Shown: piece after piece, positions 1 to 64,000 of the stretch
Numbering within the stretch: the first letter of the stretch is position 1
How the letters are laid out: each line of letters opens with the position of its first letter
NCBI GenBank assembly: GCA_013349435.1
Contig: DUZQ01000002.1
Coordinates: forward strand, 26,909 to 90,908
Direction of reading: 5' to 3'
Length of the DNA stretch: 64,000 nucleotides
Origin: Planctomycetota bacterium
GTDB lineage: Bacteria > Planctomycetota > Phycisphaerae > Sedimentisphaerales > Anaerohalosphaeraceae
Made by a program: the position numbers and the translations under genes
Notes under the pieces: generated by a model
Told to the model about the DNA's origin: nothing
Databases searched by the model: none
The model's input: the letters and a program-made list of their open reading frames with translations, nothing else

Positions 1-1
1 G

Positions 2-547
2 GGCAACGATTTTGCCGTTCAGGTTGGTTCGGAAAAAGGCCTGCAGTTGTACGAACAATATCAGGATTTTTTCGGTGCGCCTATTGATGTGGACGCTGAA
101 AAAGAATTCGAAAAAGCGAAAGCATCCGAGCCCGGTTTCGACCTTCAGCGAGTCTATGACAGGCTGAAGTCGAACAAGGTCGATGACCGGTTGTGGGCTG
201 ATATCGCCCGAAGGTGTCAAAGCTGCGGCCTGTGCCTGCTGCTTTGTCCGACCTGCTCATGTTATACCGTGATTGACCGGGTAACACCCAACGGTCGGAA
301 CCTGCGTATGAGAGAATGGGATTGTTGCTACTTCGAGGGTTTTACAAGGATGGCCGGCGGGCAAAATCCCGTCAAGCCGAAAGAGGAAATGATTAAACGC
401 AAATACTACCACAAACTGGTTCAGCAGATAGACGAGTTCGGCATGAGCGGCTGTACCGGTTGCGGGCGATGCAATACCGTATGTGTCGGAAACGTCAACT
501 GGCTCGAGAACATTCGCAAAATCGAAGGGAGCGGTCGGGATGTTTAA
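2..547 (+). CDS. 4Fe-4S dicluster oxidoreductase subunit (hydrogenase/sulfite-reductase beta-type), 5' truncated by window edge
   Basis: Frame is open from base 2 (GNDFAVQVGSEKGLQLYEQ...) upstream of the listed ORF; two Cys clusters CQSCGLCLLLCPTCSC and CTGCGRCNTVC. Confidence 0.8.
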   Translation, partial: GNDFAVQVGSEKGLQLYEQYQDFFGAPIDVDAEKEFEKAKASEPGFDLQRVYDRLKSNKVDDRLWADIARRCQSCGLCLLLCPTCSCYTVIDRVTPNGRNLRMREWDCCYFEGFTRMAGGQNPVKPKEEMIKRKYYHKLVQQIDEFGMSGCTGCGRCNTVCVGNVNWLENIRKIEGSGRDV

Positions 548-1379
548 CAGCAGAACGTATATTCCAAGAGCAACGATAATACAGGATATCGAGGACCTGA
601 CATACGACACGAGGCTTTTCAGGTTGAAATTCAAAGGCCTCGGCGACTGCGACAACAGCAGCGAGAGCGATTATGAACCGGGCCAGTTTGTTCAGGTATC
701 GGTTCTTGGTATGGGGGAGGCGCCGATTTCGATTTGCTCAAGCCCAAAGGACAAAGGTTTTTTTGAATTGTGTGTTCGCAATACGGGAGGAGTTACAGGG
801 GCGATGCAAAAACTTGAAAAAGGAGATGAAATCGGGGTCAGGGGACCTTACGGTAACAACTTTGCGATTGAAAAAGCGACAGGCCGGGACTGCGCATTCA
901 TAGCGGGAGGTATCGGGCTGGCACCTCTGCGTTCGGTAATAAAGTACGTGACGGCAAAAAGGGCGGATTACGGCAAGTTAGCGATTCTCTACGGTGCAAG
1001 AACAAAAGAAGATATTGTTTTTGCGGACGAACTGAGCCAATGGGCGCAGATTGAGAGTGTCGAGGTGCACCTGACAATAGACGAGCCGCAGGAAGCCTGG
1101 ACCGGCAGGACCGGCGTCGTTACCACTTTGATTGGTGAAATCAGCGATATGTCCGAAGGTAAGTGCTTTGTGTGCGGGCCGCCGATTATGATTCACTTCA
1201 CTATTAAGGAGCTTCTCGACGCCGGATGGACCGAGGAGAATATCATTATGACGCTGGAGCGACACATGAAATGCGGCGTGGGTAAATGCGGTCACTGTTA
1301 TATCGGAGACAAATATGTCTGCACAGACGGACCGGTATTTACGTATTCTCAAATAAACGCTTTGGAAGTTGAAGTCTGA
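540..1379 (+). CDS. FAD/NAD(P)-binding oxidoreductase subunit with C-terminal [2Fe-2S] motif (hydrogenase gamma / AsrB / PyrK-like)
   Basis: ATG at 540 overlaps the previous gene by 8 nt; flavin/NAD domain (PGQFVQVSV, GGIGLAPLRS) and CGVGKCGHCYIGDKYVC. Confidence 0.8.
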   Translation: MFNSRTYIPRATIIQDIEDLTYDTRLFRLKFKGLGDCDNSSESDYEPGQFVQVSVLGMGEAPISICSSPKDKGFFELCVRNTGGVTGAMQKLEKGDEIGVRGPYGNNFAIEKATGRDCAFIAGGIGLAPLRSVIKYVTAKRADYGKLAILYGARTKEDIVFADELSQWAQIESVEVHLTIDEPQEAWTGRTGVVTTLIGEISDMSEGKCFVCGPPIMIHFTIKELLDAGWTEENIIMTLERHMKCGVGKCGHCYIGDKYVCTDGPVFTYSQINALEVEV

Positions 1380-1454
1380 TTTTAGACGGAATACCGACGC
1401 GGTCCCGTCCGGAGAGCTTTTTTATGTGATAAGTTTCTTTTCGAGGTATAAAAT

Positions 1455-2375
1455 ATGAATATAGCAGGGGATGCAACAGAATTAATCGGCAGGACACCCT
1501 TGGTCTGGCTGAATAAAATAGGTCGAAATTGTAGAGCTAAAATCGCAGGTAAGCTGGAATTTTTCAACCCCGCCGGCAGCATCAAAGACCGTATAGGTGT
1601 CAGTATGATATTAACTGCCGAACGTGAGGGTAAAATCAAGCCACCGATGACTATCATCGAACCGACCAGCGGCAATACCGGCATTGCCCTTGCGTGGGTT
1701 GCGGCGGCAAGGGGTTACAAGCTGATATTAGCCATGCCCGAATCGATGTCCATCGAACGGCGGAAACTGCTTCAACTGCTCGGCGCTCAACTTGTTCTCA
1801 CCCCCGCCAAGGAGGGCATGCCCGGCGCAATAAAAAAGGCGCGCCAAATTCTAAATGAAACCGATGATGCCTTCATGCCGAGCCAGTTTGAGAATCCCGC
1901 CAATCCCCAAATACACAGAGAGACCACCGCCGAGGAGATTTGGCGGGATACCGACGGTACGGTGGACATTTTTGTTGCCGGCGTCGGTACCGGCGGGACT
2001 ATTACCGGTGTGGGCGATGTGCTCAAATCCCGCAAACCATCTGTCCAAATAATAGCGGTCGAGCCTTCAAGCTCGCCGGTCCTTTCCGGCGGAAAACCTG
2101 CGCCCCACAAAATTCAGGGCATAGGAGCCGGTTTCGTTCCGGACGTCTTAAATATGAAAGTTGTTGACGAGGTCGTTCAGGTAGATGATAACGAATCCTT
2201 GACTATGGCCGGACGCCTTGCAAAAGAAGAGGGCATACTCGCCGGGATTTCCTCCGGGGCATCGGTGGCGGCGGCGGTTAAGGTGGCTATGCGCAAATCA
2301 AACGCCGACAAACTTGTTGTTGTGATATTACCCGACACGGGTGAAAGATATTTGAGCACAGCCCTTTTTGCCTGA
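1455..2375 (+). CDS. cysK: Cysteine synthase (PLP-dependent O-acetylserine sulfhydrylase family)
   Basis: [45 protein letters not shown] and SSGAS motifs. Confidence 0.93.
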
Positions 2376-2424
2376 GTGGGCATGAATTTGCCAGGAGCAG
2401 CAGGTCTCGGATTTTTTTGGAAGC

Positions 2425-3549
2425 ATGACCGGCAAATATAACATAAAACTAATGCCGCCGAGTTTTTCACCGTGGCAGCCCAAGAAAGACCTTTCCAGGC
2501 AGGTCGCGGTGTTAATGAGCGGCGGGGTTGACAGCAGCGTCGCCGCACACCTGCTCACAAAAGCCGGCTGGGAAGTGCTCGGCATTACAATGAAAATACC
2601 CGTATCCTGCGACACAGGTGCCCGCCCCCCCGGTCCAGGAGAGGCGGTGAGGGTTTGCCGCCGGATGAACATACCACATTACTACATAAATATTACGGGG
2701 GCCTTTGAAAAACTCATTATCGAACCCTTTCGCAGGTCATATTTGAGCGGACAAACGCCTAATCCCTGTGTTGACTGTAATACACTTTTGAAATTCTCGC
2801 TGGTTTGGGGTTTCGTGGCCGAGAGGCTCGGGGTAAAATACCTTGCCACGGGACACTACGGGCGGGTTATCACGGCCGGCAATCATGCCCGGCTGGGTAT
2901 GGCAAACGATAAGGCCAAGGACCAGAGCTATTTTATTTACGGCATATCCGCGGAAAAGCTCACAAACCTTATCCTTCCGGTGGGCGAATTAACAAAGGCA
3001 AAGGTCCGCTCAATTGCCGCCGAACTCAATCTCAGTGCCGCCTCGAGGGCTGAGAGCATGGAGTTATGTTTTGCTGCCGAAGGCGACTACCGGCAGGTGC
3101 TGGGCGATGCCGGCACCGGAAAGCCCGGTGATATAACGGACATGAAGGGCAATAAAATCGGTATTCACAACGGTATTGCCAACTATACTTTAGGCCAAAG
3201 ACGTGGTGTTGGTTTTGCCGGAGGAGTGCCGCTTTACGTAGGAAAAATCGACGCCAGCGCCAACACTATCGCCTTGGGCACAAGAGAGGAAATAAGCTCA
3301 TCTGTTATCCGGGCAAATAAAATCAATGTTCTTATTCCAGAAGAATTTGCTCCGGGACGAAGGTGTTTCGGCAAGATTCGCTCGTATGGCCGGCCACAGC
3401 CGTGCAAAATCACCGAGGCTGATAATGATAGTATGACGGTTGAGTTTGACAAAGCCCAATTTGCGCCCTGCCCCGGCCAGAGCCTTGTCCTGTATAACAG
3501 CGACGATTACATAATCGCCGGTGGTAAAATCGCAGCGATAAATGTATAA
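2425..3549 (+). CDS. mnmA: tRNA-specific 2-thiouridylase MnmA (start may be further downstream)
   Basis: AVLMSGGVDSSVAA PP-loop, TPNPCVDCN, ATGHYGR, KDQSYFIYGI, GQRRGVG. Confidence 0.92.
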   Translation: MTGKYNIKLMPPSFSPWQPKKDLSRQVAVLMSGGVDSSVAAHLLTKAGWEVLGITMKIPVSCDTGARPPGPGEAVRVCRRMNIPHYYINITGAFEKLIIEPFRRSYLSGQTPNPCVDCNTLLKFSLVWGFVAERLGVKYLATGHYGRVITAGNHARLGMANDKAKDQSYFIYGISAEKLTNLILPVGELTKAKVRSIAAELNLSAASRAESMELCFAAEGDYRQVLGDAGTGKPGDITDMKGNKIGIHNGIANYTLGQRRGVGFAGGVPLYVGKIDASANTIALGTREEISSSVIRANKINVLIPEEFAPGRRCFGKIRSYGRPQPCKITEADNDSMTVEFDKAQFAPCPGQSLVLYNSDDYIIAGGKIAAINV

Positions 3550-3557
3550 CGTTTCGT

Positions 3558-4127
3558 CTAATTGCCCTGACGCATTTTGTTACGGAGTCTCTTTTCGGCA
3601 TCGGCGTTCCAATAACCGCAATCAAGCTCTATAAATACAGACGTATAAGGCAGCGTTATATTCGTCTTAAATACAATTACTTTGAACATCTCGGCGGCAT
3701 CATCCATCGTGGTTATTAACCTGTCATTTGGCATTGTCCTGACCGTACGGTTTTGTAACAGAAGCCCCAACTGGTTGCGATAGGCCCTTATTCCGGGCGC
3801 ATCCACCTCTGAAACGTTATCTAATTCATCGTTGATATATACAACAGGTTTGACGTGCGGGGCATCATCCACCGCGTCAAGGACCGCCCGGACCGTTTCG
3901 AGCTGCCCCCGGCCGGTAACTACAGTTTCAATGCCCGGCTTATTCTGGGCCGGATACGCGGAATCTGCAACCACAATCCAATTGCGTTGCCCCATCTTGG
4001 GAAGGATACGCCAGAGCCTGCCCCGGCCCGTGGTGCGGCAACCCGCGGACAAGCCAATCATCAATAACAAAACCGATAAAATAATAGACCAACCGCCGGG
4101 AACGAAGGTTTTCCTTTTTCTTGTCAT
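3558..4127 (-). CDS. Lipoprotein with RbsD/FucU-like domain
   Basis: N-terminal hydrophobic segment with lipobox-like LSAGC; LPKMGQRNWIVVADSAYP resembles the FucU/RbsD N-terminus (LxxMGHGDxIVIADxNFP). Confidence 0.6.
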   Translation of the reverse strand: MTRKRKTFVPGGWSIILSVLLLMIGLSAGCRTTGRGRLWRILPKMGQRNWIVVADSAYPAQNKPGIETVVTGRGQLETVRAVLDAVDDAPHVKPVVYINDELDNVSEVDAPGIRAYRNQLGLLLQNRTVRTMPNDRLITTMDDAAEMFKVIVFKTNITLPYTSVFIELDCGYWNADAEKRLRNKMRQGN

Positions 4128-4253
4128 GATATTACCCCTTTCTTGCTTCTATTGGATAATTATACTATGATTCAGCCTGTTAAGCGAGAAAGATGTTGTA
4201 AACAAAAAGCTTCTAACTAAAAAAAGATGCCGATGAATTGAAAGGTTTCAATT

Positions 4254-5294
4254 GTGGCGGATAAAAACAAAAGGGCTGTTGACGTCCTCGATAAAGACAG
4301 CCTTATTGTCGTCTCCGGGGCCGGGGGATTTATCGCCGGGGCACTGACTAAATATTTCAGGGAACAGGGCTTCAACCGCATCCGTGCAATCGACAAAAAG
4401 CCTCTGGACCAGTGGTATCAGCGGGTCAGCGGTGTCGAATCTTTGCAAATGGACTTGAGCGAAAAAGACACCTGCACAAAGGCTTGCGAGGGAGCGACGG
4501 AGGTATATAACTTAGCTGCGGATATGGGCGGCATGGGCTTTATTGAAAGGTTCAGAATCGAGTGTCTGCGAAGTATTTTGATAAATACACACATGGTTGA
4601 AGCGGCATATCAGGCAGGGGCGGGCCGTTACTTTTTCAGCTCGTCGGCCTGTGTATACAATACCACCCTGCAGGCCGACCCGAATGTCCGAGCATTGAAA
4701 GAATTGGACGCGTATCCGGCTATGGCCGAGAGGGGCTACGGCTGGGAAAAACTGATGTCCGAGATGTTCTGTCGGGAATACTGGGCCGAACGCGAAATGA
4801 AAACCTTTATCGCGCGTTTCCACAATGTGTATGGGCCGTATGGAACATGGGATGGTGGCAGAGAAAAGGCTCCCGCCGCCATGTGCCGCAAGGTCATAGA
4901 AGCCGAGGATACCGGCAATTATGAAATCACCATCTGGGGCGACGGCCGCCAGACGCGAAGCTTTATGTATATCGATGACTGCCTGGACGGTATCGATATG
5001 ATTATGCACTGCGATAAACTGATAGCAACCCCAATCAATCTTGGGTCGAATTATCTTGTTTCCATCAATGATCTGGTGTCAATTGTTGAAAAGATTGCCG
5101 GGATTAAATTAAAACGTAATTATGACCCCGATGCCCCCAAGGGGGTGGCAGGCAGAAACAGCGATAACACTTTCATCAAGCAGGTGCTTGACTGGCAGCC
5201 GGCGACTCCGCTTGAGGAAGGAATGGAAAAAACATATTACTGGATTCAAAAACAGTATACCGACCGTAAAGCGGGTAAACGTACCGTAAGTTAA
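4254..5294 (+). CDS. NAD-dependent epimerase/dehydratase, GDP-mannose 3,5-epimerase-like
   Basis: GTG start; GAGGFIAG Rossmann motif; AADMGGMGFI, SSSACVYN, RFHNVYGPYGTWDGGREKAPAAMCRK typical of GME-type SDRs. Confidence 0.85.
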   Translation: MADKNKRAVDVLDKDSLIVVSGAGGFIAGALTKYFREQGFNRIRAIDKKPLDQWYQRVSGVESLQMDLSEKDTCTKACEGATEVYNLAADMGGMGFIERFRIECLRSILINTHMVEAAYQAGAGRYFFSSSACVYNTTLQADPNVRALKELDAYPAMAERGYGWEKLMSEMFCREYWAEREMKTFIARFHNVYGPYGTWDGGREKAPAAMCRKVIEAEDTGNYEITIWGDGRQTRSFMYIDDCLDGIDMIMHCDKLIATPINLGSNYLVSINDLVSIVEKIAGIKLKRNYDPDAPKGVAGRNSDNTFIKQVLDWQPATPLEEGMEKTYYWIQKQYTDRKAGKRTVS

Positions 5295-5327
5295 AAATAA
5301 TTTGAACCTCACAGAGAAACATGTGAA

Positions 5328-6131
5328 ATGAACGAGAGGAAAAAACCCGCCATTACGGACATCATCGGGCGTATTCAGTATCGTTTAGCGCTGGCGGGAG
5401 GCTGGATTGACCAGCCTTTTATGTCAAAACAAAATCCCTCCCCCCCCGGCTCAATGGTCGTTGTGGCGGTCGAGCCGCAGTTTCGCTGGATGGACCGGGC
5501 CGGCATTTGCCAGAGCACACGCTCAATAGCATTGAATTTGTGGGGAGGCGATTTGCCCGATGAAGACCCGGAAAAACTCGTTCGCCTCTTGTACGAGGTT
5601 GAAAACAAGGACAAAAAAGACCCTTCCGGTTCACAGGATATGATCGGAATTATCTATCCGGGTATCAATCGTCTCGACTATGATTATGCGTATGAGGGCG
5701 GTTATTTTCCCCGGCATATCGAATCAAATAACGACCCGCAAATCGCCGCCTGGCTCGAGAGTATTCTGTATATTCTCCCGGTGAACACCAGGCCGGACGG
5801 ATATAAACCCTTAGAAAGGCGGAATCTGTTTCCAGATTGGGTCGGGCGACTGGCCCAATCCGGCAGGGATTGTTTCGACGCTATTACCAAAAAGGACATC
5901 CGTGCCCTCGGAAAATCGCTCAACGAATGCATGAAGTGCTGGCATATGCTGTTGCCGGACACCTTGGAGCATCCAACGTTAAAGGTGGACCTGCTTTCCC
6001 TGTTGGAATACTATCAGGCCAACTATCCCGGCGCAATGTATTCCGGCTGTGGAGGCGGATACCTTTATGTGATATCGGATGAAAAGGTCCCCGGAGCATT
6101 TAAGATAAAGGTTAAGATCGCCACCAAATGA
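5328..6131 (+). CDS. GHMP-kinase-like protein (short, divergent)
   Basis: N-terminal GRIQYRLALAGGWIDQPF and C-terminal YSGCGGGYLYVIS resemble GHMP sugar-kinase motifs; central PSGSQDMIGIIYPG. Confidence 0.6.
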   Translation: MNERKKPAITDIIGRIQYRLALAGGWIDQPFMSKQNPSPPGSMVVVAVEPQFRWMDRAGICQSTRSIALNLWGGDLPDEDPEKLVRLLYEVENKDKKDPSGSQDMIGIIYPGINRLDYDYAYEGGYFPRHIESNNDPQIAAWLESILYILPVNTRPDGYKPLERRNLFPDWVGRLAQSGRDCFDAITKKDIRALGKSLNECMKCWHMLLPDTLEHPTLKVDLLSLLEYYQANYPGAMYSGCGGGYLYVISDEKVPGAFKIKVKIATK

Positions 6132-6946
6132 CAAATACAATTATCACATCAGGCACCTTTGATAACCTTTGCTCGAACCAGGTTCGTTTCTTACATGAGA
6201 TTGCAAAACTTGGACAGGTCCATCTTTTGCTTCTCAGCGACGAGTTTGTCGAGGCTGTGGGGAGCGGGAAACCGAAATTTCCTCTGCCGGAAAGACATTA
6301 TTATCTCCGGGCCTTTCGGTATGTAAGCAGGGTCCATATTATAACGGACCCGGCCCAATTGCAGAATATACCGGGGATAATCGGTGAAAAAGCGGATTTG
6401 TGGTGTATCCTGCCATCTGAAGAAAGCCCCAAATGCAGGCAGTATGCTGAATCCGGAGGTATCGGGTACAAAATAGTGCCTGATGAGCAGCTTGGCGGCT
6501 TTCCTGAAAACGACATAAGCCACGAGCCAACTTCCGGCAAAAGAGTAATTGTAACCGGTTGCTTCGATTGGCTTCATTCGGGCCATATTCGATTCCTTGA
6601 AAAAGCCTCGGAGTATGGCGATCTTTATGTAGCTGTAGGTAACGATGAGAATATCAAGAAACTCAAAGGACCGGGGCACCCGATGTTTTCACAGGACGAA
6701 CGAAGATACATGGTCGCTGCCGTTCGCTTCGTAAAAGAAACGCTGATTTCATCGGGTCACGGCTGGCTGGACGCCGAACCCGAAATTCGCCGGATAAAAC
6801 CGGACATTTACATCGTAAATGAAGACGGGGACAAAGAAGTTAAACGCAAATACTGTGAAACTTTCGGTATCGAGTATGTTGTATTAAAACGCCTGCCCAA
6901 AAACGGGCTGCCGACAAGAATAAGTACCAATCTCCGCGGTTTTTGA
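6128..6946 (+). CDS. Tandem nucleotidyltransferase (HldE C-domain/cytidylyltransferase-like; second half has a canonical HxGH-type motif)
   Basis: Overlaps the GHMP-like gene by 4 nt; TIITSGTFDNLCSNQVRFL (degenerate) and RVIVTGCFDWLHSGHIRFLEKASEYGDLYVAVGND (intact). Confidence 0.8.
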   Translation: MTNTIITSGTFDNLCSNQVRFLHEIAKLGQVHLLLLSDEFVEAVGSGKPKFPLPERHYYLRAFRYVSRVHIITDPAQLQNIPGIIGEKADLWCILPSEESPKCRQYAESGGIGYKIVPDEQLGGFPENDISHEPTSGKRVIVTGCFDWLHSGHIRFLEKASEYGDLYVAVGNDENIKKLKGPGHPMFSQDERRYMVAAVRFVKETLISSGHGWLDAEPEIRRIKPDIYIVNEDGDKEVKRKYCETFGIEYVVLKRLPKNGLPTRISTNLRGF

Positions 6947-7041
6947 CCGTCAAAATTTTCTGTAAGGACACACAATAAAAAATTGATACAAAATGAATTT
7001 GATTTAATATTATCAAAATTACTTTTAACATAGGACGCCCA

Positions 7042-8397
7042 ATGGAATTTATTAACCCGCCGAATTCAGCCCTTCCGAGTAAGCCGAAACTCCTGCCGCA
7101 CGGAGACATCTATCCCTTTATCCTTTTGGCAAGTTGCTTTATGTGGTGGGGCATCGCAAATAATATGACAGACCCTCTTGTCAAAGCCTTTACGGTCATT
7201 TTCAGCGATTTGTCCACCTTTCAGTCGTCCATGATTCAATTCGCCTTTTACGGGGCTTACTTTTCGCTGGCAATCCCCGGTGCCGTTATTGCAAGAAAAT
7301 TCAGTTACAAGAGCGGGATACTCATTGGTTTAGGGCTGTATTGCGCCGGATGCTTTTTGCTTTTTCCAGCCGGTCTGATTCAGCAATTTCTTCCGTTTCT
7401 TATCGCTTTCTATGTATTAGCTTCCGGCTTATCCATACTGGAAACAAATGCCAATCCTTATATTCTTTCCCTTGGACCGGAAAAAACCTCGACACAACGT
7501 CTGAATCTTGCACAATCTTTCAACCCGGTCGGCTCGGTTATCGGTACTCTGCTGTGCCAGATGCTGATTCTTGCACGGCTCGAAAAACTCAAAGGTGGCA
7601 TTACAGGCAATGAAACGGGCCAACAGTTGAGCCAAATTCAAAGCCGGCAGCTTTTCATTGTTATCACTCCGTATTTAATTATCGGAGCTGTTTTAGTAAT
7701 AGTGTGGCTCCTGATAGCCTTCAAAAAGATGCCTTACGTCAGGGAGCCGGACAGAAATGTGCATTTTATAGCAACCTTCCAAAGGCTTTTCAGGAATCCA
7801 AACTACCTGTTTTCCGTGATCGCCCAATTCTTTTATGTAGGCGCACAGTTGTGTGTGTGGACTTTTACTGTTTATTACATTCCATCTCAACTGGGAATCA
7901 AGGACAGCGATGCCCTGAAATATCATACAGCGGCCTTGGTTTTGTTTGGGCTTTCCCGCTTTATATGTACGGCTTTGATGTCTATGATTAAGCCCCATAA
8001 TTTGCTGGCGGCTCTGAGCACACTCGGTGGAATCCTGACATGCGTCGTTATCTTTGTCGGAGGCAACATCGGTGTCTACTCATTAGTTGCAATTTCCGGA
8101 TGTATGTCACTTATGTTCCCTACCATTTTTGGTTTGGGAAGCAGGGGATTGGGTAGAGACAGAAAAATAGGAGGTTCCGGGCTGATTATGGCAATTCTTG
8201 GTGCTGCAGTACTCGTTCCGGTGCAGGCGTTCATTATTCAGACGGTCAATGAAAATCCTCCGAATTTAGAACCTACCCGATTGAGTATCAGTTCTTCATA
8301 CATAGTTCCGCTTTTTTGCTTTATTGTGATTGCCGCCTACGGTATATATGCAGGAAAAGTTAAAATAACAGAAAGCCTGGAAGCTGAAGCACATTAA
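7042..8397 (+). CDS. fucP: L-fucose:H+ symporter FucP-like MFS permease
   Basis: FILLASCFMWWGIANNMTDPLVKAF, ETNANPYIL, LNLAQSFNPVGSVIGTLL; multiple TM segments. Confidence 0.88.
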   Translation: MEFINPPNSALPSKPKLLPHGDIYPFILLASCFMWWGIANNMTDPLVKAFTVIFSDLSTFQSSMIQFAFYGAYFSLAIPGAVIARKFSYKSGILIGLGLYCAGCFLLFPAGLIQQFLPFLIAFYVLASGLSILETNANPYILSLGPEKTSTQRLNLAQSFNPVGSVIGTLLCQMLILARLEKLKGGITGNETGQQLSQIQSRQLFIVITPYLIIGAVLVIVWLLIAFKKMPYVREPDRNVHFIATFQRLFRNPNYLFSVIAQFFYVGAQLCVWTFTVYYIPSQLGIKDSDALKYHTAALVLFGLSRFICTALMSMIKPHNLLAALSTLGGILTCVVIFVGGNIGVYSLVAISGCMSLMFPTIFGLGSRGLGRDRKIGGSGLIMAILGAAVLVPVQAFIIQTVNENPPNLEPTRLSISSSYIVPLFCFIVIAAYGIYAGKVKITESLEAEAH

Positions 8398-8413
8398 AAT
8401 AGCTGGAAAAAAA

Positions 8414-8866
8414 ATGCTGAAAAACATTCCAGACATCCTCAGCCCTCAACTGTTGAAGGTTCTTATGGAGATGGGCCACGGGGACCAGATTGTCATCGCA
8501 GATTGTAATTTCCCGGCCGCTTCGATTGCCCTGAAAACGGTTTCCGCACAACTGATACGATTAGACGGCCATGGTGTACCGGCGGTTCTGGAGGCGATTT
8601 TGAAGGTATTTCCACTGGACCAGTATGTCCAAAAGCCTGTGAGCCTGATGGAGGTCGTTGATGGCGACGAAGTTGAAACACCTATTTGGGGGCGGTATCG
8701 CGAAATCATAAAAGCAAGCGGTGAACCATGGGGCGATTTTGAGTTGCTGCAGCGGTTCGAGTTTTACGAAAGAGCTAAAAACGCATATGCGGTCATCGCA
8801 ACGAGTGAGTCGGCACGATACGCCAATGTGATTCTGAAAAAAGGGTGCATTATTGTAACATCTTAA
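8414..8866 (+). CDS. fucU: L-fucose mutarotase (RbsD/FucU family)
   Basis: LKVLMEMGHGDQIVIADCNFPAASI with catalytic-His motif; YERAKNAYAVIATSESARYANVILKKG. Confidence 0.9.
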   Translation: MLKNIPDILSPQLLKVLMEMGHGDQIVIADCNFPAASIALKTVSAQLIRLDGHGVPAVLEAILKVFPLDQYVQKPVSLMEVVDGDEVETPIWGRYREIIKASGEPWGDFELLQRFEFYERAKNAYAVIATSESARYANVILKKGCIIVTS

Positions 8867-9011
8867 TATTTATTCTTCCTTCGGAATACTGCGCCCATGA
8901 GAGCATAGATGGAAGTACCCGACATAGTCGGGCGGGGTTTAAGCCCGTTCCAGAAAATGCCGCGTCCGTAAAGGCGTAGAAATTTACCAACACAGTTACA
9001 GGAGATAAACC

Positions 9012-10505
9012 ATGAATTTGAAAAACTATTTCTATTTGTGCTTGATTATCGTTTTACTCTCCGGCTCTTTTGCATCGGCAGAGGAAAAAGAAAGGCATTA
9101 CGAACCATCCTGGGAATCGTTGCGTCATTACAAGATTCCTGAATGGTTCCGTGATGTAAAGTACGGAATATTTATACACTGGGGAGTGTATGCAGTGCCA
9201 GCCTATCACGATGAATGGTATCCAAAATGGATGTACGCCAAAGATGGTGATGAAGAAGGAGAAGTTTATAAGCACCACAGAAAAAAATACGGCGACCAGA
9301 AGGAGTTTGGGTACAAGGACTTTATCCCGATGTTCAAGGCCCAAAAATGGGAGCCCGCGGCCTGGGCCGAATTGTTCAAAAAGGCGGGTGCACGCTATGT
9401 CGTGCCTGTGGCCGAACATCATGACGGCTTCGCAATGTATGAGTCCAGCCATACGCGGTGGGATTCCGTGGAAATGGGGCCCCATCGCGATGTTATCGCC
9501 GAACTTGGCAAGGCCGTCCGCGCCGAGGGTATGTACTATGGAGTCTCAACGCATTATGCCCACAACTGGAACCACTTTTTCTACAGCGAGGAATTTGACA
9601 ATTACGAGTTTCAGTATTCCGGCCTTTACGGCATACCGCACCAACCGGGCGAAAGACCCCCCGAATGGTTCATGCATCACTGGTACGGGCGCACCAGGGA
9701 ATTGGTCGATAAGTATGAACCTGACATACTCTGGTTTGATTTCGGCTTTCTCCTGCCGGAATATGAGGAGTATCGCAAGGCAATAGCTGCCCATTACTAT
9801 AACAAGGGAATCGAATGGGATAAGGAAGTTGTCCTTCAGTTCAAAGATGACGGCTATCCCCCCGGCTATGCAGTGCTGGACGTCGAACGCGGTAAGCTCG
9901 ATGAAATGTACGAATTTTGCTGGCAGACCGATACCTCCGTCAGTAAAAAATCTTGGGGATACATCGAAAATGATGATTTCAAAACCGTCAACAGTCTCGT
10001 CGACGACCTCATCGACATTGTAAGCAAAAACGGATGCCTGCTGCTCAACATAGGCCCACAAGCCGATGGTACCATACCACAGGAGGCCAGGGAGATACTC
10101 CTCGGTATCGGCAAATGGCTTGAGCTGAATGGAGAAGCTATCTTCGAAACTCGTCCATGGCATACTTACGGCGAAGGACCGACCATGGTGATGGGGCGGG
10201 AATGGGATGATGAGTACAAGGAAGCAAAAGGCTATACCGCCGAAGATATCCGCTTCACAACAAAAAGTAATAACTTGTATATTTCATTATTAGTCTGGCC
10301 GGGCGAGAAGGTAACCGTCAAAAAACTCGGCATCAACTCTCCTTTGAAAAAGGATTCTATCAAGTCCATCAAGATGATCGGCGACCTCAAAGAGTTGTCA
10401 TGGTCCCAGGATAACGACGGTCTGACAATACAATTGCCGAGAAAAACCCCATGCAAAAATGCCTCTGTTCTTAAAGTAGAATTGAAAGGTCCTGCTATGG
10501 AATAA
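9012..10505 (+). CDS. Secreted GH29 alpha-L-fucosidase
   Basis: Signal peptide; YEPSWESLRHYKIPEWFRDVKYGIFIHWGVYAVPA, AEHHDGFAMYES, PDILWFDFGF, NGCLLLNIGPQADGTIP. Confidence 0.93.
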   Translation: MNLKNYFYLCLIIVLLSGSFASAEEKERHYEPSWESLRHYKIPEWFRDVKYGIFIHWGVYAVPAYHDEWYPKWMYAKDGDEEGEVYKHHRKKYGDQKEFGYKDFIPMFKAQKWEPAAWAELFKKAGARYVVPVAEHHDGFAMYESSHTRWDSVEMGPHRDVIAELGKAVRAEGMYYGVSTHYAHNWNHFFYSEEFDNYEFQYSGLYGIPHQPGERPPEWFMHHWYGRTRELVDKYEPDILWFDFGFLLPEYEEYRKAIAAHYYNKGIEWDKEVVLQFKDDGYPPGYAVLDVERGKLDEMYEFCWQTDTSVSKKSWGYIENDDFKTVNSLVDDLIDIVSKNGCLLLNIGPQADGTIPQEAREILLGIGKWLELNGEAIFETRPWHTYGEGPTMVMGREWDDEYKEAKGYTAEDIRFTTKSNNLYISLLVWPGEKVTVKKLGINSPLKKDSIKSIKMIGDLKELSWSQDNDGLTIQLPRKTPCKNASVLKVELKGPAME

Positions 10506-10598
10506 AACCGTCAACTAATTTCCTGATTTATATCTTTTTGGCATCGTAAATTTTCGCTGTCTGCGCTTTGTGCTCAGACGAAACCACAGCAATGCAAA

Positions 10599-11714
10599 TT
10601 ATTTGTATGTTGAAGTGTCCTCGAGCAGCTTCCTGACGGTATCCAGGAACCTCGCGGCATATTCGCCGTTGGCAATTTTGTGATCCACCGACAGACTCAG
10701 GTTCATCATCTTGCGAACAGCGGTATCACCACGGACCGACATATACTCCTCAACAATCCTGCCCACACCAAAGCCGCTGCACTGGCCCGGTATCACTATC
10801 GGTATGAATACATCCACCCCAAGCCTGCCCGGATTGCTGATGGTAATACAGGCACCCCGGACATCATCAGGCCCAAGGCTTTCATCAAGGGCCTTTTCAG
10901 TCAGCCGCCTCATCTCTCGGTCGATTTGCGTAACGTCTTTTTTGTCGGCGTCCTTGACCACCGGAACAACGACTCCCTTCGGAGCTGCAACTGTAAATCC
11001 GATATTAATTACATCCGCCAGTTCGATGCTGTCACCTGCAATCTGTCCGGTCATAATAGGAAAATCGACCAGCGCAGTTGCCACAGCTTTTATGATAAAG
11101 GCATCAAAACCAATCTCGGTCTCGCCGGTTCCCAACCCGGCTTTCAGTTTTGCCGGCTCTGTAACATCAACTTTGCTGCTGAGATAAAAGCATGGTATTT
11201 CTCTTTTCGACCTGACCATTTGCTCGGCGATTCGCTTTTGACGTCCGGTCAGGGCAACTGCCGTGCCGGGCTTTGAAACAACAACATTTTCAGGCTCCGT
11301 GTCTTCGGCGGACACGACATGCTGTTCCTCAGGTTCCACATCGGTTATCAGGGCTTGTGGTTCAGACGTCCCGGCGGGGGAGTCGTTTTTTTTTAAGGAG
11401 TCAATAAAGCTTTGAGGCACATCCTCATCCTCTTCGCCGAGGACCAGAAGCACGTCCCCGACCTCCACCGTCTGTTCAAGCTCAACAAGAATGTACCTGA
11501 CAAATCCAGAGGCCGGTGATTCCATCTCTAAGGTAGCTTTCTCCGTCTCTATCTCGAAGATTACGTCACCCTTTTTGACATGGTCGCCGACCCTGACCAT
11601 ACAGCCGACAACCGTTCCTTCCTCAATCGCTTCACCGAACTGCGGCAATCTCACTTCCGTCGCCATAATATCATCCTTATTTTTCTTGCCCTGCCATAAA
11701 ACACCGCCAAACAA
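10599..11714 (-). CDS. 2-oxo acid dehydrogenase E2 component (dihydrolipoamide acyltransferase); start may be MATEVRLPQFG
   Basis: Lipoyl domain FEIETEKATLEMESPASG, linker, acyltransferase domain ending SVDHKIANGEYAARFL. Confidence 0.9.
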   Translation of the reverse strand: MFGGVLWQGKKNKDDIMATEVRLPQFGEAIEEGTVVGCMVRVGDHVKKGDVIFEIETEKATLEMESPASGFVRYILVELEQTVEVGDVLLVLGEEDEDVPQSFIDSLKKNDSPAGTSEPQALITDVEPEEQHVVSAEDTEPENVVVSKPGTAVALTGRQKRIAEQMVRSKREIPCFYLSSKVDVTEPAKLKAGLGTGETEIGFDAFIIKAVATALVDFPIMTGQIAGDSIELADVINIGFTVAAPKGVVVPVVKDADKKDVTQIDREMRRLTEKALDESLGPDDVRGACITISNPGRLGVDVFIPIVIPGQCSGFGVGRIVEEYMSVRGDTAVRKMMNLSLSVDHKIANGEYAARFLDTVRKLLEDTSTYK

Positions 11715-11924
11715 TATAAGGTATGAAAGTTTACCATCTTTTTCGGATTTAATCCAGCCTAAGATTTGTAAATCTTCGGCTTTGGGCCTATCACTTTCTG
11801 AGATGTAATTCTGCGGGCTAAAATCCCGGCGGAACCGTACCTGTATAGTCAGCCCTGCTTGTCCTTAGCTTGTCGAAGGACGTTTTACGCGGGGGGTTAT
11901 GGCCGACTAAAATATTACCGGGTC

Positions 11925-14186
11925 TTAATCGGTCAAATCCAGCAGGCCTGCGTCAATATATTGTCTGCGGCCGAGCCTTCTGCCGTGAACAGCCAGGATA
12001 TTTTCCCCTTCTCTCAGACGCGACTTCGCCTCACCTTCCAGACGAAATAACGTATATGCGAACTGATGCTCAGGCCCTTCGGCTACAAGCTCGCCATTCA
12101 AATATATAAGCGTTTCCTGCTCAAAGTCGTGGTACACAATAAGATATGGATTCGATATATCTTTACCGGACAAAGCGAATGTCTTTCTAAGCCAGATGTC
12201 GTTGCCCGTCCACTTCGTTCTAACTATAGCGCCAACAACATCCGGGTCCCCGAAGCCTGCTGCGCCTTGCTGCCACGAGCTGTCTTCAAAATCGAGTTCT
12301 CTCCACCCTTCAGGTGGTTTATCAATTGTATAGCGCCATTGTTGGGATTCTTCCTGCGAGGTGGGAACAACCGGCTCAAATTTATATGAATCCGGCCCAA
12401 CCCGACAAAGCTCCTCGGCAGCGGTGGCCAGCCGTTTGCTGTCCATCTTCACCACTGCCCGGTCGTATGTCATCAATCCGTTAACCTCATTTTCCACATC
12501 TGTTATCTGCGTATAAACAGCCGCTGACAGACCCAGTGAAATATACGGCTTCAGCTCCTCGAGCAATGCTTCGTAGGCCAAGGCAAGTGCACCGGCATCT
12601 TTGAAACCGCGGTAGCCCCAGCTTTTCTTCTCCTGCCAGGTATGCCCCTCAACAGGCAGTCCCAGCCCCCCGAATTCGCCAAGCACCAGCGCCCTGCCTT
12701 TTTCAGCAGGCGCCCCGGTAGGACCCGGATAACCATGTACGTCATGAATATCACCCACTCCTTTATCCACAAAGCCGCTGGCCCCGATGACCAGACGCGA
12801 CCGGTCTTTTTTCTTCATCCACTCCACCAGCCGATCTGTATCGTATTGTCCCCATCCCTCGTTAAAAAGCACCCACACAACGATACTTGGATGATTACGG
12901 AGACCGACCATCATACGAACAAGCTCCAGCTCAAACTGCCTGGCCGATTCTTCGGTCCGCTCGGTCCCCCACTCACCCGTAACATCACCACTGACCATAT
13001 CCTGCCAAACCAAAATCCCAAGCTTATCACACCAGTAATAGAACCGCTGCGGCTCAACCTTGATATGCTTGCGGATCGTATTGAAGCCGAGCTTCTTCGT
13101 GATCTCAATATCGTACCGCAGCGCCTCATCAGTCGGCGCCCGATACAACCCGTCCGGCCACCAGCCCTGGTCCAATGTGCCGTATTGAAAACCGATTTTG
13201 TCATTCAACGCCAGTCGAAGGACTCCCTTCCGGTCCCGTACCCTCGAAATCTTTCGCATCCCGAAATAACTACTCACCTCATCTATTACCTGACCGTCTT
13301 TCGTCAGCACGACTTCCAGTTCATACAAAAAAGGTGAATCCGGCGACCAAAGCTTCGCAGCCGGAATCTTTAATTTTACGGAGTTATATACCGTCCCTTC
13401 AGCCCGCGCAACTTCCTGTTTACCTTCCTTTGCGACTACCTCAATCCGACCTCCCCGGCCCTTTCCTCCGGTGCGGGCAAATATGTCCACCGTCTCACTG
13501 TCAATATCAGGTGTAACTACAAGCCTACGAATATATCTGTCCGGTACCGGCTCAAGCCATACCGTCTGCCATATACCCGTTACCGCAGTGTACCAGAATC
13601 CCCGCGGCTCAAGAGTTTGTTTGCCCCTCGGCTGATGACCTTCATCCGTTGGATCCCACACCGCAATTGTTATTTCCTGCAGGCCCTCAGAATTAAGCAT
13701 GCCGGTAATATCAAATGTAAAAGGGTCATATCCGCCGTGATGCGTGCCGACATGCCCGCCGTTGACATAAACAACCGTCTCCCAGTCAACCGCCCCGAAG
13801 TGCAGCAGAAAACGACGCCCTTTCCATAAAGCCGGTAATTCAAACTTGCGTTTGTACCATAACCTCTCCGATTCGGTAACTTTCTTAGCCACTCCGGATA
13901 GCTCCGATTCGACCGGAAAAGGCACAAGGATTTTACCGTCAAATTGCTTGGGCATTTCTTCATCCTTGCCGGTGATGGCATACTCCCAAAGCCCGTTAAG
14001 ATTCAGCCACTGGTCACGAACCATCATCGGACGGGGATATTCGGCCAAGACATTCTCCGGCGATACCTCCTTTGCCCACCGAGTCATCATAATTTCCCCG
14101 GCTTGTTCCGGAGTATGTTCGACCGGCCCACACGCACCTAAAATAGTTACAAAAAACAGAACCGTTTCCAACCGTACTTTTTTCAT
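11925..14186 (-). CDS. GH2-family glycoside hydrolase (beta-galactosidase/beta-glucuronidase-like) lipoprotein
   Basis: Lipobox-like ILGAC; sugar-binding N-domain; WVLFNEGWGQYDTDRL and LVLGEFGGLG catalytic motifs. Confidence 0.88.
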   Translation of the reverse strand: MKKVRLETVLFFVTILGACGPVEHTPEQAGEIMMTRWAKEVSPENVLAEYPRPMMVRDQWLNLNGLWEYAITGKDEEMPKQFDGKILVPFPVESELSGVAKKVTESERLWYKRKFELPALWKGRRFLLHFGAVDWETVVYVNGGHVGTHHGGYDPFTFDITGMLNSEGLQEITIAVWDPTDEGHQPRGKQTLEPRGFWYTAVTGIWQTVWLEPVPDRYIRRLVVTPDIDSETVDIFARTGGKGRGGRIEVVAKEGKQEVARAEGTVYNSVKLKIPAAKLWSPDSPFLYELEVVLTKDGQVIDEVSSYFGMRKISRVRDRKGVLRLALNDKIGFQYGTLDQGWWPDGLYRAPTDEALRYDIEITKKLGFNTIRKHIKVEPQRFYYWCDKLGILVWQDMVSGDVTGEWGTERTEESARQFELELVRMMVGLRNHPSIVVWVLFNEGWGQYDTDRLVEWMKKKDRSRLVIGASGFVDKGVGDIHDVHGYPGPTGAPAEKGRALVLGEFGGLGLPVEGHTWQEKKSWGYRGFKDAGALALAYEALLEELKPYISLGLSAAVYTQITDVENEVNGLMTYDRAVVKMDSKRLATAAEELCRVGPDSYKFEPVVPTSQEESQQWRYTIDKPPEGWRELDFEDSSWQQGAAGFGDPDVVGAIVRTKWTGNDIWLRKTFALSGKDISNPYLIVYHDFEQETLIYLNGELVAEGPEHQFAYTLFRLEGEAKSRLREGENILAVHGRRLGRRQYIDAGLLDLTD

Positions 14187-14413
14187 TTAGGTCATACCCT
14201 CGAAATTCACCTTTTTTTTGATATATGCTCTGGTTATAGCTACACAACCAAAATTATACCAAAGACCGTACTAACATCAACATAAAGCCTTACAGGCCGA
14301 AGCCGTTAAAGGTTAAACATCTTCCAATCTCTCTTCTTTACTTGTAAAAACAATAGTATTTAGATAATATACAATACAGGTAATCCTTGGTTCTAAGTAA
14401 ATGAAATCACATT

Positions 14414-14863
14414 ATGCGAGCTGTTATACAAAGAGTAAAAGAAGCGAAGATTGAAGTTGACGGCAATGTTGTCGGCTCAATTGACAAGGGTCTTCTGGTC
14501 TTTCAGGGTGTGGGTAAAGACGATACCGAAAAAGACGTTGAATTCACCGCCGACAAATTAGTCAACCTGCGAATCTTCCCTGATGAAAACAAAAAAATGA
14601 ACCTGAGCGTTCTCGACGTCGGAGGAGCCATTTTATTAGTAAGTCAATTCACTCTCTATGGCGACTGTAGAAAGGGCCGTCGGCCTAGCTTCGATTTGGC
14701 GGGCGAACCCCAGGAAGCCAAAAGGCTTTATGAAAAAACAATCGAAACTATCCGTCAAAAAGGCGCCCCGGTTGAAACCGGTGTCTTCGCCGCCCACATG
14801 GATGTGAGCAGCGTAAATGACGGACCGGTAACATTTCTGTTGGACAGCAAAAAAACATTCTAA
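14414..14863 (+). CDS. dtd: D-aminoacyl-tRNA deacylase
   Basis: [58 protein letters not shown]. Confidence 0.97.
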
Positions 14864-14887
14864 ACCAACTCTAATTTAAATATTAAA

Positions 14888-14922
14888 GGGCACTGTTGAT
14901 TTAACGACAGTGCCCCTTTGCT
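14888..14922. terminator. Intrinsic terminator between convergent dtd and GH29
   Basis: GGGCACTGT (14888-14896) / ACAGTGCCC (14907-14915) perfect 9-bp stem followed by a T-rich stretch. Confidence 0.75.
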
Positions 14923-14941
14923 CTTTTAACTTATCTCTTCA

Positions 14942-16780
14942 TCAGTCAATCTTTGGATGATGGTAGCGTTCGATTTTGAAGGCGTAAGCATACTTGCAGG
15001 GCTTTCTGTTGGGTGTTTCAATGATCAAACCTTCACGTGTGATCTCCCAATCAAGTTCCCTGCCGTCACCAAGCATGGTGATGCGTTTAATCTCCTGGGG
15101 ATAAAAGCCGGGGTAACGAGGCCCTTCTTCTCTTTCTTCGATTTCAAATTCCTCGCCGTCGAACATTCCACTAATTCTAAAGGTACCGATGCGTATTATT
15201 ATCTCTTCGCCTTCCTGCTCATAAGTACCGTCTTTACCCTCTCCTGCAATTCCGCCGGAGACCGTAACTTGGCCTTGGTCTTTGAATTCCCAGGTGTACT
15301 CTGCATCGTCTTGCTCTATGGTAAACGTCTTTCCTGCAATTGAAGGTATGTCTTCGTCATCCTCGTCCCAGTCTTCATCTTCGTCTTCATCATCCCAGTC
15401 TTCATCCTCTTCATCCTCTTCCTCTTCAGGACTTTCCAATCTCAGGGTTTTGATAATCGCCTCTTCGCCGGGCCAGGCGAGGAAGATTGCATAAAGGTCA
15501 TCGCCCTTGACTGTGAAACGGATGTCCTCGCTGGTATAGACGGTGTCTGCCTCGTTAAAGCCTATGTCGCTTGCCTCGCCGAGGTTGGTCGGGCCTTCGC
15601 CGGCAATCATCCACGGGCTGGTGCCGTAGATGGCCTCGCCGTTGACATCGAGCCAGGCGCCCAACTCAAGCAGCAACTTGCGGGCACCCTCAGGAATTGT
15701 TCCATCAGGCTTGGGGCCCACATTTAAGAGCAGATAGCCGTTCTTGCTCACACGGTCAACGAGGTTGTCAACCACACGGTCCGGCGGCTTAAATATAAGG
15801 TCTTCGGCATAACCCCACGCTCCGCGGTCATCGACCGTAGAGTCGGTTATCCACTCGTGATAAGTAAGTTTTGCTTCCTGGCCCAGTTCGAGGTCTCGCA
15901 CACCGGTGGCGGGTACGATGTCGTTGCCCTTGTAGGTTACTACTACTTCTTTTCCCTTGGCCTCGGCATCGTTGTAGTAGTAAGCGAGGAAGTCTTTGAC
16001 GTAGCCTTCGGGAATTGAGTCCAGTGCAAAATCGAACCAGATAAAGTCGGGGCTGTATTTGTCGATGACCTCGATAATCTTGCCGTACCACTCGTCCAGA
16101 AACTCCTGGTTGCGCATCGCGCCTTCTTCGTGCTGCTGGCCGTACAGACCTGCATACTTAGGATCGCCGGTGTCATAACGCTTATCCCAGACCGGAAAGA
16201 AGAACCAGTTGGCGGCATGGTGGAATGCGGTAACGAATTTCATATTCCGCTTTCTGACCGCCTTTTCAAATTCACCGACAACATCCCTCTTAGGCCCCAT
16301 CTTCGCGGCGTTCCAGTCGGAATACTTGGTGTCCCACATGGCAAAGCCGTCGTGATGCTCCGCGACGGGACCTGCAAATTTAGCACCCGATTTGGCAAAA
16401 AGCTCGGCCCATTCATCAGCGTTAAACTTATGGGCCGTGAATTTCGGGATAAGATCCTTGTAACCGAAGGTTGGTGTCAGTTTGCCAAATTTTTTCTCGA
16501 AGTGCTTACGGGCCTCAGATTCAGGATCGATATACATGCCGTGAGAGTACCAGGTGGTATTTTCGCCGAAGGCGTGTACGGCATAAGGCCCCCAGTGTGT
16601 GTAAATACCATACTTGCCGTCACGAAGCCACTTAGGGATCTCCTTGTATTCGCGGAGAGATTCCCACGTCGGCTCATACTTTTTGGCCCCACATTTTCCT
16701 GCTTTGCTCAACTGCTCCTCCTGACAGCCGACAATCAGCACACAAACCATAACCAATAAAATTAATGTTAACTTCTTCAT
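14942..16780 (-). CDS. GH29 alpha-L-fucosidase lipoprotein with acidic insertion in the C-terminal domain
   Basis: Lipobox-like LIVGC; YEPTWESLREYKEIPKWLRDGKYGIYTHWGPYAV; PDFIWFDFA; insertion SPEEEEDEEDEDWDDEDEDEDWDEDDED... Confidence 0.92.
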   Translation of the reverse strand: MKKLTLILLVMVCVLIVGCQEEQLSKAGKCGAKKYEPTWESLREYKEIPKWLRDGKYGIYTHWGPYAVHAFGENTTWYSHGMYIDPESEARKHFEKKFGKLTPTFGYKDLIPKFTAHKFNADEWAELFAKSGAKFAGPVAEHHDGFAMWDTKYSDWNAAKMGPKRDVVGEFEKAVRKRNMKFVTAFHHAANWFFFPVWDKRYDTGDPKYAGLYGQQHEEGAMRNQEFLDEWYGKIIEVIDKYSPDFIWFDFALDSIPEGYVKDFLAYYYNDAEAKGKEVVVTYKGNDIVPATGVRDLELGQEAKLTYHEWITDSTVDDRGAWGYAEDLIFKPPDRVVDNLVDRVSKNGYLLLNVGPKPDGTIPEGARKLLLELGAWLDVNGEAIYGTSPWMIAGEGPTNLGEASDIGFNEADTVYTSEDIRFTVKGDDLYAIFLAWPGEEAIIKTLRLESPEEEEDEEDEDWDDEDEDEDWDEDDEDIPSIAGKTFTIEQDDAEYTWEFKDQGQVTVSGGIAGEGKDGTYEQEGEEIIIRIGTFRISGMFDGEEFEIEEREEGPRYPGFYPQEIKRITMLGDGRELDWEITREGLIIETPNRKPCKYAYAFKIERYHHPKID

Positions 16781-16829
16781 CTTTTGCTCCTTATAATAAG
16801 TTTACAAATATATTTAATACAACCTACGA

Positions 16830-18995
16830 TCATTTTACGGGAGTAAGCGAAAGCTTTGTCTCTTCCCGGGCTTTGATTTTTATCCAGACGATAAGAGCGG
16901 TATTCCCTTCAACGTCGTACTCAATACCGTACCGAAAATCTTTGCCCCTCGGAACCTTTCTTCCATCAATTGTCAAGGTCGCTTCGGCCGAGCCACAATT
17001 TTCAATAACCAGAGCAAGATTTTCCAGCGGCTCTTCTTTGCTCGCGGCAAACTCGGCTTCGAGTACATCCCCCTGTCTCTTTGCCTTCAGGATGTATGCT
17101 CTTTGAGTGTAATCATAACCCTCGCTTTCATAGCCGGAGCCTGCTACTTTAATCTCAGGCGGCCGGTTCCAGGACCTTGCAAGAGCAACAAGCGACTCGG
17201 CAGGCTTGTCGGTCATGCCGTAAAGAGCAGCCTGACCAGCCGGATCTCCCCAGCTCAATGACGAATGCGCCGTTCGGTCGGGTGCGTTTGCACTTCTGCC
17301 GTCCGAATATGTCTGGGCCACAGGCCAGTGATTCCACCACGGAAAATGTGAATACGCCGGCCTTACCTCAAGATTAAAAACATCAAATCCACCACCTTCA
17401 CGTAATATCATAAATGGCCTGAATTTGGACTTAAAGTTGGTCATTTGAATTACAGCTTCGTCAAGGTCAAATTCAGGATACCCGTGTTCCCAGGAGTAAG
17501 ATTTGCTCCGGCCATCCATATTCACCAATGTACACGCCTCAAGCTCGACATTATCCTCCGGCCTTGTCCCCGGCTCATTCAAAAAAATCGTCTCCTGCCA
17601 GCCCCCATAACCCGGCAGAACTTTTCTTACACTTACACCGTCAGGATAAATATAATACAACTCATTTCCCCACTCGCCGAAGCCCGTTTCGTTCGGTACA
17701 TCCTTCTGCCTGAACTTAACGTCCATCTGCAGATAACGCCAATTGACTACACAGCGGGCATCGTTACTTTCTATTATGGCAACCCGGCTGCTCCTGCACT
17801 GAGTATCGGACATGTGCTCGATACAGCCGGTGGGCATTTCCTCTCTCGCTCCGGCTCCTAAGAACCAGTTATTACCGGTCTCGCGGCTCTGGTCGGCCAT
17901 CCACTTGCCGTTCTCCGATACCAGACAGGCCGAGTACCGCGTCCCCCGCCAGAACATCACCTTCGTCGGCAGTTCATCAAACTGTACAACCACATCCATA
18001 TAATCCCCAACCGGCCAAATAGCGTCCCATTCAGGATAAAACTTCAGTCGCGTGTAGTTTGCACCAAATCTGCCAGAAGGCTTGACGGTCGGGAATTTCC
18101 GCGGTGCAAATTCCGGTATGTTTTCAGGCTTAACTGATTTATAGATGCTTTCAACCTCTTTGGCGCTTAGCGTTTTATCATAAACCTTTATCTCATCAAT
18201 GATACCGTCAAAAGTATATCGCGAAGGGTAAGTCGCCCAGTCGCGGATAGGCTCCGATGGAGCCAGGTCAACGCGGTTTTTGCCTATCCTGAAGCCCTTG
18301 TTCATATCACTGTAAGCGATACCGTAGTCAAACTGAAAATTGTTATAAGTACCCGCCGGCTTGCCGTCGATATATATGGCAAGACCCTCTTTAGCGTCAT
18401 AAGTCCCCACAACGTGGTGCCACTGATACAGACTAAGACCAAGTTTTGTCTTCGGATCGACCTCGGAATTACACTCATGCCAGACGCTTGTTGCATCGGA
18501 TATATGAAAGCCCAACCTTCCGCGTCCGTCAATGCCGAAGTAAAATCCGGTAATCTTATATTTGCCCACAGTCAGTATCGGCGCCCAGTTCCACGGATAC
18601 GCCCCCATCGCAATCCACGCCTCAATGGAAATATTCTTTACCGGTACTTCCAGCCCTTCGTCATCTTCATCGCGTCTGCGCCGCGACTCCCTCTGTCTGC
18701 TCTCAACATAGCAGCTGAATCCGTCGAACTTTATCGCCGAACCCGACACTCCCGGAACATATTTGGCCAGGCCTTTTATGCTATAGTCCGCCCCCGTAAC
18801 AATCTCTTCGGTGGATGCCCGCCGCATACGCTCACCGTAGCTGAAGCCCAGGTCCTTCTCGTCGTCAAAGCCCCAATAAAAAACCACTTTGCCTGAACAA
18901 AGCCGGGGCGATAACAATGCAAAAAACAGGCAAAAGACCGACAAGAATCGCTTTTCAGGAAAAATAAATGTTTTGATGCGCTTAACCATATTCAT
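16830..18995 (-). CDS. Secreted LamG-domain protein of unknown function
   Basis: Signal peptide; SIEAWIAMGAYPWNWAPIL, YQWHHVVGTYDAKEGLAIYIDGKPAG, GIIDEIKVYDKTLSAKEVESIY. Confidence 0.8.
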   Translation of the reverse strand: MNMVKRIKTFIFPEKRFLSVFCLFFALLSPRLCSGKVVFYWGFDDEKDLGFSYGERMRRASTEEIVTGADYSIKGLAKYVPGVSGSAIKFDGFSCYVESRQRESRRRRDEDDEGLEVPVKNISIEAWIAMGAYPWNWAPILTVGKYKITGFYFGIDGRGRLGFHISDATSVWHECNSEVDPKTKLGLSLYQWHHVVGTYDAKEGLAIYIDGKPAGTYNNFQFDYGIAYSDMNKGFRIGKNRVDLAPSEPIRDWATYPSRYTFDGIIDEIKVYDKTLSAKEVESIYKSVKPENIPEFAPRKFPTVKPSGRFGANYTRLKFYPEWDAIWPVGDYMDVVVQFDELPTKVMFWRGTRYSACLVSENGKWMADQSRETGNNWFLGAGAREEMPTGCIEHMSDTQCRSSRVAIIESNDARCVVNWRYLQMDVKFRQKDVPNETGFGEWGNELYYIYPDGVSVRKVLPGYGGWQETIFLNEPGTRPEDNVELEACTLVNMDGRSKSYSWEHGYPEFDLDEAVIQMTNFKSKFRPFMILREGGGFDVFNLEVRPAYSHFPWWNHWPVAQTYSDGRSANAPDRTAHSSLSWGDPAGQAALYGMTDKPAESLVALARSWNRPPEIKVAGSGYESEGYDYTQRAYILKAKRQGDVLEAEFAASKEEPLENLALVIENCGSAEATLTIDGRKVPRGKDFRYGIEYDVEGNTALIVWIKIKAREETKLSLTPVK

Positions 18996-19157
18996 TTCCC
19001 CTTATTCAGTATAACACCATCTTGCGGCTAAAACACCCAGGCAATCTTCGGTATCCACCCTGAACTACATGATAAAATCCATCTCCCTCAAACTATACTC
19101 TTGCCCATATAGAAAGTCAACTTTGTGATTATAATTCCCGGAAGCAATCTTTCTTGC

Positions 19158-20534
19158 TCAATTAACAAACCTTTTGATTATCTGCCGGGGCCTTACGTTT
19201 TCATCCAGGTCGCTCAGCACTTCTTCATTTTGCGCCTCAAGCAAACTACCAACTTCACGGAAGAATTCGTTTTTTTCCCCGGCGTCTTCAAAATTGTCCC
19301 GGGACCAACCGCTCGTATATCCCAAACCGGCTGCCCGCTGCAATACAGAATGGGCGTAAACGATATATGCACCTTCCAGAAAAACCGGCAAGAACGGTGA
19401 AAGCTCCTGCGAGTCAAAATCATCCACAAAACTTTGTCCCGGACTGTTCATCTCCGTCCCTGCCACAACCGGCAAATGCAGCTTCTCAGCAACTTCCAGG
19501 ACTCCACGGAGATTCTCAAGTTTTTTGCCGCTCAAACCCGGCGCGGCCTGCCGGCGGTACGGCACGCAGGCCGTGTAGCCCGGGTCGGGAACTACGCTGA
19601 TAGCCGCCGCTCCCCTTGCCATTGCAACTTCCAGAAGCCTTTCAATATCCTTCTCACCTTCCGATGTCCCGTCCAGCCAGGCAACAGCAGGTATCCCGCC
19701 CGCCGCAAGAATGAACTCATTCATCTTTTCCAGCTCTGGAAATGCGCCCCTGTCAGGTTGTACATAACCCACACCACCGAGCTTCATCGTTTTTGCCCTG
19801 ATTGTATTTAATAAAACCACATCCTCCGGTCCCTTGAACCCGGATACTTCCACACCTAATTTCTCAGACCAAAAGCCCGCCAACTCCGAGCCTTGGCCGA
19901 ACAAAGCTTTTGCCTTGCGGGCATAGGCAATACATAAATGCCGTTCGGTCGCATTGCCGGCGGGCGTTAAACACAAAACGTCTTTTTCATAATCCAGTTG
20001 CACCGGATTGAGATAATCGTTTACCCGCTTCATCAATCCAATATTTCTTTGCCGACTTGTTTTGCGAAGACCGGCTGAAAACTTTGCCTGTGCTCCGTGC
20101 AACCGGGCGCTTGGAAACCCTAAACCTATATGATAAGCAATCCCCGGCTCACCCGGCGAGTTAATCACCTTGTCTGCAAATTCCGGCACAAAAACCCGCG
20201 TCTCCAGGCCTGCGCAGGTTTTAAGACCCAACATCCCGCCCGCCTCTAGAAACTCATCAAGCCCGTCTAACACATCGAAGTCAACAATCCCGGCAACAGC
20301 CAAACCCGCCTTACGTGCCAAATATGCAATTTTGCTCGGCGAATAGCCGTAGCAGTTGTAAGAAAAAAAAGTATGACAATGCAGATTGACCGCCAGACCC
20401 GGCTCATAAAAAACAACCTCACCTGCTTTTGCCCTGTCGCACAGCACCGACAGAGCCTTATTTCTTTCATTTCTGTCGAAGCTGTCCAGCCTTTGCTCAA
20501 GTTCCTCAACCAAAAACGAACCTCCGCTGTGCAA
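19158..20534 (-). CDS. PHP-domain metal-dependent hydrolase family protein
   Basis: NLHCHTFFSYNCYGYSPSKIAYLARKAGLAVAGIVDFD; long uninterrupted ORF. Confidence 0.75.
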   Translation of the reverse strand: MHSGGSFLVEELEQRLDSFDRNERNKALSVLCDRAKAGEVVFYEPGLAVNLHCHTFFSYNCYGYSPSKIAYLARKAGLAVAGIVDFDVLDGLDEFLEAGGMLGLKTCAGLETRVFVPEFADKVINSPGEPGIAYHIGLGFPSARLHGAQAKFSAGLRKTSRQRNIGLMKRVNDYLNPVQLDYEKDVLCLTPAGNATERHLCIAYARKAKALFGQGSELAGFWSEKLGVEVSGFKGPEDVVLLNTIRAKTMKLGGVGYVQPDRGAFPELEKMNEFILAAGGIPAVAWLDGTSEGEKDIERLLEVAMARGAAAISVVPDPGYTACVPYRRQAAPGLSGKKLENLRGVLEVAEKLHLPVVAGTEMNSPGQSFVDDFDSQELSPFLPVFLEGAYIVYAHSVLQRAAGLGYTSGWSRDNFEDAGEKNEFFREVGSLLEAQNEEVLSDLDENVRPRQIIKRFVN

Positions 20535-20925
20535 ATATATTTGTCTTTGATTTCCTTTTTGCTTGCGGCCGTATTATACGAACTGGAATTAATTCCTGCG
20601 CCCCTCTGTCATTCCCGCGAAGCTTGTCCCCGCGAAGGAATGTCACCCCTGCGGAGGCAGGGGCGGGAAGCGCCGAATCCAGATTATTTCCGCATCCAGG
20701 AACCGCGAGCGACTTACAAATCGGTGTTACACAGTGAACTGCTTCACAACAAGCGCAAATATTAAATCCAAATGGTATTACAAGATTACTCGAAAATATA
20801 TCATAACTGCACCCAAAACACAATTTCGGTAGCTGCATGGTTTCTTTGTTGCAAAACCCGGTTTGCTTATTGACGTGTTTTTTAAAGTCTATCGAGGTAA
20901 ATAAAAAAAGCAGGCAATTTTCGGT

Positions 20926-21981
20926 TCAATTCCGGCAAAGTTTGGAGCGGATGATTTCGGCCCTGACGGCGTCTCTGCTGTCGGGGTCAAGTGGTCGGCC
21001 TTTGTTGAGCTGCAGGTGGGCCGGCTGGGTCAGCATAAAAAGCTCGTTTATCGTGGTGATGGAAATATTTTTGACCCTGCCGAGGTTGACACCCATGCGT
21101 ATCTGGCTGAGAAGAAAAAGCGCTTCCTTGGAGCTTATCAGCCGGGCGTTTTTCAGAACTCCAAGCGCCCTTTGAATCTTGTCGTCAACTGCGTTTTTCT
21201 GCTTGGTTAAAAGTTCGGCCCTGGCCAGTTTTTCGTACTCGACAATCCTGGGCACGATGGAACCGGAGAACTCACTGACGATGTCAAGCTCTGAGACGCC
21301 GAGTGTGATCTGGTTGGAAAGTTGGAAAAAATCGCCCACGGCATCGGTCCCTTCGCCGAAAAGACCCCTTATCGCAAGATTAGTATCACGGGCGGCATTG
21401 AAGAACTTCTCTATCTGACCGGTCATTTTCAGGGCCGGCAAATGCAACATTACCGAGACGCGAATGCCGGTGCCCAGATTGGTCGGGCAGGCGGTGAGGT
21501 AGCCGTATTCGCCGCTGAAGGCGTATTGAACCTTCTGCTCTATCATATCGTCGATGCGGTTGATTTTCTCCCAGCACTCTTTCAGTTGCAACCCGGCTTG
21601 AAAAACCTGAATGCGCAGGTGGTCTTCCTCGTTTATCATAGCGGTAAATGATTCGCTTGGGGCAATGATGACGCCACGAGGTCCTTTTCCGCGGGCATGC
21701 TGTCGGCTGATGAGGTGTCGTTCAACAAGTAAATCCTGCTCAAGAGAAGATGCATCCGCCATATTGACGAAAAAGACGTCTTCACCTATGTCAAGCGACA
21801 AAATAGCATCTTTTAATTTTTCCAGGACGTCTGTTTTTCGTTGCTTGGTAAGGCAGGGAAGAAACTCGAAACCCGCCAGATTGCGGGCCAGCCGAACACG
21901 TGAAGAGATGACAATATCGGCGCCCGGGCCGGAGCCGTCAAACCATTTGCTTATACGGCTGCTTAAATCGTTCGGTATCAT
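20926..21981 (-). CDS. mcsB: Protein arginine kinase McsB (ATP:guanido phosphotransferase family)
   Basis: DIVISSRVRLARNLAGFEF; YLTACPTNLGTGIRVSVMLHLP; overlaps mcsA by 4 nt. Confidence 0.92.
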   Translation of the reverse strand: MIPNDLSSRISKWFDGSGPGADIVISSRVRLARNLAGFEFLPCLTKQRKTDVLEKLKDAILSLDIGEDVFFVNMADASSLEQDLLVERHLISRQHARGKGPRGVIIAPSESFTAMINEEDHLRIQVFQAGLQLKECWEKINRIDDMIEQKVQYAFSGEYGYLTACPTNLGTGIRVSVMLHLPALKMTGQIEKFFNAARDTNLAIRGLFGEGTDAVGDFFQLSNQITLGVSELDIVSEFSGSIVPRIVEYEKLARAELLTKQKNAVDDKIQRALGVLKNARLISSKEALFLLSQIRMGVNLGRVKNISITTINELFMLTQPAHLQLNKGRPLDPDSRDAVRAEIIRSKLCRN

Positions 21982-22481
21982 TGCAGACGGTTTATCTCAT
22001 CTCTTAGTTTCGCTGCTGTTTCGTAATCTTCCGCTTTGACCGCGGCATCGAGCTTCTTGCGCAGCCCGAGCAGGCCAATCTGCTGCCTGGTGTCGTCGGG
22101 CACTTTTGAAGGGACCTTGCCGCGATGGGAGGTGTTTTGCGCCTGAGATTTTTCAATGATAGGCCGCAGTGCCTTGTCAAAAACTTCATAATCGGCGGGA
22201 CAACCGAGCAAAAGCTCTTTTCGGAAGCGTTTCAAAGTCATCCCGCAGTGCGGACATTCTATATCTTCTACTATCATCTCGTCAGAGCCGCCACCGGAAT
22301 AATGCTGCGTCTGAACAGCCAGCAAGGTACTCAACAACTCGTTGAGGGGTATCTGGTTCTTGACCGCCAGACCCTGCTGGTGAGCACAGGCCTCACACAA
22401 ATGCATCTCATGACGCTGACCGCCGTGAATTTCGGTCAGGTGGATGGTTGCTGTATTTTGCTTGCAAGACTGACACTGCAT
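21978..22481 (-). CDS. mcsA: McsA-like protein with zinc-finger CxxC motifs and UVR motif
   Basis: MQCQSCKQNTATIHLTEI, LCEACA, CPHCG; C-terminal LDAAVKAEDYETAAKLRDEINRL. Confidence 0.88.
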   Translation of the reverse strand: MQCQSCKQNTATIHLTEIHGGQRHEMHLCEACAHQQGLAVKNQIPLNELLSTLLAVQTQHYSGGGSDEMIVEDIECPHCGMTLKRFRKELLLGCPADYEVFDKALRPIIEKSQAQNTSHRGKVPSKVPDDTRQQIGLLGLRKKLDAAVKAEDYETAAKLRDEINRLQ

Positions 22482-22577
22482 ATCATATCAACCCTTCTGG
22501 ATATATTATACCACATCGCAATTAAAATATCGACAATAAATTCCATCCACTGTAGCGACAAAACCAGCAAAACTTTT

Positions 22578-22958
22578 TTAGCCGGTGTATCTCGCCCAAC
22601 AACCCGCCGCCTCCGAGACCTCGACATATTGCAGTTTTACCCGCTCCGGCAGTAGTGGTTTGAGTTTGTCGTAAATATATTTTGCCACGTTCTCGGCAGA
22701 GGCGCTTGTCCCGCCAAAGCAGGCAAGCTCCTCCAGCCGGGCACCGTCGAGCAGTTGCGCCACCCCATTTATCTTAGCCCCCAACCAGTGAAAGTCAACA
22801 ACCAGGCCGTTTTCATCAAGTTCCTCGGCAGATACGGCCGAGCGAACGACCCATTTGTGCTCGTGCAGCGGTTCCACCTCGCAGCCCGGCATTGTCAGTT
22901 GATGACGTGCCGTAAAACTGGTCTGAACCGTAACAGTGAACAAACTATATCTCCGCAA
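22578..22958 (-). CDS. 6-carboxytetrahydropterin synthase / 6-pyruvoyl-tetrahydropterin synthase-family protein
   Basis: FTARHQL...LHEHKWVVRSAVSAEELDENGLVVDFHWLGAKI; SAENVAKYIYDKL. Confidence 0.75.
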   Translation of the reverse strand: MRRYSLFTVTVQTSFTARHQLTMPGCEVEPLHEHKWVVRSAVSAEELDENGLVVDFHWLGAKINGVAQLLDGARLEELACFGGTSASAENVAKYIYDKLKPLLPERVKLQYVEVSEAAGCWARYTG

Positions 22959-22980
22959 ATGAATCTAAAATATGCGGTTT

Positions 22981-23481
22981 CTAATTCCCACCCATTTCTT
23001 TGAGGCGTTCTCTGAGGAGCTTGTAAACAGGGAGCGGGATGAGTTTGGAGACGTCCCCGCCCAACAGGGCCACCTGCCTTACCATTGTGGAGCTTACAAA
23101 TCCGTACTCCTCACTGGTCATTACAAAAACCGTCTCTATACCCGCTACAGAGCGGTTGGTCATTGCAAGTTGAAACTCATACTGAACATCGGTAAGATTC
23201 CTCAGGCCCCGAAGCATGACATCTGCCTCCTTCTGTGCGGCAAACTCCACCGTCAGGCAATCGTAGCTTTCCACAGAGACACGCGGCATATCGGAAACGA
23301 GCCGGCTTATCATTGCGACGCGCTCGGCTTGTGTGAAAAGCTCCTCTTTGACGGGACTTCGGCCAACGGCGATAATCAACTCATCAAAAAGCTTGTTGCC
23401 CCTGCCGATAACATCAAGGTGGCCGTTTGTAATCGGGTCGAAAGAGCCGGGAAAAATCGCCCTTACGGGTTTGTGCTCCAT
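22981..23481 (-). CDS. coaD: Phosphopantetheine adenylyltransferase
   Basis: RAIFPGSFDPITNGHLDVIGRG; MLRGLRNLTDVQYEFQLAMTNR; YGFVSSTMVRQVALLGGDVSKLIP. Confidence 0.97.
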   Translation of the reverse strand: MEHKPVRAIFPGSFDPITNGHLDVIGRGNKLFDELIIAVGRSPVKEELFTQAERVAMISRLVSDMPRVSVESYDCLTVEFAAQKEADVMLRGLRNLTDVQYEFQLAMTNRSVAGIETVFVMTSEEYGFVSSTMVRQVALLGGDVSKLIPLPVYKLLRERLKEMGGN

Positions 23482-23495
23482 TGATTCACCACACC

Positions 23496-24206
23496 TTAAG
23501 AATCCGGCTTACTATTCAACGATTCCAGGATAGCATCTTCGAGGTCTTTGGCGGAATGTTCCGTGCCAAGCTGCATCATAAAGTACTTGGCGGCGGAAAA
23601 CCGTTTGGAAGCGAGTTTGCGGACAGACTCAATCCGAAAACCCTCCTTAAGCCTGGCCTCCCAGTAGCGATAATCGATTTTCCTTTGCCAACTGTCCAGC
23701 ACCTCTGAGGCGCCCCTGCCGTGAATCACATACCTGCGGAACTCGTTGAAAAGACCCACCGCCCCCATATCGTCAAGATTCCGGGCGTCGGAAAGGACCT
23801 TGGCCTCGGTCATATCGGTAAAACGGTTGCCCGATTCGATGATAATCCTGTTTATTTTGTCAATTTTCGGCCCGGCAAGAGCACCACTGAGCCTGTCGGA
23901 GACAATTTGTGTGGAAAAATCCAGTAAATCGCCCAAGGTAACATCTGCCAGGACAAACCTGGCTGCGGTATCTTCAGGGTCGGCATAGCGGGCAAAGCCG
24001 GCATCGGAAAAATATGCTCCCGCGGTCAGGCAAAAGCGGTCGATCGCCAATTTGGCCTCGGCCAGTTCCGGCAGTCTGCATATATGCTCGACATTGCGAA
24101 CCAGCCTTTGAGCGCGGTCCCAAAGCCAGTTGTCCTCCGTGCCCGCAAGGGTAGGCACCGTCAGAACCTGCCGGGCTATTTCTCTGATAACATCTGTTTC
24201 TGACAT
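23496..24206 (-). CDS. Degenerate HD-superfamily phosphohydrolase-like protein
   Basis: Architecture and AKVLSDARNLDDMGAVGLFNEFRRYV resemble HD phosphohydrolases; canonical HD dyad not apparent. Confidence 0.5.
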   Translation of the reverse strand: MSETDVIREIARQVLTVPTLAGTEDNWLWDRAQRLVRNVEHICRLPELAEAKLAIDRFCLTAGAYFSDAGFARYADPEDTAARFVLADVTLGDLLDFSTQIVSDRLSGALAGPKIDKINRIIIESGNRFTDMTEAKVLSDARNLDDMGAVGLFNEFRRYVIHGRGASEVLDSWQRKIDYRYWEARLKEGFRIESVRKLASKRFSAAKYFMMQLGTEHSAKDLEDAILESLNSKPDS

Positions 24207-24683
24207 AACTAATCCGCTTTCAAAAATGTGTGCTTCTTTATCGCAGACCCGAAGCGTTTAGTCAAGTCTTTTTGCAAAAACACCTGAGATGTTGTGAAAC
24301 CACGTCCAGACTCCTCGTTCTACCGTCCCGATAAATCGGGTCTCAGAATGAAGGGTGTGTCGTTTTTGTTAAAAAAACATTAACATAAATATTTATGCGG
24401 GAAAAAGTGCTGAAGACTACTAAAAAAACCTACCACCTGGTCAATGACTCCAAATAAAGTTGGGCTGGGTATAGTCAGGAGCTTTTTGGCCCGATATTAT
24501 TTTGAATCGGTATCAAAAAAACCGCCTTAGCACCCACAGGCAAATATTTGTTATACTTTAATTGGCCGTTTATAAAAATTCGACCAAACTTTTCAATTAG
24601 TGTTGTACGAATGACCGATAGTTCTGATATAATGCAGCCGAAGTAAGCGTGCTTTATTGTGGCACGCCAATGGAAATCAGCAA

Positions 24684-25235
24684 ATGACGAACCAGGCAAG
24701 AATTTCAAAAGTCCTAATATGTCTCGCGGCAGCCATGACCATCGGGGCAATGGTCCTGATGGCCCTGGACAGCAAGTCCCCTTCCGGAGGGGCTTTTAGT
24801 CTCACAAGTTACATCAACTTGAATCCAATCGAACAGGTGGCATTGACCGCCGGAACCACAGGCCCGGGTAAATGGAACCGTATTGAGGTGTGCTACAGCG
24901 GAACGCAGGCCGGCAACATCGGGCATTTGGCAAAGTTAGCCGGCCTTACAAGCGGCAGCGAACTAAATTACCACTTCGTCATTTGCAACGGACAGGGCGC
25001 AAGCGACGGGCACATCCAGGCAACCAGGAAATGGCGCCGGCAAAGACCTTGCCTGCCGACCGAAAACTGGTACGGCTCGGACCAGACTATCAGAATTTGC
25101 ACAATAGCAGAAAATTCAAGGAACGCTCCCACCGACTGCCAGATAAAACGTACCGCCGAGCTGACAGAAGAGTTGGCAAGAAAATTCGACATCCCCACCC
25201 GGCAAATCATATACCCCGACAACTGGCAACTGTAA
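24684..25235 (+). CDS. Exported or membrane-anchored amidase_2/PGRP-like protein
   Basis: N-terminal TM segment; LNYHFVICNGQGASDGHIQATRKWRRQ... reminiscent of the peptidoglycan amidase fold. Confidence 0.5.
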   Translation: MTNQARISKVLICLAAAMTIGAMVLMALDSKSPSGGAFSLTSYINLNPIEQVALTAGTTGPGKWNRIEVCYSGTQAGNIGHLAKLAGLTSGSELNYHFVICNGQGASDGHIQATRKWRRQRPCLPTENWYGSDQTIRICTIAENSRNAPTDCQIKRTAELTEELARKFDIPTRQIIYPDNWQL

Positions 25236-25298
25236 AGCACTCTGCAATACTCACGATGCCACACAGGATCCATTATAGGCCTGTTTGTGCTTTTGCTG

Positions 25299-27173
25299 CT
25301 ACAGGTCGAAGGGCGAGATATATTCGCCGAGCTTTTCTTTAGCGGCGTTTAGACGCGTTCTTTGGGTTTTGAAAACATCATAGACAACCTGCGGTGTATC
25401 GGGTACCTTAGTCTTATAGATTTCCTCAATCCTGTCTATCTTGGCCAGCAGTTTCGGCACACGAATCGCAAACTGCTCGGCATAGTTTTCCTTGGTAAAG
25501 TCTTCGTTCAACTCCCGTTTGAAAAGCTCCGCCAAGTCCTCGTATCCTGGAATCAGTCCGGTCGGCGTCTCGATTGCATCTACGTCCCCGTGTACTCTCA
25601 ATTCCGCCCAAAGAACCCAGACCAGCTTGTCTAACATTCCGTTGAGGTACTTGCCGTCTTTGTCTCTTAGAAAATAGTTCACAGAAAAAATCAACGGCGG
25701 CCTATCGACACCCTGTGCAAAGTCGAGATTGTTTTGAATATACCTGCCCAACGGAAGCGATACAAAATCCATATTGCTCATGATATTGAACGTTCGCACG
25801 CCTTCTGCGCCCAAAGTAGCTGCGGTAGTCTCGGATTCGAGCATAGCGCCTTTTCCAACAATGCCCTCGGTCCAGTCAAAGGCCTGCTCAACAGGAACAA
25901 GCGTATCGCTGTCGCGTCCCCCATAAATAATCGCACCTAAGGGCACCCCTTCCGGATTGTTCAAATTCTCATCGCGGTTGGAAAGATCCGATATGCGGAC
26001 GGTATATCTTGCGTTTTTATGCGATGGACTTATTTCATTGCCCTTATCGTCGGTCTTGCCCTTGTGCCATTTGCCGCTGTAGTTTGTTCCCTCCGTTGGA
26101 AGCTCACAGCCCATTCCAAGCCAGTGAGGTTTGCCGTCGTCGGTAACCAGTACATTACCGAAGATTATTTCGCCCGGGTTAGTAAGTGCCTCATAAATAA
26201 CAGGATCATCGTCTGCATTTACGTCCCTTATGATACCGAAAATCCCGCTTTCAACATTAACACACCGTATTTCGCCGCCTTTTTTGCGCAAATATGCAAT
26301 ATCATCGCCGACTATCGTTTGTCCCGGCAGCATTGATGTGGATGTCTTACCACACGCTGAGGGAAACGCACCCGTAAAGTACGTTACCCTGTCTTTGGGT
26401 CCGTGTACGCCCATAACGAACATGTGTTCAGCCAACCAGCCTTCTCTTGACGCCTTGTTTATAGCTAATCGCAGAGCAAGTTTCTTTAGGCCGATTGTGT
26501 TTCCGCCATATTGGGTGTTGGCCGAATATACTATATTTTCATCAAGATCAATATAGACTCTCCTCTTTTCTATATTTTTACTAACAAGAGCTTCAAGTTC
26601 GCCTTCGGAGTGCAGAAATCTGAAAAAATCCGGTGAATCGCCGATACTCTTGAATTGTTCATACCCAGGCCGATACAGCAGGCACTCACTGTGTGCAACA
26701 TAAGGCGAATCTGTTATCTGAACGCAGGCAATAGAAAACTCCGAATTTGCAGGACCAAGACAGAAAAAGCATACAAGCATCTCTCTGCCGACCATCGAGT
26801 CTTTCAAAAATCCAAGGACTTCCTTTGTCCCTTCCTCTTTATCCGTAGAATTCAGGCTTGCACCAAGGTCCTTTCCTTTTGCAAGGAGATATTTTGTATT
26901 GGCCTTATCTCTTGCCTGGTCGTAAAAACCATCGAAATGACATGTATGTCCGTCTATCGCAAGTGCCTTTTCCTCTCCACTTTCTATGGCACGATTTCGT
27001 ATATACAACAAATCTTCATCTGAGTCATTGCAAACGAATACGGACGCCGGCCGGGTAAACTCAATCGCATCTGCAATAAACTTATGCATTTTAATGTTAT
27101 TAATCGCTGTCAGCTTCTTCAGATTATCCTTGTCTAACCTTTGTTCCAACAATTCTTTGATATTATTCGACAT
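25299..27173 (-). CDS. pckG: Phosphoenolpyruvate carboxykinase (GTP)
   Basis: FPSACGKTSTSMLPG, GDDIAYLRKKGGEIRCVNVESGIFGIIRDVN, HWLGMGCELPTEGTNYSG. Confidence 0.95.
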   Translation of the reverse strand: MSNNIKELLEQRLDKDNLKKLTAINNIKMHKFIADAIEFTRPASVFVCNDSDEDLLYIRNRAIESGEEKALAIDGHTCHFDGFYDQARDKANTKYLLAKGKDLGASLNSTDKEEGTKEVLGFLKDSMVGREMLVCFFCLGPANSEFSIACVQITDSPYVAHSECLLYRPGYEQFKSIGDSPDFFRFLHSEGELEALVSKNIEKRRVYIDLDENIVYSANTQYGGNTIGLKKLALRLAINKASREGWLAEHMFVMGVHGPKDRVTYFTGAFPSACGKTSTSMLPGQTIVGDDIAYLRKKGGEIRCVNVESGIFGIIRDVNADDDPVIYEALTNPGEIIFGNVLVTDDGKPHWLGMGCELPTEGTNYSGKWHKGKTDDKGNEISPSHKNARYTVRISDLSNRDENLNNPEGVPLGAIIYGGRDSDTLVPVEQAFDWTEGIVGKGAMLESETTAATLGAEGVRTFNIMSNMDFVSLPLGRYIQNNLDFAQGVDRPPLIFSVNYFLRDKDGKYLNGMLDKLVWVLWAELRVHGDVDAIETPTGLIPGYEDLAELFKRELNEDFTKENYAEQFAIRVPKLLAKIDRIEEIYKTKVPDTPQVVYDVFKTQRTRLNAAKEKLGEYISPFDL

Positions 27174-27403
27174 CTCAGTTTCCTTATACTTTCATAAGCT
27201 TTATTTACATTTACCAAAATCCCGGCGATTCTAATTGCATCAACCCATTAAGTCAAATGATTTTCGTTATATTACATTATTCCTATAGATTTTGTAAACA
27301 TCATTTCGAACCTTAAACTATAATTTATTTATTTTATATCATGAATATATGTGTTCTGTTATATAAATAATAATAATTGGATAAAAGTGGTATAGCTCTA
27401 ATG

Positions 27404-27419
27404 CGTAATATATATTACG
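27404..27419. promoter_or_regulatory. Perfect 16-bp palindrome CGTAATATATATTACG in the AT-rich gap between parB and pckG
   Basis: Self-complementary sequence read directly; lies upstream of pckG on the minus strand. Confidence 0.4.
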
Positions 27420-27450
27420 GTTTTTGTCTGCAACTTGCTCTTTTGACCAC

Positions 27451-28395
27451 TTAAACGTTCTCTGTCCGTGAAAGCCCCATTTTTTCTGTCAATCTGTCAA
27501 ATTCGTCAAGTGAATAAAAATCTATTATTATTCTTCCTCTGTTGCTGCGGTTTCTTTTGCTTATGGTAACCTTTGTTCCAAGTATCTCCTGTAATCTTTT
27601 CTCAAGGTCTAATATATGAGGCGGTGTTTCAACAACCTTTACTTTTTTACCAGAAACCTGAAGTGCTTTTCTAACCAATCTTTCCACTTCCCTAACACTA
27701 AGCCGGCCTGCAAGTGCCCTGTTGGCAAGTTTCCTTCGCAACTCATCAGTCGGAAGCGACAGTATGGCACGTGCATGACCCATGCTAAGCTGCCCAGCCG
27801 ATAACATTTTCTTGATTTCTTCAGGCAAGTCCAACAGCCTAAGATAGTTAGCTACTACAGAACGGTCTTCTCCAAGCCTTTTGGCAGCATCGGTTTGCGT
27901 CAAAGAGAAGGTGTTTATATAGTTTTGATAAGCCATAGCCCTTTCCAACGGATTAAGGTCTGCGCGGTGAATATTCTCAACAAGTGCAAGTTCCAACATC
28001 TCTGCATCATCTGCTTTTCTAACCAGGGCAGGCACCTCATTCAGGCCGGCGATCTTCGCCGCGCGTAGCCTTCTCTCTCCTGCAATAATCTCAAAACCGT
28101 CGCCTGTTTCCCTCACAAGGATCGGCTGAATGATGCCCTTGACACGAATCGACTCAGCAAGCTCGCGTAGCTCATCATCATCATATCGCATCCTTGGTTG
28201 ATAAGGATTTGATTTTATAGCTTCTATACGCAATTTGCGAGTAGATAATTGTAACTCTTTGTCAGGACTATACTTAGCTGGTCTTGCGGCGTGTTTCTCC
28301 TGAAGGCTTTCTTCCTGGGCTTTGGTTATCGGACCCAGCAGTGCATCCAGACCCATGCCCAGATGACGACGTTGGCGTTCTGGTTTGTCAACCAT
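27451..28395 (-). CDS. parB: Chromosome-partitioning protein ParB (Spo0J family); start chosen at MVDKPERQRRHLGMGLDALLG
   Basis: NPYQPR, GIIQPILVRETGDGFEIIAGERRLRAAKIAGL, ENIHRADLNPLERA, HTH region LTQTDAAKRLGEDRSVVANYLRLL. Confidence 0.95.
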   Translation of the reverse strand: MVDKPERQRRHLGMGLDALLGPITKAQEESLQEKHAARPAKYSPDKELQLSTRKLRIEAIKSNPYQPRMRYDDDELRELAESIRVKGIIQPILVRETGDGFEIIAGERRLRAAKIAGLNEVPALVRKADDAEMLELALVENIHRADLNPLERAMAYQNYINTFSLTQTDAAKRLGEDRSVVANYLRLLDLPEEIKKMLSAGQLSMGHARAILSLPTDELRRKLANRALAGRLSVREVERLVRKALQVSGKKVKVVETPPHILDLEKRLQEILGTKVTISKRNRSNRGRIIIDFYSLDEFDRLTEKMGLSRTENV

Positions 28396-28521
28396 AACGT
28401 GCTCCTTCACAAAATGTTTCAAAATCGAACTACTTAAATTCCCATTCACAAGACATGTTTCGACTAATGTATTGTAAAAACTGGAGCCTTGCAAGAGAAT
28501 TTTCTAAGTCGAACAATAAAA

Positions 28522-28537
28522 TGTTCCACGTGAAACA
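28522..28537. promoter_or_regulatory. parS: parS centromere-like site TGTTCCACGTGAAACA
   Basis: Matches the conserved bacterial parS consensus TGTTNCACGTGAAACA; lies about 127 bp upstream of parB. Confidence 0.93.
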
Positions 28538-28862
28538 CTTTTCACACATTACCTCTTTCTTTTTTTACATTTTATAATCTTTCTGCTACTCTTTAAACTA
28601 TTCCGTTATAACCTTTTCCAGATTATCTGCGTTAAGAAGTCATGCCTCTCGATTGTGCTATGCGAGCTTTTGGTTAATATTAACACAAGCCAAGCCGCTC
28701 CCGCCGCTATTGTCGAGAGCGATTCAGCCGAACGCCCTATTATGAGGATGTTTCGCTAACGGAAGCCGAGCCGCACACCCGGCCGAATCAAGCTGCAGAA
28801 TAAGAAAGTTCTCAAAATGACCTTTTTTGCCGTCAAGCTTACTGAAGCGCCAGACTTGCCCC

Positions 28863-29243
28863 CTGTCATTCCGAACGGAGCGAAGCGGAGTGAAGAACAC
28901 CATGCTTACGAACGATAGAGATTCTTCGCTGCGCCCAGAATGACCTTGTGTGAAACGCAGGGCTAAATTAACTGGATGCCGGATTTAATCCGGCATGACA
29001 ATAGAATCACCAAAACAAAAACGCGGCGGCGCGAGCCGCCCGAAAGACAATTTTATTATTCCACCATTTGATTCGGCAGCTTGCGCGGCACGGCTTCTGC
29101 TCTGATTCGGCCGCTTGCGCCGCGGCGAGACCGCGTCTCGACGGGTGCGCGGGCACAAGCAATGTAGATTTTAGATTTTATATTGAATTGAGATTCTTCG
29201 CGGAGCCTGTCCTTGAGCGAAGCGAAGGGCTCAGAATGACATG
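28863..29243. repeat. Cluster of interspersed intergenic repeats (TTCTTCGC...CAGAATGAC type and GATTCGGC(A/C)GCTTGCGCGGC type)
   Basis: Near-identical words recur at 32412-32440, 32485-32519, 33876-33904, 45348-45384, 53555-53693 and 53775-53804. Confidence 0.8.
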
Positions 29244-29579
29244 TGGGCGCTCCGAATGACAGGATTGCTTATGAGTTTATCAATAAAGCACTTAAAGACA
29301 ATACCCGACTAAGACCAGTCAGTTTGTGTTATAAAAACAAGCTTTGCTGTTTTTATAGGTCATGTTAATTCATAAATCTCTGCGCTCTTTGGTGCATCAG
29401 AAGTAAAAGATGCAAATTGTCTTTTCATGCACAATATAACATATTGTATGTTGTTATATTACCGAATATATTGTTTTGTATTGTTTTATTTAGAAAGAGC
29501 CAGTCATCTTTGAGCTTGACATTTTGCTTTTTCCACCTAATAATAACATTTATGCTGATAACGACTGGATGATAGAGAT

Positions 29580-30446
29580 ATGCAAATAATAGAAAACATC
29601 CCGAAACTAAACTCAAGAGCGACTGATGCTCATAAAGGCGATTTCGGCAAGGTTTGTATCGTAGGCGGCAGTATTGGTATGAGCGGGGCAGCGGCTATCG
29701 CAGGACGGGCTGCACTTAGAGCGGGGGCGGGCCTTGTCCGCGTTGCAACGCCAAGAAGCGTCTTGCCGATAGTAGCTTCAATCGAGCCTTCCTATACGAC
29801 GATACCGCTGCCCGAAGATGAGACAGGTTGCATATCGGCTGATGCTGTCGGTGTGGTGCTGCAACTTACTCGGCAAAATGATGTAATTGCGTTTGGGCCT
29901 GGTGTGCGTGTGGCTGCCGGTGTTCGACTTGTTCTGGAGACTTTAATTGCACAAGATGGGCTAAGATTGTTGATTGACGCCGACGGTCTGAACTGTCTGG
30001 CTAAAAGTATCGACTGGCTCGAAAGAAAAAAGGCCGAGCTTATCTTAACTCCACATCCGGGAGAGATGAAAAGACTGTGGGCGAGAATCTTTAGAGAACC
30101 AATGCCGGCTGACAGAACCGCCCAGGCTGTGAAACTTGCTTTGAAAGCAAACTGTACGGTTGTGCTAAAAGGGGCGGAGACGGTCGTTACTGACGGCGAC
30201 AGGATTTATGTGAATACGAGCGGTAATCCGGGTATGGCAACGGCAGGGTCCGGCGATGTTCTGACCGGTGTGATAACGGCACTTGCAGGGCAGGGACTTG
30301 ACGACTTCGACGCGGCGGTATTCGGCGTTTATATCCACGGCCTTGCAGGCGATATCGCCGCTGAGAAGGTCGGCCAGGTAAGCCTAATCACAACTGATAT
30401 TATTGATTCTTTAGGTGAGGCCTTTACCCGTCACCACAAGGGATAA
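29580..30446 (+). CDS. nnrD: ADP/ATP-dependent NAD(P)H-hydrate dehydratase
   Basis: HKGDFGKVCIVGGSIGMSGAAAIAGRAALRAGAGLVRVA; LTPHPGEMKRL; TSGNPGMATAGSGDVLTGVI. Confidence 0.93.
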   Translation: MQIIENIPKLNSRATDAHKGDFGKVCIVGGSIGMSGAAAIAGRAALRAGAGLVRVATPRSVLPIVASIEPSYTTIPLPEDETGCISADAVGVVLQLTRQNDVIAFGPGVRVAAGVRLVLETLIAQDGLRLLIDADGLNCLAKSIDWLERKKAELILTPHPGEMKRLWARIFREPMPADRTAQAVKLALKANCTVVLKGAETVVTDGDRIYVNTSGNPGMATAGSGDVLTGVITALAGQGLDDFDAAVFGVYIHGLAGDIAAEKVGQVSLITTDIIDSLGEAFTRHHKG

Positions 30447-30466
30447 ACGAAAAGAGCAAGCAGCCC

Positions 30467-31000
30467 ATGGCTGGAACCGAAATAATCACCGACGCCGATA
30501 TATACACGAAGGTTTTGCTCGGCCCGATTCTCAAGGCTGAAAAATTTCTCTGGCTGGGCACAAGCGACCTTAAGGACCTGCACATTGAAAAAAAAGGTTC
30601 GATGGTGCCGTTTCTTGAGGTTCTTGCGGCTTTGGCAAAAAGACATGTCTCGATAAGACTCATCCACGCCAAGGAGCCGGGGCCGGCATTTCGGCGCGAT
30701 TTTGACAAGTATCCGGTTCTCATCAAGGGGATGGAGCGGATTTTGTGTCCGCGTGTGCATTTTAAGTCGGTAGTAGTTGACGGACAATTCGCCTATACCG
30801 GAAGCGCAAACCTTACCGGTGCTGGGATGGGTGCAAAGAGTGCGAACAGGAGAAACTTCGAGGCAGGTATCATTACCACCGACAAAAAGCTCATCGAGAA
30901 AATTATGGACCAGTTCGACGGTGTATGGATGGGCCGGCACTGCCCCGACTGCGGCAGAAAGAAATTTTGCGCCGACTATAAAGATATTTTGCAGAAATGA
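30467..31000 (+). CDS. Phospholipase D-like domain protein with C-terminal Cys/His cluster
   Basis: VHFKSVVVDGQFAYTGSANLTGAG HKD-like motif; C-terminal HCPDCGRKKFC. Confidence 0.75.
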   Translation: MAGTEIITDADIYTKVLLGPILKAEKFLWLGTSDLKDLHIEKKGSMVPFLEVLAALAKRHVSIRLIHAKEPGPAFRRDFDKYPVLIKGMERILCPRVHFKSVVVDGQFAYTGSANLTGAGMGAKSANRRNFEAGIITTDKKLIEKIMDQFDGVWMGRHCPDCGRKKFCADYKDILQK

Positions 31001-31246
31001 CACTGTTTTGCTTCAGACACAGATTCACACGGATTAACACTGTTCTTTTAAATAAGTTTTAGACGCTGGTTGTTTTTCAACCGGGAAAATAGAAAAAGAA
31101 CGTCCAACGTCGAACGTTCAACATCCAACGCCGAATGCGGAGCCGCTGCGCGGGCTATTCTAATTGCGGGGGGAAAGAAGGTTGAAGGAATAGGGGAACT
31201 TGTTATTTTGTAGCGTGAAAATAAATACTTCAGAGAGTAAAAGCTC

Positions 31247-32362
31247 ATGGCCCAGGCAACACCTAAATTTAGCCAGTCCCAGTACGACATGCTCAAACGC
31301 TGCTCGGAAAAAGGGGATATGACCGAATGGAACCAGTGGCGAAAGGATAATCCCAAAGAGGAGATTTTTCTAGAAGGTGCCGACCTTCGTGGTTCTCATC
31401 TACAGCGTGCATTTCTCAGTTATGCCCATTTGGAAAAGGCAAAGCTGATGGGTGCTCATCTGGAAGGTGCCAAACTTTATGAAGCACATCTGGAGGGTGC
31501 AAATCTCTTAGCTGCGTATTTGAATGGTGCAAATTTTATGTTTGCCAACTTAAATGATGCGATCTTGAACAGTGCCGATTTGAAAGGTGCGCAATTTTTC
31601 AATGCCCAATTGAAAGGCACATATCTCATTGAAGTGTCTATAGAAGGGGCAAGTTTTGAGAAAGCTATTGTTGATGGTTCGACTTTTCTTTGGGAATGCA
31701 AAGTCGATCGCCGTTTTGCTCACAAAAAAGGTACGAATTTTATTGGTGTTGGGCTCGATAGACTTCGTATAGACTCAGCCACAAAACAGCTTTTAGAATA
31801 TAATATAAGACGCAGGAACTGGGAGGAGTGGTATAAAGAGCATAGGTTTTTGCGATGGCCGGTGAAGGGGTTCTGGTTGTTAAGTGATTATGGCTTGTCG
31901 ACTTGGCAGGTAATCAAGGCATTTATGATATTTGCGGTGGTTTTTGCGGCGTTGTTTTATTCATGGGGAGCGGTGGATTATTATGGAATGGGTATAAAGG
32001 AACGCCCAGGTGTGGTGAGCAACATGTTTGTCTTGGAAACCGGCGACCCCGTGTCATGGTGCGAGGTTCCAATTCGGGCTTTGTACTTTTCCGTTGTTAC
32101 AATGACAACGTTGGGCTTCGGAGATATGTACGCTAACGTCGCGGTCTTTTCTGACAATCCCTATGCAAATGCTCGCAGTGGTTGGGGTCATTTTCTATTA
32201 ATGATACAGGTGATTTTAGGATATGTTCTGTTGGGGGCCATGGTGACGCGGTTTGCGGTTCTGTTTACGGCAGGTGGACCGTCAGGGAAATTCACGGAGA
32301 TGGATGGAAAAACGAAAAAGAAGTTAGAGGAGATAAGGGCAAAAAAGATTGAAGAAATTTAA
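31247..32362 (+). CDS. Pentapeptide-repeat / two-TM potassium-channel-like fusion protein
   Basis: Array of A(D/N/H)LxxA-type pentapeptides, then TM segments and pore SVVTMTTLGFGDMYAN. Confidence 0.88.
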   Translation: MAQATPKFSQSQYDMLKRCSEKGDMTEWNQWRKDNPKEEIFLEGADLRGSHLQRAFLSYAHLEKAKLMGAHLEGAKLYEAHLEGANLLAAYLNGANFMFANLNDAILNSADLKGAQFFNAQLKGTYLIEVSIEGASFEKAIVDGSTFLWECKVDRRFAHKKGTNFIGVGLDRLRIDSATKQLLEYNIRRRNWEEWYKEHRFLRWPVKGFWLLSDYGLSTWQVIKAFMIFAVVFAALFYSWGAVDYYGMGIKERPGVVSNMFVLETGDPVSWCEVPIRALYFSVVTMTTLGFGDMYANVAVFSDNPYANARSGWGHFLLMIQVILGYVLLGAMVTRFAVLFTAGGPSGKFTEMDGKTKKKLEEIRAKKIEEI

Positions 32363-32522
32363 GGTGTCCGGTAATTCGTCGCTCGTCGTTCGTCGCTCGT
32401 GGCTCGTGGTTGAGATTCTTCGCTTCGGCTCAGAATGACGGCGGGGTTACGCTCGTCGCTAGAAACTTGTTACTCGTATGTTTAGATTCTTCACTTCACT
32501 TTTTTCCGTTCAGAATGACCTT

Positions 32523-32560
32523 GCGCTTAAGTTTGGGGCTCTGTAACAATGGAAAGAAAA
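32523..32560 (+). repeat. 38-bp direct repeat copy 1 (GCGCTTAAGTTTGGGGCTCTGTAACAATGGAAAGAAAA)
   Basis: Identical to 33908-33945. Confidence 0.9.
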
Positions 32561-32857
32561 CACGGCCAAATAAGTTTGACCGTGCCACCCATTGTTTTTC
32601 CAGTCCAAACAAGATTGACCGTGGCACCCATGTGATGCTGTTTAAATAGATTCCTCCGCTTAGTCCCGCTTTGCAAATGCTGCGCAGGACTGCGGTCGGA
32701 ATGACCAACTCAACTTTCAACATCGAACGTTCAACTTTCAACGCCGAATGTGGAAGCGCTTCGCTTTACTGTTTAATATAGCAAAATTGGTGCGAGATTT
32801 CGCACCCTACCCAAAAATCGCGTGGGCGGCAAGCTGCCCATGCTACCGACTGTCCAT

Positions 32858-33604
32858 CTATAGATTCAAATGCTGCCGAAACTCATCATAATTTATTTCA
32901 ATGCAGTTATCTGTAAGCTGGTTAAGCCTTCTGGCACCACCGGGCAACAGTTTCCCATTCCGAGCACGGAAAACAACATTGACAACAATTTTTCCAAAGT
33001 CTTTGACGGCCTGCACCGCCGGCACATAATCCTGGTCACCCGACACAATTACTGCCACGTCATAGATGTCGCGGAGAACAATTAAGTCAGTTGCGAGTTT
33101 TACATCCACAGCCTTTTCCTTACCCAGTGAGTCATCAAACAGGTTATATGTTATCGCTCCTGCACGCCGGAATTCAACGCGAGACCACCGTGAAGATATG
33201 CCATCCTGCAATTTCCTCCAACCTTCAAAGCGGTATCTCATGCTGTTTTGCCGATGATGGAGTCTGCCAACGATTTCCTTCATCTTCGCAGTCAATTCCT
33301 CACCCTCTAATTCCTTTAGTTGGCTGTGACTCCACTTATCTTTACATAGAAGTCTTTTCAGGACTTCGGGGTTACTTTCGGCGCTCGGGAATTTATATGG
33401 AAAGAAGTCTAATAACTGGATGACATACCAATAAGTTCTTACTCTTTCACCACCAAGAATGGCTTTCGACACAAACCAGTCAAATAACGTGTCCCAATTA
33501 GCCTGCTTGGGAAGATAATCATTAGAATTGAACTGATCAAATAAGTTTACTATTGAATAACGGAAATTCTCTCCATCCACAAATACACAAATTCTCTGTG
33601 CCAC
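32858..33604 (-). CDS. NYN (PIN-like) domain ribonuclease-family protein
   Basis: RICVFVDGENFRYSI; KAVDVKLATDLIVLRDIYDVAVIVSGDQDYVPAVQAVKDFGKIVVNV. Confidence 0.88.
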   Translation of the reverse strand: MAQRICVFVDGENFRYSIVNLFDQFNSNDYLPKQANWDTLFDWFVSKAILGGERVRTYWYVIQLLDFFPYKFPSAESNPEVLKRLLCKDKWSHSQLKELEGEELTAKMKEIVGRLHHRQNSMRYRFEGWRKLQDGISSRWSRVEFRRAGAITYNLFDDSLGKEKAVDVKLATDLIVLRDIYDVAVIVSGDQDYVPAVQAVKDFGKIVVNVVFRARNGKLLPGGARRLNQLTDNCIEINYDEFRQHLNL

Positions 33605-33623
33605 TTTTTATTTTACTCCTTAT

Positions 33624-33653
33624 AAAAAATGCGGGAGGCACGCAACCTCCCGC
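33624..33653 (-). terminator. Intrinsic terminator, minus strand
   Basis: GCGGGAGG (33631-33638) / CCTCCCGC (33646-33653) stem followed on the minus strand by ATTTTTTA. Confidence 0.7.
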
Positions 33654-33907
33654 GATAGTATCTTGCCTGGGCCGCAACCCAAGCTCACACAATTATCATA
33701 ACTTATTCTCAATGTATTATCGGAAATCAGAGGGAAAAGTTCAAGTCAAAACTATAAGAAAATCAAAAAATTACAAAAAATTTGACGAAACAGAACGATT
33801 AATCGCCCTGAGTAAACTTACTCTGCTGTTCTGGATTAGCTATGATTCAATTCACTTGGGTACATGTATGCGCCCCAGAATGACGTGTGGGTGCTCGGAA
33901 TGACCCC

Positions 33908-33945
33908 GCGCTTAAGTTTGGGGCTCTGTAACAATGGAAAGAAAA
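33908..33945 (+). repeat. 38-bp direct repeat copy 2
   Basis: Identical to 32523-32560; the pair flanks the NYN gene. Confidence 0.9.
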
Positions 33946-34149
33946 AAAACGGCCAAACAACCCTTCGGCTACGCTCAGGACATGGTTTGACAATGGCAAT
34001 CATCGCTTCGCTTGGCTTGGGCTATTTTATATCGCCCATTCAGGGCTTTTTGTTTTTTGGGTGTTCCCTTTGTTTCCCAGGGCTGCGCTTCCCTTGCCCC
34101 GGGCTATATTATACCGCCCCTTCGGGGCTGATGCCGAGACGCTTAAAAA

Positions 34150-37100
34150 TCACATTTGTTTATTTCGGGTCAGTTTTGCGGGCAGGGCCTTTATGTCTTC
34201 GAGGACCATGTACAGGCTGGGGACCAGCAGCAGTGTAATCATCGTTGCAAAGGCAACGCCGAAGGCCAGCGAAATAGCCATAGGTATCAGGAACCGCGCC
34301 TGAATGCTCTTTTCAAGGAGCATCGGTGCCAGCCCTAAAAAAGTCGTCAGCGTGGTGAGCATAATCGGTCTGAACCTTCGCGTTACAGAATCCCTGACAA
34401 CTTTCACAAGTTCAATTCCGCTTGCGCGCTCCCGGTTTATCAGGTCAATCATAATCAGAGAGTCATTTACAACCACCCCAGCCAGAGCCACTATTCCAAA
34501 AAGCGAAAGGATGCTCAGATTAAAGCCCATCAAAAGATGGCCCACGGTCGCTCCCACAAGGCCGAACGGAATCGCAGACATAACAATCACAGGCTGTGCA
34601 TAGCTTCTGAACTGAACGGCCAACAGACCGTATATGGCTAACATAGCAACCACGAAATTCGTTCGCAAAGAACCTAACGATTCGCTGCGTTCGCGTTGAG
34701 CGCCCGAGAAACGGAATGTCAGGCCGGGATACTTTATCATCAATTCCGGAATAATGTTCTCGGCCAGGTCCCTGTTAATCTCCCCGGCGTTCGCCACCGC
34801 CTCGTCAACATCTCCGGTTACATTTATCACCCTCCTGCGGTCAACCCTTCGAATATTGGCATAGCCCCGGCCGTACTTCACATCGGCAACGGTGTTAAAT
34901 GGTATCTGGGTGCCGTCGGGAAGGCGGATGCGCATATTCTCAATGTCGGCCAGGCTCGTGCGCTGGTCTTCAGGATACCTTACCATTACCCGAATATCGT
35001 TCTTGCCCCTCTGGATACGCTGGGCCTCTTCTCCATAAAAACCCTGTCGTACCTGGCGTGCAAGGTCCGCCAGAGTCAGGCCGAGAGTTCTTCCGGCATC
35101 TTTAACGGCAAGTTTTACCTCCCGCTTTCCTTCCTCGAAACTGTCTTTGATATCAGTTACTCCTTCATAATCCCGCAATATCAATTTGAGCTGCTCGGCT
35201 GCGGCCAGAAGCATATCGAAGTCGTCATGAGTCAGTTCTACATTGATATCTTCACCGACACTCCTCCACTCGGACTCAAATGTCAACGAGGAGACACCGG
35301 GTATTTCGCCGACGAGTTGGCGCCACCGATTTTTCAGTTCGATTGACGATATCTCGCCCCGTTCCTCGGCACCCAAAAGCTCAACGTTTACCTCGGCAAG
35401 ATGTGCCGCGGAAACCCCGGCCGGGCTTGCTTCCATCGGCCCGCCTTGTTTGCGCAACGTGGGTTGGTCGCCGAGGACCGTTGATACATGTCTGAAAATC
35501 GACGGCTGCCCCGGCCGAAGCGAGTCCACCTCCCTGCGGACCTGCCCGGCGGCGGCTTCTATCCTTTTTACTACTTCACTGGTTTGCTCAAGTGCCGTCC
35601 CCTGAGGCATTGTTACAAGAGCAATCATGTTATCGGCTTCCACGGCATCAAAGAATGTGAATTTAATATATCCGCCGACGATAAGACCGACCGTTGACAG
35701 GAAGATAGCAATGCCGCAAGACAAGGTTACATATCGCAACCTGACCGCAGCCGTTGCAAGGCGGGCAAAAGGACCGTTGATAAAGGCCTCTAACATTCTC
35801 CCTACCGCCAGATGAAACCTGGCCACCAAACCTTTTTTTGAATTCGTTTTCCTGGCAACTCTCCCGACCGACAGATGGGCCGGTAAAATCAACAGCGCCT
35901 CCACCAGAGAAACCAGCAAAACACTTATCACAATCAACGGAATGACCTTTAATACCTTGCCCATTATGCCTTTGGTGTACATCAGGGGCAAAAAGGCAAA
36001 TACGGTTGTAAGCACGGCCATAGTTACCGGCGCCGCCATTTCTCTAACGCCCTTTATCGCCGCTGCGATCGGCCTCATCCCGTCCTGCCGGTATGCGAAG
36101 ATATTTTCGCCGACTACTATTGCATCGTCAACCACAAGACCCAATGACATAATAAAAGCAAAAAGAGAAATCATATTCAGCGAAACACCAACGAGAGGCA
36201 TCAGCCAGAATGCGCCGAGAAATGATATCGGTATTCCCATAGTCGTCCAGAACGCCAGCTTAAGGTCGAGAAACAGGGCCAGGCAGAGGAACACAAGGCA
36301 AAGACCCAACATCGCGTTCCTCTGGAGGAGATTCATCCTCGACCGCAGGAATTTCGAATTATCTTCCCATATTCCGATAGACACCCCTTCAGGCAGATAA
36401 TTCCGTTTATCCTTTATATACTTAGAGATGGTGTTTGCGATATCCAGCGTTCCCTGTTCACCAACCCTGTAAACTAAGACAAATGCCGCCTTTTTGCCGT
36501 CAAAACGTGATGAAATGTCCGAATCTTCAAATCCGTCAATAACCTCAGCGATATCACCCAAAAGTACTCGTGTGCCGTCGGGCCTTGTCAGGACAACTAT
36601 TTTTTCAAATTCGTTCCCGTAGTACATCTGCCCCTTTGCCCTGAACATAATCTCTCCGCCGGGAGTCTTGACAGAGCCTCCCGGAACATCGAGCGAAGTT
36701 CTTTTCACCGCGTTTGAAACCTCATCAAAGCTCAGGCCGTAACGACGCAGATTCTCTTCCGACACTTCTATTGATATCTCATAGTTTCTGATACCTGCCA
36801 TCGTTGCCTGGCTGATATTATCCATAGACGTCAATTCGTCCCGCACTTCTTCGGCTAACTCCCTGAGGGTCTTTTCGGAGGTGTCCCCGTACAAAACTAT
36901 CGTCAGAACCTCGTTTCGGGTGGTAATCTCGGTTATGATGGGCTTTTCGGTCTCTTCAGGAAAGGTTATTATTCTGTCAACTTCGGCTTTTACATTATCT
37001 AAAACATCCTTGGTATCAGCGTATTCTTCCACTTCGATAATAACCATACAACTGCCCTCGGAGGAGGTTGAACGGATTCGCTTTATACCGTCAACGGCTG

Positions 37101-37338
37101 CAACGGCTTCTTCGACTCGCAAGGCAACACCGTTTTCGACCTCGTCCGGCGAAGCACCTAAATACGGAACGGTTACCGTGATAATATCCACACTCATTTC
37201 AGGGAAGAACTCCACCCTGATGGTGAGGATGCTCATAAAGCCTGCAACCAAAATCAGCAGCATAAGCAAATTCGCGGCAACATGATTGCGCGCGAACCAG
37301 GCAAGCGGCCCTTTGCTTTCTTCGATAAGCTCGTTCAC
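34150..37338 (-). CDS. RND-family efflux transporter permease (AcrB/MexB-like)
   Basis: 1062 aa; WFARNHVAANLLMLLILVAGFMS, VDDAIVVGENIF, GRGYANIRRVDRRRVINVTGDVD, TFLGLAPMLLEKS. Confidence 0.95.
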   Translation of the reverse strand: MNELIEESKGPLAWFARNHVAANLLMLLILVAGFMSILTIRVEFFPEMSVDIITVTVPYLGASPDEVENGVALRVEEAVAAVDGIKRIRSTSSEGSCMVIIEVEEYADTKDVLDNVKAEVDRIITFPEETEKPIITEITTRNEVLTIVLYGDTSEKTLRELAEEVRDELTSMDNISQATMAGIRNYEISIEVSEENLRRYGLSFDEVSNAVKRTSLDVPGGSVKTPGGEIMFRAKGQMYYGNEFEKIVVLTRPDGTRVLLGDIAEVIDGFEDSDISSRFDGKKAAFVLVYRVGEQGTLDIANTISKYIKDKRNYLPEGVSIGIWEDNSKFLRSRMNLLQRNAMLGLCLVFLCLALFLDLKLAFWTTMGIPISFLGAFWLMPLVGVSLNMISLFAFIMSLGLVVDDAIVVGENIFAYRQDGMRPIAAAIKGVREMAAPVTMAVLTTVFAFLPLMYTKGIMGKVLKVIPLIVISVLLVSLVEALLILPAHLSVGRVARKTNSKKGLVARFHLAVGRMLEAFINGPFARLATAAVRLRYVTLSCGIAIFLSTVGLIVGGYIKFTFFDAVEADNMIALVTMPQGTALEQTSEVVKRIEAAAGQVRREVDSLRPGQPSIFRHVSTVLGDQPTLRKQGGPMEASPAGVSAAHLAEVNVELLGAEERGEISSIELKNRWRQLVGEIPGVSSLTFESEWRSVGEDINVELTHDDFDMLLAAAEQLKLILRDYEGVTDIKDSFEEGKREVKLAVKDAGRTLGLTLADLARQVRQGFYGEEAQRIQRGKNDIRVMVRYPEDQRTSLADIENMRIRLPDGTQIPFNTVADVKYGRGYANIRRVDRRRVINVTGDVDEAVANAGEINRDLAENIIPELMIKYPGLTFRFSGAQRERSESLGSLRTNFVVAMLAIYGLLAVQFRSYAQPVIVMSAIPFGLVGATVGHLLMGFNLSILSLFGIVALAGVVVNDSLIMIDLINRERASGIELVKVVRDSVTRRFRPIMLTTLTTFLGLAPMLLEKSIQARFLIPMAISLAFGVAFATMITLLLVPSLYMVLEDIKALPAKLTRNKQM

Positions 37339-38546
37339 TTTGAATCAGACTCCTTATCAATCCGGGCATCCGTGATACGGGAACGTATCTTCATGCCGTC
37401 TGTAACCGTGTCAAGCGAACTTGTTATAATTACATCACCATCGGAAAGCCCCGTGGTTACGTAAGCGTAGTTTTTATCCTTGCGGGCAATGCCAACCTCC
37501 CGGATTCGGAGCCGGCCTTCATGGGCCACCCAGACCTCGTTCGCATTATGAACAGCGTAGCGCGGAACCGGAATAACTCCTTCAACATCCTTGCCCCTGA
37601 TTTCGACTTCTACGAACATTCCCGGTGTCAGCGGCGGCCGATGGTTCGACATCTCAAAGGGGTCGGCAACCTGAACGACCACATTGACCATTCTGGAGGT
37701 CGAATCAATCCGGCCCTGTGCCCTGACCACCCGCCCGGCCCACAAATGCCTCTCTCCTGCAAAATTTGCTACGACATCAACTTGTGCCCCGGCAACCGAA
37801 GATGAGCTTTTAGAATCGTTAAAGCCGACCGGCAGGTCAAACCAGGCCAAATCCCTGTCTTCCAATGGTACAACAATCTCGGCAACATCGGTCCCGTAAA
37901 CGGTCGCCACCGGCTGGCCCGCCACAACATACTGACCTACATCAACGGACTCCGATTCCACTCTGCCGTCAAAGGGCATCGATATAACCGTTCGTTCGAG
38001 ATTGAGCTTTGCCGTTTTTAACCTTGCCTCCGAAGCCTGCAGCTTCGCCTCGGCCTCTGCAATCTGCGGCTCGTGAAGTACCAGCGGATTTGCTGGCTCA
38101 CGATCCGGATTCAGTTGTTCCCATTCCTGCCGGGCAACGGCCGCCTCAGCTAACTCCCTTTCCAGATACACCCTGTCGGCGGCGACAGCGGCCTCGGTAT
38201 TTTCCACGGCCAGCCTGTAATCGCTCTGGTCAATTGTTATCAGTGGCTCACCTGCTTTGAAGAAGCCGCCGTTGACGAAATCTTTGTGGCAGCTCACGAC
38301 ACGCCCCGACACCTGGGGCACTACCTGGACCTCCACCTTAGGTTCAACTGTGCCGAAACCACGAACAACCATTTTCATATCCTCCGTGCGCACCACCTGC
38401 CCGTTCAGTAAAGGCGCCAGGACCTCCTTTGGCTTTTTTGCAGGCGGCTTTCGCAGTAGAATCGTCATCATCAAGATAAATACGCCTACGGCTAATATCG
38501 CCATTATCAGTAATACCCTTTTTAGTTTGTCAGTTAGTTTCGGCAT
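37335..38546 (-). CDS. RND efflux periplasmic adaptor (membrane fusion protein)
   Basis: Overlaps the permease by 4 nt; VQVVPQVSGRVVSCHKDFVNGGFFKAGEPLITIDQSDY. Confidence 0.93.
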   Translation of the reverse strand: MPKLTDKLKRVLLIMAILAVGVFILMMTILLRKPPAKKPKEVLAPLLNGQVVRTEDMKMVVRGFGTVEPKVEVQVVPQVSGRVVSCHKDFVNGGFFKAGEPLITIDQSDYRLAVENTEAAVAADRVYLERELAEAAVARQEWEQLNPDREPANPLVLHEPQIAEAEAKLQASEARLKTAKLNLERTVISMPFDGRVESESVDVGQYVVAGQPVATVYGTDVAEIVVPLEDRDLAWFDLPVGFNDSKSSSSVAGAQVDVVANFAGERHLWAGRVVRAQGRIDSTSRMVNVVVQVADPFEMSNHRPPLTPGMFVEVEIRGKDVEGVIPVPRYAVHNANEVWVAHEGRLRIREVGIARKDKNYAYVTTGLSDGDVIITSSLDTVTDGMKIRSRITDARIDKESDSK

Positions 38547-40008
38547 CTGCTATCCCCAAATCAACGGGCTGCTCATCGTCCATTCCAACATCCCAGCTAC
38601 CGCCCAGAGCAAGAAAGAGTTCAACCCGCCCGTTCCACAAATTTCCGGTAGTTAAGATGAGTTCGTTTTCCGCTAATATCCTTCTCCGTTCGGTATCAAG
38701 TACAACCAGAAGCTGTTCGACACCTCGCATATAACGCTGTCTCGCCAGAGCCTCGGCCTGCGAAGCTTGCTTGAGCCGCTCTGTGAGATGGCCGAGTCTG
38801 TCTTTCAGTGTCTGCTGGCGAACAAGGGCATCTTCTACCTCCCGCAAAGCAACTAACACCACGCCGGCATAATTCTCGGCGGCCTGAGCAGCACGGGCCT
38901 TTGCCGCATCGACCTGGGCCTTTAACTGGCCACCCTTGAATACAGGAGCCGCCAGGCCTATTATCGCCGAGTAAACCTCACCTTCAGGGTCGGTAAGCAT
39001 CGAGAATTTTCCTACCTGATATCCCCAACTGCCACTGAATGTAAGGTCCGGAAACAGCGCTGCGATACTCACACCCACACGTTCAGTAGCAGCCCTTAAC
39101 CGCATCTCCGCCGCCCGTACGTCGGGCCTTCTGTCCAAAAGGGCGGCTGGCAGACTAAGCGGAACCGGCTCAGGCTCGCTCATATCTCCAAGGCTGTCGG
39201 GCAGTTGTGCCAACGCGCCCGGCCTTTGCCCTATCAAGACATCAAGGCTGTGCCGGGCAAGTTTGACGCTTTCAAGAATCTGCGGCTCCAGCGCTCTTGC
39301 AGCCTCGAGGTTCTCTTTGGCCATATATACATCAAGCGGACCGACCAGGCCTGAGTTATATCTCCTTTCGACTATCTGAAGGGTTTGTTCACGACTGATA
39401 ATGTTCGCACGCGCCACATCCAAAAGTCTCTGCTGTGTTGCTATCTGTATCCTCGTGCGCACAACCTGAGAGATAATAGCATGTCTGAGGCTTTGTCGCT
39501 CTGCCTTACTCGCTAAAAGATCTGCTACCGCCGCCTTTTCCGCTCGTCTTAACTTTCCGAAAAAGTCAACAATATAGCTGACATTGAAGTTCTGATTGTA
39601 AATCGTGGAATAAAAACTGCCCGCACCACCAAAAACAGCTCTGGAAACCTTTCCCCGCTGCCTGTTTGCAGCGTATGATATGTTCGGCAGCCTGACACCG
39701 TGGCTTTGGGCAAGAAGTGCCTCGGCCTCCAAAACCTTAGCCGCCGCGGCCTTTAAGTCCCTGTTTCTCTCAAGGGCAAGAAGCACTAAATCGGCCGTAA
39801 CCTTGTCCCCGAAACACCGCCACCAGGGTCCTTCGCCGCAGACATCGTTTGCATCCGTCCAGCCGGGCGGCGCGTTTATAAATCCTGTTCCGTCGTCGGC
39901 CGCTGTCCGGGGTCGAACATAATCGGGTCCGACCATACAACCGGCGATTACAACGGTCATTGCCATACATATATATAACTTGATTTTATGTCTTTTTAAT
40001 GTCATCAC
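38530..40008 (-). CDS. RND efflux outer-membrane lipoprotein (TolC/NodT-like)
   Basis: Lipobox IAGCMVGPDYVRP; LLDRRPDVRAAEMRLRAATERVGVSIAALFPDLTFSGSWG. Confidence 0.95.
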   Translation of the reverse strand: MMTLKRHKIKLYICMAMTVVIAGCMVGPDYVRPRTAADDGTGFINAPPGWTDANDVCGEGPWWRCFGDKVTADLVLLALERNRDLKAAAAKVLEAEALLAQSHGVRLPNISYAANRQRGKVSRAVFGGAGSFYSTIYNQNFNVSYIVDFFGKLRRAEKAAVADLLASKAERQSLRHAIISQVVRTRIQIATQQRLLDVARANIISREQTLQIVERRYNSGLVGPLDVYMAKENLEAARALEPQILESVKLARHSLDVLIGQRPGALAQLPDSLGDMSEPEPVPLSLPAALLDRRPDVRAAEMRLRAATERVGVSIAALFPDLTFSGSWGYQVGKFSMLTDPEGEVYSAIIGLAAPVFKGGQLKAQVDAAKARAAQAAENYAGVVLVALREVEDALVRQQTLKDRLGHLTERLKQASQAEALARQRYMRGVEQLLVVLDTERRRILAENELILTTGNLWNGRVELFLALGGSWDVGMDDEQPVDLGIADAETN

Positions 40009-40664
40009 TCGTTATCTTTGCAATATGCTCTAATGCCCGCATAGGTAAATTTGACGATATGCTCGATAATTTCGTCCGCTTTAATTTTCGGGATTGTTTC
40101 CAAATATATCTCATAGAACAGTATTGGATGAATAACCAATGCATCTAATGAAAACATGCAAAGACGAGCCTTTTCCAATTCAAGCCCCGGACAGAACCGC
40201 CTCATCGCCTCACAATAAAAAGGGAAAAAATCATTTTTGAAATCACCCACAACTTCATCCTTATATACATGCTGATTAAGCACTTCTCTTACGAGCAGCT
40301 TCATTACCGCTGCGCTTTTTTCCTTTTTTTCAATTGCTTTTATATGTACAGATATTGTATCTCTTACCAGGCCTTCTAACGTTGCTTCCGGTTTTTTTTC
40401 GAGCCTTTCTATCATTTCCCTTTGTCTTTGAAACATCCGATGCATTTGCCTGCGAAACATCTCAACATAAAGTTTGTCCTTTCCACCAAAATGATAGTTC
40501 ACTGCTGCAACATTACACCCCACAGCCGTTGTAAGGTCCCTGACTGAAGTCCTTTCAAACCCTCGTTCGCAGAAAAGCTCCTCCGCGACATCAAGTAGTT
40601 TTTCCCGAACTGTTTCGCTTTTCACATTTGGTACCCTATGAAATTCCTCGTTGTTCATTATCAA
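40005..40664 (-). CDS. TetR/AcrR-family transcriptional regulator (CerR/CecR-like)
   Basis: REKLLDVAEELFCERGFERTSVRDLTTAVGCNVAAVNYHFGGKDKLYVEMF. Confidence 0.93.
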   Translation of the reverse strand: MIMNNEEFHRVPNVKSETVREKLLDVAEELFCERGFERTSVRDLTTAVGCNVAAVNYHFGGKDKLYVEMFRRQMHRMFQRQREMIERLEKKPEATLEGLVRDTISVHIKAIEKKEKSAAVMKLLVREVLNQHVYKDEVVGDFKNDFFPFYCEAMRRFCPGLELEKARLCMFSLDALVIHPILFYEIYLETIPKIKADEIIEHIVKFTYAGIRAYCKDNE

Positions 40665-40703
40665 GCTCCCTCAGAACAATTTCAAACACGCACTTCAAAC
40701 AAC

Positions 40704-40732
40704 AGTATAAAACAAACGTTTGTTTTTGTCAA
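40704..40732 (-). promoter_or_regulatory. Sigma70-type promoter for the TetR-RND operon with a TetR-type operator filling the spacer
   Basis: Minus strand: TTGACA-N17-TATACT; perfect 18-bp palindrome AAAACAAACGTTTGTTTT at 40709-40726. Confidence 0.85.
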
Positions 40733-40850
40733 TAACAAACCTCACTTTTGCCCGTTTTTTTACAATTCTTTTAAGTCATTGTAAATAATGCAGTTAGTTC
40801 ATACACAACTACGCTGTTTTGAAAAAAAGCGATAATTTAAAATTTTAAGC

Positions 40851-40891
40851 TTGACAAAAACCCAAGCTTTGTCTATAATGTATATAGACAA
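40851..40891 (+). promoter_or_regulatory. Consensus sigma70 promoter with inverted repeat over the -10
   Basis: TTGACA (40851-40856) N17 TATAAT (40874-40879); TTGTCTATA/TATAGACAA inverted repeat 40869-40891. Confidence 0.88.
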
Positions 40892-41022
40892 GGTAGATAT
40901 ACAAAATTCTAAAAGTCCTTTTGGAATTATGAGCGGCGCCGGTCGCAAATTTGCATTGAACCTATACCGGATATACACCACTGAGGTAATTGTTAGATAG
41001 ACGAGACAGAAGGGTTTGGAAA

Positions 41023-41541
41023 ATGCCAAGGAATACTGATTTTTATTTTGAAATGTCCCGAGACGTTTCTCAGAGTGCACCAGAGTTCGGAGCAACAGGT
41101 CCGGTGATGCTGGCATTGTCCACTTTTAAGGATTCTGTCGAAACTATTGAAGCTGCGATAGAAAAGGCGAGACGGTGCAAAAAACTTGTTATCGTATTTG
41201 GTCATCAAGTCAATATGTGGCTATACTTTCTTGAAACCGACATCGGTTTTTTTCCCCGCTGGAAAGAGGAATGTGAAAAAAAGCTTTTGGTGGACATTCA
41301 TCAACAACAGGAGGAAAAGGCGGAGGCTATCGCCAACAGGGCCAGAGCAGAAAATATTCAGGTGACAACTTATGTCCGCACAGAACGTTTCAGAGCGGTG
41401 TGCATGGAAGTTGCGAAGAAAGAAAGGCCTTCCCTGATTATTCTAAAAAAAAACGTGGGGCCTGCCTGGTTCCGGAGGTTTTTCGGCTCTTTAGTGGGCT
41501 ATCCGGCTCCTCAAGCAGGATGCTCGGTGCTTGAAGTTTAA
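41023..41541 (+). CDS. Universal-stress-protein-like protein
   Basis: Start at MPRNTDFYFEM; alpha/beta pattern KKLVIVFGHQV... EKAEAIANRARAENIQVTTYV... PSLIILKKN. Confidence 0.5.
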   Translation: MPRNTDFYFEMSRDVSQSAPEFGATGPVMLALSTFKDSVETIEAAIEKARRCKKLVIVFGHQVNMWLYFLETDIGFFPRWKEECEKKLLVDIHQQQEEKAEAIANRARAENIQVTTYVRTERFRAVCMEVAKKERPSLIILKKNVGPAWFRRFFGSLVGYPAPQAGCSVLEV

Positions 41542-41594
41542 TTCTGGATACACATTTTTTTGTAGAAAAGGAAAAAATTTAAGGAAACTTTTTT

Positions 41595-41996
41595 ATGAAG
41601 CTGACCACGAAAAGTGAATATTCGATTCTGGCGCTTGTTTATATGGCGCGGAAGCAAAAAAACGGCTTTATCAAGATAGAAGAGATTTGTTCGAGTTGCG
41701 ACATCTCAAAAAAGTACCTTGAACTGCTATTTTCAATCCTGAGGCAAAATCACTACATCAAGACAAGAAGAGGTGCCAGCGGCGGCTACAAGTTGGCAAA
41801 GCCGGCATCTGAAATAAGCGTAGCTGAAATCATAAGACTGATGGATGGGGCACTTGCCGCGACCGATTCCGTGAGCAAATACTTTTATTCGGACACACCT
41901 CTGGCAAAAGAACCAAAGATTATAGATGTGTTCAGGGAAATACGAGACTACATAGCAGGCAAGCTGGAAGCTTTGACTTTAGCTGATTTAGTTTAA
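41595..41996 (+). CDS. Rrf2-family transcriptional regulator lacking the IscR-type Cys triad
   Basis: MKLTTKSEYSILALVYMAR, ISKKYLELLFSILRQNHYIKTRRGASGGYKLAKPASEISVAEIIRLMDG. Confidence 0.93.
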   Translation: MKLTTKSEYSILALVYMARKQKNGFIKIEEICSSCDISKKYLELLFSILRQNHYIKTRRGASGGYKLAKPASEISVAEIIRLMDGALAATDSVSKYFYSDTPLAKEPKIIDVFREIRDYIAGKLEALTLADLV

Positions 41997-42051
41997 GCGA
42001 CTCATCGGATATCTGAACAATTATCGTTAAAAATATTCAGGAGAAACGAGG

Positions 42052-42900
42052 ATGTGTGAGCTAAGTTTGTGGATTATTATCGCGCTAATTGTGTGCGCCT
42101 TTGTTTGTGAATATTTGGATTCGACCCTTGGGATGGGATACGGCACCACATTAACACCTGTGTTCATGCTTATGGGCTTTTCCCCGATGCAGATTGTGCC
42201 GGCCATTCTGCTGTCTGAACTGATAAGCGGCATATCAGCGGGTATTTTCCATCATCGGGAGGGTAATGTAAATTTAAAGCCCGCGAATATGGAAGCCTTT
42301 AATATCAAGAACATGTTAAGCCCTCTCGGGTACATCGAGACCGTCAGGAAAACTTTCCCAAAACATCTGAAAGTTGCCTTGCTGCTGGCAGTTTGCAGCA
42401 TTGTGGGAACAGTTGCTGCGGTTTTCATTGCTGTGAATATTCCGAAATTCTGGCTGAAAATGTACATTGGATGCCTGGTTCTGTCAATGGGTGTGATAAT
42501 CCTTGTCTGCTTCAACAGGGATTTTACATTCTCCTGGAAAAGAATTATCGGCCTGGGCTTGATCGCCTCCTTCAATAAAGGTATGAGCGGCGGAGGCTAC
42601 GGGCCTGTAGTAACCGGAGGCCAAATCCTTTCCGGAGTTGAAGGTAAAAGCGCGATAGGAATTACATCATTAGCAGAAGGCCTGACCTGCTTTGTCGGGG
42701 TAATTACATATCTGCTTGTTTCGAGCAATCCCGTGGACTGGAAGCTCGCGCCCTATATTGTCATCGGTGCGGTTTTATCGGTGCCGCTGTCGGCTAAAAG
42801 CGTGAAGCTTATTAGTACGAAGAAGCTGAAAATGGCGATTGCTGTATTGACGATAATCTTAGGCACATTGACTATTGTAAAAACTGTGACCAAGGCATAA
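42052..42900 (+). CDS. TauE/SafE-family sulfite/organosulfonate exporter-like membrane protein
   Basis: STLGMGYGTTLTPVFMLMGFSPMQIVPAILLSELISGISAG; FNKGMSGGGYGPVVTGGQIL. Confidence 0.87.
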   Translation: MCELSLWIIIALIVCAFVCEYLDSTLGMGYGTTLTPVFMLMGFSPMQIVPAILLSELISGISAGIFHHREGNVNLKPANMEAFNIKNMLSPLGYIETVRKTFPKHLKVALLLAVCSIVGTVAAVFIAVNIPKFWLKMYIGCLVLSMGVIILVCFNRDFTFSWKRIIGLGLIASFNKGMSGGGYGPVVTGGQILSGVEGKSAIGITSLAEGLTCFVGVITYLLVSSNPVDWKLAPYIVIGAVLSVPLSAKSVKLISTKKLKMAIAVLTIILGTLTIVKTVTKA

Positions 42901-42928
42901 ACCATATTACAGGTGCGACTTTAGGGAA

Positions 42929-43600
42929 TTGATAATGGCAACGGGATATCGGTATCTTGTTATTTTAATAATGGTAGTTGTTTTGACAAGCCGCCTTTGC
43001 GCCGGCTTCGATGACGGAGACTTTCAGTACTGGAGCAGCGCCACTGCAAAGTTTGACATCAATAAACAATGGTATGGTACAGTCGAAGAGGAATTTAGAA
43101 TCGGAGACGATGCCAAAAGACTCTATTACAGACACACGGATTTGGGGGTCGCAACGAATTTAGCCGACTGGCTGACCCTCGGTTTCAATTTCAGGCACAT
43201 TGCCGAAAGAGGGACCGGCAGGGACTGGAAGTGGGAAAATCGGCCGCATTTGAATCTGACTTTCAAAGCAAAGTTGGCGGGTTTTGCTTTGAGCGATAGG
43301 TCGAGATTTGAGTATCGGGACAAATACGACGCAAAAGATATGTGGAGGTACAGAAACAAGTTTATTGTCGTGTTCCCATGGGAGCTGACACCACTTGGAT
43401 TAAAACCATATATAGCTGAAGAATTTTATCTCGATTTGGACCGGTCCGGCATCAGCAGGAACAGATTCTATTCGGGTGTTTCTATGAAGCTGTCGGATAA
43501 TCTTTCGGGAAACATTTATTATCTCTGGCAGGCGAGCAAATCCGCTTACTGTTGGAATGACCTTCACATTCTCGGAACTCAAATAAAATGTGTTTTTTAG
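42929..43600 (+). CDS. DUF2490-like outer-membrane beta-barrel protein
   Basis: Signal peptide; FQYWSSATAKFDINKQWYGTVEEEFRIGDDAKRLYYRHTDLGV. Confidence 0.75.
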   Translation: MIMATGYRYLVILIMVVVLTSRLCAGFDDGDFQYWSSATAKFDINKQWYGTVEEEFRIGDDAKRLYYRHTDLGVATNLADWLTLGFNFRHIAERGTGRDWKWENRPHLNLTFKAKLAGFALSDRSRFEYRDKYDAKDMWRYRNKFIVVFPWELTPLGLKPYIAEEFYLDLDRSGISRNRFYSGVSMKLSDNLSGNIYYLWQASKSAYCWNDLHILGTQIKCVF

Positions 43601-43637
43601 TATAATATTGAAAAAAGTTGAAGGTTGTCGGTAGTAT

Positions 43638-43919
43638 TTGAAAGGGGCAGGTATGCCAATAAAAGAGCGGGCGATTTTCTTCGGCGAAGATACTATTGAT
43701 GTGAGTAAATGGAAGCTTAAGAAGCTGGAAGATGTTACCTTTGGCCTTCTTTCCGACCGGCCCGGACTTTTCGCATTCATAAACTCAGATGATGTACAGG
43801 GCGACCGCTTCACAGTCGAAATCGGGCATGAACCGGGTGAAGCAATGTTCACTTACGAGGCTACAATTGTGGATGAGGATACGATGCCATACCTGAAACA
43901 CCGGCCCAAAAGTCGGTAA
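43638..43919 (+). CDS. Conserved hypothetical small protein
   Basis: 93-aa ORF in register with neighbours; no recognised motif. Confidence 0.45.
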   Translation: MKGAGMPIKERAIFFGEDTIDVSKWKLKKLEDVTFGLLSDRPGLFAFINSDDVQGDRFTVEIGHEPGEAMFTYEATIVDEDTMPYLKHRPKSR

Positions 43920-44050
43920 TAGAATCCGTTCTGCGGGTCGGGCGGGGCTTTCGGTGTATCCCGACACCCAGTTTCTGCCTTGATTCAATGATTATCCCCG
44001 GGTATCCTAAACGTTTGAAATAAACCAAATTCGAAAGGTATGTTTTTGAG

Positions 44051-45340
44051 ATGAAGGTCCAGCTACACTATGGAGACAGCTTTGTGGGCCTGGATATTCC
44101 GGATACTAATATCCGCCAAATCATACGTCCGTGGTCCGGCGACAAGGAAGTCGGCCAGGCTTCGATGCTGAACGAGGCGACGGCCTGTATCCACACGGCC
44201 GGTTTCCAGAATATAATCGCCGGTAAGCGCTTGGGTGTCCTTGTCCCCGACGGGACGCGGAAACTGTTTCTGGAAAGCGTATTCGCTCAGGTGATGCCGA
44301 CGCTAAAAAAAGCTTCACCTGCACGCTTCTTTATATGTACGGGGACACACAATCCCGACACACCTGAAAATTACACAATAGTTGAACAAATCACCGACAC
44401 AGCCGCCGACGCGGGCCTGGATGATTTTGAAATCCACATTCACGACTGCCAAAAAGATGATTTTCTCAGAGCAGGTAAAACCACACTCGCCACCGACGTG
44501 CTGTACAACGCCAAAATTGCTGAAAACGATATTTTTCTGATTCTCTCAGATGTAAAAGTCCATTACTTTGCCGGTTATTCGAATCCGATAAAAAACCTTG
44601 TACCCGGCCTGTGTGCATTCAGAACTATCGAGCATAACCATAGTCTCGCACTCGATGAAAGGTCAACCTTCGGTTTGCACCCGTGGCACAACAACCCTGC
44701 AAGAAGAGATAATCCCTTAGCCGCCGACCAACTGGAGGCTATGAGTATGATTGTAAAAGACCGGCCCGTTTATTCGTTAGTAACAATAAGCGATTCCGGT
44801 CGAATCCGATGGTCTCGCTTCGGCGCCGCCCGGGATGTTACCGCCGAAGCATTCGACGTAGTTGATGAAAAAAACACCCACACCACCGAAGCCATCGACC
44901 GTCTGATAGTCTCATCCGGGGGTCTGCCGAACGATATTGATTTTTACATCGCTCAAAGGGCGCTGGAGCTTACAAAACAACCTCTTGCAGACGGCGGCGA
45001 GGTGCTCTTTTTAGCGGCCTGCCCGCGGGGAATAGGGGAAGAACATACGATGGAAAATTTCTACAACCGCCTTACACAACCAATCGATAAAATCCTCAAA
45101 TCCATCGAGGCTGAATACGAAATGTTCAGTCACAAACCGTACAAGCTCGCCCGGATGCTTAAAAGCCTGCGCCGAATCTGGATGCACACACAGATACCCG
45201 ATGACCTCATTGAAGCAGCGCACCTTTGGCCCGCTCACAACCCGCAAAAGGTAGTTGACACCTGGCTCGCCGAAAACCCCGACACAAAAATCACAATCGT
45301 TGACGGCGCCAACAAAATCGCCCTATATGCAAAAAAATAG
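44051..45340 (+). CDS. LarA-family (nickel-pincer lactate racemase-like) protein
   Basis: VPDGTRK, TGTHNPDTPENY, GYSNPIKNLVPGLCAFRTIEHNHSLALD. Confidence 0.82.
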   Translation: MKVQLHYGDSFVGLDIPDTNIRQIIRPWSGDKEVGQASMLNEATACIHTAGFQNIIAGKRLGVLVPDGTRKLFLESVFAQVMPTLKKASPARFFICTGTHNPDTPENYTIVEQITDTAADAGLDDFEIHIHDCQKDDFLRAGKTTLATDVLYNAKIAENDIFLILSDVKVHYFAGYSNPIKNLVPGLCAFRTIEHNHSLALDERSTFGLHPWHNNPARRDNPLAADQLEAMSMIVKDRPVYSLVTISDSGRIRWSRFGAARDVTAEAFDVVDEKNTHTTEAIDRLIVSSGGLPNDIDFYIAQRALELTKQPLADGGEVLFLAACPRGIGEEHTMENFYNRLTQPIDKILKSIEAEYEMFSHKPYKLARMLKSLRRIWMHTQIPDDLIEAAHLWPAHNPQKVVDTWLAENPDTKITIVDGANKIALYAKK

Positions 45341-45397
45341 CAAGCTGGTCATTCTGAGCGAAATAAAATGAAGCGAAGAATCTCGTGCGAGCAATTG

Positions 45398-48300
45398 TCA
45401 TTTTAGCGAAAGCTTGTCCCCGCGAAGCATTTTTCTAAGGATGCTCATCAGCGTTTGCGGCTCGAAATAGTTTTTCTCCAATCGCAGATGCACCGTCTTG
45501 GAATCAGGGATACGAACAATTCCCGGTGCCCTTTCAAAAAGATGTTGTCCGGCTGTATCCGCCTCCAGTGAAAATACAAGGTCACGCCCGGAAGTTATTA
45601 TGCTCTTAATCCGACCGCTCGAAGCCAATATCCTTATCTCAGTCATATCGAGCAAAACCTGAACCTCTTCGGGTACCGGGCCGAACAAATCCGACAACTC
45701 CTCAGCCAGCCTCTTTAAGTCCTGGTCGTTCTTTGCCGCCGCAATTCGCCGGTAAACATCCATCCGCTGCCGGTCGGAGGGAATGTAGCTTTTGGGAATA
45801 TAAACGGAAAATCCTAAATCGAGTACCGCCGTAGCCGGTTTTTCAATAGGCTCATTTTTTAATCGCCTGACCGCCTCAGCCAACAACCGGCAATACATCT
45901 CGTACCCTACCGTGTTGATATGCCCCGATTGCTCCGGCCCCAAAATATTGCCCGCCCCGCGAATCTCCAAATCTCTAAGAGCTATCCTGAACCCGGCCCC
46001 CAACTGAGAATACTCCTCGACAGCCTTTAACCGCCTTGCCGCCGTGGGTGTTATTGTCCTGGTTCGGGGCAAAAGCATATAAGCATACGCCCGGTGTTTG
46101 TATCTTCCCACCCGGCCCCGAAGCTGGTGCAACTGCGCAAGGCCGAACCGGTCCGCATCGTCTATTATCATCGTATTGGCGTTCGGAATATCCAGCCCCG
46201 ACTCTATAATCGCAGAGCAAACTAAAATATCCGTCTCGCCGAGGACGAATTTTATCATCGCCTCGGCAAGCTCATGCTTTGCCATCCGGCCGTGAGCGAT
46301 ATCGACTGTTACCTTCGGGTCATTTATAATCTTGCCAACCTCCTCGGCCGCCCGCTCAATCGACTGAACACGATTATGCACGTAGAACACCTGCCCCTGC
46401 CGATTAAGTTCGTGGATTATCGCACCCCGAATCAGCTTTTTATCATACCGGCACACCTTCGTTACGATACTACGCCTGTCGAGCGGGGGTGTCCCTAACG
46501 AACTGATATCACGCAAACCCAGCAGCGACATGTGCAGTGTCCGGGGAATCGGCGTCGCCGTCATCGTCAAAACGTCCACCGTTACACGAAAACGCTTCAG
46601 CTTCTCCTTATGCTCCACTCCGAAACGCTGCTCTTCATCAATAATCAAAAGGCCCAAATCCTTAAATCCGACATCGTCGCTCAAAAGCCTGTGTGTTCCT
46701 ATTACAATATCAACTCTTCCTTCCCTCGCCCGGCTGATAATATCCTTTGCATTTTTCGCCGGGTTGAACCGGTTCAGCGTTTCTATCGTAACGGGAAAAT
46801 CCGCAAATCTTTCTGCAAATGTCCGCCCGTGCTGGACGCAGAGCACCGTAGTCGGCACAAGTACCGCCACCTGTTTACCCGCCTCGACCGCCTTGAACGC
46901 CGCACGCATCGCAAGCTCCGTCTTACCGTAGCCCACATCACCGCAAAGCAGCCTGTCCATCGGCACGACCTCGGCCATATCCCTATTTAACTGCTCAGCC
47001 ACCGTTAACTGGTCCGGCGTTTCCTGATAAATGAATGATTCGGAAAACTCTTTCTGCCATCTCGAGTCGGCACCGAACGAAAACCCACCCATATTTTGCC
47101 TTTTTGCCTGCGTTTCAAGAAGCTCAGCGGCAAGGGCCTCGACACCCTCGGCCACCCGCTCGGTCTGTCTCTTCCATTTCTTGGTCCCTATCCTGCTAAG
47201 GGCGGGTCGCTTAGGCAGAGACCCGATATATTTTTGCACTAATGAAATGTTTACCACCGGTACGTGAATCAAGACTTTATCCGCATACTCAATCGTCAGA
47301 TACTCGCTGACACCACCGTTTTTCTCCATCGTCTTTATGCCCAGAAATTTGCCTATCCCGTGTGAGACGTGAACAACATAGTCCCCCCTCTCTAAATCCA
47401 CAAGACTCTCAACCGGTGCCGCAGCTCGAATCCTCCTTACCCGCCGCCGCAGCGCATATTGCCCGAATATCTCGTGATGGCTCACAACAATCGTGTTAAG
47501 CGAATTGACTATAAATCCCTGATGAATAAATCCCACAGGCAGCTTGAAGTTCGCCGGCACCTCCCCCCGAAGCTCGGCTACAATCTCCGTTATCCGCTGC
47601 ACCTGGGCCGGAGTCTCACAATAAAGCAGAACCTTCTTTTCGCCGGCCTGGGCCAACAATTCTTCCAGCACCGCCTTGGTACTCTTCCACGCGCTACCGG
47701 CCTTATGCTCGTAATGCTGCGCACTGCTTACTTCAAGATGCAGCCACCCTTCCCCGCCGCCACCGCCAAAACGAGAAATCTCCAGCCGGGCAAATCCGCC
47801 CATCGCCCTGTAAACCGCGCTAAAGGGATACAGTTTTTCCGACCGCCCCGCCCTGTCCAGAAAAACACCCGAAACATCCGCAATATCGGCCGGCTCCTCC
47901 AAGATGATTATTGTCTCTGCCGGCAGAAGATTTACAAACAGCTCCGTCCGGCCCGAGCCGCCATACTCCGCAGGCGCCACAATACACACATCCTCTATAC
48001 GCTCCGTTGACCGTTGCGTATCAAGGTCTATCCTGCGGATGCTTTCAATCATATCGCCGAAAAACTCCACCCGCACAGCTTCCGCTTCCTGTCCGCCCAC
48101 CGCACCGATTCGACCGCTGCCTGCTGCGGTTACCGGTGCAAAGATGTCGATAATCCCCCCGCGCCCGGCGAACTGGCCCGGCACATCAACGCTGTCAACC
48201 CGTTCAAAACCGTTATCGGTCAGCCAGCCGGTTATCAGTTCCGGCTCGATGGCCTGCTTGATGTGCAGAGAGAGTCCTTTTTCCTTGAGTATCTGTCCTG

Positions 48301-48697
48301 CCGGCACAGGCTGATTAAGGGCCTGAACAGGGGCACAGATAATCAATTGTGAAAGTTCGTCAGGTTCAGCCTCAACCAGGCCTAAAGCCAGGCGCAACCG
48401 CTGCGCTCCAATCTCATCGGTGGCATCTGCAACGTTTTCAATCCCCTCCCAAACAGGAAACATTTCTATGCCTGAAGCCCCGGCAAAAACCTGCAAATCA
48501 TCGCCCGTACGGTCGGACTCATCTAAATGCGCATTTACATATAGAATCGGCCGTTTTAATGCCTTAGATATGTGCGCCGCCAGCATAGGCGCAAACGACC
48601 CCCACGTCCCGTCAACTTTTACCGCCCCATCTTGCGGCCTGTTTTCCTTCAAACGGGATAAAATCTCGCAAACTATTGTATCCTCACCGAGGTACAC
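45398..48697 (-). CDS. mfd: Transcription-repair coupling factor
   Basis: 1099 aa; [68 protein letters not shown]. Confidence 0.96.
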   Translation of the reverse strand: [1099 protein letters not shown]

Positions 48698-48816
48698 TTA
48701 CTATTGAACATTAAATCACACAACTGGTCCTTATGTCAACATTTTCAGAAAGAGTTGACAGAAACCCACGTTCTACACTGTTGCTGAATCCAGGACTTCA
48801 CCAGCCTACGTAGTTA

Positions 48817-50343
48817 TCATGGCAGTTGAAGAACCTGAATTTTAAAACTCCATGCATAGTCACACGGAAGTGGATCAGGAAGCATTTCAATAACAAGATT
48901 ATCGCCATCCTGCCGCCATGGCAGCCGCTTCTCACTACCGAGCATCCGAATCACTGAATCCTTTACCGGCCTTACTCCCGGGATAGTATAGGGGGCCTTC
49001 GGCTCGGCCAGGTCGATTGCGTATAAATAATTTCCCTTCATGGTAAACCTTATGGACCCCGCTTTAGAAACATCGACCCCACCTTTGGTGAATGGAGCGG
49101 GTTTAGCACCGAAAAGAGCCGGCTTATTAACCTTCATCCACGCACCGATTTCCTTCAATCCCTCGACCTGCGATGGTGGTAGTGTCCCGTCAGGTTTCGG
49201 AGCAACGCTCAGTAGCGTGATACCGTTATTACTCTTTCGGTCCACAATTTCGTCAATTAATTCGTCGACCGGCCTGCAAACCGCATCGATTGAATAAGCC
49301 CACGAATGGTTACTCCCGAGAGATATATCTGTCTGCCAGACATCTGGTTGAGCCTCATCTAATTCGCCCGCCTCTATATCCAATACCGAGCAGGATAACG
49401 GAAGGTCATCTGACTTACGCGTAACAACGACTTCCTTACCCCGTTTGGCCGCCGTATTAAAGTGATGGGCAAGCACCGCCTTAACATACTTGGGACCAAT
49501 ACATTTCCGATCACTGAACCCGATTTCAAACCACAATTGGTCCGGCCCATACTTGTCAATGACTTCGATAACGCTGTTGTACCATCTCTTCTGGAATTCC
49601 TCCGAGATCGGTTCTCTATGCCACGGTCCCTTGACATCACGTACCGGCCCGTACAAACCCGAATACCTTGGGTCATTCACATCAGTTTTATAAGGACACA
49701 GCATCCTTCCCGGATTAAAAAAGAACCAGTTCGTATAATAATGAAACGATGCGAACGTCTTCATATCATACTTTCTGACTGCCTCGAGCATTTCTCCGAC
49801 GACATCCCGGTGTGGCCCCATGTCCATTGAGTTATATTCGACATACTCGCTGTCCCACATGGCAAAGCCGTCATGGTGTATCGCCACCGGTCCCGCAAAA
49901 TCAACACCAGCTTCTTTGAACAATCGGGCCCACTCGTCAGGGTCCCACTTCTCGGCCTTAAACATCGGGATAAAATCTTTGTATCCGAACTCCGTGCAGG
50001 GCTCTCCGTACTCCTGCTTCACGTAATCATAAGTATTCTTATACCTGGTCCTGTCGATATGCCCCCACGCTTCCGATGTTCCACCTTCCGGCTGGTACAT
50101 ATTACGGCCGCCCCAACATCCAAAAGCCGGCACCGAATAAATCCCCCAGTGGAAATATATTCCGAGAACAGCATCGCAGTACCATTTGGGGGTCTCATGC
50201 CGTCCGAGAGATTCCCATGTCGGCTCATAAAGGCTATCACCGGAGCCAGAGTCAATACCAATCTGACTTTCCTTATTACAGCCAATTATCGTTGCCAGAA
50301 ACAAAATGCTGATTACAACACTTAATATCCTTATTGCTTTCAT
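48817..50343 (-). CDS. GH29 alpha-L-fucosidase-like lipoprotein with Glu in place of the usual nucleophile Asp
   Basis: Lipobox-like IIGC; YEPTWESLGRHETPKWYCDAVLGIYFHWGIYSVPAFG; GPDQLWFEIGF. Confidence 0.88.
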   Translation of the reverse strand: MKAIRILSVVISILFLATIIGCNKESQIGIDSGSGDSLYEPTWESLGRHETPKWYCDAVLGIYFHWGIYSVPAFGCWGGRNMYQPEGGTSEAWGHIDRTRYKNTYDYVKQEYGEPCTEFGYKDFIPMFKAEKWDPDEWARLFKEAGVDFAGPVAIHHDGFAMWDSEYVEYNSMDMGPHRDVVGEMLEAVRKYDMKTFASFHYYTNWFFFNPGRMLCPYKTDVNDPRYSGLYGPVRDVKGPWHREPISEEFQKRWYNSVIEVIDKYGPDQLWFEIGFSDRKCIGPKYVKAVLAHHFNTAAKRGKEVVVTRKSDDLPLSCSVLDIEAGELDEAQPDVWQTDISLGSNHSWAYSIDAVCRPVDELIDEIVDRKSNNGITLLSVAPKPDGTLPPSQVEGLKEIGAWMKVNKPALFGAKPAPFTKGGVDVSKAGSIRFTMKGNYLYAIDLAEPKAPYTIPGVRPVKDSVIRMLGSEKRLPWRQDGDNLVIEMLPDPLPCDYAWSFKIQVLQLP

Positions 50344-50500
50344 AATTTTTTCCTACAAAAGTTTCTTGTTATTTGTTTGAAACAACGCAATCAAGCCTGT
50401 ACAATAATAACAAATCTATCTTGAAATGAAAGCTTTTTTATCAGTTCTGCGTTTGGCCTTACAATCATTAAATCGGCATGTTACTGGAATGCCGGGGGGC

Positions 50501-50602
50501 CTACAGTTTTCTGTCGAGTTTGCGATGGCTTATAGACCCTGAAACGTGTTCGCACCGGATGTCTGAGGAATTGTCAAGGTCGACAGACGCTTGGGTAACC
50601 TT
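50501..50602 (-). pseudogene. Decayed fragment of the yifB/comM 3' end
   Basis: Minus-strand translation KVTQASVDLDNSSDIRCEHVSGSISHRKLDRKL* aligns without gaps to the YifB C-terminus KVARTIADLDNCGDIKPEHIAEAISYRKLDRKL* (19/33 identical). Confidence 0.88.
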
Positions 50603-50623
50603 TTCATTCGATGAATTTAGGAT

Positions 50624-50914
50624 TTATCGCGAATTACCTAATTGTCGAACAGAATCGAGATTTTCCCAATATTGTGCCAAACTTTTTGAGCCTTTTTGAG
50701 TGAGCTGGTAGCTGGTGTTGGGGATTTTGCCCTTGAAGGACTTTTTGACCTTGAGGTAGGCGGCAGATTCGAGTTTTTCCATGTGGCGGGAGAGGTTTCC
50801 TCTTGTTAAGCTAAGAGTAGTCAGCAGGAAGTTGAAATCGGCCTGTTCAAGACCGGAGAGAATCATCATGATTCTCAATCTTGCCGGCTCATGGATAATC
50901 CTGTCAATCTCCAT
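50624..50914 (-). CDS. Winged-helix DNA-binding regulator
   Basis: HEPARLRIMMILSGLEQADFNFLLTTLSLTRGNLSRHMEKLESAAYLKVKKSFKGKIPNTSYQLTQKG. Confidence 0.87.
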   Translation of the reverse strand: MEIDRIIHEPARLRIMMILSGLEQADFNFLLTTLSLTRGNLSRHMEKLESAAYLKVKKSFKGKIPNTSYQLTQKGSKSLAQYWENLDSVRQLGNSR

Positions 50915-51692
50915 CGGCTGCTTCTCCCTGAAAATGCGAGATGCCTTTTAGCTTTTTCAATGCGTACCGGTTGTAGATATGACCGATTACATAAGCCAAA
51001 AAGCCGTATCCAATGTACGGAAGGCAGACACTAAAGATACAGAAATTTTCCGTAGTAAAAAACATTGGTACGCCTGCAACGATTAATATCGCGTGAATAG
51101 CAAAAAGCATCGGATGAAGTAGATAGATAGGTCCAATTCTTGGGCTTTGAAAAAAATACCATCCGCAGAACATATATGGAACAAAGTACAATGCTGAAAC
51201 AGGCTGCAGGTATTTGTATGCAATATAACCCTTTACAGCCAAATTCCAGGTGCCGAAAAAACAAATGAAAAATATAACTGCAGTGACAATCTCTAAACAC
51301 ATCTTTTTCTTTGATGATTTTGGCACTGGTACCGATACGGTTCCTTCTTTACCGTATATCCGTTGGTCTATCATTTGGTCCAGCATCCCTCGGTTTTTAC
51401 CGCCAAACTTTTTTAAAGTGATAATAAGAAAAATCAACATGGCAGCTAATACAGCAACTGAAGCTGCAATCCCAACACAAACTAAGACCATATTTCCTTT
51501 CCGGAACCCTGCTGTTGCTAAAACCAACAGAAATGCCATACCACCCGCGAATAACATGCTGAAAAGCATTATCATTGCCATCAAAACAATAATAGTCAGC
51601 GTTCGGTTTTGGGCGTACTTGCGTGTCCATTTTGGAATCTCTTTGAGTTTTTCGGTATTTTGATCCTGGGATATGTTAAGTTCATTATCCAT
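50904..51692 (-). CDS. Multi-TM membrane protein, tandem paralog 1
   Basis: MDNELNISQDQNTEKLKEIPKWTRKYAQNRTL; hydrophobic segments; overlaps the regulator gene. Confidence 0.8.
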   Translation of the reverse strand: MDNELNISQDQNTEKLKEIPKWTRKYAQNRTLTIIVLMAMIMLFSMLFAGGMAFLLVLATAGFRKGNMVLVCVGIAASVAVLAAMLIFLIITLKKFGGKNRGMLDQMIDQRIYGKEGTVSVPVPKSSKKKMCLEIVTAVIFFICFFGTWNLAVKGYIAYKYLQPVSALYFVPYMFCGWYFFQSPRIGPIYLLHPMLFAIHAILIVAGVPMFFTTENFCIFSVCLPYIGYGFLAYVIGHIYNRYALKKLKGISHFQGEAADGD

Positions 51693-51731
51693 TGTTATTC
51701 TCCTGTAAATGCGCTGCTTCTTTTAGCTTTT
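51649..51731 (-). repeat. About 83-bp direct repeat copy A (start region of paralog 1 plus the tail of the upstream copy)
   Basis: Identical to 52393-52475 (offset 744 bp), ending at a T4 versus T5 indel. Confidence 0.88.
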
Positions 51732-52436
51732 CAATGCGTATCGGCTGTAAAAATGTCCGGGTAAGGCGCATAGAATTCCATATCCTATTATCGGAATGAT
51801 TATATTTAGTGGTGTCCAGGGCCCTTGAAACACAATGGGCACACCTGCAACAATAAGGATGGCGTGGATAACGTAAAGGATTGGCCACAGCAATACTAAA
51901 AAGCCGGCAGGATTAACAGAACGTGGCTGCCAAATTCCTATAGCTATAATAAGTGGGATAACAAATATTGCCGAAACAGGTTGCATATATTTAATTGGTA
52001 GACCACAAAATACAATCAGGAATATTGAAATCATAACACAGATACCAAAAACCAATCCTGCAATCCATCCTGCAAGCCGATGTTTTTTTGTTTTTTCGGG
52101 TAGTGCAAGTTTAACCTGGCCTTCTTTGCGGTATAACCACCTGTTAAGTTTTTCATCATATTTTCCGCCCCATTTAGGAACAGTGCAGAAGATTAGTAAT
52201 GAAATTACGATTATCAGCGACAGGATACAAATCCATAAAAGAAGCGTATTGCCAGACCGGTAAGCCTTACCTCCAAAGTATGATGGGAAACCGACTGCAG
52301 CAAAAATGAACAGATTTGTTAACATGCCTAGCAGGAAAGGCAGGGTTCGATTTTCTGCGTAGCGTTGTGCCCATTTCGAGATTTCTTTGAGGTTTTCGGT
52401 ATTTTGATCCTGGGATATGTTAAGTTCATTATCCAT
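51723..52436 (-). CDS. Multi-TM membrane protein, tandem paralog 2 (C-terminus frameshifted)
   Basis: MDNELNISQDQNTENLKEISKWAQRYAENRTL; ends SRYALKS* while the lost tail KLKEAAHLQENNNG is readable in another frame. Confidence 0.8.
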   Translation of the reverse strand: MDNELNISQDQNTENLKEISKWAQRYAENRTLPFLLGMLTNLFIFAAVGFPSYFGGKAYRSGNTLLLWICILSLIIVISLLIFCTVPKWGGKYDEKLNRWLYRKEGQVKLALPEKTKKHRLAGWIAGLVFGICVMISIFLIVFCGLPIKYMQPVSAIFVIPLIIAIGIWQPRSVNPAGFLVLLWPILYVIHAILIVAGVPIVFQGPWTPLNIIIPIIGYGILCALPGHFYSRYALKS

Positions 52437-52475
52437 TGTTATTCTCCTGTAAATGCGCTGCTTCTTTTAGCTTTT
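52393..52475 (-). repeat. About 83-bp direct repeat copy B
   Basis: Identical to 51649-51731. Confidence 0.88.
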
Positions 52476-53121
52476 TCAATGCGTATCGGCTGTAGAAGTA
52501 TGAAACCAGGCCGGTTATCACGCCTGTTACAGGAATTGCCAAGTACATCTCATCGCCCGGATTGAGTTGGCCGCCTTGTGAAAAGGTTAGTATTGGGACC
52601 TTGAAAATTATGGCAACAGCCCAGGCACCATAAAGGGTGGTCCAAAGATAGCCTATAATGCTGCTTTTCATCCATCGCCAATTCGCGAATATTAGTAATG
52701 GGCAAATAAACGTTGCTGAAAAAGGCATCCTGAGATAGGCAGGAAAAATTCCGCGTTGTTCCATTATTATTCCAAAGATGATAAATGCAATGAGAGGCAG
52801 GGAAAGGTATTTACCCATTTTTTTCAGGCCGCTGCTCTCGGGCACACCGGTTTTTGCATAATAAGAGGCTGCGTTTTTGTCGCATGTAATCAGAAAATAT
52901 ATTAGCCCAACTATATATAGTCCCAGCATGATCAGGGCAGGGATGAAGTTTCGCTTCAAAAAGAAGTGGACGCTTAAAAAAATCGCTCCAAGAAGTATAA
53001 GATAGGCTATAAAAAAGATGAACATGTGTAACGTTCTGTTTTCGGCGTAGCGTTTGGCCCATTTTGGAATATCCCTGAGTTTTTCCGAATCCTGTGGCAA
53101 TTGATTTTGTTTTGTGTTCAT
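52429..53121 (-). CDS. Multi-TM membrane protein, tandem paralog 3
   Basis: SEKLRDIPKWAKRYAENRTLHMF; ends SRYALKKLKEAAHLQENNNG. Confidence 0.8.
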   Translation of the reverse strand: MNTKQNQLPQDSEKLRDIPKWAKRYAENRTLHMFIFFIAYLILLGAIFLSVHFFLKRNFIPALIMLGLYIVGLIYFLITCDKNAASYYAKTGVPESSGLKKMGKYLSLPLIAFIIFGIIMEQRGIFPAYLRMPFSATFICPLLIFANWRWMKSSIIGYLWTTLYGAWAVAIIFKVPILTFSQGGQLNPGDEMYLAIPVTGVITGLVSYFYSRYALKKLKEAAHLQENNNG

Positions 53122-53854
53122 AAATTGGCCCTTTCTGGTTCAAATTCTTATAATTACACCATACGTACAATATATCGCAAACAAGTTTGCAATGCAAACA
53201 GATAATTGAGGAAAACTACAAATTTTTTCAAAAAGTCTGAAAAACAGCCTTTATACGGCCAAAATCGCTGTTTAAGAGGGACTAAAAATGAAATTTTCCA
53301 TGTGACAAACTACTTAAATTCAATCTATAAGGCTACACCGCCTATGACTTTCTGTGGAGTAGAGACTGGTTAACAAATATTTGACAAGCCAAGGCCTGCG
53401 CAGGATTCGTCTGATATCAAGTTCAGTTAATTAGAACCGATTAACTGTTAATATCATTCCAGCCCCGCATCTTAGTGTGGGATAAACTACAGCGGAAATG
53501 CAGAAATCTTATGGTTTAGTCAGGTTATTGCTCTGTTAAAAGTTTATAGATGTCGTTCTGAGTCCTTCGCTTCGTTCAAGGACAGACTCGGCGAAAAACC
53601 CCAATCCTTCAAGAGCCAGAGATTCTTCCCTCTGCTGCGCTCCGTTCAGAATGACTAATGGCACGTCATTCTGAGGCGAAGCCGAAGAATCTCAGGCACA
53701 CATATTGTCATTCCAGGTGTAGGGTGCGATACATCGCACCATTTCCCTGGTGCCTGTCCCGGTTAAATCTCTTTGATTCGGCCGCTTGCGCGGCTCGGCT
53801 TCTGTAAACAATTTGCCTTCTTGCCGATTCACCCACTTGCAGGCTCACCATTTT

Positions 53855-55390
53855 TTATAGTTTTCTGTCGAGCTTGCGGTAGCTGATGGCTTCTGCGATG
53901 TGTTCGGGCTTGATGTCTCCGCAATTATCAAGGTCGGCGATAGTACGGGCGACCTTGCAAATCTTATCATGGGCGCGGGCACTGAGGCCGAACTCGACCA
54001 TCGCCTGCTTAAGGAGCTGCTCACAAGGCTCATCTAACGGGCAGAATTTCTCCACCTGCTTGTGAGTCATTGTTGCATTTGTAATGAGCTTGCCGGCACC
54101 GAAACGCTCAGCCTGTACCTGTCGTGCCTCAACAACCTGCCGCCTTATCGCATCGGAGTCTCTCCTTGAAGACTTTCCCCGCAACGTCCCAAAGCCCACC
54201 GGAGGAACATCAATATGGATATCAATCCTGTCGAGCAGCGGGCCCGACACCCTCGAGATATACCGCTCAATCTGTCTCGGCGTACACTTGCATTTTCGCC
54301 GATTGGTCCCGAAGTAACCGCATGGGCACGGATTCATCGCGGCAATAAGGATGAACCTCGCCGGGAAGACTATCGTCCCCTTGGCGCGGGAGACGGTAAC
54401 AGTCCCATCCTCCAACGGCTGGCGAATCATCTCAAGGATATGCCGCGGAAACTCGGCGAACTCATCGAGAAACAGTATCCCGTGATGAGCCAAACTAAGC
54501 TCGCCCGGCCGCGGTACGGTGCCGCCGCCCACAAGGGCCGGGCCGCTTGCAGTATGGTGGGGCGCACGGACGGGGCGGGTGGCGATAAGGGCGGTATTTT
54601 TTTCGAGCAGCCCGACCGACGAATAAACCCTTGTGGTCTCAAGTGATTCAGCCAGCGTCAACGGCGGCAAAATAGTCGCCATCCGCTGAGCCAACATTGT
54701 CTTGCCCGCTCCGGGCGGCCCTATCATCATTATGTTGTGTGCACCGGCTGCGGCGATAATCAAGGCACGTTTTACGCTCTCCTGCCCCTTCACATCCGAA
54801 AAATCCACATCATATTTGGCGGCGACGTTAAAGGTCTCTTCTATATCAATGGTGGTCGCCTCCAGGGGCAGTTGGCCGGACAAAAACCCCACCCCCTGCG
54901 ACAATGATGCCACCCCGAAGACCTCAACGCCCTGCACGACAGCAGCCTCACGAGCGTTTTCCAGCGGTACAACCATCCCGGAAAAACCGTTCTTCGACGC
55001 AGTCATTGCCATACTCAATACACCGTTGACATGCCTCACCCGACCATCCAGCGCCAGCTCCCCGACAACAATGTATCTTTTGAGGCCGTCGCTTTGCAGA
55101 CCCCCCGAAGCGGCCAACATACCCAAAGCGACAGGCAGGTCAAAGGCGGGACCTGCCTTTTTCACATCGGCAGGCGCCAGATTTATCAGACAGCGCGTGT
55201 CGGGATAATTATGGCCCGTATTGACAATGGCGCTTCGGACCCTTTCGATGCTCTCCTTGACCGCGGTATCAGGCAGACCCACTATCATCGGCTTATCAAA
55301 GCCACCACGGGCAACGTCAACCTCGACCTCGCATACTATCCCTTCAATTCCCTCTAATGTTACGCTGTGCAATCTGGCTAACATGTCCAC
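53855..55390 (-). CDS. YifB/ComM-family Mg-chelatase-like AAA ATPase
   Basis: MIGPPGAGKTMLAQRMATILPPL, HHTASGPALVGGG, RPGELSLAHHGILFLDEFAEF, AAMNPCPCGYFG. Confidence 0.95.
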   Translation of the reverse strand: MDMLARLHSVTLEGIEGIVCEVEVDVARGGFDKPMIVGLPDTAVKESIERVRSAIVNTGHNYPDTRCLINLAPADVKKAGPAFDLPVALGMLAASGGLQSDGLKRYIVVGELALDGRVRHVNGVLSMAMTASKNGFSGMVVPLENAREAAVVQGVEVFGVASLSQGVGFLSGQLPLEATTIDIEETFNVAAKYDVDFSDVKGQESVKRALIIAAAGAHNIMMIGPPGAGKTMLAQRMATILPPLTLAESLETTRVYSSVGLLEKNTALIATRPVRAPHHTASGPALVGGGTVPRPGELSLAHHGILFLDEFAEFPRHILEMIRQPLEDGTVTVSRAKGTIVFPARFILIAAMNPCPCGYFGTNRRKCKCTPRQIERYISRVSGPLLDRIDIHIDVPPVGFGTLRGKSSRRDSDAIRRQVVEARQVQAERFGAGKLITNATMTHKQVEKFCPLDEPCEQLLKQAMVEFGLSARAHDKICKVARTIADLDNCGDIKPEHIAEAISYRKLDRKL

Positions 55391-55536
55391 TTTCCCGTCA
55401 ATACGTAAATACTCAACTTCCCGAAACTGCAGGGGGATATTCTAAGAGCTTTGCGCATTATCGGCAAGATGTTTTTGTGCAGGTTCGGCGTGAATTGAAG
55501 ATATCCGCTTCGCTGGTAAGGGACTGCAGGATACCC

Positions 55537-55803
55537 TTATTGTCGATTTGCATCGTCCTCAAGCAGTTTTCTCAGATACACATTTTCGCGACGTGTGGCC
55601 TCAAGGTCGAAAAGCATATACTTGATGCTTACCCTGAGGTAGTCTAACGACTCCTGTAGATTATTCACACTTTTCCTTAGCTCTTTATGACAATCCCTTG
55701 TCTGCTTTGCCAGCATTATCAACCTATCCCTTTGCGGCGGGGGGATAGAGCCGATTTCGTGTACCAATTCGTTTAACTTCTTTTCAAAAGTGGCTTCATC
55801 CAT
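55537..55803 (-). CDS. Small coiled-coil hypothetical protein
   Basis: 88-aa ORF, heptad-rich MDEATFEKKLNELVHEIGSIPPPQRDRLIMLAKQTRDC. Confidence 0.6.
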   Translation of the reverse strand: MDEATFEKKLNELVHEIGSIPPPQRDRLIMLAKQTRDCHKELRKSVNNLQESLDYLRVSIKYMLFDLEATRRENVYLRKLLEDDANRQ

Positions 55804-56176
55804 TGCTCGCCCTCGTGCTCCTGAAAAAACTGTTCACCTGCTTTTCAAATTTGCATTCTAACATTTCCGCAAACTATATGCCAACATTGATATCCCCGTC
55901 TTTTTTCCTGTATTTAAGACCTCGAAGGCCCTTTTGCAGCTTCTCAGGACTGATACTAACTGGATAATCCGATAAAAAGCGTTATATTAGTTTAATCGGT
56001 GCGTTGACTTATTCAAACACCGGCTATAAAGTAGTATATTTTGGGTGAATAATGAAGACCTGCTCAAAACAGTTTTTCTGCAACGTTGATTTTTGTAAAC
56101 ATACCGCCTGATAATTAACCCTAAGCTCAGGAGCTTAACGCTTTTTTTGTGTATTTAATCGCTAAGCTTTCTTAAT

Positions 56177-59100
56177 TCATCGAACGGGGCTTTGCAAAGG
56201 CTTTGCTTCCGCAACAGCTTCGGTTCGTTTCGACCTGAAATTGCGAACCTGATGCATAAAGGCTTCCAGTCGCGTCTGAAGTGTCGGGTCCTGCTGACCG
56301 TCATAACTTACGTTTATTACAGGCATACCACCGCAGTCGCTGCTTAACCTGCGGCTGAGGGAACAGACAATATTTGAAGGCATACACGTAAAGGGGCCGA
56401 CGCTGACAGCTCCGCCGGCACCGTGATGATACATCTCCACTATCCTGCCGACACTTAAAATGGCTTCGCCCTCAAATGACACGTCCAGATACGGAAGCGC
56501 CATCTTAATAGTGTCGTTAATATCACCTTCGGCAAGCGGACCAAAATGTTTCTCAAGCGGCGCCGCTAATCGCCGTTCTATTTTGTGCTGGAAATAATTC
56601 CTTATTACGTTCTCCAGATACGGCTTGAGCCTCAAACGTCTGACCGAATCGAGCTTTCTCGCCAGGTTGGTATAATAAAGCCATTCGCTGACACTGGCCA
56701 GATTGACCCGGGCGCCGAGGGCCTCAAGCTGACGTATTATATCACAGTTGGCAAAGACATGATTACGTATATAAATCTCACCGACCACAGCTACAAGGGG
56801 CCGTCTTTGTGAGCGGTCAAGCGGCACCTGTGCCAACTTTGAGGCACAGATTTCCATCTGCCGGGCCAATTGGTTTTCGTTTGCATCGGCCTCAATAGCA
56901 GCCACTATTCGGCCCAGACACCCCCGATAGACCTCTTCAGCCTGTCCGGGCTGCGTCTCGTATGGCCTTATCTTCAAAAGTACCTTGAAAAGTAAATCTA
57001 CTGCACCTACGCCGGTAAAAGCCAGTCTTGAGGGATCTTTGCTGAAACGCCGCATATCATCGTAGAAGCTCATATCCTGATTGGGCGCGACTATTGGTAC
57101 TTTACCCGGCATACCTACCTGCTTCAGTATCAACTGCTGCAGACAATTATACTGCCCGAACCGACAGGGGCCGCTGGTGGAAGGCATAAAGAAAGCAGCC
57201 TTTGCCGGGTCGAAACCGGTCTCGTTAATCTTCTTGAGCATATTGCCGGCGGTAATTATGCAGGGCAGGCATTCCCTCCCGGAAGTGTATTTTCGTCCCC
57301 ATCGAAGCGTTTCCTCATCGGCGAGCGGCAACACCTGTGCATCCTGACCGCAATGACGAAACGCAGCGGCTACCGCATAAGAACTGTCGCCCATCCAGGG
57401 AACATAAAGCGTTCGGCCGAGGCAATCGCCCCACCGCCGGCGCCACGGGCTTGTTGACGGGTGCTTATGGCTTTGAAGGATTGATACCTTTTGCCTCCTC
57501 CGGCGGGTTGCCTTGAGGCTTTCATGAAAAGCTTCTAATCTGGTAATAACGCCGGCATCCGCGCTGTGCTCGTCAATCTCAAGAACCAACGTAGGCTTTC
57601 GAAATTCGTCGCCGTCTGCGCCGGAACAGGTCATCAGCTCCTTGAACATTGAGATAATGAAGCTGTCCGGCCCACAGCTAAAGTTGCTCAGATAAACGGC
57701 GTTGAGCCGTGACTCCCGGCGGATTATGTGGGCAGCGCGGAAGATGTGCTGGCCGTACTTCCAGTACATCTGCTTTTGAAGCTCAGGCTCGTTCACATCC
57801 GCTTCAGCCAGGTCGAGGAAGTCCATCGGTATTGCAAGTATGTTCATTTGTCTCAGTTTCCGCGGAAGGTCAAGACTCACTCCAGGGTCACAGCCGTTGT
57901 AGGGCCTTGACACAATCACACACGCCCGTTGATTCTCACCGAGAGAGTCGAGTATCTGCCGGCCCTTTTGGCGACAGGCCTGTTCAAAAGACTTTTGTGC
58001 CTTCATCGCCAAAGTTAAAGCACGATTTATTTGAAACTTCGACACTTTCAAAATGCCGGTTAAAGGTTTCAGCGTATGACGCAACTGCCCGGCGTCTTCA
58101 AGTCGCAGATGCAGGTCGATAAGGCGATTTTTCCCCGCCCCACCGGGCCTCCTGCCCGGCGCCAGGCCGTCCAAATCAAAGCCCTTCGCCGACAGCACCG
58201 CCCTCATCTGATAAGGAATTGTCTGTACATAAGGACAAAGCTGGTTGGACCGGTTTTCGGGATATTCAGCCGGCATCGAAACTATGCTCGGCAGCCAGAT
58301 ATAATCGACGCCCATCTCGACGAGCTTGAGCACATGTCCGTGGGCGACCTTTATGGGAAAACAGGCCTGAGACAATATCGCTTCGGTGCCTGACTGGATA
58401 AGGCTTTTCGTGGTCTTTCCCGACAAAACTACCTCGAAACCAAGCTCATCAAAAAAGGTGCCCCACAAGGGCAGCAGTTGATAGTTGCTGAGGCACATCG
58501 GGATTCCGATTGTACCGCGATAATTCTGCGGTTTTTTCCGGGCCCGGCTTTGCGAGTCCAGTCTTGCGAAGCGTTCGAGCAACTGCTGTCGGCTGCCGAA
58601 AAGGTCCGGCAAATCCCGGCCCTTTTTTTCGTCCTTTTTAAGGTTATAGCGGTCGCATCGACTGCCGTAGTACAACGGGTCGCTTCCCGGCAGTGTAACC
58701 TCCTTAATCTCACAATGGTTCGAACAATGCGTGCATTCGAAGGTGCGAATTTTATATTTCAGGCTCGACAGGTCGAACCCGCGAAATTTGCTCTTCGGCC
58801 TTTCATCCGCCGGCTCGTTTTGCATAAGTTCGGCCATGTGCCGCCTGGCCAACTCGGCTGCGCCCAGCGCCCCGGTTACTTCGTGGTGGTCCGGAACGAT
58901 GACTTCCTTGCCCATAACGGCCTCAAACGCCGCGGTTACCGCCCTGTTGAACGCGGTTCCGCCCTGGAAGAAGATTCGCCGGCCTATCCTGCGGTGTCCG
59001 ACCACACGATTCAAATAATTTGTAACTATCGAATAAGCCAGACCCGCGACAAGGTCGGGCCTTTCGGCACCCTGCTGCTGATAACTCAACAAATCCGATT

Positions 59101-60685
59101 CCATAAATACGGTGCATCGCTCGCCAAGCCGGACAGGGGCTTTTGAGGTGAAGGCCTCGTTGGCAAACTCTTCCTTTATGCTCATACCCAACCGCTCGGC
59201 CTGTTCCTCGAGGAAGCTGCCTGTACCGGCCGCACAGGCGTGATTCATCTCGAAATCCACCACCACTCCATCCTCGAGCGAAATGTATTTGCTGTCCTGG
59301 CCGCCGATTTCAAAAATCGTATCCACGCCTGCATCCACTATCGCAGCTCCCGTCGCCTGGGCGGTAATCTCGTTAATCACAAGGTCGGCGCCGACAAAAT
59401 CACCCGTCAGGTAGCGCCCGGAACCGGTCGTAGCCGCACCGAGTATCGCTACCAGTCCGTCAACTTCCTTTGCAACTATTTGCAGACCCTCACGGACCGC
59501 CTCTAAAGGCCTTCCCGCGGTCATAAGATACGCCTTGCTAAGGATATGTCTTTGCTCGTCCATTACCACGACGTTGGTGCTGATTGAACCGACATCAATA
59601 CCGAGATATGCAGGTATCAAACCGCCCGCCCGGCGGCCCGCAGCGAGTATTTCACCGTGCACTTTGCTCACCGGCGTCGGATGCGACGGCTGCGACAGGG
59701 CATTGAGCCGATGACCGATTTTGTGTTTTTGTTTTATGTATCTGTCAAGCCGGGAAAGTATGACCCGAGGCTCCTGCACACTTCCGGTGCCCGGCCCTTG
59801 GCGCATCTGCACGAGAGCCGCTCCAATCGCGCCGCTGACAGCGTGCTCATTCGGAATAACAAGTCCACCTTCACCAAGCTCGAAAACTTTTTCAATCGCC
59901 CTTACCACACCGGCGTTCGCCGCGACCCCGCCACAAAAGGCGACAGGTCTTAAAAGCTCTTTTCCCCGGCAAAGGTTGCTCTTGAGATTTCTCGCAAGGC
60001 CGAGGCAAAGCCCGGCAACGATGTCGTGTACGGGTGTAGCCTGCTGCTGCAAATGAATCATATCACTCTTTGCAAATACGCTGCATCTTCCGGCGACCCT
60101 CGGGGGCGTTTGGCTTTTCAGGGCTAATTGTCCGAACTCATCTTCGATATTCAACCCGAGTCGGGTAGCCTGCTGGTCGAGAAAGCTGCCCGTGCCCGCG
60201 GCACAATTTGTGTTCATAGAAAAGTCAGCCATATCACCTGCGCCCGCGGTATCTCCCGATTGGTCCGGGCTACCAAGAAAGGTGATTTTGCTGTCCTGGC
60301 CGCCCATCTCAATCAGCGTGCGCACCTGCGGGCAAAGATGTCGAATGGCCGCGGACTGGCAGATAAGCTCGTTGACAAAATCTATGTCCAGTAATTTACA
60401 TAAAGCCCTGCCTGCACTTCCGGTTCCGACCATTGTAGCTATCCGGTCGGGGGGGACCTTCTCAAAAAGCTCGCAAAGCAATCGGCGCGCCGTCTGAATG
60501 CCTCGGCCATGCGTTCGCTCATAGCAGAGGTATCGAATCTTTTTGTCGTCGTCCAACAGTGCTAATTTGCAACTCACAGAACCGATGTCGATACCGAGAT
60601 GCAGTGAACCAGCCGCTGTCGGGCTGAGCCTCATATACTCGCCAAGATAACTTCGGACAATCCTTTTGCCGTTTACGCTTCTCAT
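56177..60685 (-). CDS. Acyl-CoA dehydratase activase-related protein (double BadF/BcrA/HgdC ATPase domains plus dehydratase-like region)
   Basis: 1502 aa; GIDIGSVSCKLALLD and GIDVGSISTNVVVMD; TLIEMGGQDSK and IFEIGGQDSK; NTNCAAGTGSFLDQQA and NHACAAGTGSFLEEQA. Confidence 0.93.
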   Translation of the reverse strand: MRSVNGKRIVRSYLGEYMRLSPTAAGSLHLGIDIGSVSCKLALLDDDKKIRYLCYERTHGRGIQTARRLLCELFEKVPPDRIATMVGTGSAGRALCKLLDIDFVNELICQSAAIRHLCPQVRTLIEMGGQDSKITFLGSPDQSGDTAGAGDMADFSMNTNCAAGTGSFLDQQATRLGLNIEDEFGQLALKSQTPPRVAGRCSVFAKSDMIHLQQQATPVHDIVAGLCLGLARNLKSNLCRGKELLRPVAFCGGVAANAGVVRAIEKVFELGEGGLVIPNEHAVSGAIGAALVQMRQGPGTGSVQEPRVILSRLDRYIKQKHKIGHRLNALSQPSHPTPVSKVHGEILAAGRRAGGLIPAYLGIDVGSISTNVVVMDEQRHILSKAYLMTAGRPLEAVREGLQIVAKEVDGLVAILGAATTGSGRYLTGDFVGADLVINEITAQATGAAIVDAGVDTIFEIGGQDSKYISLEDGVVVDFEMNHACAAGTGSFLEEQAERLGMSIKEEFANEAFTSKAPVRLGERCTVFMESDLLSYQQQGAERPDLVAGLAYSIVTNYLNRVVGHRRIGRRIFFQGGTAFNRAVTAAFEAVMGKEVIVPDHHEVTGALGAAELARRHMAELMQNEPADERPKSKFRGFDLSSLKYKIRTFECTHCSNHCEIKEVTLPGSDPLYYGSRCDRYNLKKDEKKGRDLPDLFGSRQQLLERFARLDSQSRARKKPQNYRGTIGIPMCLSNYQLLPLWGTFFDELGFEVVLSGKTTKSLIQSGTEAILSQACFPIKVAHGHVLKLVEMGVDYIWLPSIVSMPAEYPENRSNQLCPYVQTIPYQMRAVLSAKGFDLDGLAPGRRPGGAGKNRLIDLHLRLEDAGQLRHTLKPLTGILKVSKFQINRALTLAMKAQKSFEQACRQKGRQILDSLGENQRACVIVSRPYNGCDPGVSLDLPRKLRQMNILAIPMDFLDLAEADVNEPELQKQMYWKYGQHIFRAAHIIRRESRLNAVYLSNFSCGPDSFIISMFKELMTCSGADGDEFRKPTLVLEIDEHSADAGVITRLEAFHESLKATRRRRQKVSILQSHKHPSTSPWRRRWGDCLGRTLYVPWMGDSSYAVAAAFRHCGQDAQVLPLADEETLRWGRKYTSGRECLPCIITAGNMLKKINETGFDPAKAAFFMPSTSGPCRFGQYNCLQQLILKQVGMPGKVPIVAPNQDMSFYDDMRRFSKDPSRLAFTGVGAVDLLFKVLLKIRPYETQPGQAEEVYRGCLGRIVAAIEADANENQLARQMEICASKLAQVPLDRSQRRPLVAVVGEIYIRNHVFANCDIIRQLEALGARVNLASVSEWLYYTNLARKLDSVRRLRLKPYLENVIRNYFQHKIERRLAAPLEKHFGPLAEGDINDTIKMALPYLDVSFEGEAILSVGRIVEMYHHGAGGAVSVGPFTCMPSNIVCSLSRRLSSDCGGMPVINVSYDGQQDPTLQTRLEAFMHQVRNFRSKRTEAVAEAKPLQSPVR

Positions 60686-60829
60686 AGCAGCCGTACTTTA
60701 AGGTATATACGTCCAACCCGTCAAGTTTTTTTTCCGGAAACAGGTTAAATAATGCGATAATTGTCGGTTAGAAATTGTAGGATTTATTTGACTGGAATAC
60801 TACGTTCGCCGCTTTCGGAAGCTATATAG

Positions 60830-62353
60830 TCAGGAGTCGTCAGCGGTCGGCTCTTGGGCCCAGGTCATCGGGTCCGGCGCAGGCGGTGTTGAGTCCGCGG
60901 GGGTGTATTCAATAGATACATGGTCAAAAGCAGCATAAGACCCCGAACCCGTATTGCGGAATGAGATGCCGAGCTGCTGACCAATAGAAGCGGGATAGTC
61001 ACCCACATCAAACGTTATAGTAATCGGGGTCCAGATAGTCGGCCAGTCATTGACCCAGTAGAGCTCGCGGATGCCTAACACATCCTGCTCTTCACCTATA
61101 GTGTAGTCATAGCCCAGATAATATGTGCCGTTCTCTTCCCAGATATGCGGATGTCCGGGATTGTCCTGGAATCCTTCGGCACCGAGTAAAAATGAATTTC
61201 CATATTCATTCTCACTTGAATCCCATTCCAAAAGGCCCACACCTTCTTTATCATAGAAAGGACCGGTGGGGCTGGTACCCCGCCCCCCACGAATGCTATA
61301 GTTTAGCCCTAAATTGCCATAGCTGGCTAAAAAGTACCAGTATCCGTCATGCTTATAAAGACAGGGTCCTTCCGCCCATTTATTGCCGGCTGTCCATTCA
61401 TCACCGCTCCAGTTGGCAACTGCGGTGTGATACCACGAAGGATGGGTATCATACTCCGGATTCGAGGGGTGCCCAATCAACTTTCCGTCGCTTGGATCCA
61501 TTTCCGAAACACGCAGGGGCAGGCCTCCCCAGCTCATCCACAGTTTGCCGGTGTCGGTATCATAGTAAAGATGAGCATCAATGCACCATGGATTTTCACT
61601 TCCCTCGTGTTCTAAAATTGTACTCCCGGGAGTCCAGGTGTAATTGGGCGGGCTGCCGGTGGCATTAAGAATCCATATTTGGGAATAGGGATTCGGCGAC
61701 TCCTCGTAGTAAGTGTTATATAACGCCTTCAAACCCTGTGGCGTTATAATCGGGCCGACGGCCATATCGACATCATAATCGGAGTCAACCTGATGATACC
61801 AGGTATCGTCAATTGGGTCTGCAGTATCCAACTGATAGAAAGGATATCGAGCTCCAAATTCCATCCTGTATCCGGCGTCAAGCCAGACATTTCCACCGTC
61901 ATCGTTGAAGTAGTTTTGCGGAGCACCCTGAAGTTCTGCCGGATTAACGTTCTGAGTGGTAGAGGTGATTGTTGTCGAGCCGTAGAAAAGTCGCACTTCG
62001 GCATTAGTGTCAGCAGTAACTCCTCTGTCATTTATGCTCCTTGCCCATACCGTAAGTGTAAAGGTTTCACCGGCTTCGATTGTGTGCCCTGTAAGCTGGG
62101 TGGTATAACCTGAGCCGCCCGAGCAGGTGGCATACCTGATGCCGTCAGGTGCCGCATAGTATTCCGAGTTATCCGTTGTTGCACCGCTCCAGCCGGTCGA
62201 ACCCGACTCGAAGCTCGGATTCACCAACGTAATCGTATCGCTTTGCGCCCCCGCACATAGCACCATTAAGACGAATAAAGTCAATAATTTGTATAATTGT
62301 GTTCTCAATTCCACCTCTGTCATGGTCCAAGAGAATACCACACACGCTGCCAT
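60830..62353 (-). CDS. Secreted GH43-like five-bladed-propeller glycosidase with N-terminal carbohydrate-binding-like module (start probably MTEVELRTQ)
   Basis: Signal peptide, LVNPSFESGSTGWSG module, WCIDAHLYYDTDTGKLWMSWGG, WAEGPCLYKHDGYWYFLASYGN. Confidence 0.75.
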   Translation of the reverse strand: MAACVVFSWTMTEVELRTQLYKLLTLFVLMVLCAGAQSDTITLVNPSFESGSTGWSGATTDNSEYYAAPDGIRYATCSGGSGYTTQLTGHTIEAGETFTLTVWARSINDRGVTADTNAEVRLFYGSTTITSTTQNVNPAELQGAPQNYFNDDGGNVWLDAGYRMEFGARYPFYQLDTADPIDDTWYHQVDSDYDVDMAVGPIITPQGLKALYNTYYEESPNPYSQIWILNATGSPPNYTWTPGSTILEHEGSENPWCIDAHLYYDTDTGKLWMSWGGLPLRVSEMDPSDGKLIGHPSNPEYDTHPSWYHTAVANWSGDEWTAGNKWAEGPCLYKHDGYWYFLASYGNLGLNYSIRGGRGTSPTGPFYDKEGVGLLEWDSSENEYGNSFLLGAEGFQDNPGHPHIWEENGTYYLGYDYTIGEEQDVLGIRELYWVNDWPTIWTPITITFDVGDYPASIGQQLGISFRNTGSGSYAAFDHVSIEYTPADSTPPAPDPMTWAQEPTADDS

Positions 62354-62354
62354 T

Positions 62355-63689
62355 TTATTTGTCTTCAGTCGGTAAAGACGCCCAGGTCAAAGGATTGGGC
62401 ACCGGTGGGTCATCATCGGAAGTGTCGGGGGCTATCTTTAAAAATCCAAAAGCGTTGGAGCCAACAGTACCCCAAAAAGCATCTGTGTCCGTGAAGACTA
62501 TATAGCCGCCGTCGCTGGTCAGGCCGAGATATTCTCCCGCGGTGTTACCGACACTGGTAGGGGGATAAACATCCTGCCAGAGCAGGTTTCCATCAGCGTC
62601 CGTTTTTACCACGTAGGCCTTCCATTCGTCCGAACAACCGGAAGGGTGACCACAAGCGGAATAGGAATATTCGTCCCCCGAACCGCCCACGATAACATAG
62701 CCGCCATCAGGAGTCTGGCGGACACCATAGGCCTCGTCGTGAATGTAATCGGCATTATAGCCTCTTGGCTGGCCAAAGGTCTTATGCCACTGTTCGGTTC
62801 CCGAGCTATTGATCTTTACAAGATAGTAATCCCAGTTGGCAACTCCATAAGATGTGGTATGGCCTCCAAGGATGTAACCACCATCCGAAGTCAAATCAAA
62901 ATCATAACAATGTTCGTCGTTTGTACCTCCATAGTGATATTTGTTGGTCTCAGTTCCACTGCTGTTGGTCTTTATAAGAACCGCATCCGTATGGTCGCCG
63001 CCGCTATAGTACCATGCCGTTGAACAAACGGCAAAGCCGCTGCCATCGGCCCGAACCTTAGTGCCCTGAGGAACAGTAAGACCTTTGTCCCATATTACGT
63101 TTCCGTCCGCATCGGTCTTCATTATGAAACCGTCCCCATCATCCACAATAAACACAAAACCGGCTTCGGGACAATTTTTATATCCGGTGGCGACTATTGA
63201 GCCGTCACCGAGTATATCGATCCCGCGGATTGCACAGTTGTTAGAACCCGAATAGTACTTGGGCCAGCCGGAAACGATATTTCCCGAAGCTTTCTCAAGC
63301 TTTACCAAGGCTCTTTTCATATTGCCCAAATTATAGAGGCCTCCGCCGCAGATGAAACCATCTGAAACCTCGGCCACACAGATACCAATGTCAGGCTGGC
63401 TACCTGTCCCAATGACCTTCTGCCATTGCTTGTTTCCATTTGAATATGTCTTGATAACTAACATCTGAGGGCAATCGGATGAATCCCAGGTCTGTCCTAT
63501 TCCGATGTAGCCGCCGTCGCTTGTCTGAATACCTTCATGGACATGGTTTCCGAAACTGGTGCCATATCCTTTATGCCACGCCATCGGCAGAGCATCGACA
63601 GCATAACACGAATCTGCGAATAACGAAAAGACCGCAAAGAAAACCGCCAACACAGCAAATCGTATCTGAATATTTCTTTTGTTATTCAC
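62355..63689 (-). CDS. Secreted beta-propeller-like repeat protein (GTG start at 63689 suggested)
   Basis: Signal peptide; repeated TSDGGYIGIG / TSDGGYILGG / TPDGGYVIVGG / TSDGGYIVFT blades. Confidence 0.75.
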   Translation of the reverse strand: MNNKRNIQIRFAVLAVFFAVFSLFADSCYAVDALPMAWHKGYGTSFGNHVHEGIQTSDGGYIGIGQTWDSSDCPQMLVIKTYSNGNKQWQKVIGTGSQPDIGICVAEVSDGFICGGGLYNLGNMKRALVKLEKASGNIVSGWPKYYSGSNNCAIRGIDILGDGSIVATGYKNCPEAGFVFIVDDGDGFIMKTDADGNVIWDKGLTVPQGTKVRADGSGFAVCSTAWYYSGGDHTDAVLIKTNSSGTETNKYHYGGTNDEHCYDFDLTSDGGYILGGHTTSYGVANWDYYLVKINSSGTEQWHKTFGQPRGYNADYIHDEAYGVRQTPDGGYVIVGGSGDEYSYSACGHPSGCSDEWKAYVVKTDADGNLLWQDVYPPTSVGNTAGEYLGLTSDGGYIVFTDTDAFWGTVGSNAFGFLKIAPDTSDDDPPVPNPLTWASLPTEDK

Positions 63690-63724
63690 CGCAGTTCTTT
63701 CCTTAAGCTGTTGGGCCCAACAAA

Positions 63725-64000
63725 TCATAAGCCCGCCAACGTTGCGATTTCGGAGGCGTCCAGCGCGCGGTTGTAGATGCGAACATCGTCAATCAGGCCG
63801 TTGAAATATCTGTTCTGGCCGTCATCTAAAATACCGATTTTGACATCCAATATACCACCGGTCTCAATTGTCTGACCCGAAGAGGCCGTATCCGTCATCT
63901 TAACACCGTCCACATAAAGCTCAACATCGGCCACATCTATATAACCCATCGGCAATACCGCCGCAACGTGGTGCCACGTGCCGTCCCGCAGGTCCGGGCC
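63725..64000 (-). CDS. LamG-domain protein, 5' truncated by window edge
   Basis: Frame open to base 64000: GPDLRDGTWHHVAAVLPMGYIDVADVELYVDGVKM...FNGLIDDVRIYNRALDASEIATLAGL*. Confidence 0.85.
   Translation of the reverse strand, partial: GPDLRDGTWHHVAAVLPMGYIDVADVELYVDGVKMTDTASSGQTIETGGILDVKIGILDDGQNRYFNGLIDDVRIYNRALDASEIATLAGL

What the first reader, a model, noticed from the sequence alone, without database searches (positions are those of the whole stretch)
3558..10505. Candidate L-fucose (or related 6-deoxyhexose) uptake-and-activation locus
Seen: a same-strand run of GME-like epimerase, GHMP-kinase-like protein, tandem nucleotidyltransferase, FucP, FucU and GH29. The GHMP-like and nucleotidyltransferase genes overlap by 4 nt. 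No FucI/FucK/FucA-type genes are present here. Established: FucP imports and FucU mutarotates L-fucose; Bacteroides Fkp activates fucose through a fused GHMP kinase and pyrophosphorylase. Inference: free fucose released by GH29 may be phosphorylated and nucleotide-activated by separate GHMP and HldE-like proteins, an alternative to Fkp, possibly for glycan synthesis rather than catabolism.
Basis: partly seen in the sequence, partly recalled or inferred. Interest (0 to 1): 0.72.

Follow-up and report, generated by a model that had tools for sequence, protein, structure and literature searches.

The report
Three-gene L-sugar activation and epimerisation cassette
A sugar kinase of an unnamed compact type, a nucleotide-attaching enzyme and a sugar epimerase travel together through at least six bacterial phyla, here beside fucose-type uptake genes, and probably convert an imported L-sugar (L-galactose or L-fucose) into an epimerised GDP-sugar by a Leloir-like route not found described in the papers searched.

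Summary
The genes are real; the same-strand run is 4254-10505 (3558-4127 is on the other strand). The core is a triplet: GME-like epimerase, compact GHMP kinase, tandem nucleotidyltransferase (NT). It recurs in at least six phyla, with the epimerase upstream in 39 of 44 loci and the NT downstream in 37. FucP, FucU and GH29 join repeatedly; NT-FucP-FucU recurs in two other genomes. The kinase has no Pfam hit, but its predicted fold (pLDDT 92) matches sugar GHMP kinases and the sugar-site residues of Bacteroides fucokinase are invariant; the usual ATP glycine loop is not. All eight genomes lacking the NT encode a Fucose_pyrophosphorylase domain (7 of 35 with NT do), once inside the operon. 'For glycan synthesis' is less supported: ordinary GME copies sit beside glycosyltransferases, these beside importers, glycosidases and AraC/LacI regulators. 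Best reading: L-sugar to L-sugar-1-phosphate to GDP-L-sugar, then 3,5-epimerisation; L-galactose would yield GDP-mannose. The substrate is unproven. No FucI or Fkp was found in this genome (92% complete).

The parts
4254..5294 (+). GME-like NAD-dependent NDP-sugar epimerase (EPI), 346 aa; GDP-mannose 3,5-epimerase subfamily tied to the kinase
   Evidence: phmmer vs PDB: GDP-mannose 3,5-epimerases 8sg0/2c59, 265/261 bits; C133, Y162, K166, K205, R301 match AtGME C145, Y174, K178, K217, R306 and are invariant; separate clade 100/100
5328..6131 (+). Compact GHMP-fold sugar kinase, 267 aa, no Pfam family
   Evidence: AlphaFold pLDDT 91.6; Foldseek top hits heptokinase WcbL, HddA, fucokinase half of FKP; R19, W26, D28, E92, Q103, D104 invariant in 19 homologues and matching FKP R592, W599, D601, E751, Q761, D762 (alignment by eye)
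6128..6946 (+). Tandem nucleotidyltransferase, 272 aa; C-terminal half active-type (HSGH), N-terminal half degenerate
   Evidence: CTP_transf_like 7e-16 at residues 141-233 only; fold of human PCYT2 over the full length, TM 0.77; 4-nt overlap with the kinase gene
7042..8397 (+). FucP-type L-fucose:H+ symporter
   Evidence: TIGR00885 443 bits, cut-off 280; only FucP match in the genome
8414..8866 (+). FucU-type sugar mutarotase
   Evidence: RbsD_FucU 3e-44; PRK15420 L-fucose mutarotase 131 bits, just under the cut-off 141
9012..10505 (+). Secreted GH29 exo-glycosidase (alpha-L-fucosidase or alpha-L-galactosidase)
   Evidence: Alpha_L_fucos 1e-103; best solved relative is BpGH29 exo-alpha-L-galactosidase 7ljj/7snk, 414 bits, vs 282 for fucosidase 4ni3 (7snk identity from PMC12316285)

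Best explanation
The locus takes up an L-galacto-configured sugar (L-galactose or its 6-deoxy form, L-fucose) and runs it through a Leloir-like sequence. GH29 frees the sugar outside, FucP imports it and FucU equilibrates its anomers. The compact GHMP kinase phosphorylates C1, the NT makes the GDP-sugar, and the GME-like epimerase inverts C3 and C5. From L-galactose this gives GDP-D-mannose, which can enter central metabolism; from L-fucose it gives GDP-D-rhamnose. Shown here: gene content, order, co-conservation, fold, conserved catalytic and sugar-site residues, and replacement of the NT by guanylyltransferases. Inferred: all activities, the sugar, GTP as the nucleotide, and the direction. 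L-galactose is my preferred substrate, at modest odds.
For: Of 44 type-1 loci, the epimerase is upstream on the same strand in 39 and the NT directly downstream in 37. All 27 class genomes with an epimerase hit above 590 bits also carry the kinase. The kinase-linked epimerase is its own clade (100/100), its sister gene lying next to a fused NT-kinase. The kinase keeps every FKP residue named as binding the sugar through its side chain or acting in catalysis except Thr602 and the loop residues. NT and kinase are fused in other planctomycetes. The NT is replaced in the operon by Fucose_pyrophosphorylase in Acidobacteriaceae L024. In L138 a divergent compact kinase (42%) overlaps a ManC-like guanylyltransferase next to an SSF symporter. 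Genomes without NT: 8 of 8 have PF07959; with NT: 7 of 35 (Fisher 4e-5). Within one genus, three genomes are NT-/Fkp+ and one is NT+/Fkp-. FucP, FucU or GH29 recur beside it (L070, L119, L124, L072, L114, L127). In Chloroflexota two LacI-EPI-GHMP-NT-ManC operons occur, one with an ABC sugar importer. A divergent AraC regulator occurs in many loci. GH29 is closest to an exo-alpha-L-galactosidase.
Against: No activity is tested. The glycine-rich ATP loop of GHMP kinases is not conserved and the stretch before it is much shorter, so ATP use is uncertain. The NT fold resembles CTP users. FucP-family genes lie near only 6 of 44 loci, and some relatives pair FucP/FucU with a FucI-like isomerase, so the uptake genes may serve another route in part. 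The GH29 similarity is weak for specificity: BpGH29's sequence cluster also holds fucosidases (PMC11189522). The NT/Fkp contrast rests on perhaps four independent changes, and seven of the eight NT-less genomes have a full-length Fkp, away from the cassette.
Confidence: 0.5

Rival explanations
1. Fkp-like salvage: imported L-fucose is phosphorylated and nucleotide-activated to an NDP-L-fucose used directly to decorate glycans; the epimerase serves another branch.
For: Sugar-site residues of fucokinase are kept; Fkp-type pyrophosphorylase stands in for the NT; a fused NT-kinase sits next to a GT2 glycosyltransferase in L003.
Against: The epimerase is the most constant partner of the kinase (39 of 44). 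No glycosyltransferase was seen beside the type-1 cassettes checked, whereas ordinary GMEs sit by GT4 genes. Regulators and importers look catabolic.
Confidence: 0.25
2. Biosynthetic cassette: the epimerase makes GDP-L-galactose or GDP-L-gulose from GDP-mannose for a glycan, and kinase plus NT recycle free sugar released on turnover.
For: Characterised GMEs run from GDP-mannose (PMC6678494, PMC8787198). ManC-like enzymes are present in all 17 genomes searched, the window's included.
Against: No glycosyltransferase partner; secreted GH29, importers and AraC/LacI regulators beside the cassette. Some genomes (G439, G500, G459) hold a second, ordinary GME; the one in G439 lies beside a GT4 gene.
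Confidence: 0.15
3. The compact GHMP protein is not an ordinary ATP kinase: it uses another donor, or is a non-catalytic partner of the NT.
For: Motif 2 (GSGLGTSS in Fkp) is replaced by GxxxSTR-type sequence and the segment between motifs 1 and 2 is several tens of residues shorter than in Fkp; no Pfam GHMP hit.
Against: Base D104, R19, E92 and the sugar-site residues are invariant in 19 sequences; a pseudo-enzyme would be expected to lose some of them. Two fused homologues keep GHMP_kinases_C hits.
Confidence: 0.15
4. The neighbourhood is two unrelated units: the epimerase-kinase-NT triplet, and a fucose unit FucP-FucU-GH29 feeding a FucI-like or other catabolic route.
For: FucP (with FucU in G392) occurs with a divergent FucI-like gene and without the triplet in G392 and G394; in L124 a FucI-like gene lies between the two.
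Against: Same order NT-FucP-FucU-GH29 in L070 and NT-FucP-FucU in L119; own genome has no FucI by either domain.
Confidence: 0.15

Closest known systems
Fkp, bifunctional L-fucokinase / GDP-fucose pyrophosphorylase (Bacteroides fragilis)
   Same: GHMP kinase followed by nucleotide activation; kinase residues R592, W599, D601, E751, Q761, D762 have invariant counterparts
   Different: Two separate small proteins; nucleotidyltransferase from an unrelated fold class (HxGH cytidylyltransferase-like); kinase about 160 residues shorter than FKP-CTD, without the glycine loop; an epimerase is added
GDP-mannose 3,5-epimerase (plants; Methylacidiphilum)
   Same: Catalytic Cys, Lys, Tyr/Lys and Arg all kept; 42% identity to Arabidopsis GME
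   Different: A distinct bacterial clade locked to a kinase and an NT; ordinary bacterial GMEs checked here sit beside glycosyltransferases
Leloir pathway (GalK, GalT, GalE)
   Same: Logic: GHMP kinase, nucleotide activation, SDR epimerase acting on the NDP-sugar
   Different: NT instead of GalT; GME-like 3,5-epimerase instead of GalE; L-sugar uptake genes
Smirnoff-Wheeler (mannose/L-galactose) pathway of plants
   Same: Would share GDP-L-galactose and GDP-mannose and the GME step
   Different: Would run in the reverse, assimilatory direction with a kinase and an NT in place of phosphorylase and phosphatase
HldE / glycerol-3-phosphate cytidylyltransferase / PCYT2
   Same: C-terminal NT half is of this fold; tandem arrangement like PCYT2
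   Different: Below the RfaE domain II cut-off (77 vs 181.5 bits); the degenerate half is the N-terminal one
Oxidative L-galactose catabolism (Luteolibacter lgu, Phocaeicola vulgatus)
   Same: Possible same substrate
   Different: The known Luteolibacter route oxidises L-galactose to L-galactonate, with no nucleotide-sugar stage (PMC12632266)

Membership tests
GDP-mannose 3,5-epimerase | Catalytic Cys acid, Lys base, YxxxK, Arg that acidifies the Cys (not His/Lys as in GDP-fucose synthase) | tested here: met
   C133, K205, Y162/K166, R301 invariant in 15 homologues and aligned with AtGME; criteria from PMC8787198
GDP-mannose 3,5-epimerase | 3,5-epimerisation of GDP-mannose/GDP-L-galactose | not testable with these tools
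   needs enzyme assay
GHMP kinase superfamily | GHMP fold | tested here: met
   model pLDDT 91.6; Foldseek E 1.6e-8 to WcbL, 5.4e-6 to the FKP kinase part, TMq about 0.6
GHMP kinase superfamily | Motif 2 glycine-rich phosphate loop (GLGTSS type) | tested here: not met
   window reads AGICQSTRS; only G59 and T64/R65 invariant
GHMP kinase superfamily | Motifs 1 and 3 and catalytic Asp | tested here: met
   R19, GGWIDQP, Q103-D104 and SGxGGGYL invariant
Fkp | Fucose_pyrophosphorylase domain (PF07959) fused to the kinase | tested here: not met
   no PF07959 in the own genome
Fkp | Sugar-binding and base residues of the kinase | tested here: met
   R19, W26, D28, E92, Q103, D104 vs R592, W599, D601, E751, Q761, D762 (by-eye alignment, profile-profile alignment gave no match)
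HldE/RfaE domain II | NCBIfam TIGR02199 cut-off | tested here: not met
   77.2 bits vs 181.5
HxGH nucleotidyltransferases | HxGH motif in a Rossmann-type domain | tested here: met
   HSGH at 150-153, C-terminal half; N-terminal half degenerate
FucP | TIGR00885 above cut-off | tested here: met
   442.8 vs 280.4 bits
FucU | PRK15420 equivalog cut-off | tested here: inconclusive
   131.1 vs 141 bits; Pfam RbsD_FucU met
GH29 exo-alpha-L-galactosidase (BpGH29 type) | Specificity for L-galactose over L-fucose | tested here: inconclusive
   closest solved relative is BpGH29, but its cluster also holds fucosidases

The most novel reading that the evidence does not exclude
The cassette is a Leloir-type assimilation route for L-galactose: L-galactose to L-galactose-1-phosphate (compact GHMP kinase) to GDP-L-galactose (tandem NT) to GDP-D-mannose (GME run towards mannose), in effect part of the plant vitamin C pathway reversed, with ManC regaining GTP from GDP-mannose in some carriers.
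Probability: 0.3. Interest if true: 0.8.

Novelty: new variant of a known kind. Interest (0 to 1): 0.64.

Why it matters
If true, it adds a nucleotide-sugar route to the known isomerase and oxidative routes for L-fucose and L-galactose, names a conserved kinase family that Pfam does not recognise, and gives a natural role to one clade of the GME-like enzymes scattered across bacterial phyla. It would also matter for annotation: the kinase and NT are invisible or misleading in the libraries searched, so carriers of the pathway are not counted among degraders of algal and plant L-sugars. The three enzymes are small and testable one by one.

Tried and rejected
Sequence search of the kinase against the PDB gave only noise with one sequence, and sub-threshold FKP hits with the profile. 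Profile-profile alignment of the compact kinase with Fkp kinase domains failed, so residue matching rests on motif alignment by eye plus the fold search. The extra 549-aa gene between epimerase and kinase in L009 (and its homologue before the kinase in L011) had no solved relative. Heptose activation (HldE-like) was considered and set aside: the NT is far below the RfaE cut-off, and the kinase carries the fucokinase-type GGWxD rather than what I recall as GGGTD of heptokinases. A simple ORF caller first suggested that G660 and G439 lack the NT; a genome search showed they have it.
Full report
1. What is there. The window holds six intact same-strand genes from 4254 to 10505. FucP, FucU and GH29 are clear family members. 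The epimerase is closest to plant GDP-mannose 3,5-epimerase among solved structures (261-265 bits; the next class, GDP-fucose synthase, gets 84 bits). The GHMP-like protein matches no Pfam family and only grazes the Fkp profile. The nucleotidyltransferase (NT) has one recognisable half, the C-terminal one.

2. The unit is the triplet. A scan of one genome per species returned 18 loci in Planctomycetota, Verrucomicrobiota, Lentisphaerota, Hydrogenedentes, Chloroflexota (Anaerolineales), Kiritimatiellota, Acidobacteriota and a MAG labelled Rhizomicrobium. Nearly all show epimerase, kinase and NT in that order. With the kinase profile, 40 of 397 genomes of the class matched. In 44 loci of the unfused type the epimerase lies upstream on the same strand in 39 (one of them touching or overlapping by a few bases) and the NT directly downstream in 37, mostly a few bases away. 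Conversely, all 27 class genomes with an epimerase hit above 590 bits also have the kinase. A tree puts the kinase-linked epimerases other than L024's in one clade (100/100) that mixes phyla, as transfer would; its sister lies beside a fused NT-kinase (30 rows, plant GME on a long branch, so only the inner clades are used). More distant GMEs from genomes of the class have a GT4 glycosyltransferase beside or close to them in the three cases checked, as expected for glycan synthesis.

3. Link to uptake. FucP was found near 5 of the 44 loci, plus L070, a contig of the same genome as L010/L011 that begins with the end of an NT gene and continues FucP-FucU-GH29, the window's order. L119 reads AraC, EPI, GH29, GHMP, NT, FucP, FucU. 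GH29 hits above 30% identity lie near seven loci (two more are only 24-25%). With one or two FucP genes per genome of about 4 Mb, chance would put one within 17 kb of the cassette in well under one of 44 loci (rough estimate). Elsewhere the importer differs: in a Chloroflexota genome there are two LacI-EPI-GHMP-NT-ManC operons, one followed by an ABC sugar permease and a binding protein. A divergent AraC-type regulator accompanies many planctomycete loci.

4. The kinase. The model is confident (pLDDT 91.6, pTM 0.90). Foldseek finds GHMP kinases: WcbL, HddA, galactokinase, mevalonate kinase and the fucokinase part of FKP. In FKP, Trp599 stacks on C4-C6, Asp601 holds O3/O4, Gln761 holds O4, Asp762 is the base, Arg592 stabilises, and Glu751 is essential (PMC11982464). 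The counterparts W26, D28, Q103, D104, R19 and E92 are invariant in 19 homologues. The alignment is by motif and by eye; profile-profile alignment failed. FKP's glycine loop 712-720 has no good counterpart: the window has AGICQSTRS, and the stretch between motif 1 and this loop is several tens of residues shorter than in Fkp. So the sugar site looks like that of a fucokinase and the ATP site does not look standard. That is an open question, not a detail.

5. The NT. The model (pLDDT 88.5) resembles human PCYT2 over its full length (TM 0.77). The C-terminal half has HSGH; the N-terminal half has CSNQ there and varies among relatives. In other planctomycetes a single NT half is fused in front of the same compact kinase, which ties the two activities together.

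6. Substitution test. If kinase and NT do the job of Fkp, an Fkp-type pyrophosphorylase should be able to stand in for the NT. In L024 (Acidobacteriaceae) a protein with the Fucose_pyrophosphorylase domain (5e-54), lacking the kinase half, sits between epimerase and kinase, and no cassette-type NT is in the genome. Across genomes, all eight without the NT have a PF07959 protein; of 35 with it, seven do, four of them strongly (Fisher 4e-5). Relatedness inflates the p-value: the NT-less genomes fall in three planctomycete genera and one acidobacterium. Within one genus, three genomes are NT-/Fkp+ and a fourth is NT+/Fkp-. In L138 a divergent compact kinase overlaps a ManC-like guanylyltransferase. 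Together this argues for a sugar 1-phosphate as the kinase product and a GDP-sugar as the NT product. Caveat: in seven of the eight NT-less genomes the PF07959 protein is a full-length Fkp away from the cassette and may have its own role.

7. Which sugar, which direction. The epimerase keeps the full GME catalytic set (criteria in PMC8787198). If it acts on the GDP-sugar from the two preceding enzymes, L-galactose would yield GDP-mannose and L-fucose would yield GDP-D-rhamnose. The first joins central metabolism directly; the window's genome has a ManC-like gene, as do all 17 genomes searched. The window's GH29 is closest to BpGH29, an exo-alpha-L-galactosidase of porphyran breakdown (414 bits vs 282 for the nearest other fucosidase; 7snk and 7ljj are both BpGH29, PMC12316285). 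The GH29s of L119 and L070 and the second one tested in the window also rank BpGH29 first, so this may reflect a broad group that holds fucosidases too (PMC11189522). FKP itself accepts L-galactose (cited in PMC6678494). That FucP carries L-galactose is from memory. I therefore prefer L-galactose only modestly.

8. Not a plain replacement of fucose catabolism. The window's genome has no FucI by either domain tested, but it is 92% complete, and FucK and FucA were not searched. Many carriers do have a divergent FucI-like protein, in L124 right between the triplet and FucP, so part of the uptake machinery may serve two routes.

9. Verdict. A conserved, widely transferred cassette with Leloir/Fkp-like logic, unusual in its compact kinase and in its fixed link to a GME-like epimerase. 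My literature searches found no description of it, but only open-access papers were held.

Noticed in passing
window 3558-4127 (-): Lipoprotein-like protein with a weak RbsD_FucU match (3.5e-4), divergent from the run; role unclear.
   Followed up: partly
window 14942-16780 (-), 48817-50343 (-): Two further secreted GH29-like genes in the same window; the first also has BpGH29 as best solved relative.
   Followed up: partly
window 50904-53121 (-): Three tandem paralogous membrane proteins with a shared N-terminal motif; the one tested had no NCBIfam match.
   Followed up: no
window 44051-45340 (+): LarA-like nickel-pincer racemase, nearest to malate racemase LarAH5 but far below its cut-off (198 vs 462 bits).
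   Followed up: no
L138 1713-3585 (G645:C90): Divergent compact kinase (42%) overlapping a ManC-like guanylyltransferase, after an SSF symporter: a second pairing of this kinase type.
   Followed up: partly
L002, L003, L006, L007, L139-L148, L150: Fused NT-kinase proteins, mostly without the epimerase and one beside a GT2 glycosyltransferase: possibly a glycan-activating branch of the family.
   Followed up: partly
L009 2477-4126, L011 1621-3309: Secreted protein of about 550 aa inserted in the operon, with no Pfam match over its cut-off and no PDB relative; it reads like a beta-propeller glycosidase.
   Followed up: partly

Follow-up and report, generated by a model that had tools for sequence, protein, structure and literature searches.

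A displaced second yifB 3' end behind a regulator and membrane protein module suggests import of foreign DNA anchored in a conserved gene

The window analysed here is a 64,000-nucleotide stretch of DNA from a Planctomycetota bacterium (GCA_013349435.1, DUZQ01000002.1:26909-90908), in which a decayed second copy of the 3' end of yifB (comM) lies downstream of the intact gene, with one regulator gene and three membrane protein genes between the two. Comparison with relatives suggests that foreign DNA recombined into the end of yifB and pushed the old end downstream. We put the probability that the module in the window arrived in this manner, by homology-anchored import of a donor gene end together with the genes downstream of it, at roughly 70%. 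The architecture, its statistical significance, its recurrence with unrelated cargo and the missing integrase were observed directly.

Results

The intact yifB gene (53855-55390, minus strand) encodes a full-length YifB of 511 residues, an Mg-chelatase-like AAA ATPase (TIGR00368, E = 2e-183) with the Pfam domains Mg_chelatase, ChlI and Mg_chelatase_C. Farther downstream on the same strand, positions 50502-50582 match the 3' end of this gene (53856-53936) over 81 bp with 75% identity, and the stop codon is kept in the displaced tail. The remnant (50501-50607, minus strand), in which possible weak similarity extends as far as about 50607, comprises the final 27-35 codons of yifB, and its minus-strand frame terminates in ...VDLDNSSDIRCEHVSGSISHRKLDRKL followed by the stop. 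As the first-pass annotation had reported, the translated remnant aligns gaplessly with the last 33 residues of YifB (residues 479-511), 19/33 of them being identical (57.6%), with the stop conserved. Searched against the complete source genome, this match had an E value of 4.2e-9. The same annotation had proposed a shuffled-sequence test, and the similarity persisted when we ran it: the Smith-Waterman score was 62, whereas the best of 500 dinucleotide-shuffled sequences reached 27. Chance similarity of the two tails was ruled out by the E value, the shuffles and the control regions described below.

The open reading frames between the two tails bore out the earlier statement that exactly a winged-helix gene and three membrane protein paralogs lie there; apart from these four genes, all on the same strand as yifB, the interval contains only ∼730 bp of non-coding DNA (53122-53854) that separates the yifB stop codon from the module. 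The first module gene, M3 (52429-53121, 230 aa), is followed by M2 (51723-52436, 237 aa) and M1 (50904-51692, 262 aa, ∼5 hydrophobic segments), the three being defined by open reading frame, paralogy and hydropathy. The last gene (50624-50914) encodes a 96-residue winged-helix regulator of the HTH_34 family (PF13601, E = 9e-24), and its stop codon lies ∼17 bp from the edge of the remnant. The non-coding segment carries dispersed repeats detected by blastn within the window; short repeats of the gtcattctgaggcgaagccgaagaatct type are found at 53540-53720, upstream of the module, and more occur near 28.8-29.2 kb and 32.4 kb. Past the remnant is an alpha-L-fucosidase gene (GH29, 48817-50343, minus strand; PF01120, E = 1e-83), presumed to be the resident right flank, and the next gene is mfd, named by sequence and from relatives. 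The source genome (G000) has at least 10 alpha-L-fucosidase paralogs, with loci on contigs C3, C53 and C77; the C3 copy is 75% identical, and C53 carries a tandem array.

The HTH/membrane module is an independent, sporadic unit. An HTH_34 regulator paired with a single membrane protein was found at unrelated places, away from yifB, in five other genomes of the order to which the window belongs (G003, G056, G087, G097 and G077; L131-L134 and L371), compared with three membrane paralogs in the window. M1-M3 had no Pfam match and were assigned to no family or fold, and no Pfam family was found for the membrane protein of the two-gene pairs. An AlphaFold model of M1, built with all three paralogs as input, was of low quality (pLDDT 48.8), and in PADLOC the regulator had no more than weak Csa3-like HTH matches. 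The module in the window probably serves a self-regulated membrane function. Two 158-bp blocks with 90% identity (51594-51749 and 52338-52494) cover the M1/M2 and M2/M3 junctions, each containing the end of one gene and the start of the next, as if membrane genes had been added via recombination at shared gene ends.

To survey other loci, the last 120 bp of yifB were compared with up to 8 kb of downstream DNA, with all loci oriented, in 98 related genomes and more distant phyla. A displaced same-strand yifB tail was present downstream in 8 of 163 loci (∼5%), with Smith-Waterman scores of 47-230, and none of the 453 control regions (reverse strand, upstream) scored above 35. The positives were the window, G077 (L033), G013 (L053), G053 (L076), G064 (L105), L146, L149 and L190, the last three from outside the order to which the window belongs. 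At all eight loci the displaced tail was invariably on the same strand as the intact yifB and downstream of it, and the displaced piece ranged from ∼36 to 390 bp, with left edges from -36 to about -390. The L146 remnant has an internal deletion of ∼210 bp, indicating that displaced tails do decay.

The cargo differed at every one of these loci. In addition to the HTH and three membrane genes of the window, it consisted of a gene for a 1202-aa CarboxypepD_reg protein, an M16 peptidase pair, a single DUF3795 gene (144 aa), an MNT/HEPN pair, a sulfurtransferase/LytTR block, two genes without known function or a DUF1353 gene (G077, L033). Comparison of the cargo proteins with all other yifB downstream regions revealed no repeated neighbor; a DUF3795 relative in G086 does not adjoin yifB, and no donor was found for that case. 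In L053, L076, L105, L190, the window and the mfd locus L334, no more than ∼20 bp separate the end of the last cargo gene from the displaced tail, or the two overlap; this spacing is closer than expected of random joints and counts against the import reading.

The first-pass annotation had read the module as foreign DNA inserted or recombined at the yifB 3' end, and this is the best reading; the architecture recurs with unrelated cargo at the seven further yifB loci and at two loci of mfd. A remnant standing independently of the module, which the annotation had named as speaking against its proposal, was found in no relative compared.

We then considered how the two tails differ. In six yifB cases, the tail differences numbered 12, 6 and 46 at codon positions 1, 2 and 3, respectively (p = 5e-10). 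This third-position bias indicates that both tails evolved as working genes before they were joined; differences in an in-place copy would be expected to spread over the codon positions. At nine differing sites in G064, the displaced tail agreed with the congeners G049 and G057 and with G061 at 5-7 sites, compared with 1-2 for the current tail. The DNA past the displaced tail in G064 is syntenic with the yifB downstream region of these three genomes, and the longest identical stretch between its two tails is ∼13 bp. The displaced tail thus resembles that of the congeners and the current one is odd, indicating that a foreign end took the place of the resident one, which was moved downstream. 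Chimera mapping in 90-bp segments along yifB showed a drop in the last segment for G013; the other relatives were too distant to place the crossover.

Control genes from the same genomes were examined in parallel. Displaced tails were found at 2 of 40 mfd loci and at none of 39 lepA loci, and yifB did not differ significantly from LepA and Mfd combined (p = 0.5). Among other open reading frames, 14 of ∼1750 were positive, mostly because of tandem paralogs, repeats and shared C-terminal domains, and the frequency at yifB was higher (p = 3e-4). The mfd counts indicate that tail displacement is not specific to yifB. The process seems to strike conserved genes generally, as would be expected of one that depends on homology to a donor.

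The clearest case is mfd of G080 (L351/L380). Its congener G068 represents the empty site, in which mfd is followed by a small membrane gene and a redoxin gene. In G080 the body of mfd is resident and the last ∼57 nt are foreign; a HigBA toxin-antitoxin pair comes next, followed by the start of a redoxin gene (69 residues), only 44% identical to the redoxin of G080 itself, and then by ∼115 nt of resident mfd tail that lead into the resident neighbors in the G068 order. Redoxin genes come after mfd in the family of G080, so the import is most simply a donor mfd end with the donor's neighbors, and the joint falls within the redoxin gene. The segment from -115 to -57 has G080-specific bases in common between its two copies, which favors homology-facilitated illegitimate recombination over a circular single crossover. 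At the second mfd locus (G074, L334/L381), the displaced tail lies behind a redoxin/TolB-like block that is also found next to mfd in G087.

By sequence comparison, the polarity could be shown for G064 yifB and G080 mfd, where the resident tail is the displaced one. Of the two origins that the first-pass annotation had allowed for the remnant, resident or carried in by the incoming DNA, the resident one therefore holds at these two loci and extends to the window by analogy: we infer that the remnant at 50501-50607 would be the resident tail and the HTH/membrane module the original cargo, and the last ∼80 bp of the intact yifB, its current tail, are possibly foreign. The window tails differ at 20 sites (7, 5 and 8 at codon positions 1, 2 and 3), and this lack of third-position bias is compatible with decay and also with in situ duplication. 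To judge by its sequence, the window remnant is decayed, past the reach of the codon-position test. At the 20 sites, relatives match the intact tail on average 8.4 times and the remnant 4.7 times, as decay alone predicts. The sole congener of the window genome compared, G001, lacks yifB, and its mfd contig stops short of the region compared.

The duplication that these unbiased differences would also fit would have copied the yifB tail within the genome as the module inserted, either by tandem duplication or by insertion with a long target duplication, the downstream copy then decaying without any foreign tail being involved. Insertion with long target duplication is known for restriction-modification genes, where direct repeats of tens to hundreds of bp, both copies of resident sequence, surround the inserted genes. 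A 300-bp yifB tail repeat with 95% identity and a frameshift surrounds the DUF1353 gene in G077 (L033, 6056-7480); its differences are likewise unbiased (4, 3 and 6 by codon position), and it may be a true in-place duplication. Against this explanation, the six other yifB cases and G080 mfd have functionally diverged or foreign tails, and no second copy of the cargo was found past the remnants examined. In G064 and the third-position-biased cases, the two repeats are not both derived from the resident; unlike in long target duplications, one copy is a foreign ortholog wherever this could be tested. We consider an in situ origin of the window repeat unlikely, though worth keeping in view.

If instead an integrative element had entered at the yifB 3' end, the repeats would be attL and attR of a non-autonomous island whose recombinase was lost or acted in trans. 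The direct-repeat geometry, which restores the 3' end, is consistent with such an element, as is the position of the repeat's right edge, which coincides with the yifB stop codon or lies close to it, and Tn6022 and Tsy are known to target comM (PMC10293859). IMG/VR contig L237 opens in the yifB tail (positions 1-150) directly before phage genes, a possible prophage at the yifB 3' end; an integrase was not found in this 21-kb record. These points are set against the lack, at the loci sampled, of any integrase in the repeat-bounded islands or in the vicinity of yifB. When 1.29 Mb of DNA downstream of yifB was searched with a recombinase profile based on the integrases of 28 relatives, there were 2 matches, neither inside a repeat-bounded island. 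The left edges share no common core, identical stretches in G064 do not exceed ∼13 bp, the same pattern occurs at mfd, and Tn6022 and Tsy target the Walker B codons instead of the 3' end. The absence of an integrase and the variable length of the displaced piece argue against one attachment site, and we rejected yifB as a dedicated attachment site as the main reading on these grounds and on the pattern at mfd; an element of this kind is improbable for the window. Pieces of yifB in viral contigs mostly cover the C-terminal third or half of the gene, more than the tail, and those in IMG/VR contigs L218-L236 start at about residue 216, 278 or 345, suggesting from their sequences that elements may have inserted at several conserved comM motifs beyond Walker B.

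That the remnant is what is left of a formerly complete second yifB, or stems from a rearrangement unrelated to the module, which would then lie between the tails by accident, would suit its 25% divergence and the module's own history of paralog gain (the 158-bp repeats with 90% identity), but is highly improbable given that the 3' end alone is present, that the module fills the interval exactly up to the ∼17 bp before the remnant and that remnants in other genomes always lie on the same strand downstream of the intact gene.

Discussion

In the homology-anchored import that we favor, the incoming DNA would carry a donor yifB 3' end followed by downstream cargo. One of its ends would pair with the resident yifB near the 3' end and cross over there, so that yifB would remain functional, now with a tail from the donor. 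At its far end the cargo would be joined inside the resident yifB tail, either by illegitimate recombination or by closure of a single-crossover circle, and the resident tail, shunted behind the cargo, would lose its function and decay. Foreign DNA beside a donor-homologous stretch was found at G064 yifB and G080 mfd, and the window shows the architecture alone. The second joint has no specific site and its position varies, as seen in the range of left edges and in the G080 joint inside redoxin.

YifB/ComM is a transformation branch-migration helicase. Were the ends of yifB/comM and mfd preferred ports for foreign gene sets in free-living bacteria of several phyla, the yifB locus could be favored through the activity of its own product or because exchange of the tail is selected for; we regard a port of this kind as improbable. 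To our knowledge, most bacterial gene gain without mobile elements shows no visible mechanism. A recognizable gene end that has been displaced dates and orients an import, marks the foreign DNA and lends itself to searches of any genome. The scar was present in ∼5% of the yifB loci and in 2 of the 40 mfd loci that we examined, and its detection could provide a simple assay, applicable to uncultured lineages, of homology-anchored import, toxin-antitoxin pairs being among the genes imported.

Several described systems resemble the yifB and mfd loci in part. In the displacement of Rhs C-terminal tips, the old 3' end is shunted downstream, silent and of variable length, and the process has been attributed to homologous recombination, the proposal being that a circular molecule enters by one crossover (Jackson et al. 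2009, PMC2935791). As at yifB and mfd, a constant 5' part receives an incoming 3' end and the old end is displaced. However, Rhs tips are non-homologous toxin domains, whereas yifB and mfd are housekeeping genes whose new end is orthologous to the old one, and the gain at these genes, unlike that at Rhs, is the cargo behind the new end. A circular single crossover, as proposed for Rhs, would yield nearly the same product as homology-facilitated illegitimate recombination (PMC2935791).

The latter process, in which one end is homologous and the other illegitimate and foreign DNA is gained, has been described with products that combine insertion and deletion (PMC3240628, PMC2884548); at yifB and mfd the tail is duplicated instead. 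It has also been proposed for the type VI secretion system (T6SS) effector-immunity arrays of Vibrio cholerae (Kirchberger et al. 2017, PMC5361080), where a module likewise enters with a conserved upstream anchor and the displaced 3' end or immunity gene remains, but these arrays are limited to toxin/immunity loci and have no housekeeping anchor gene (PMC5361080). Tn6022 and Tsy share the target gene comM/yifB with the window. These elements insert at the Walker B region by means of their own transposition proteins and split the gene (PMC10293859), whereas the window has no Walker B insertion, tns or yrec genes or split gene. A Tn7-like/Tsy element was rejected for the window, where the interval holds the HTH and three membrane genes alone and the remnant consists of last codons. 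The pattern described here is explained by a known class of event; what is new is its observation at yifB and mfd in the group studied.
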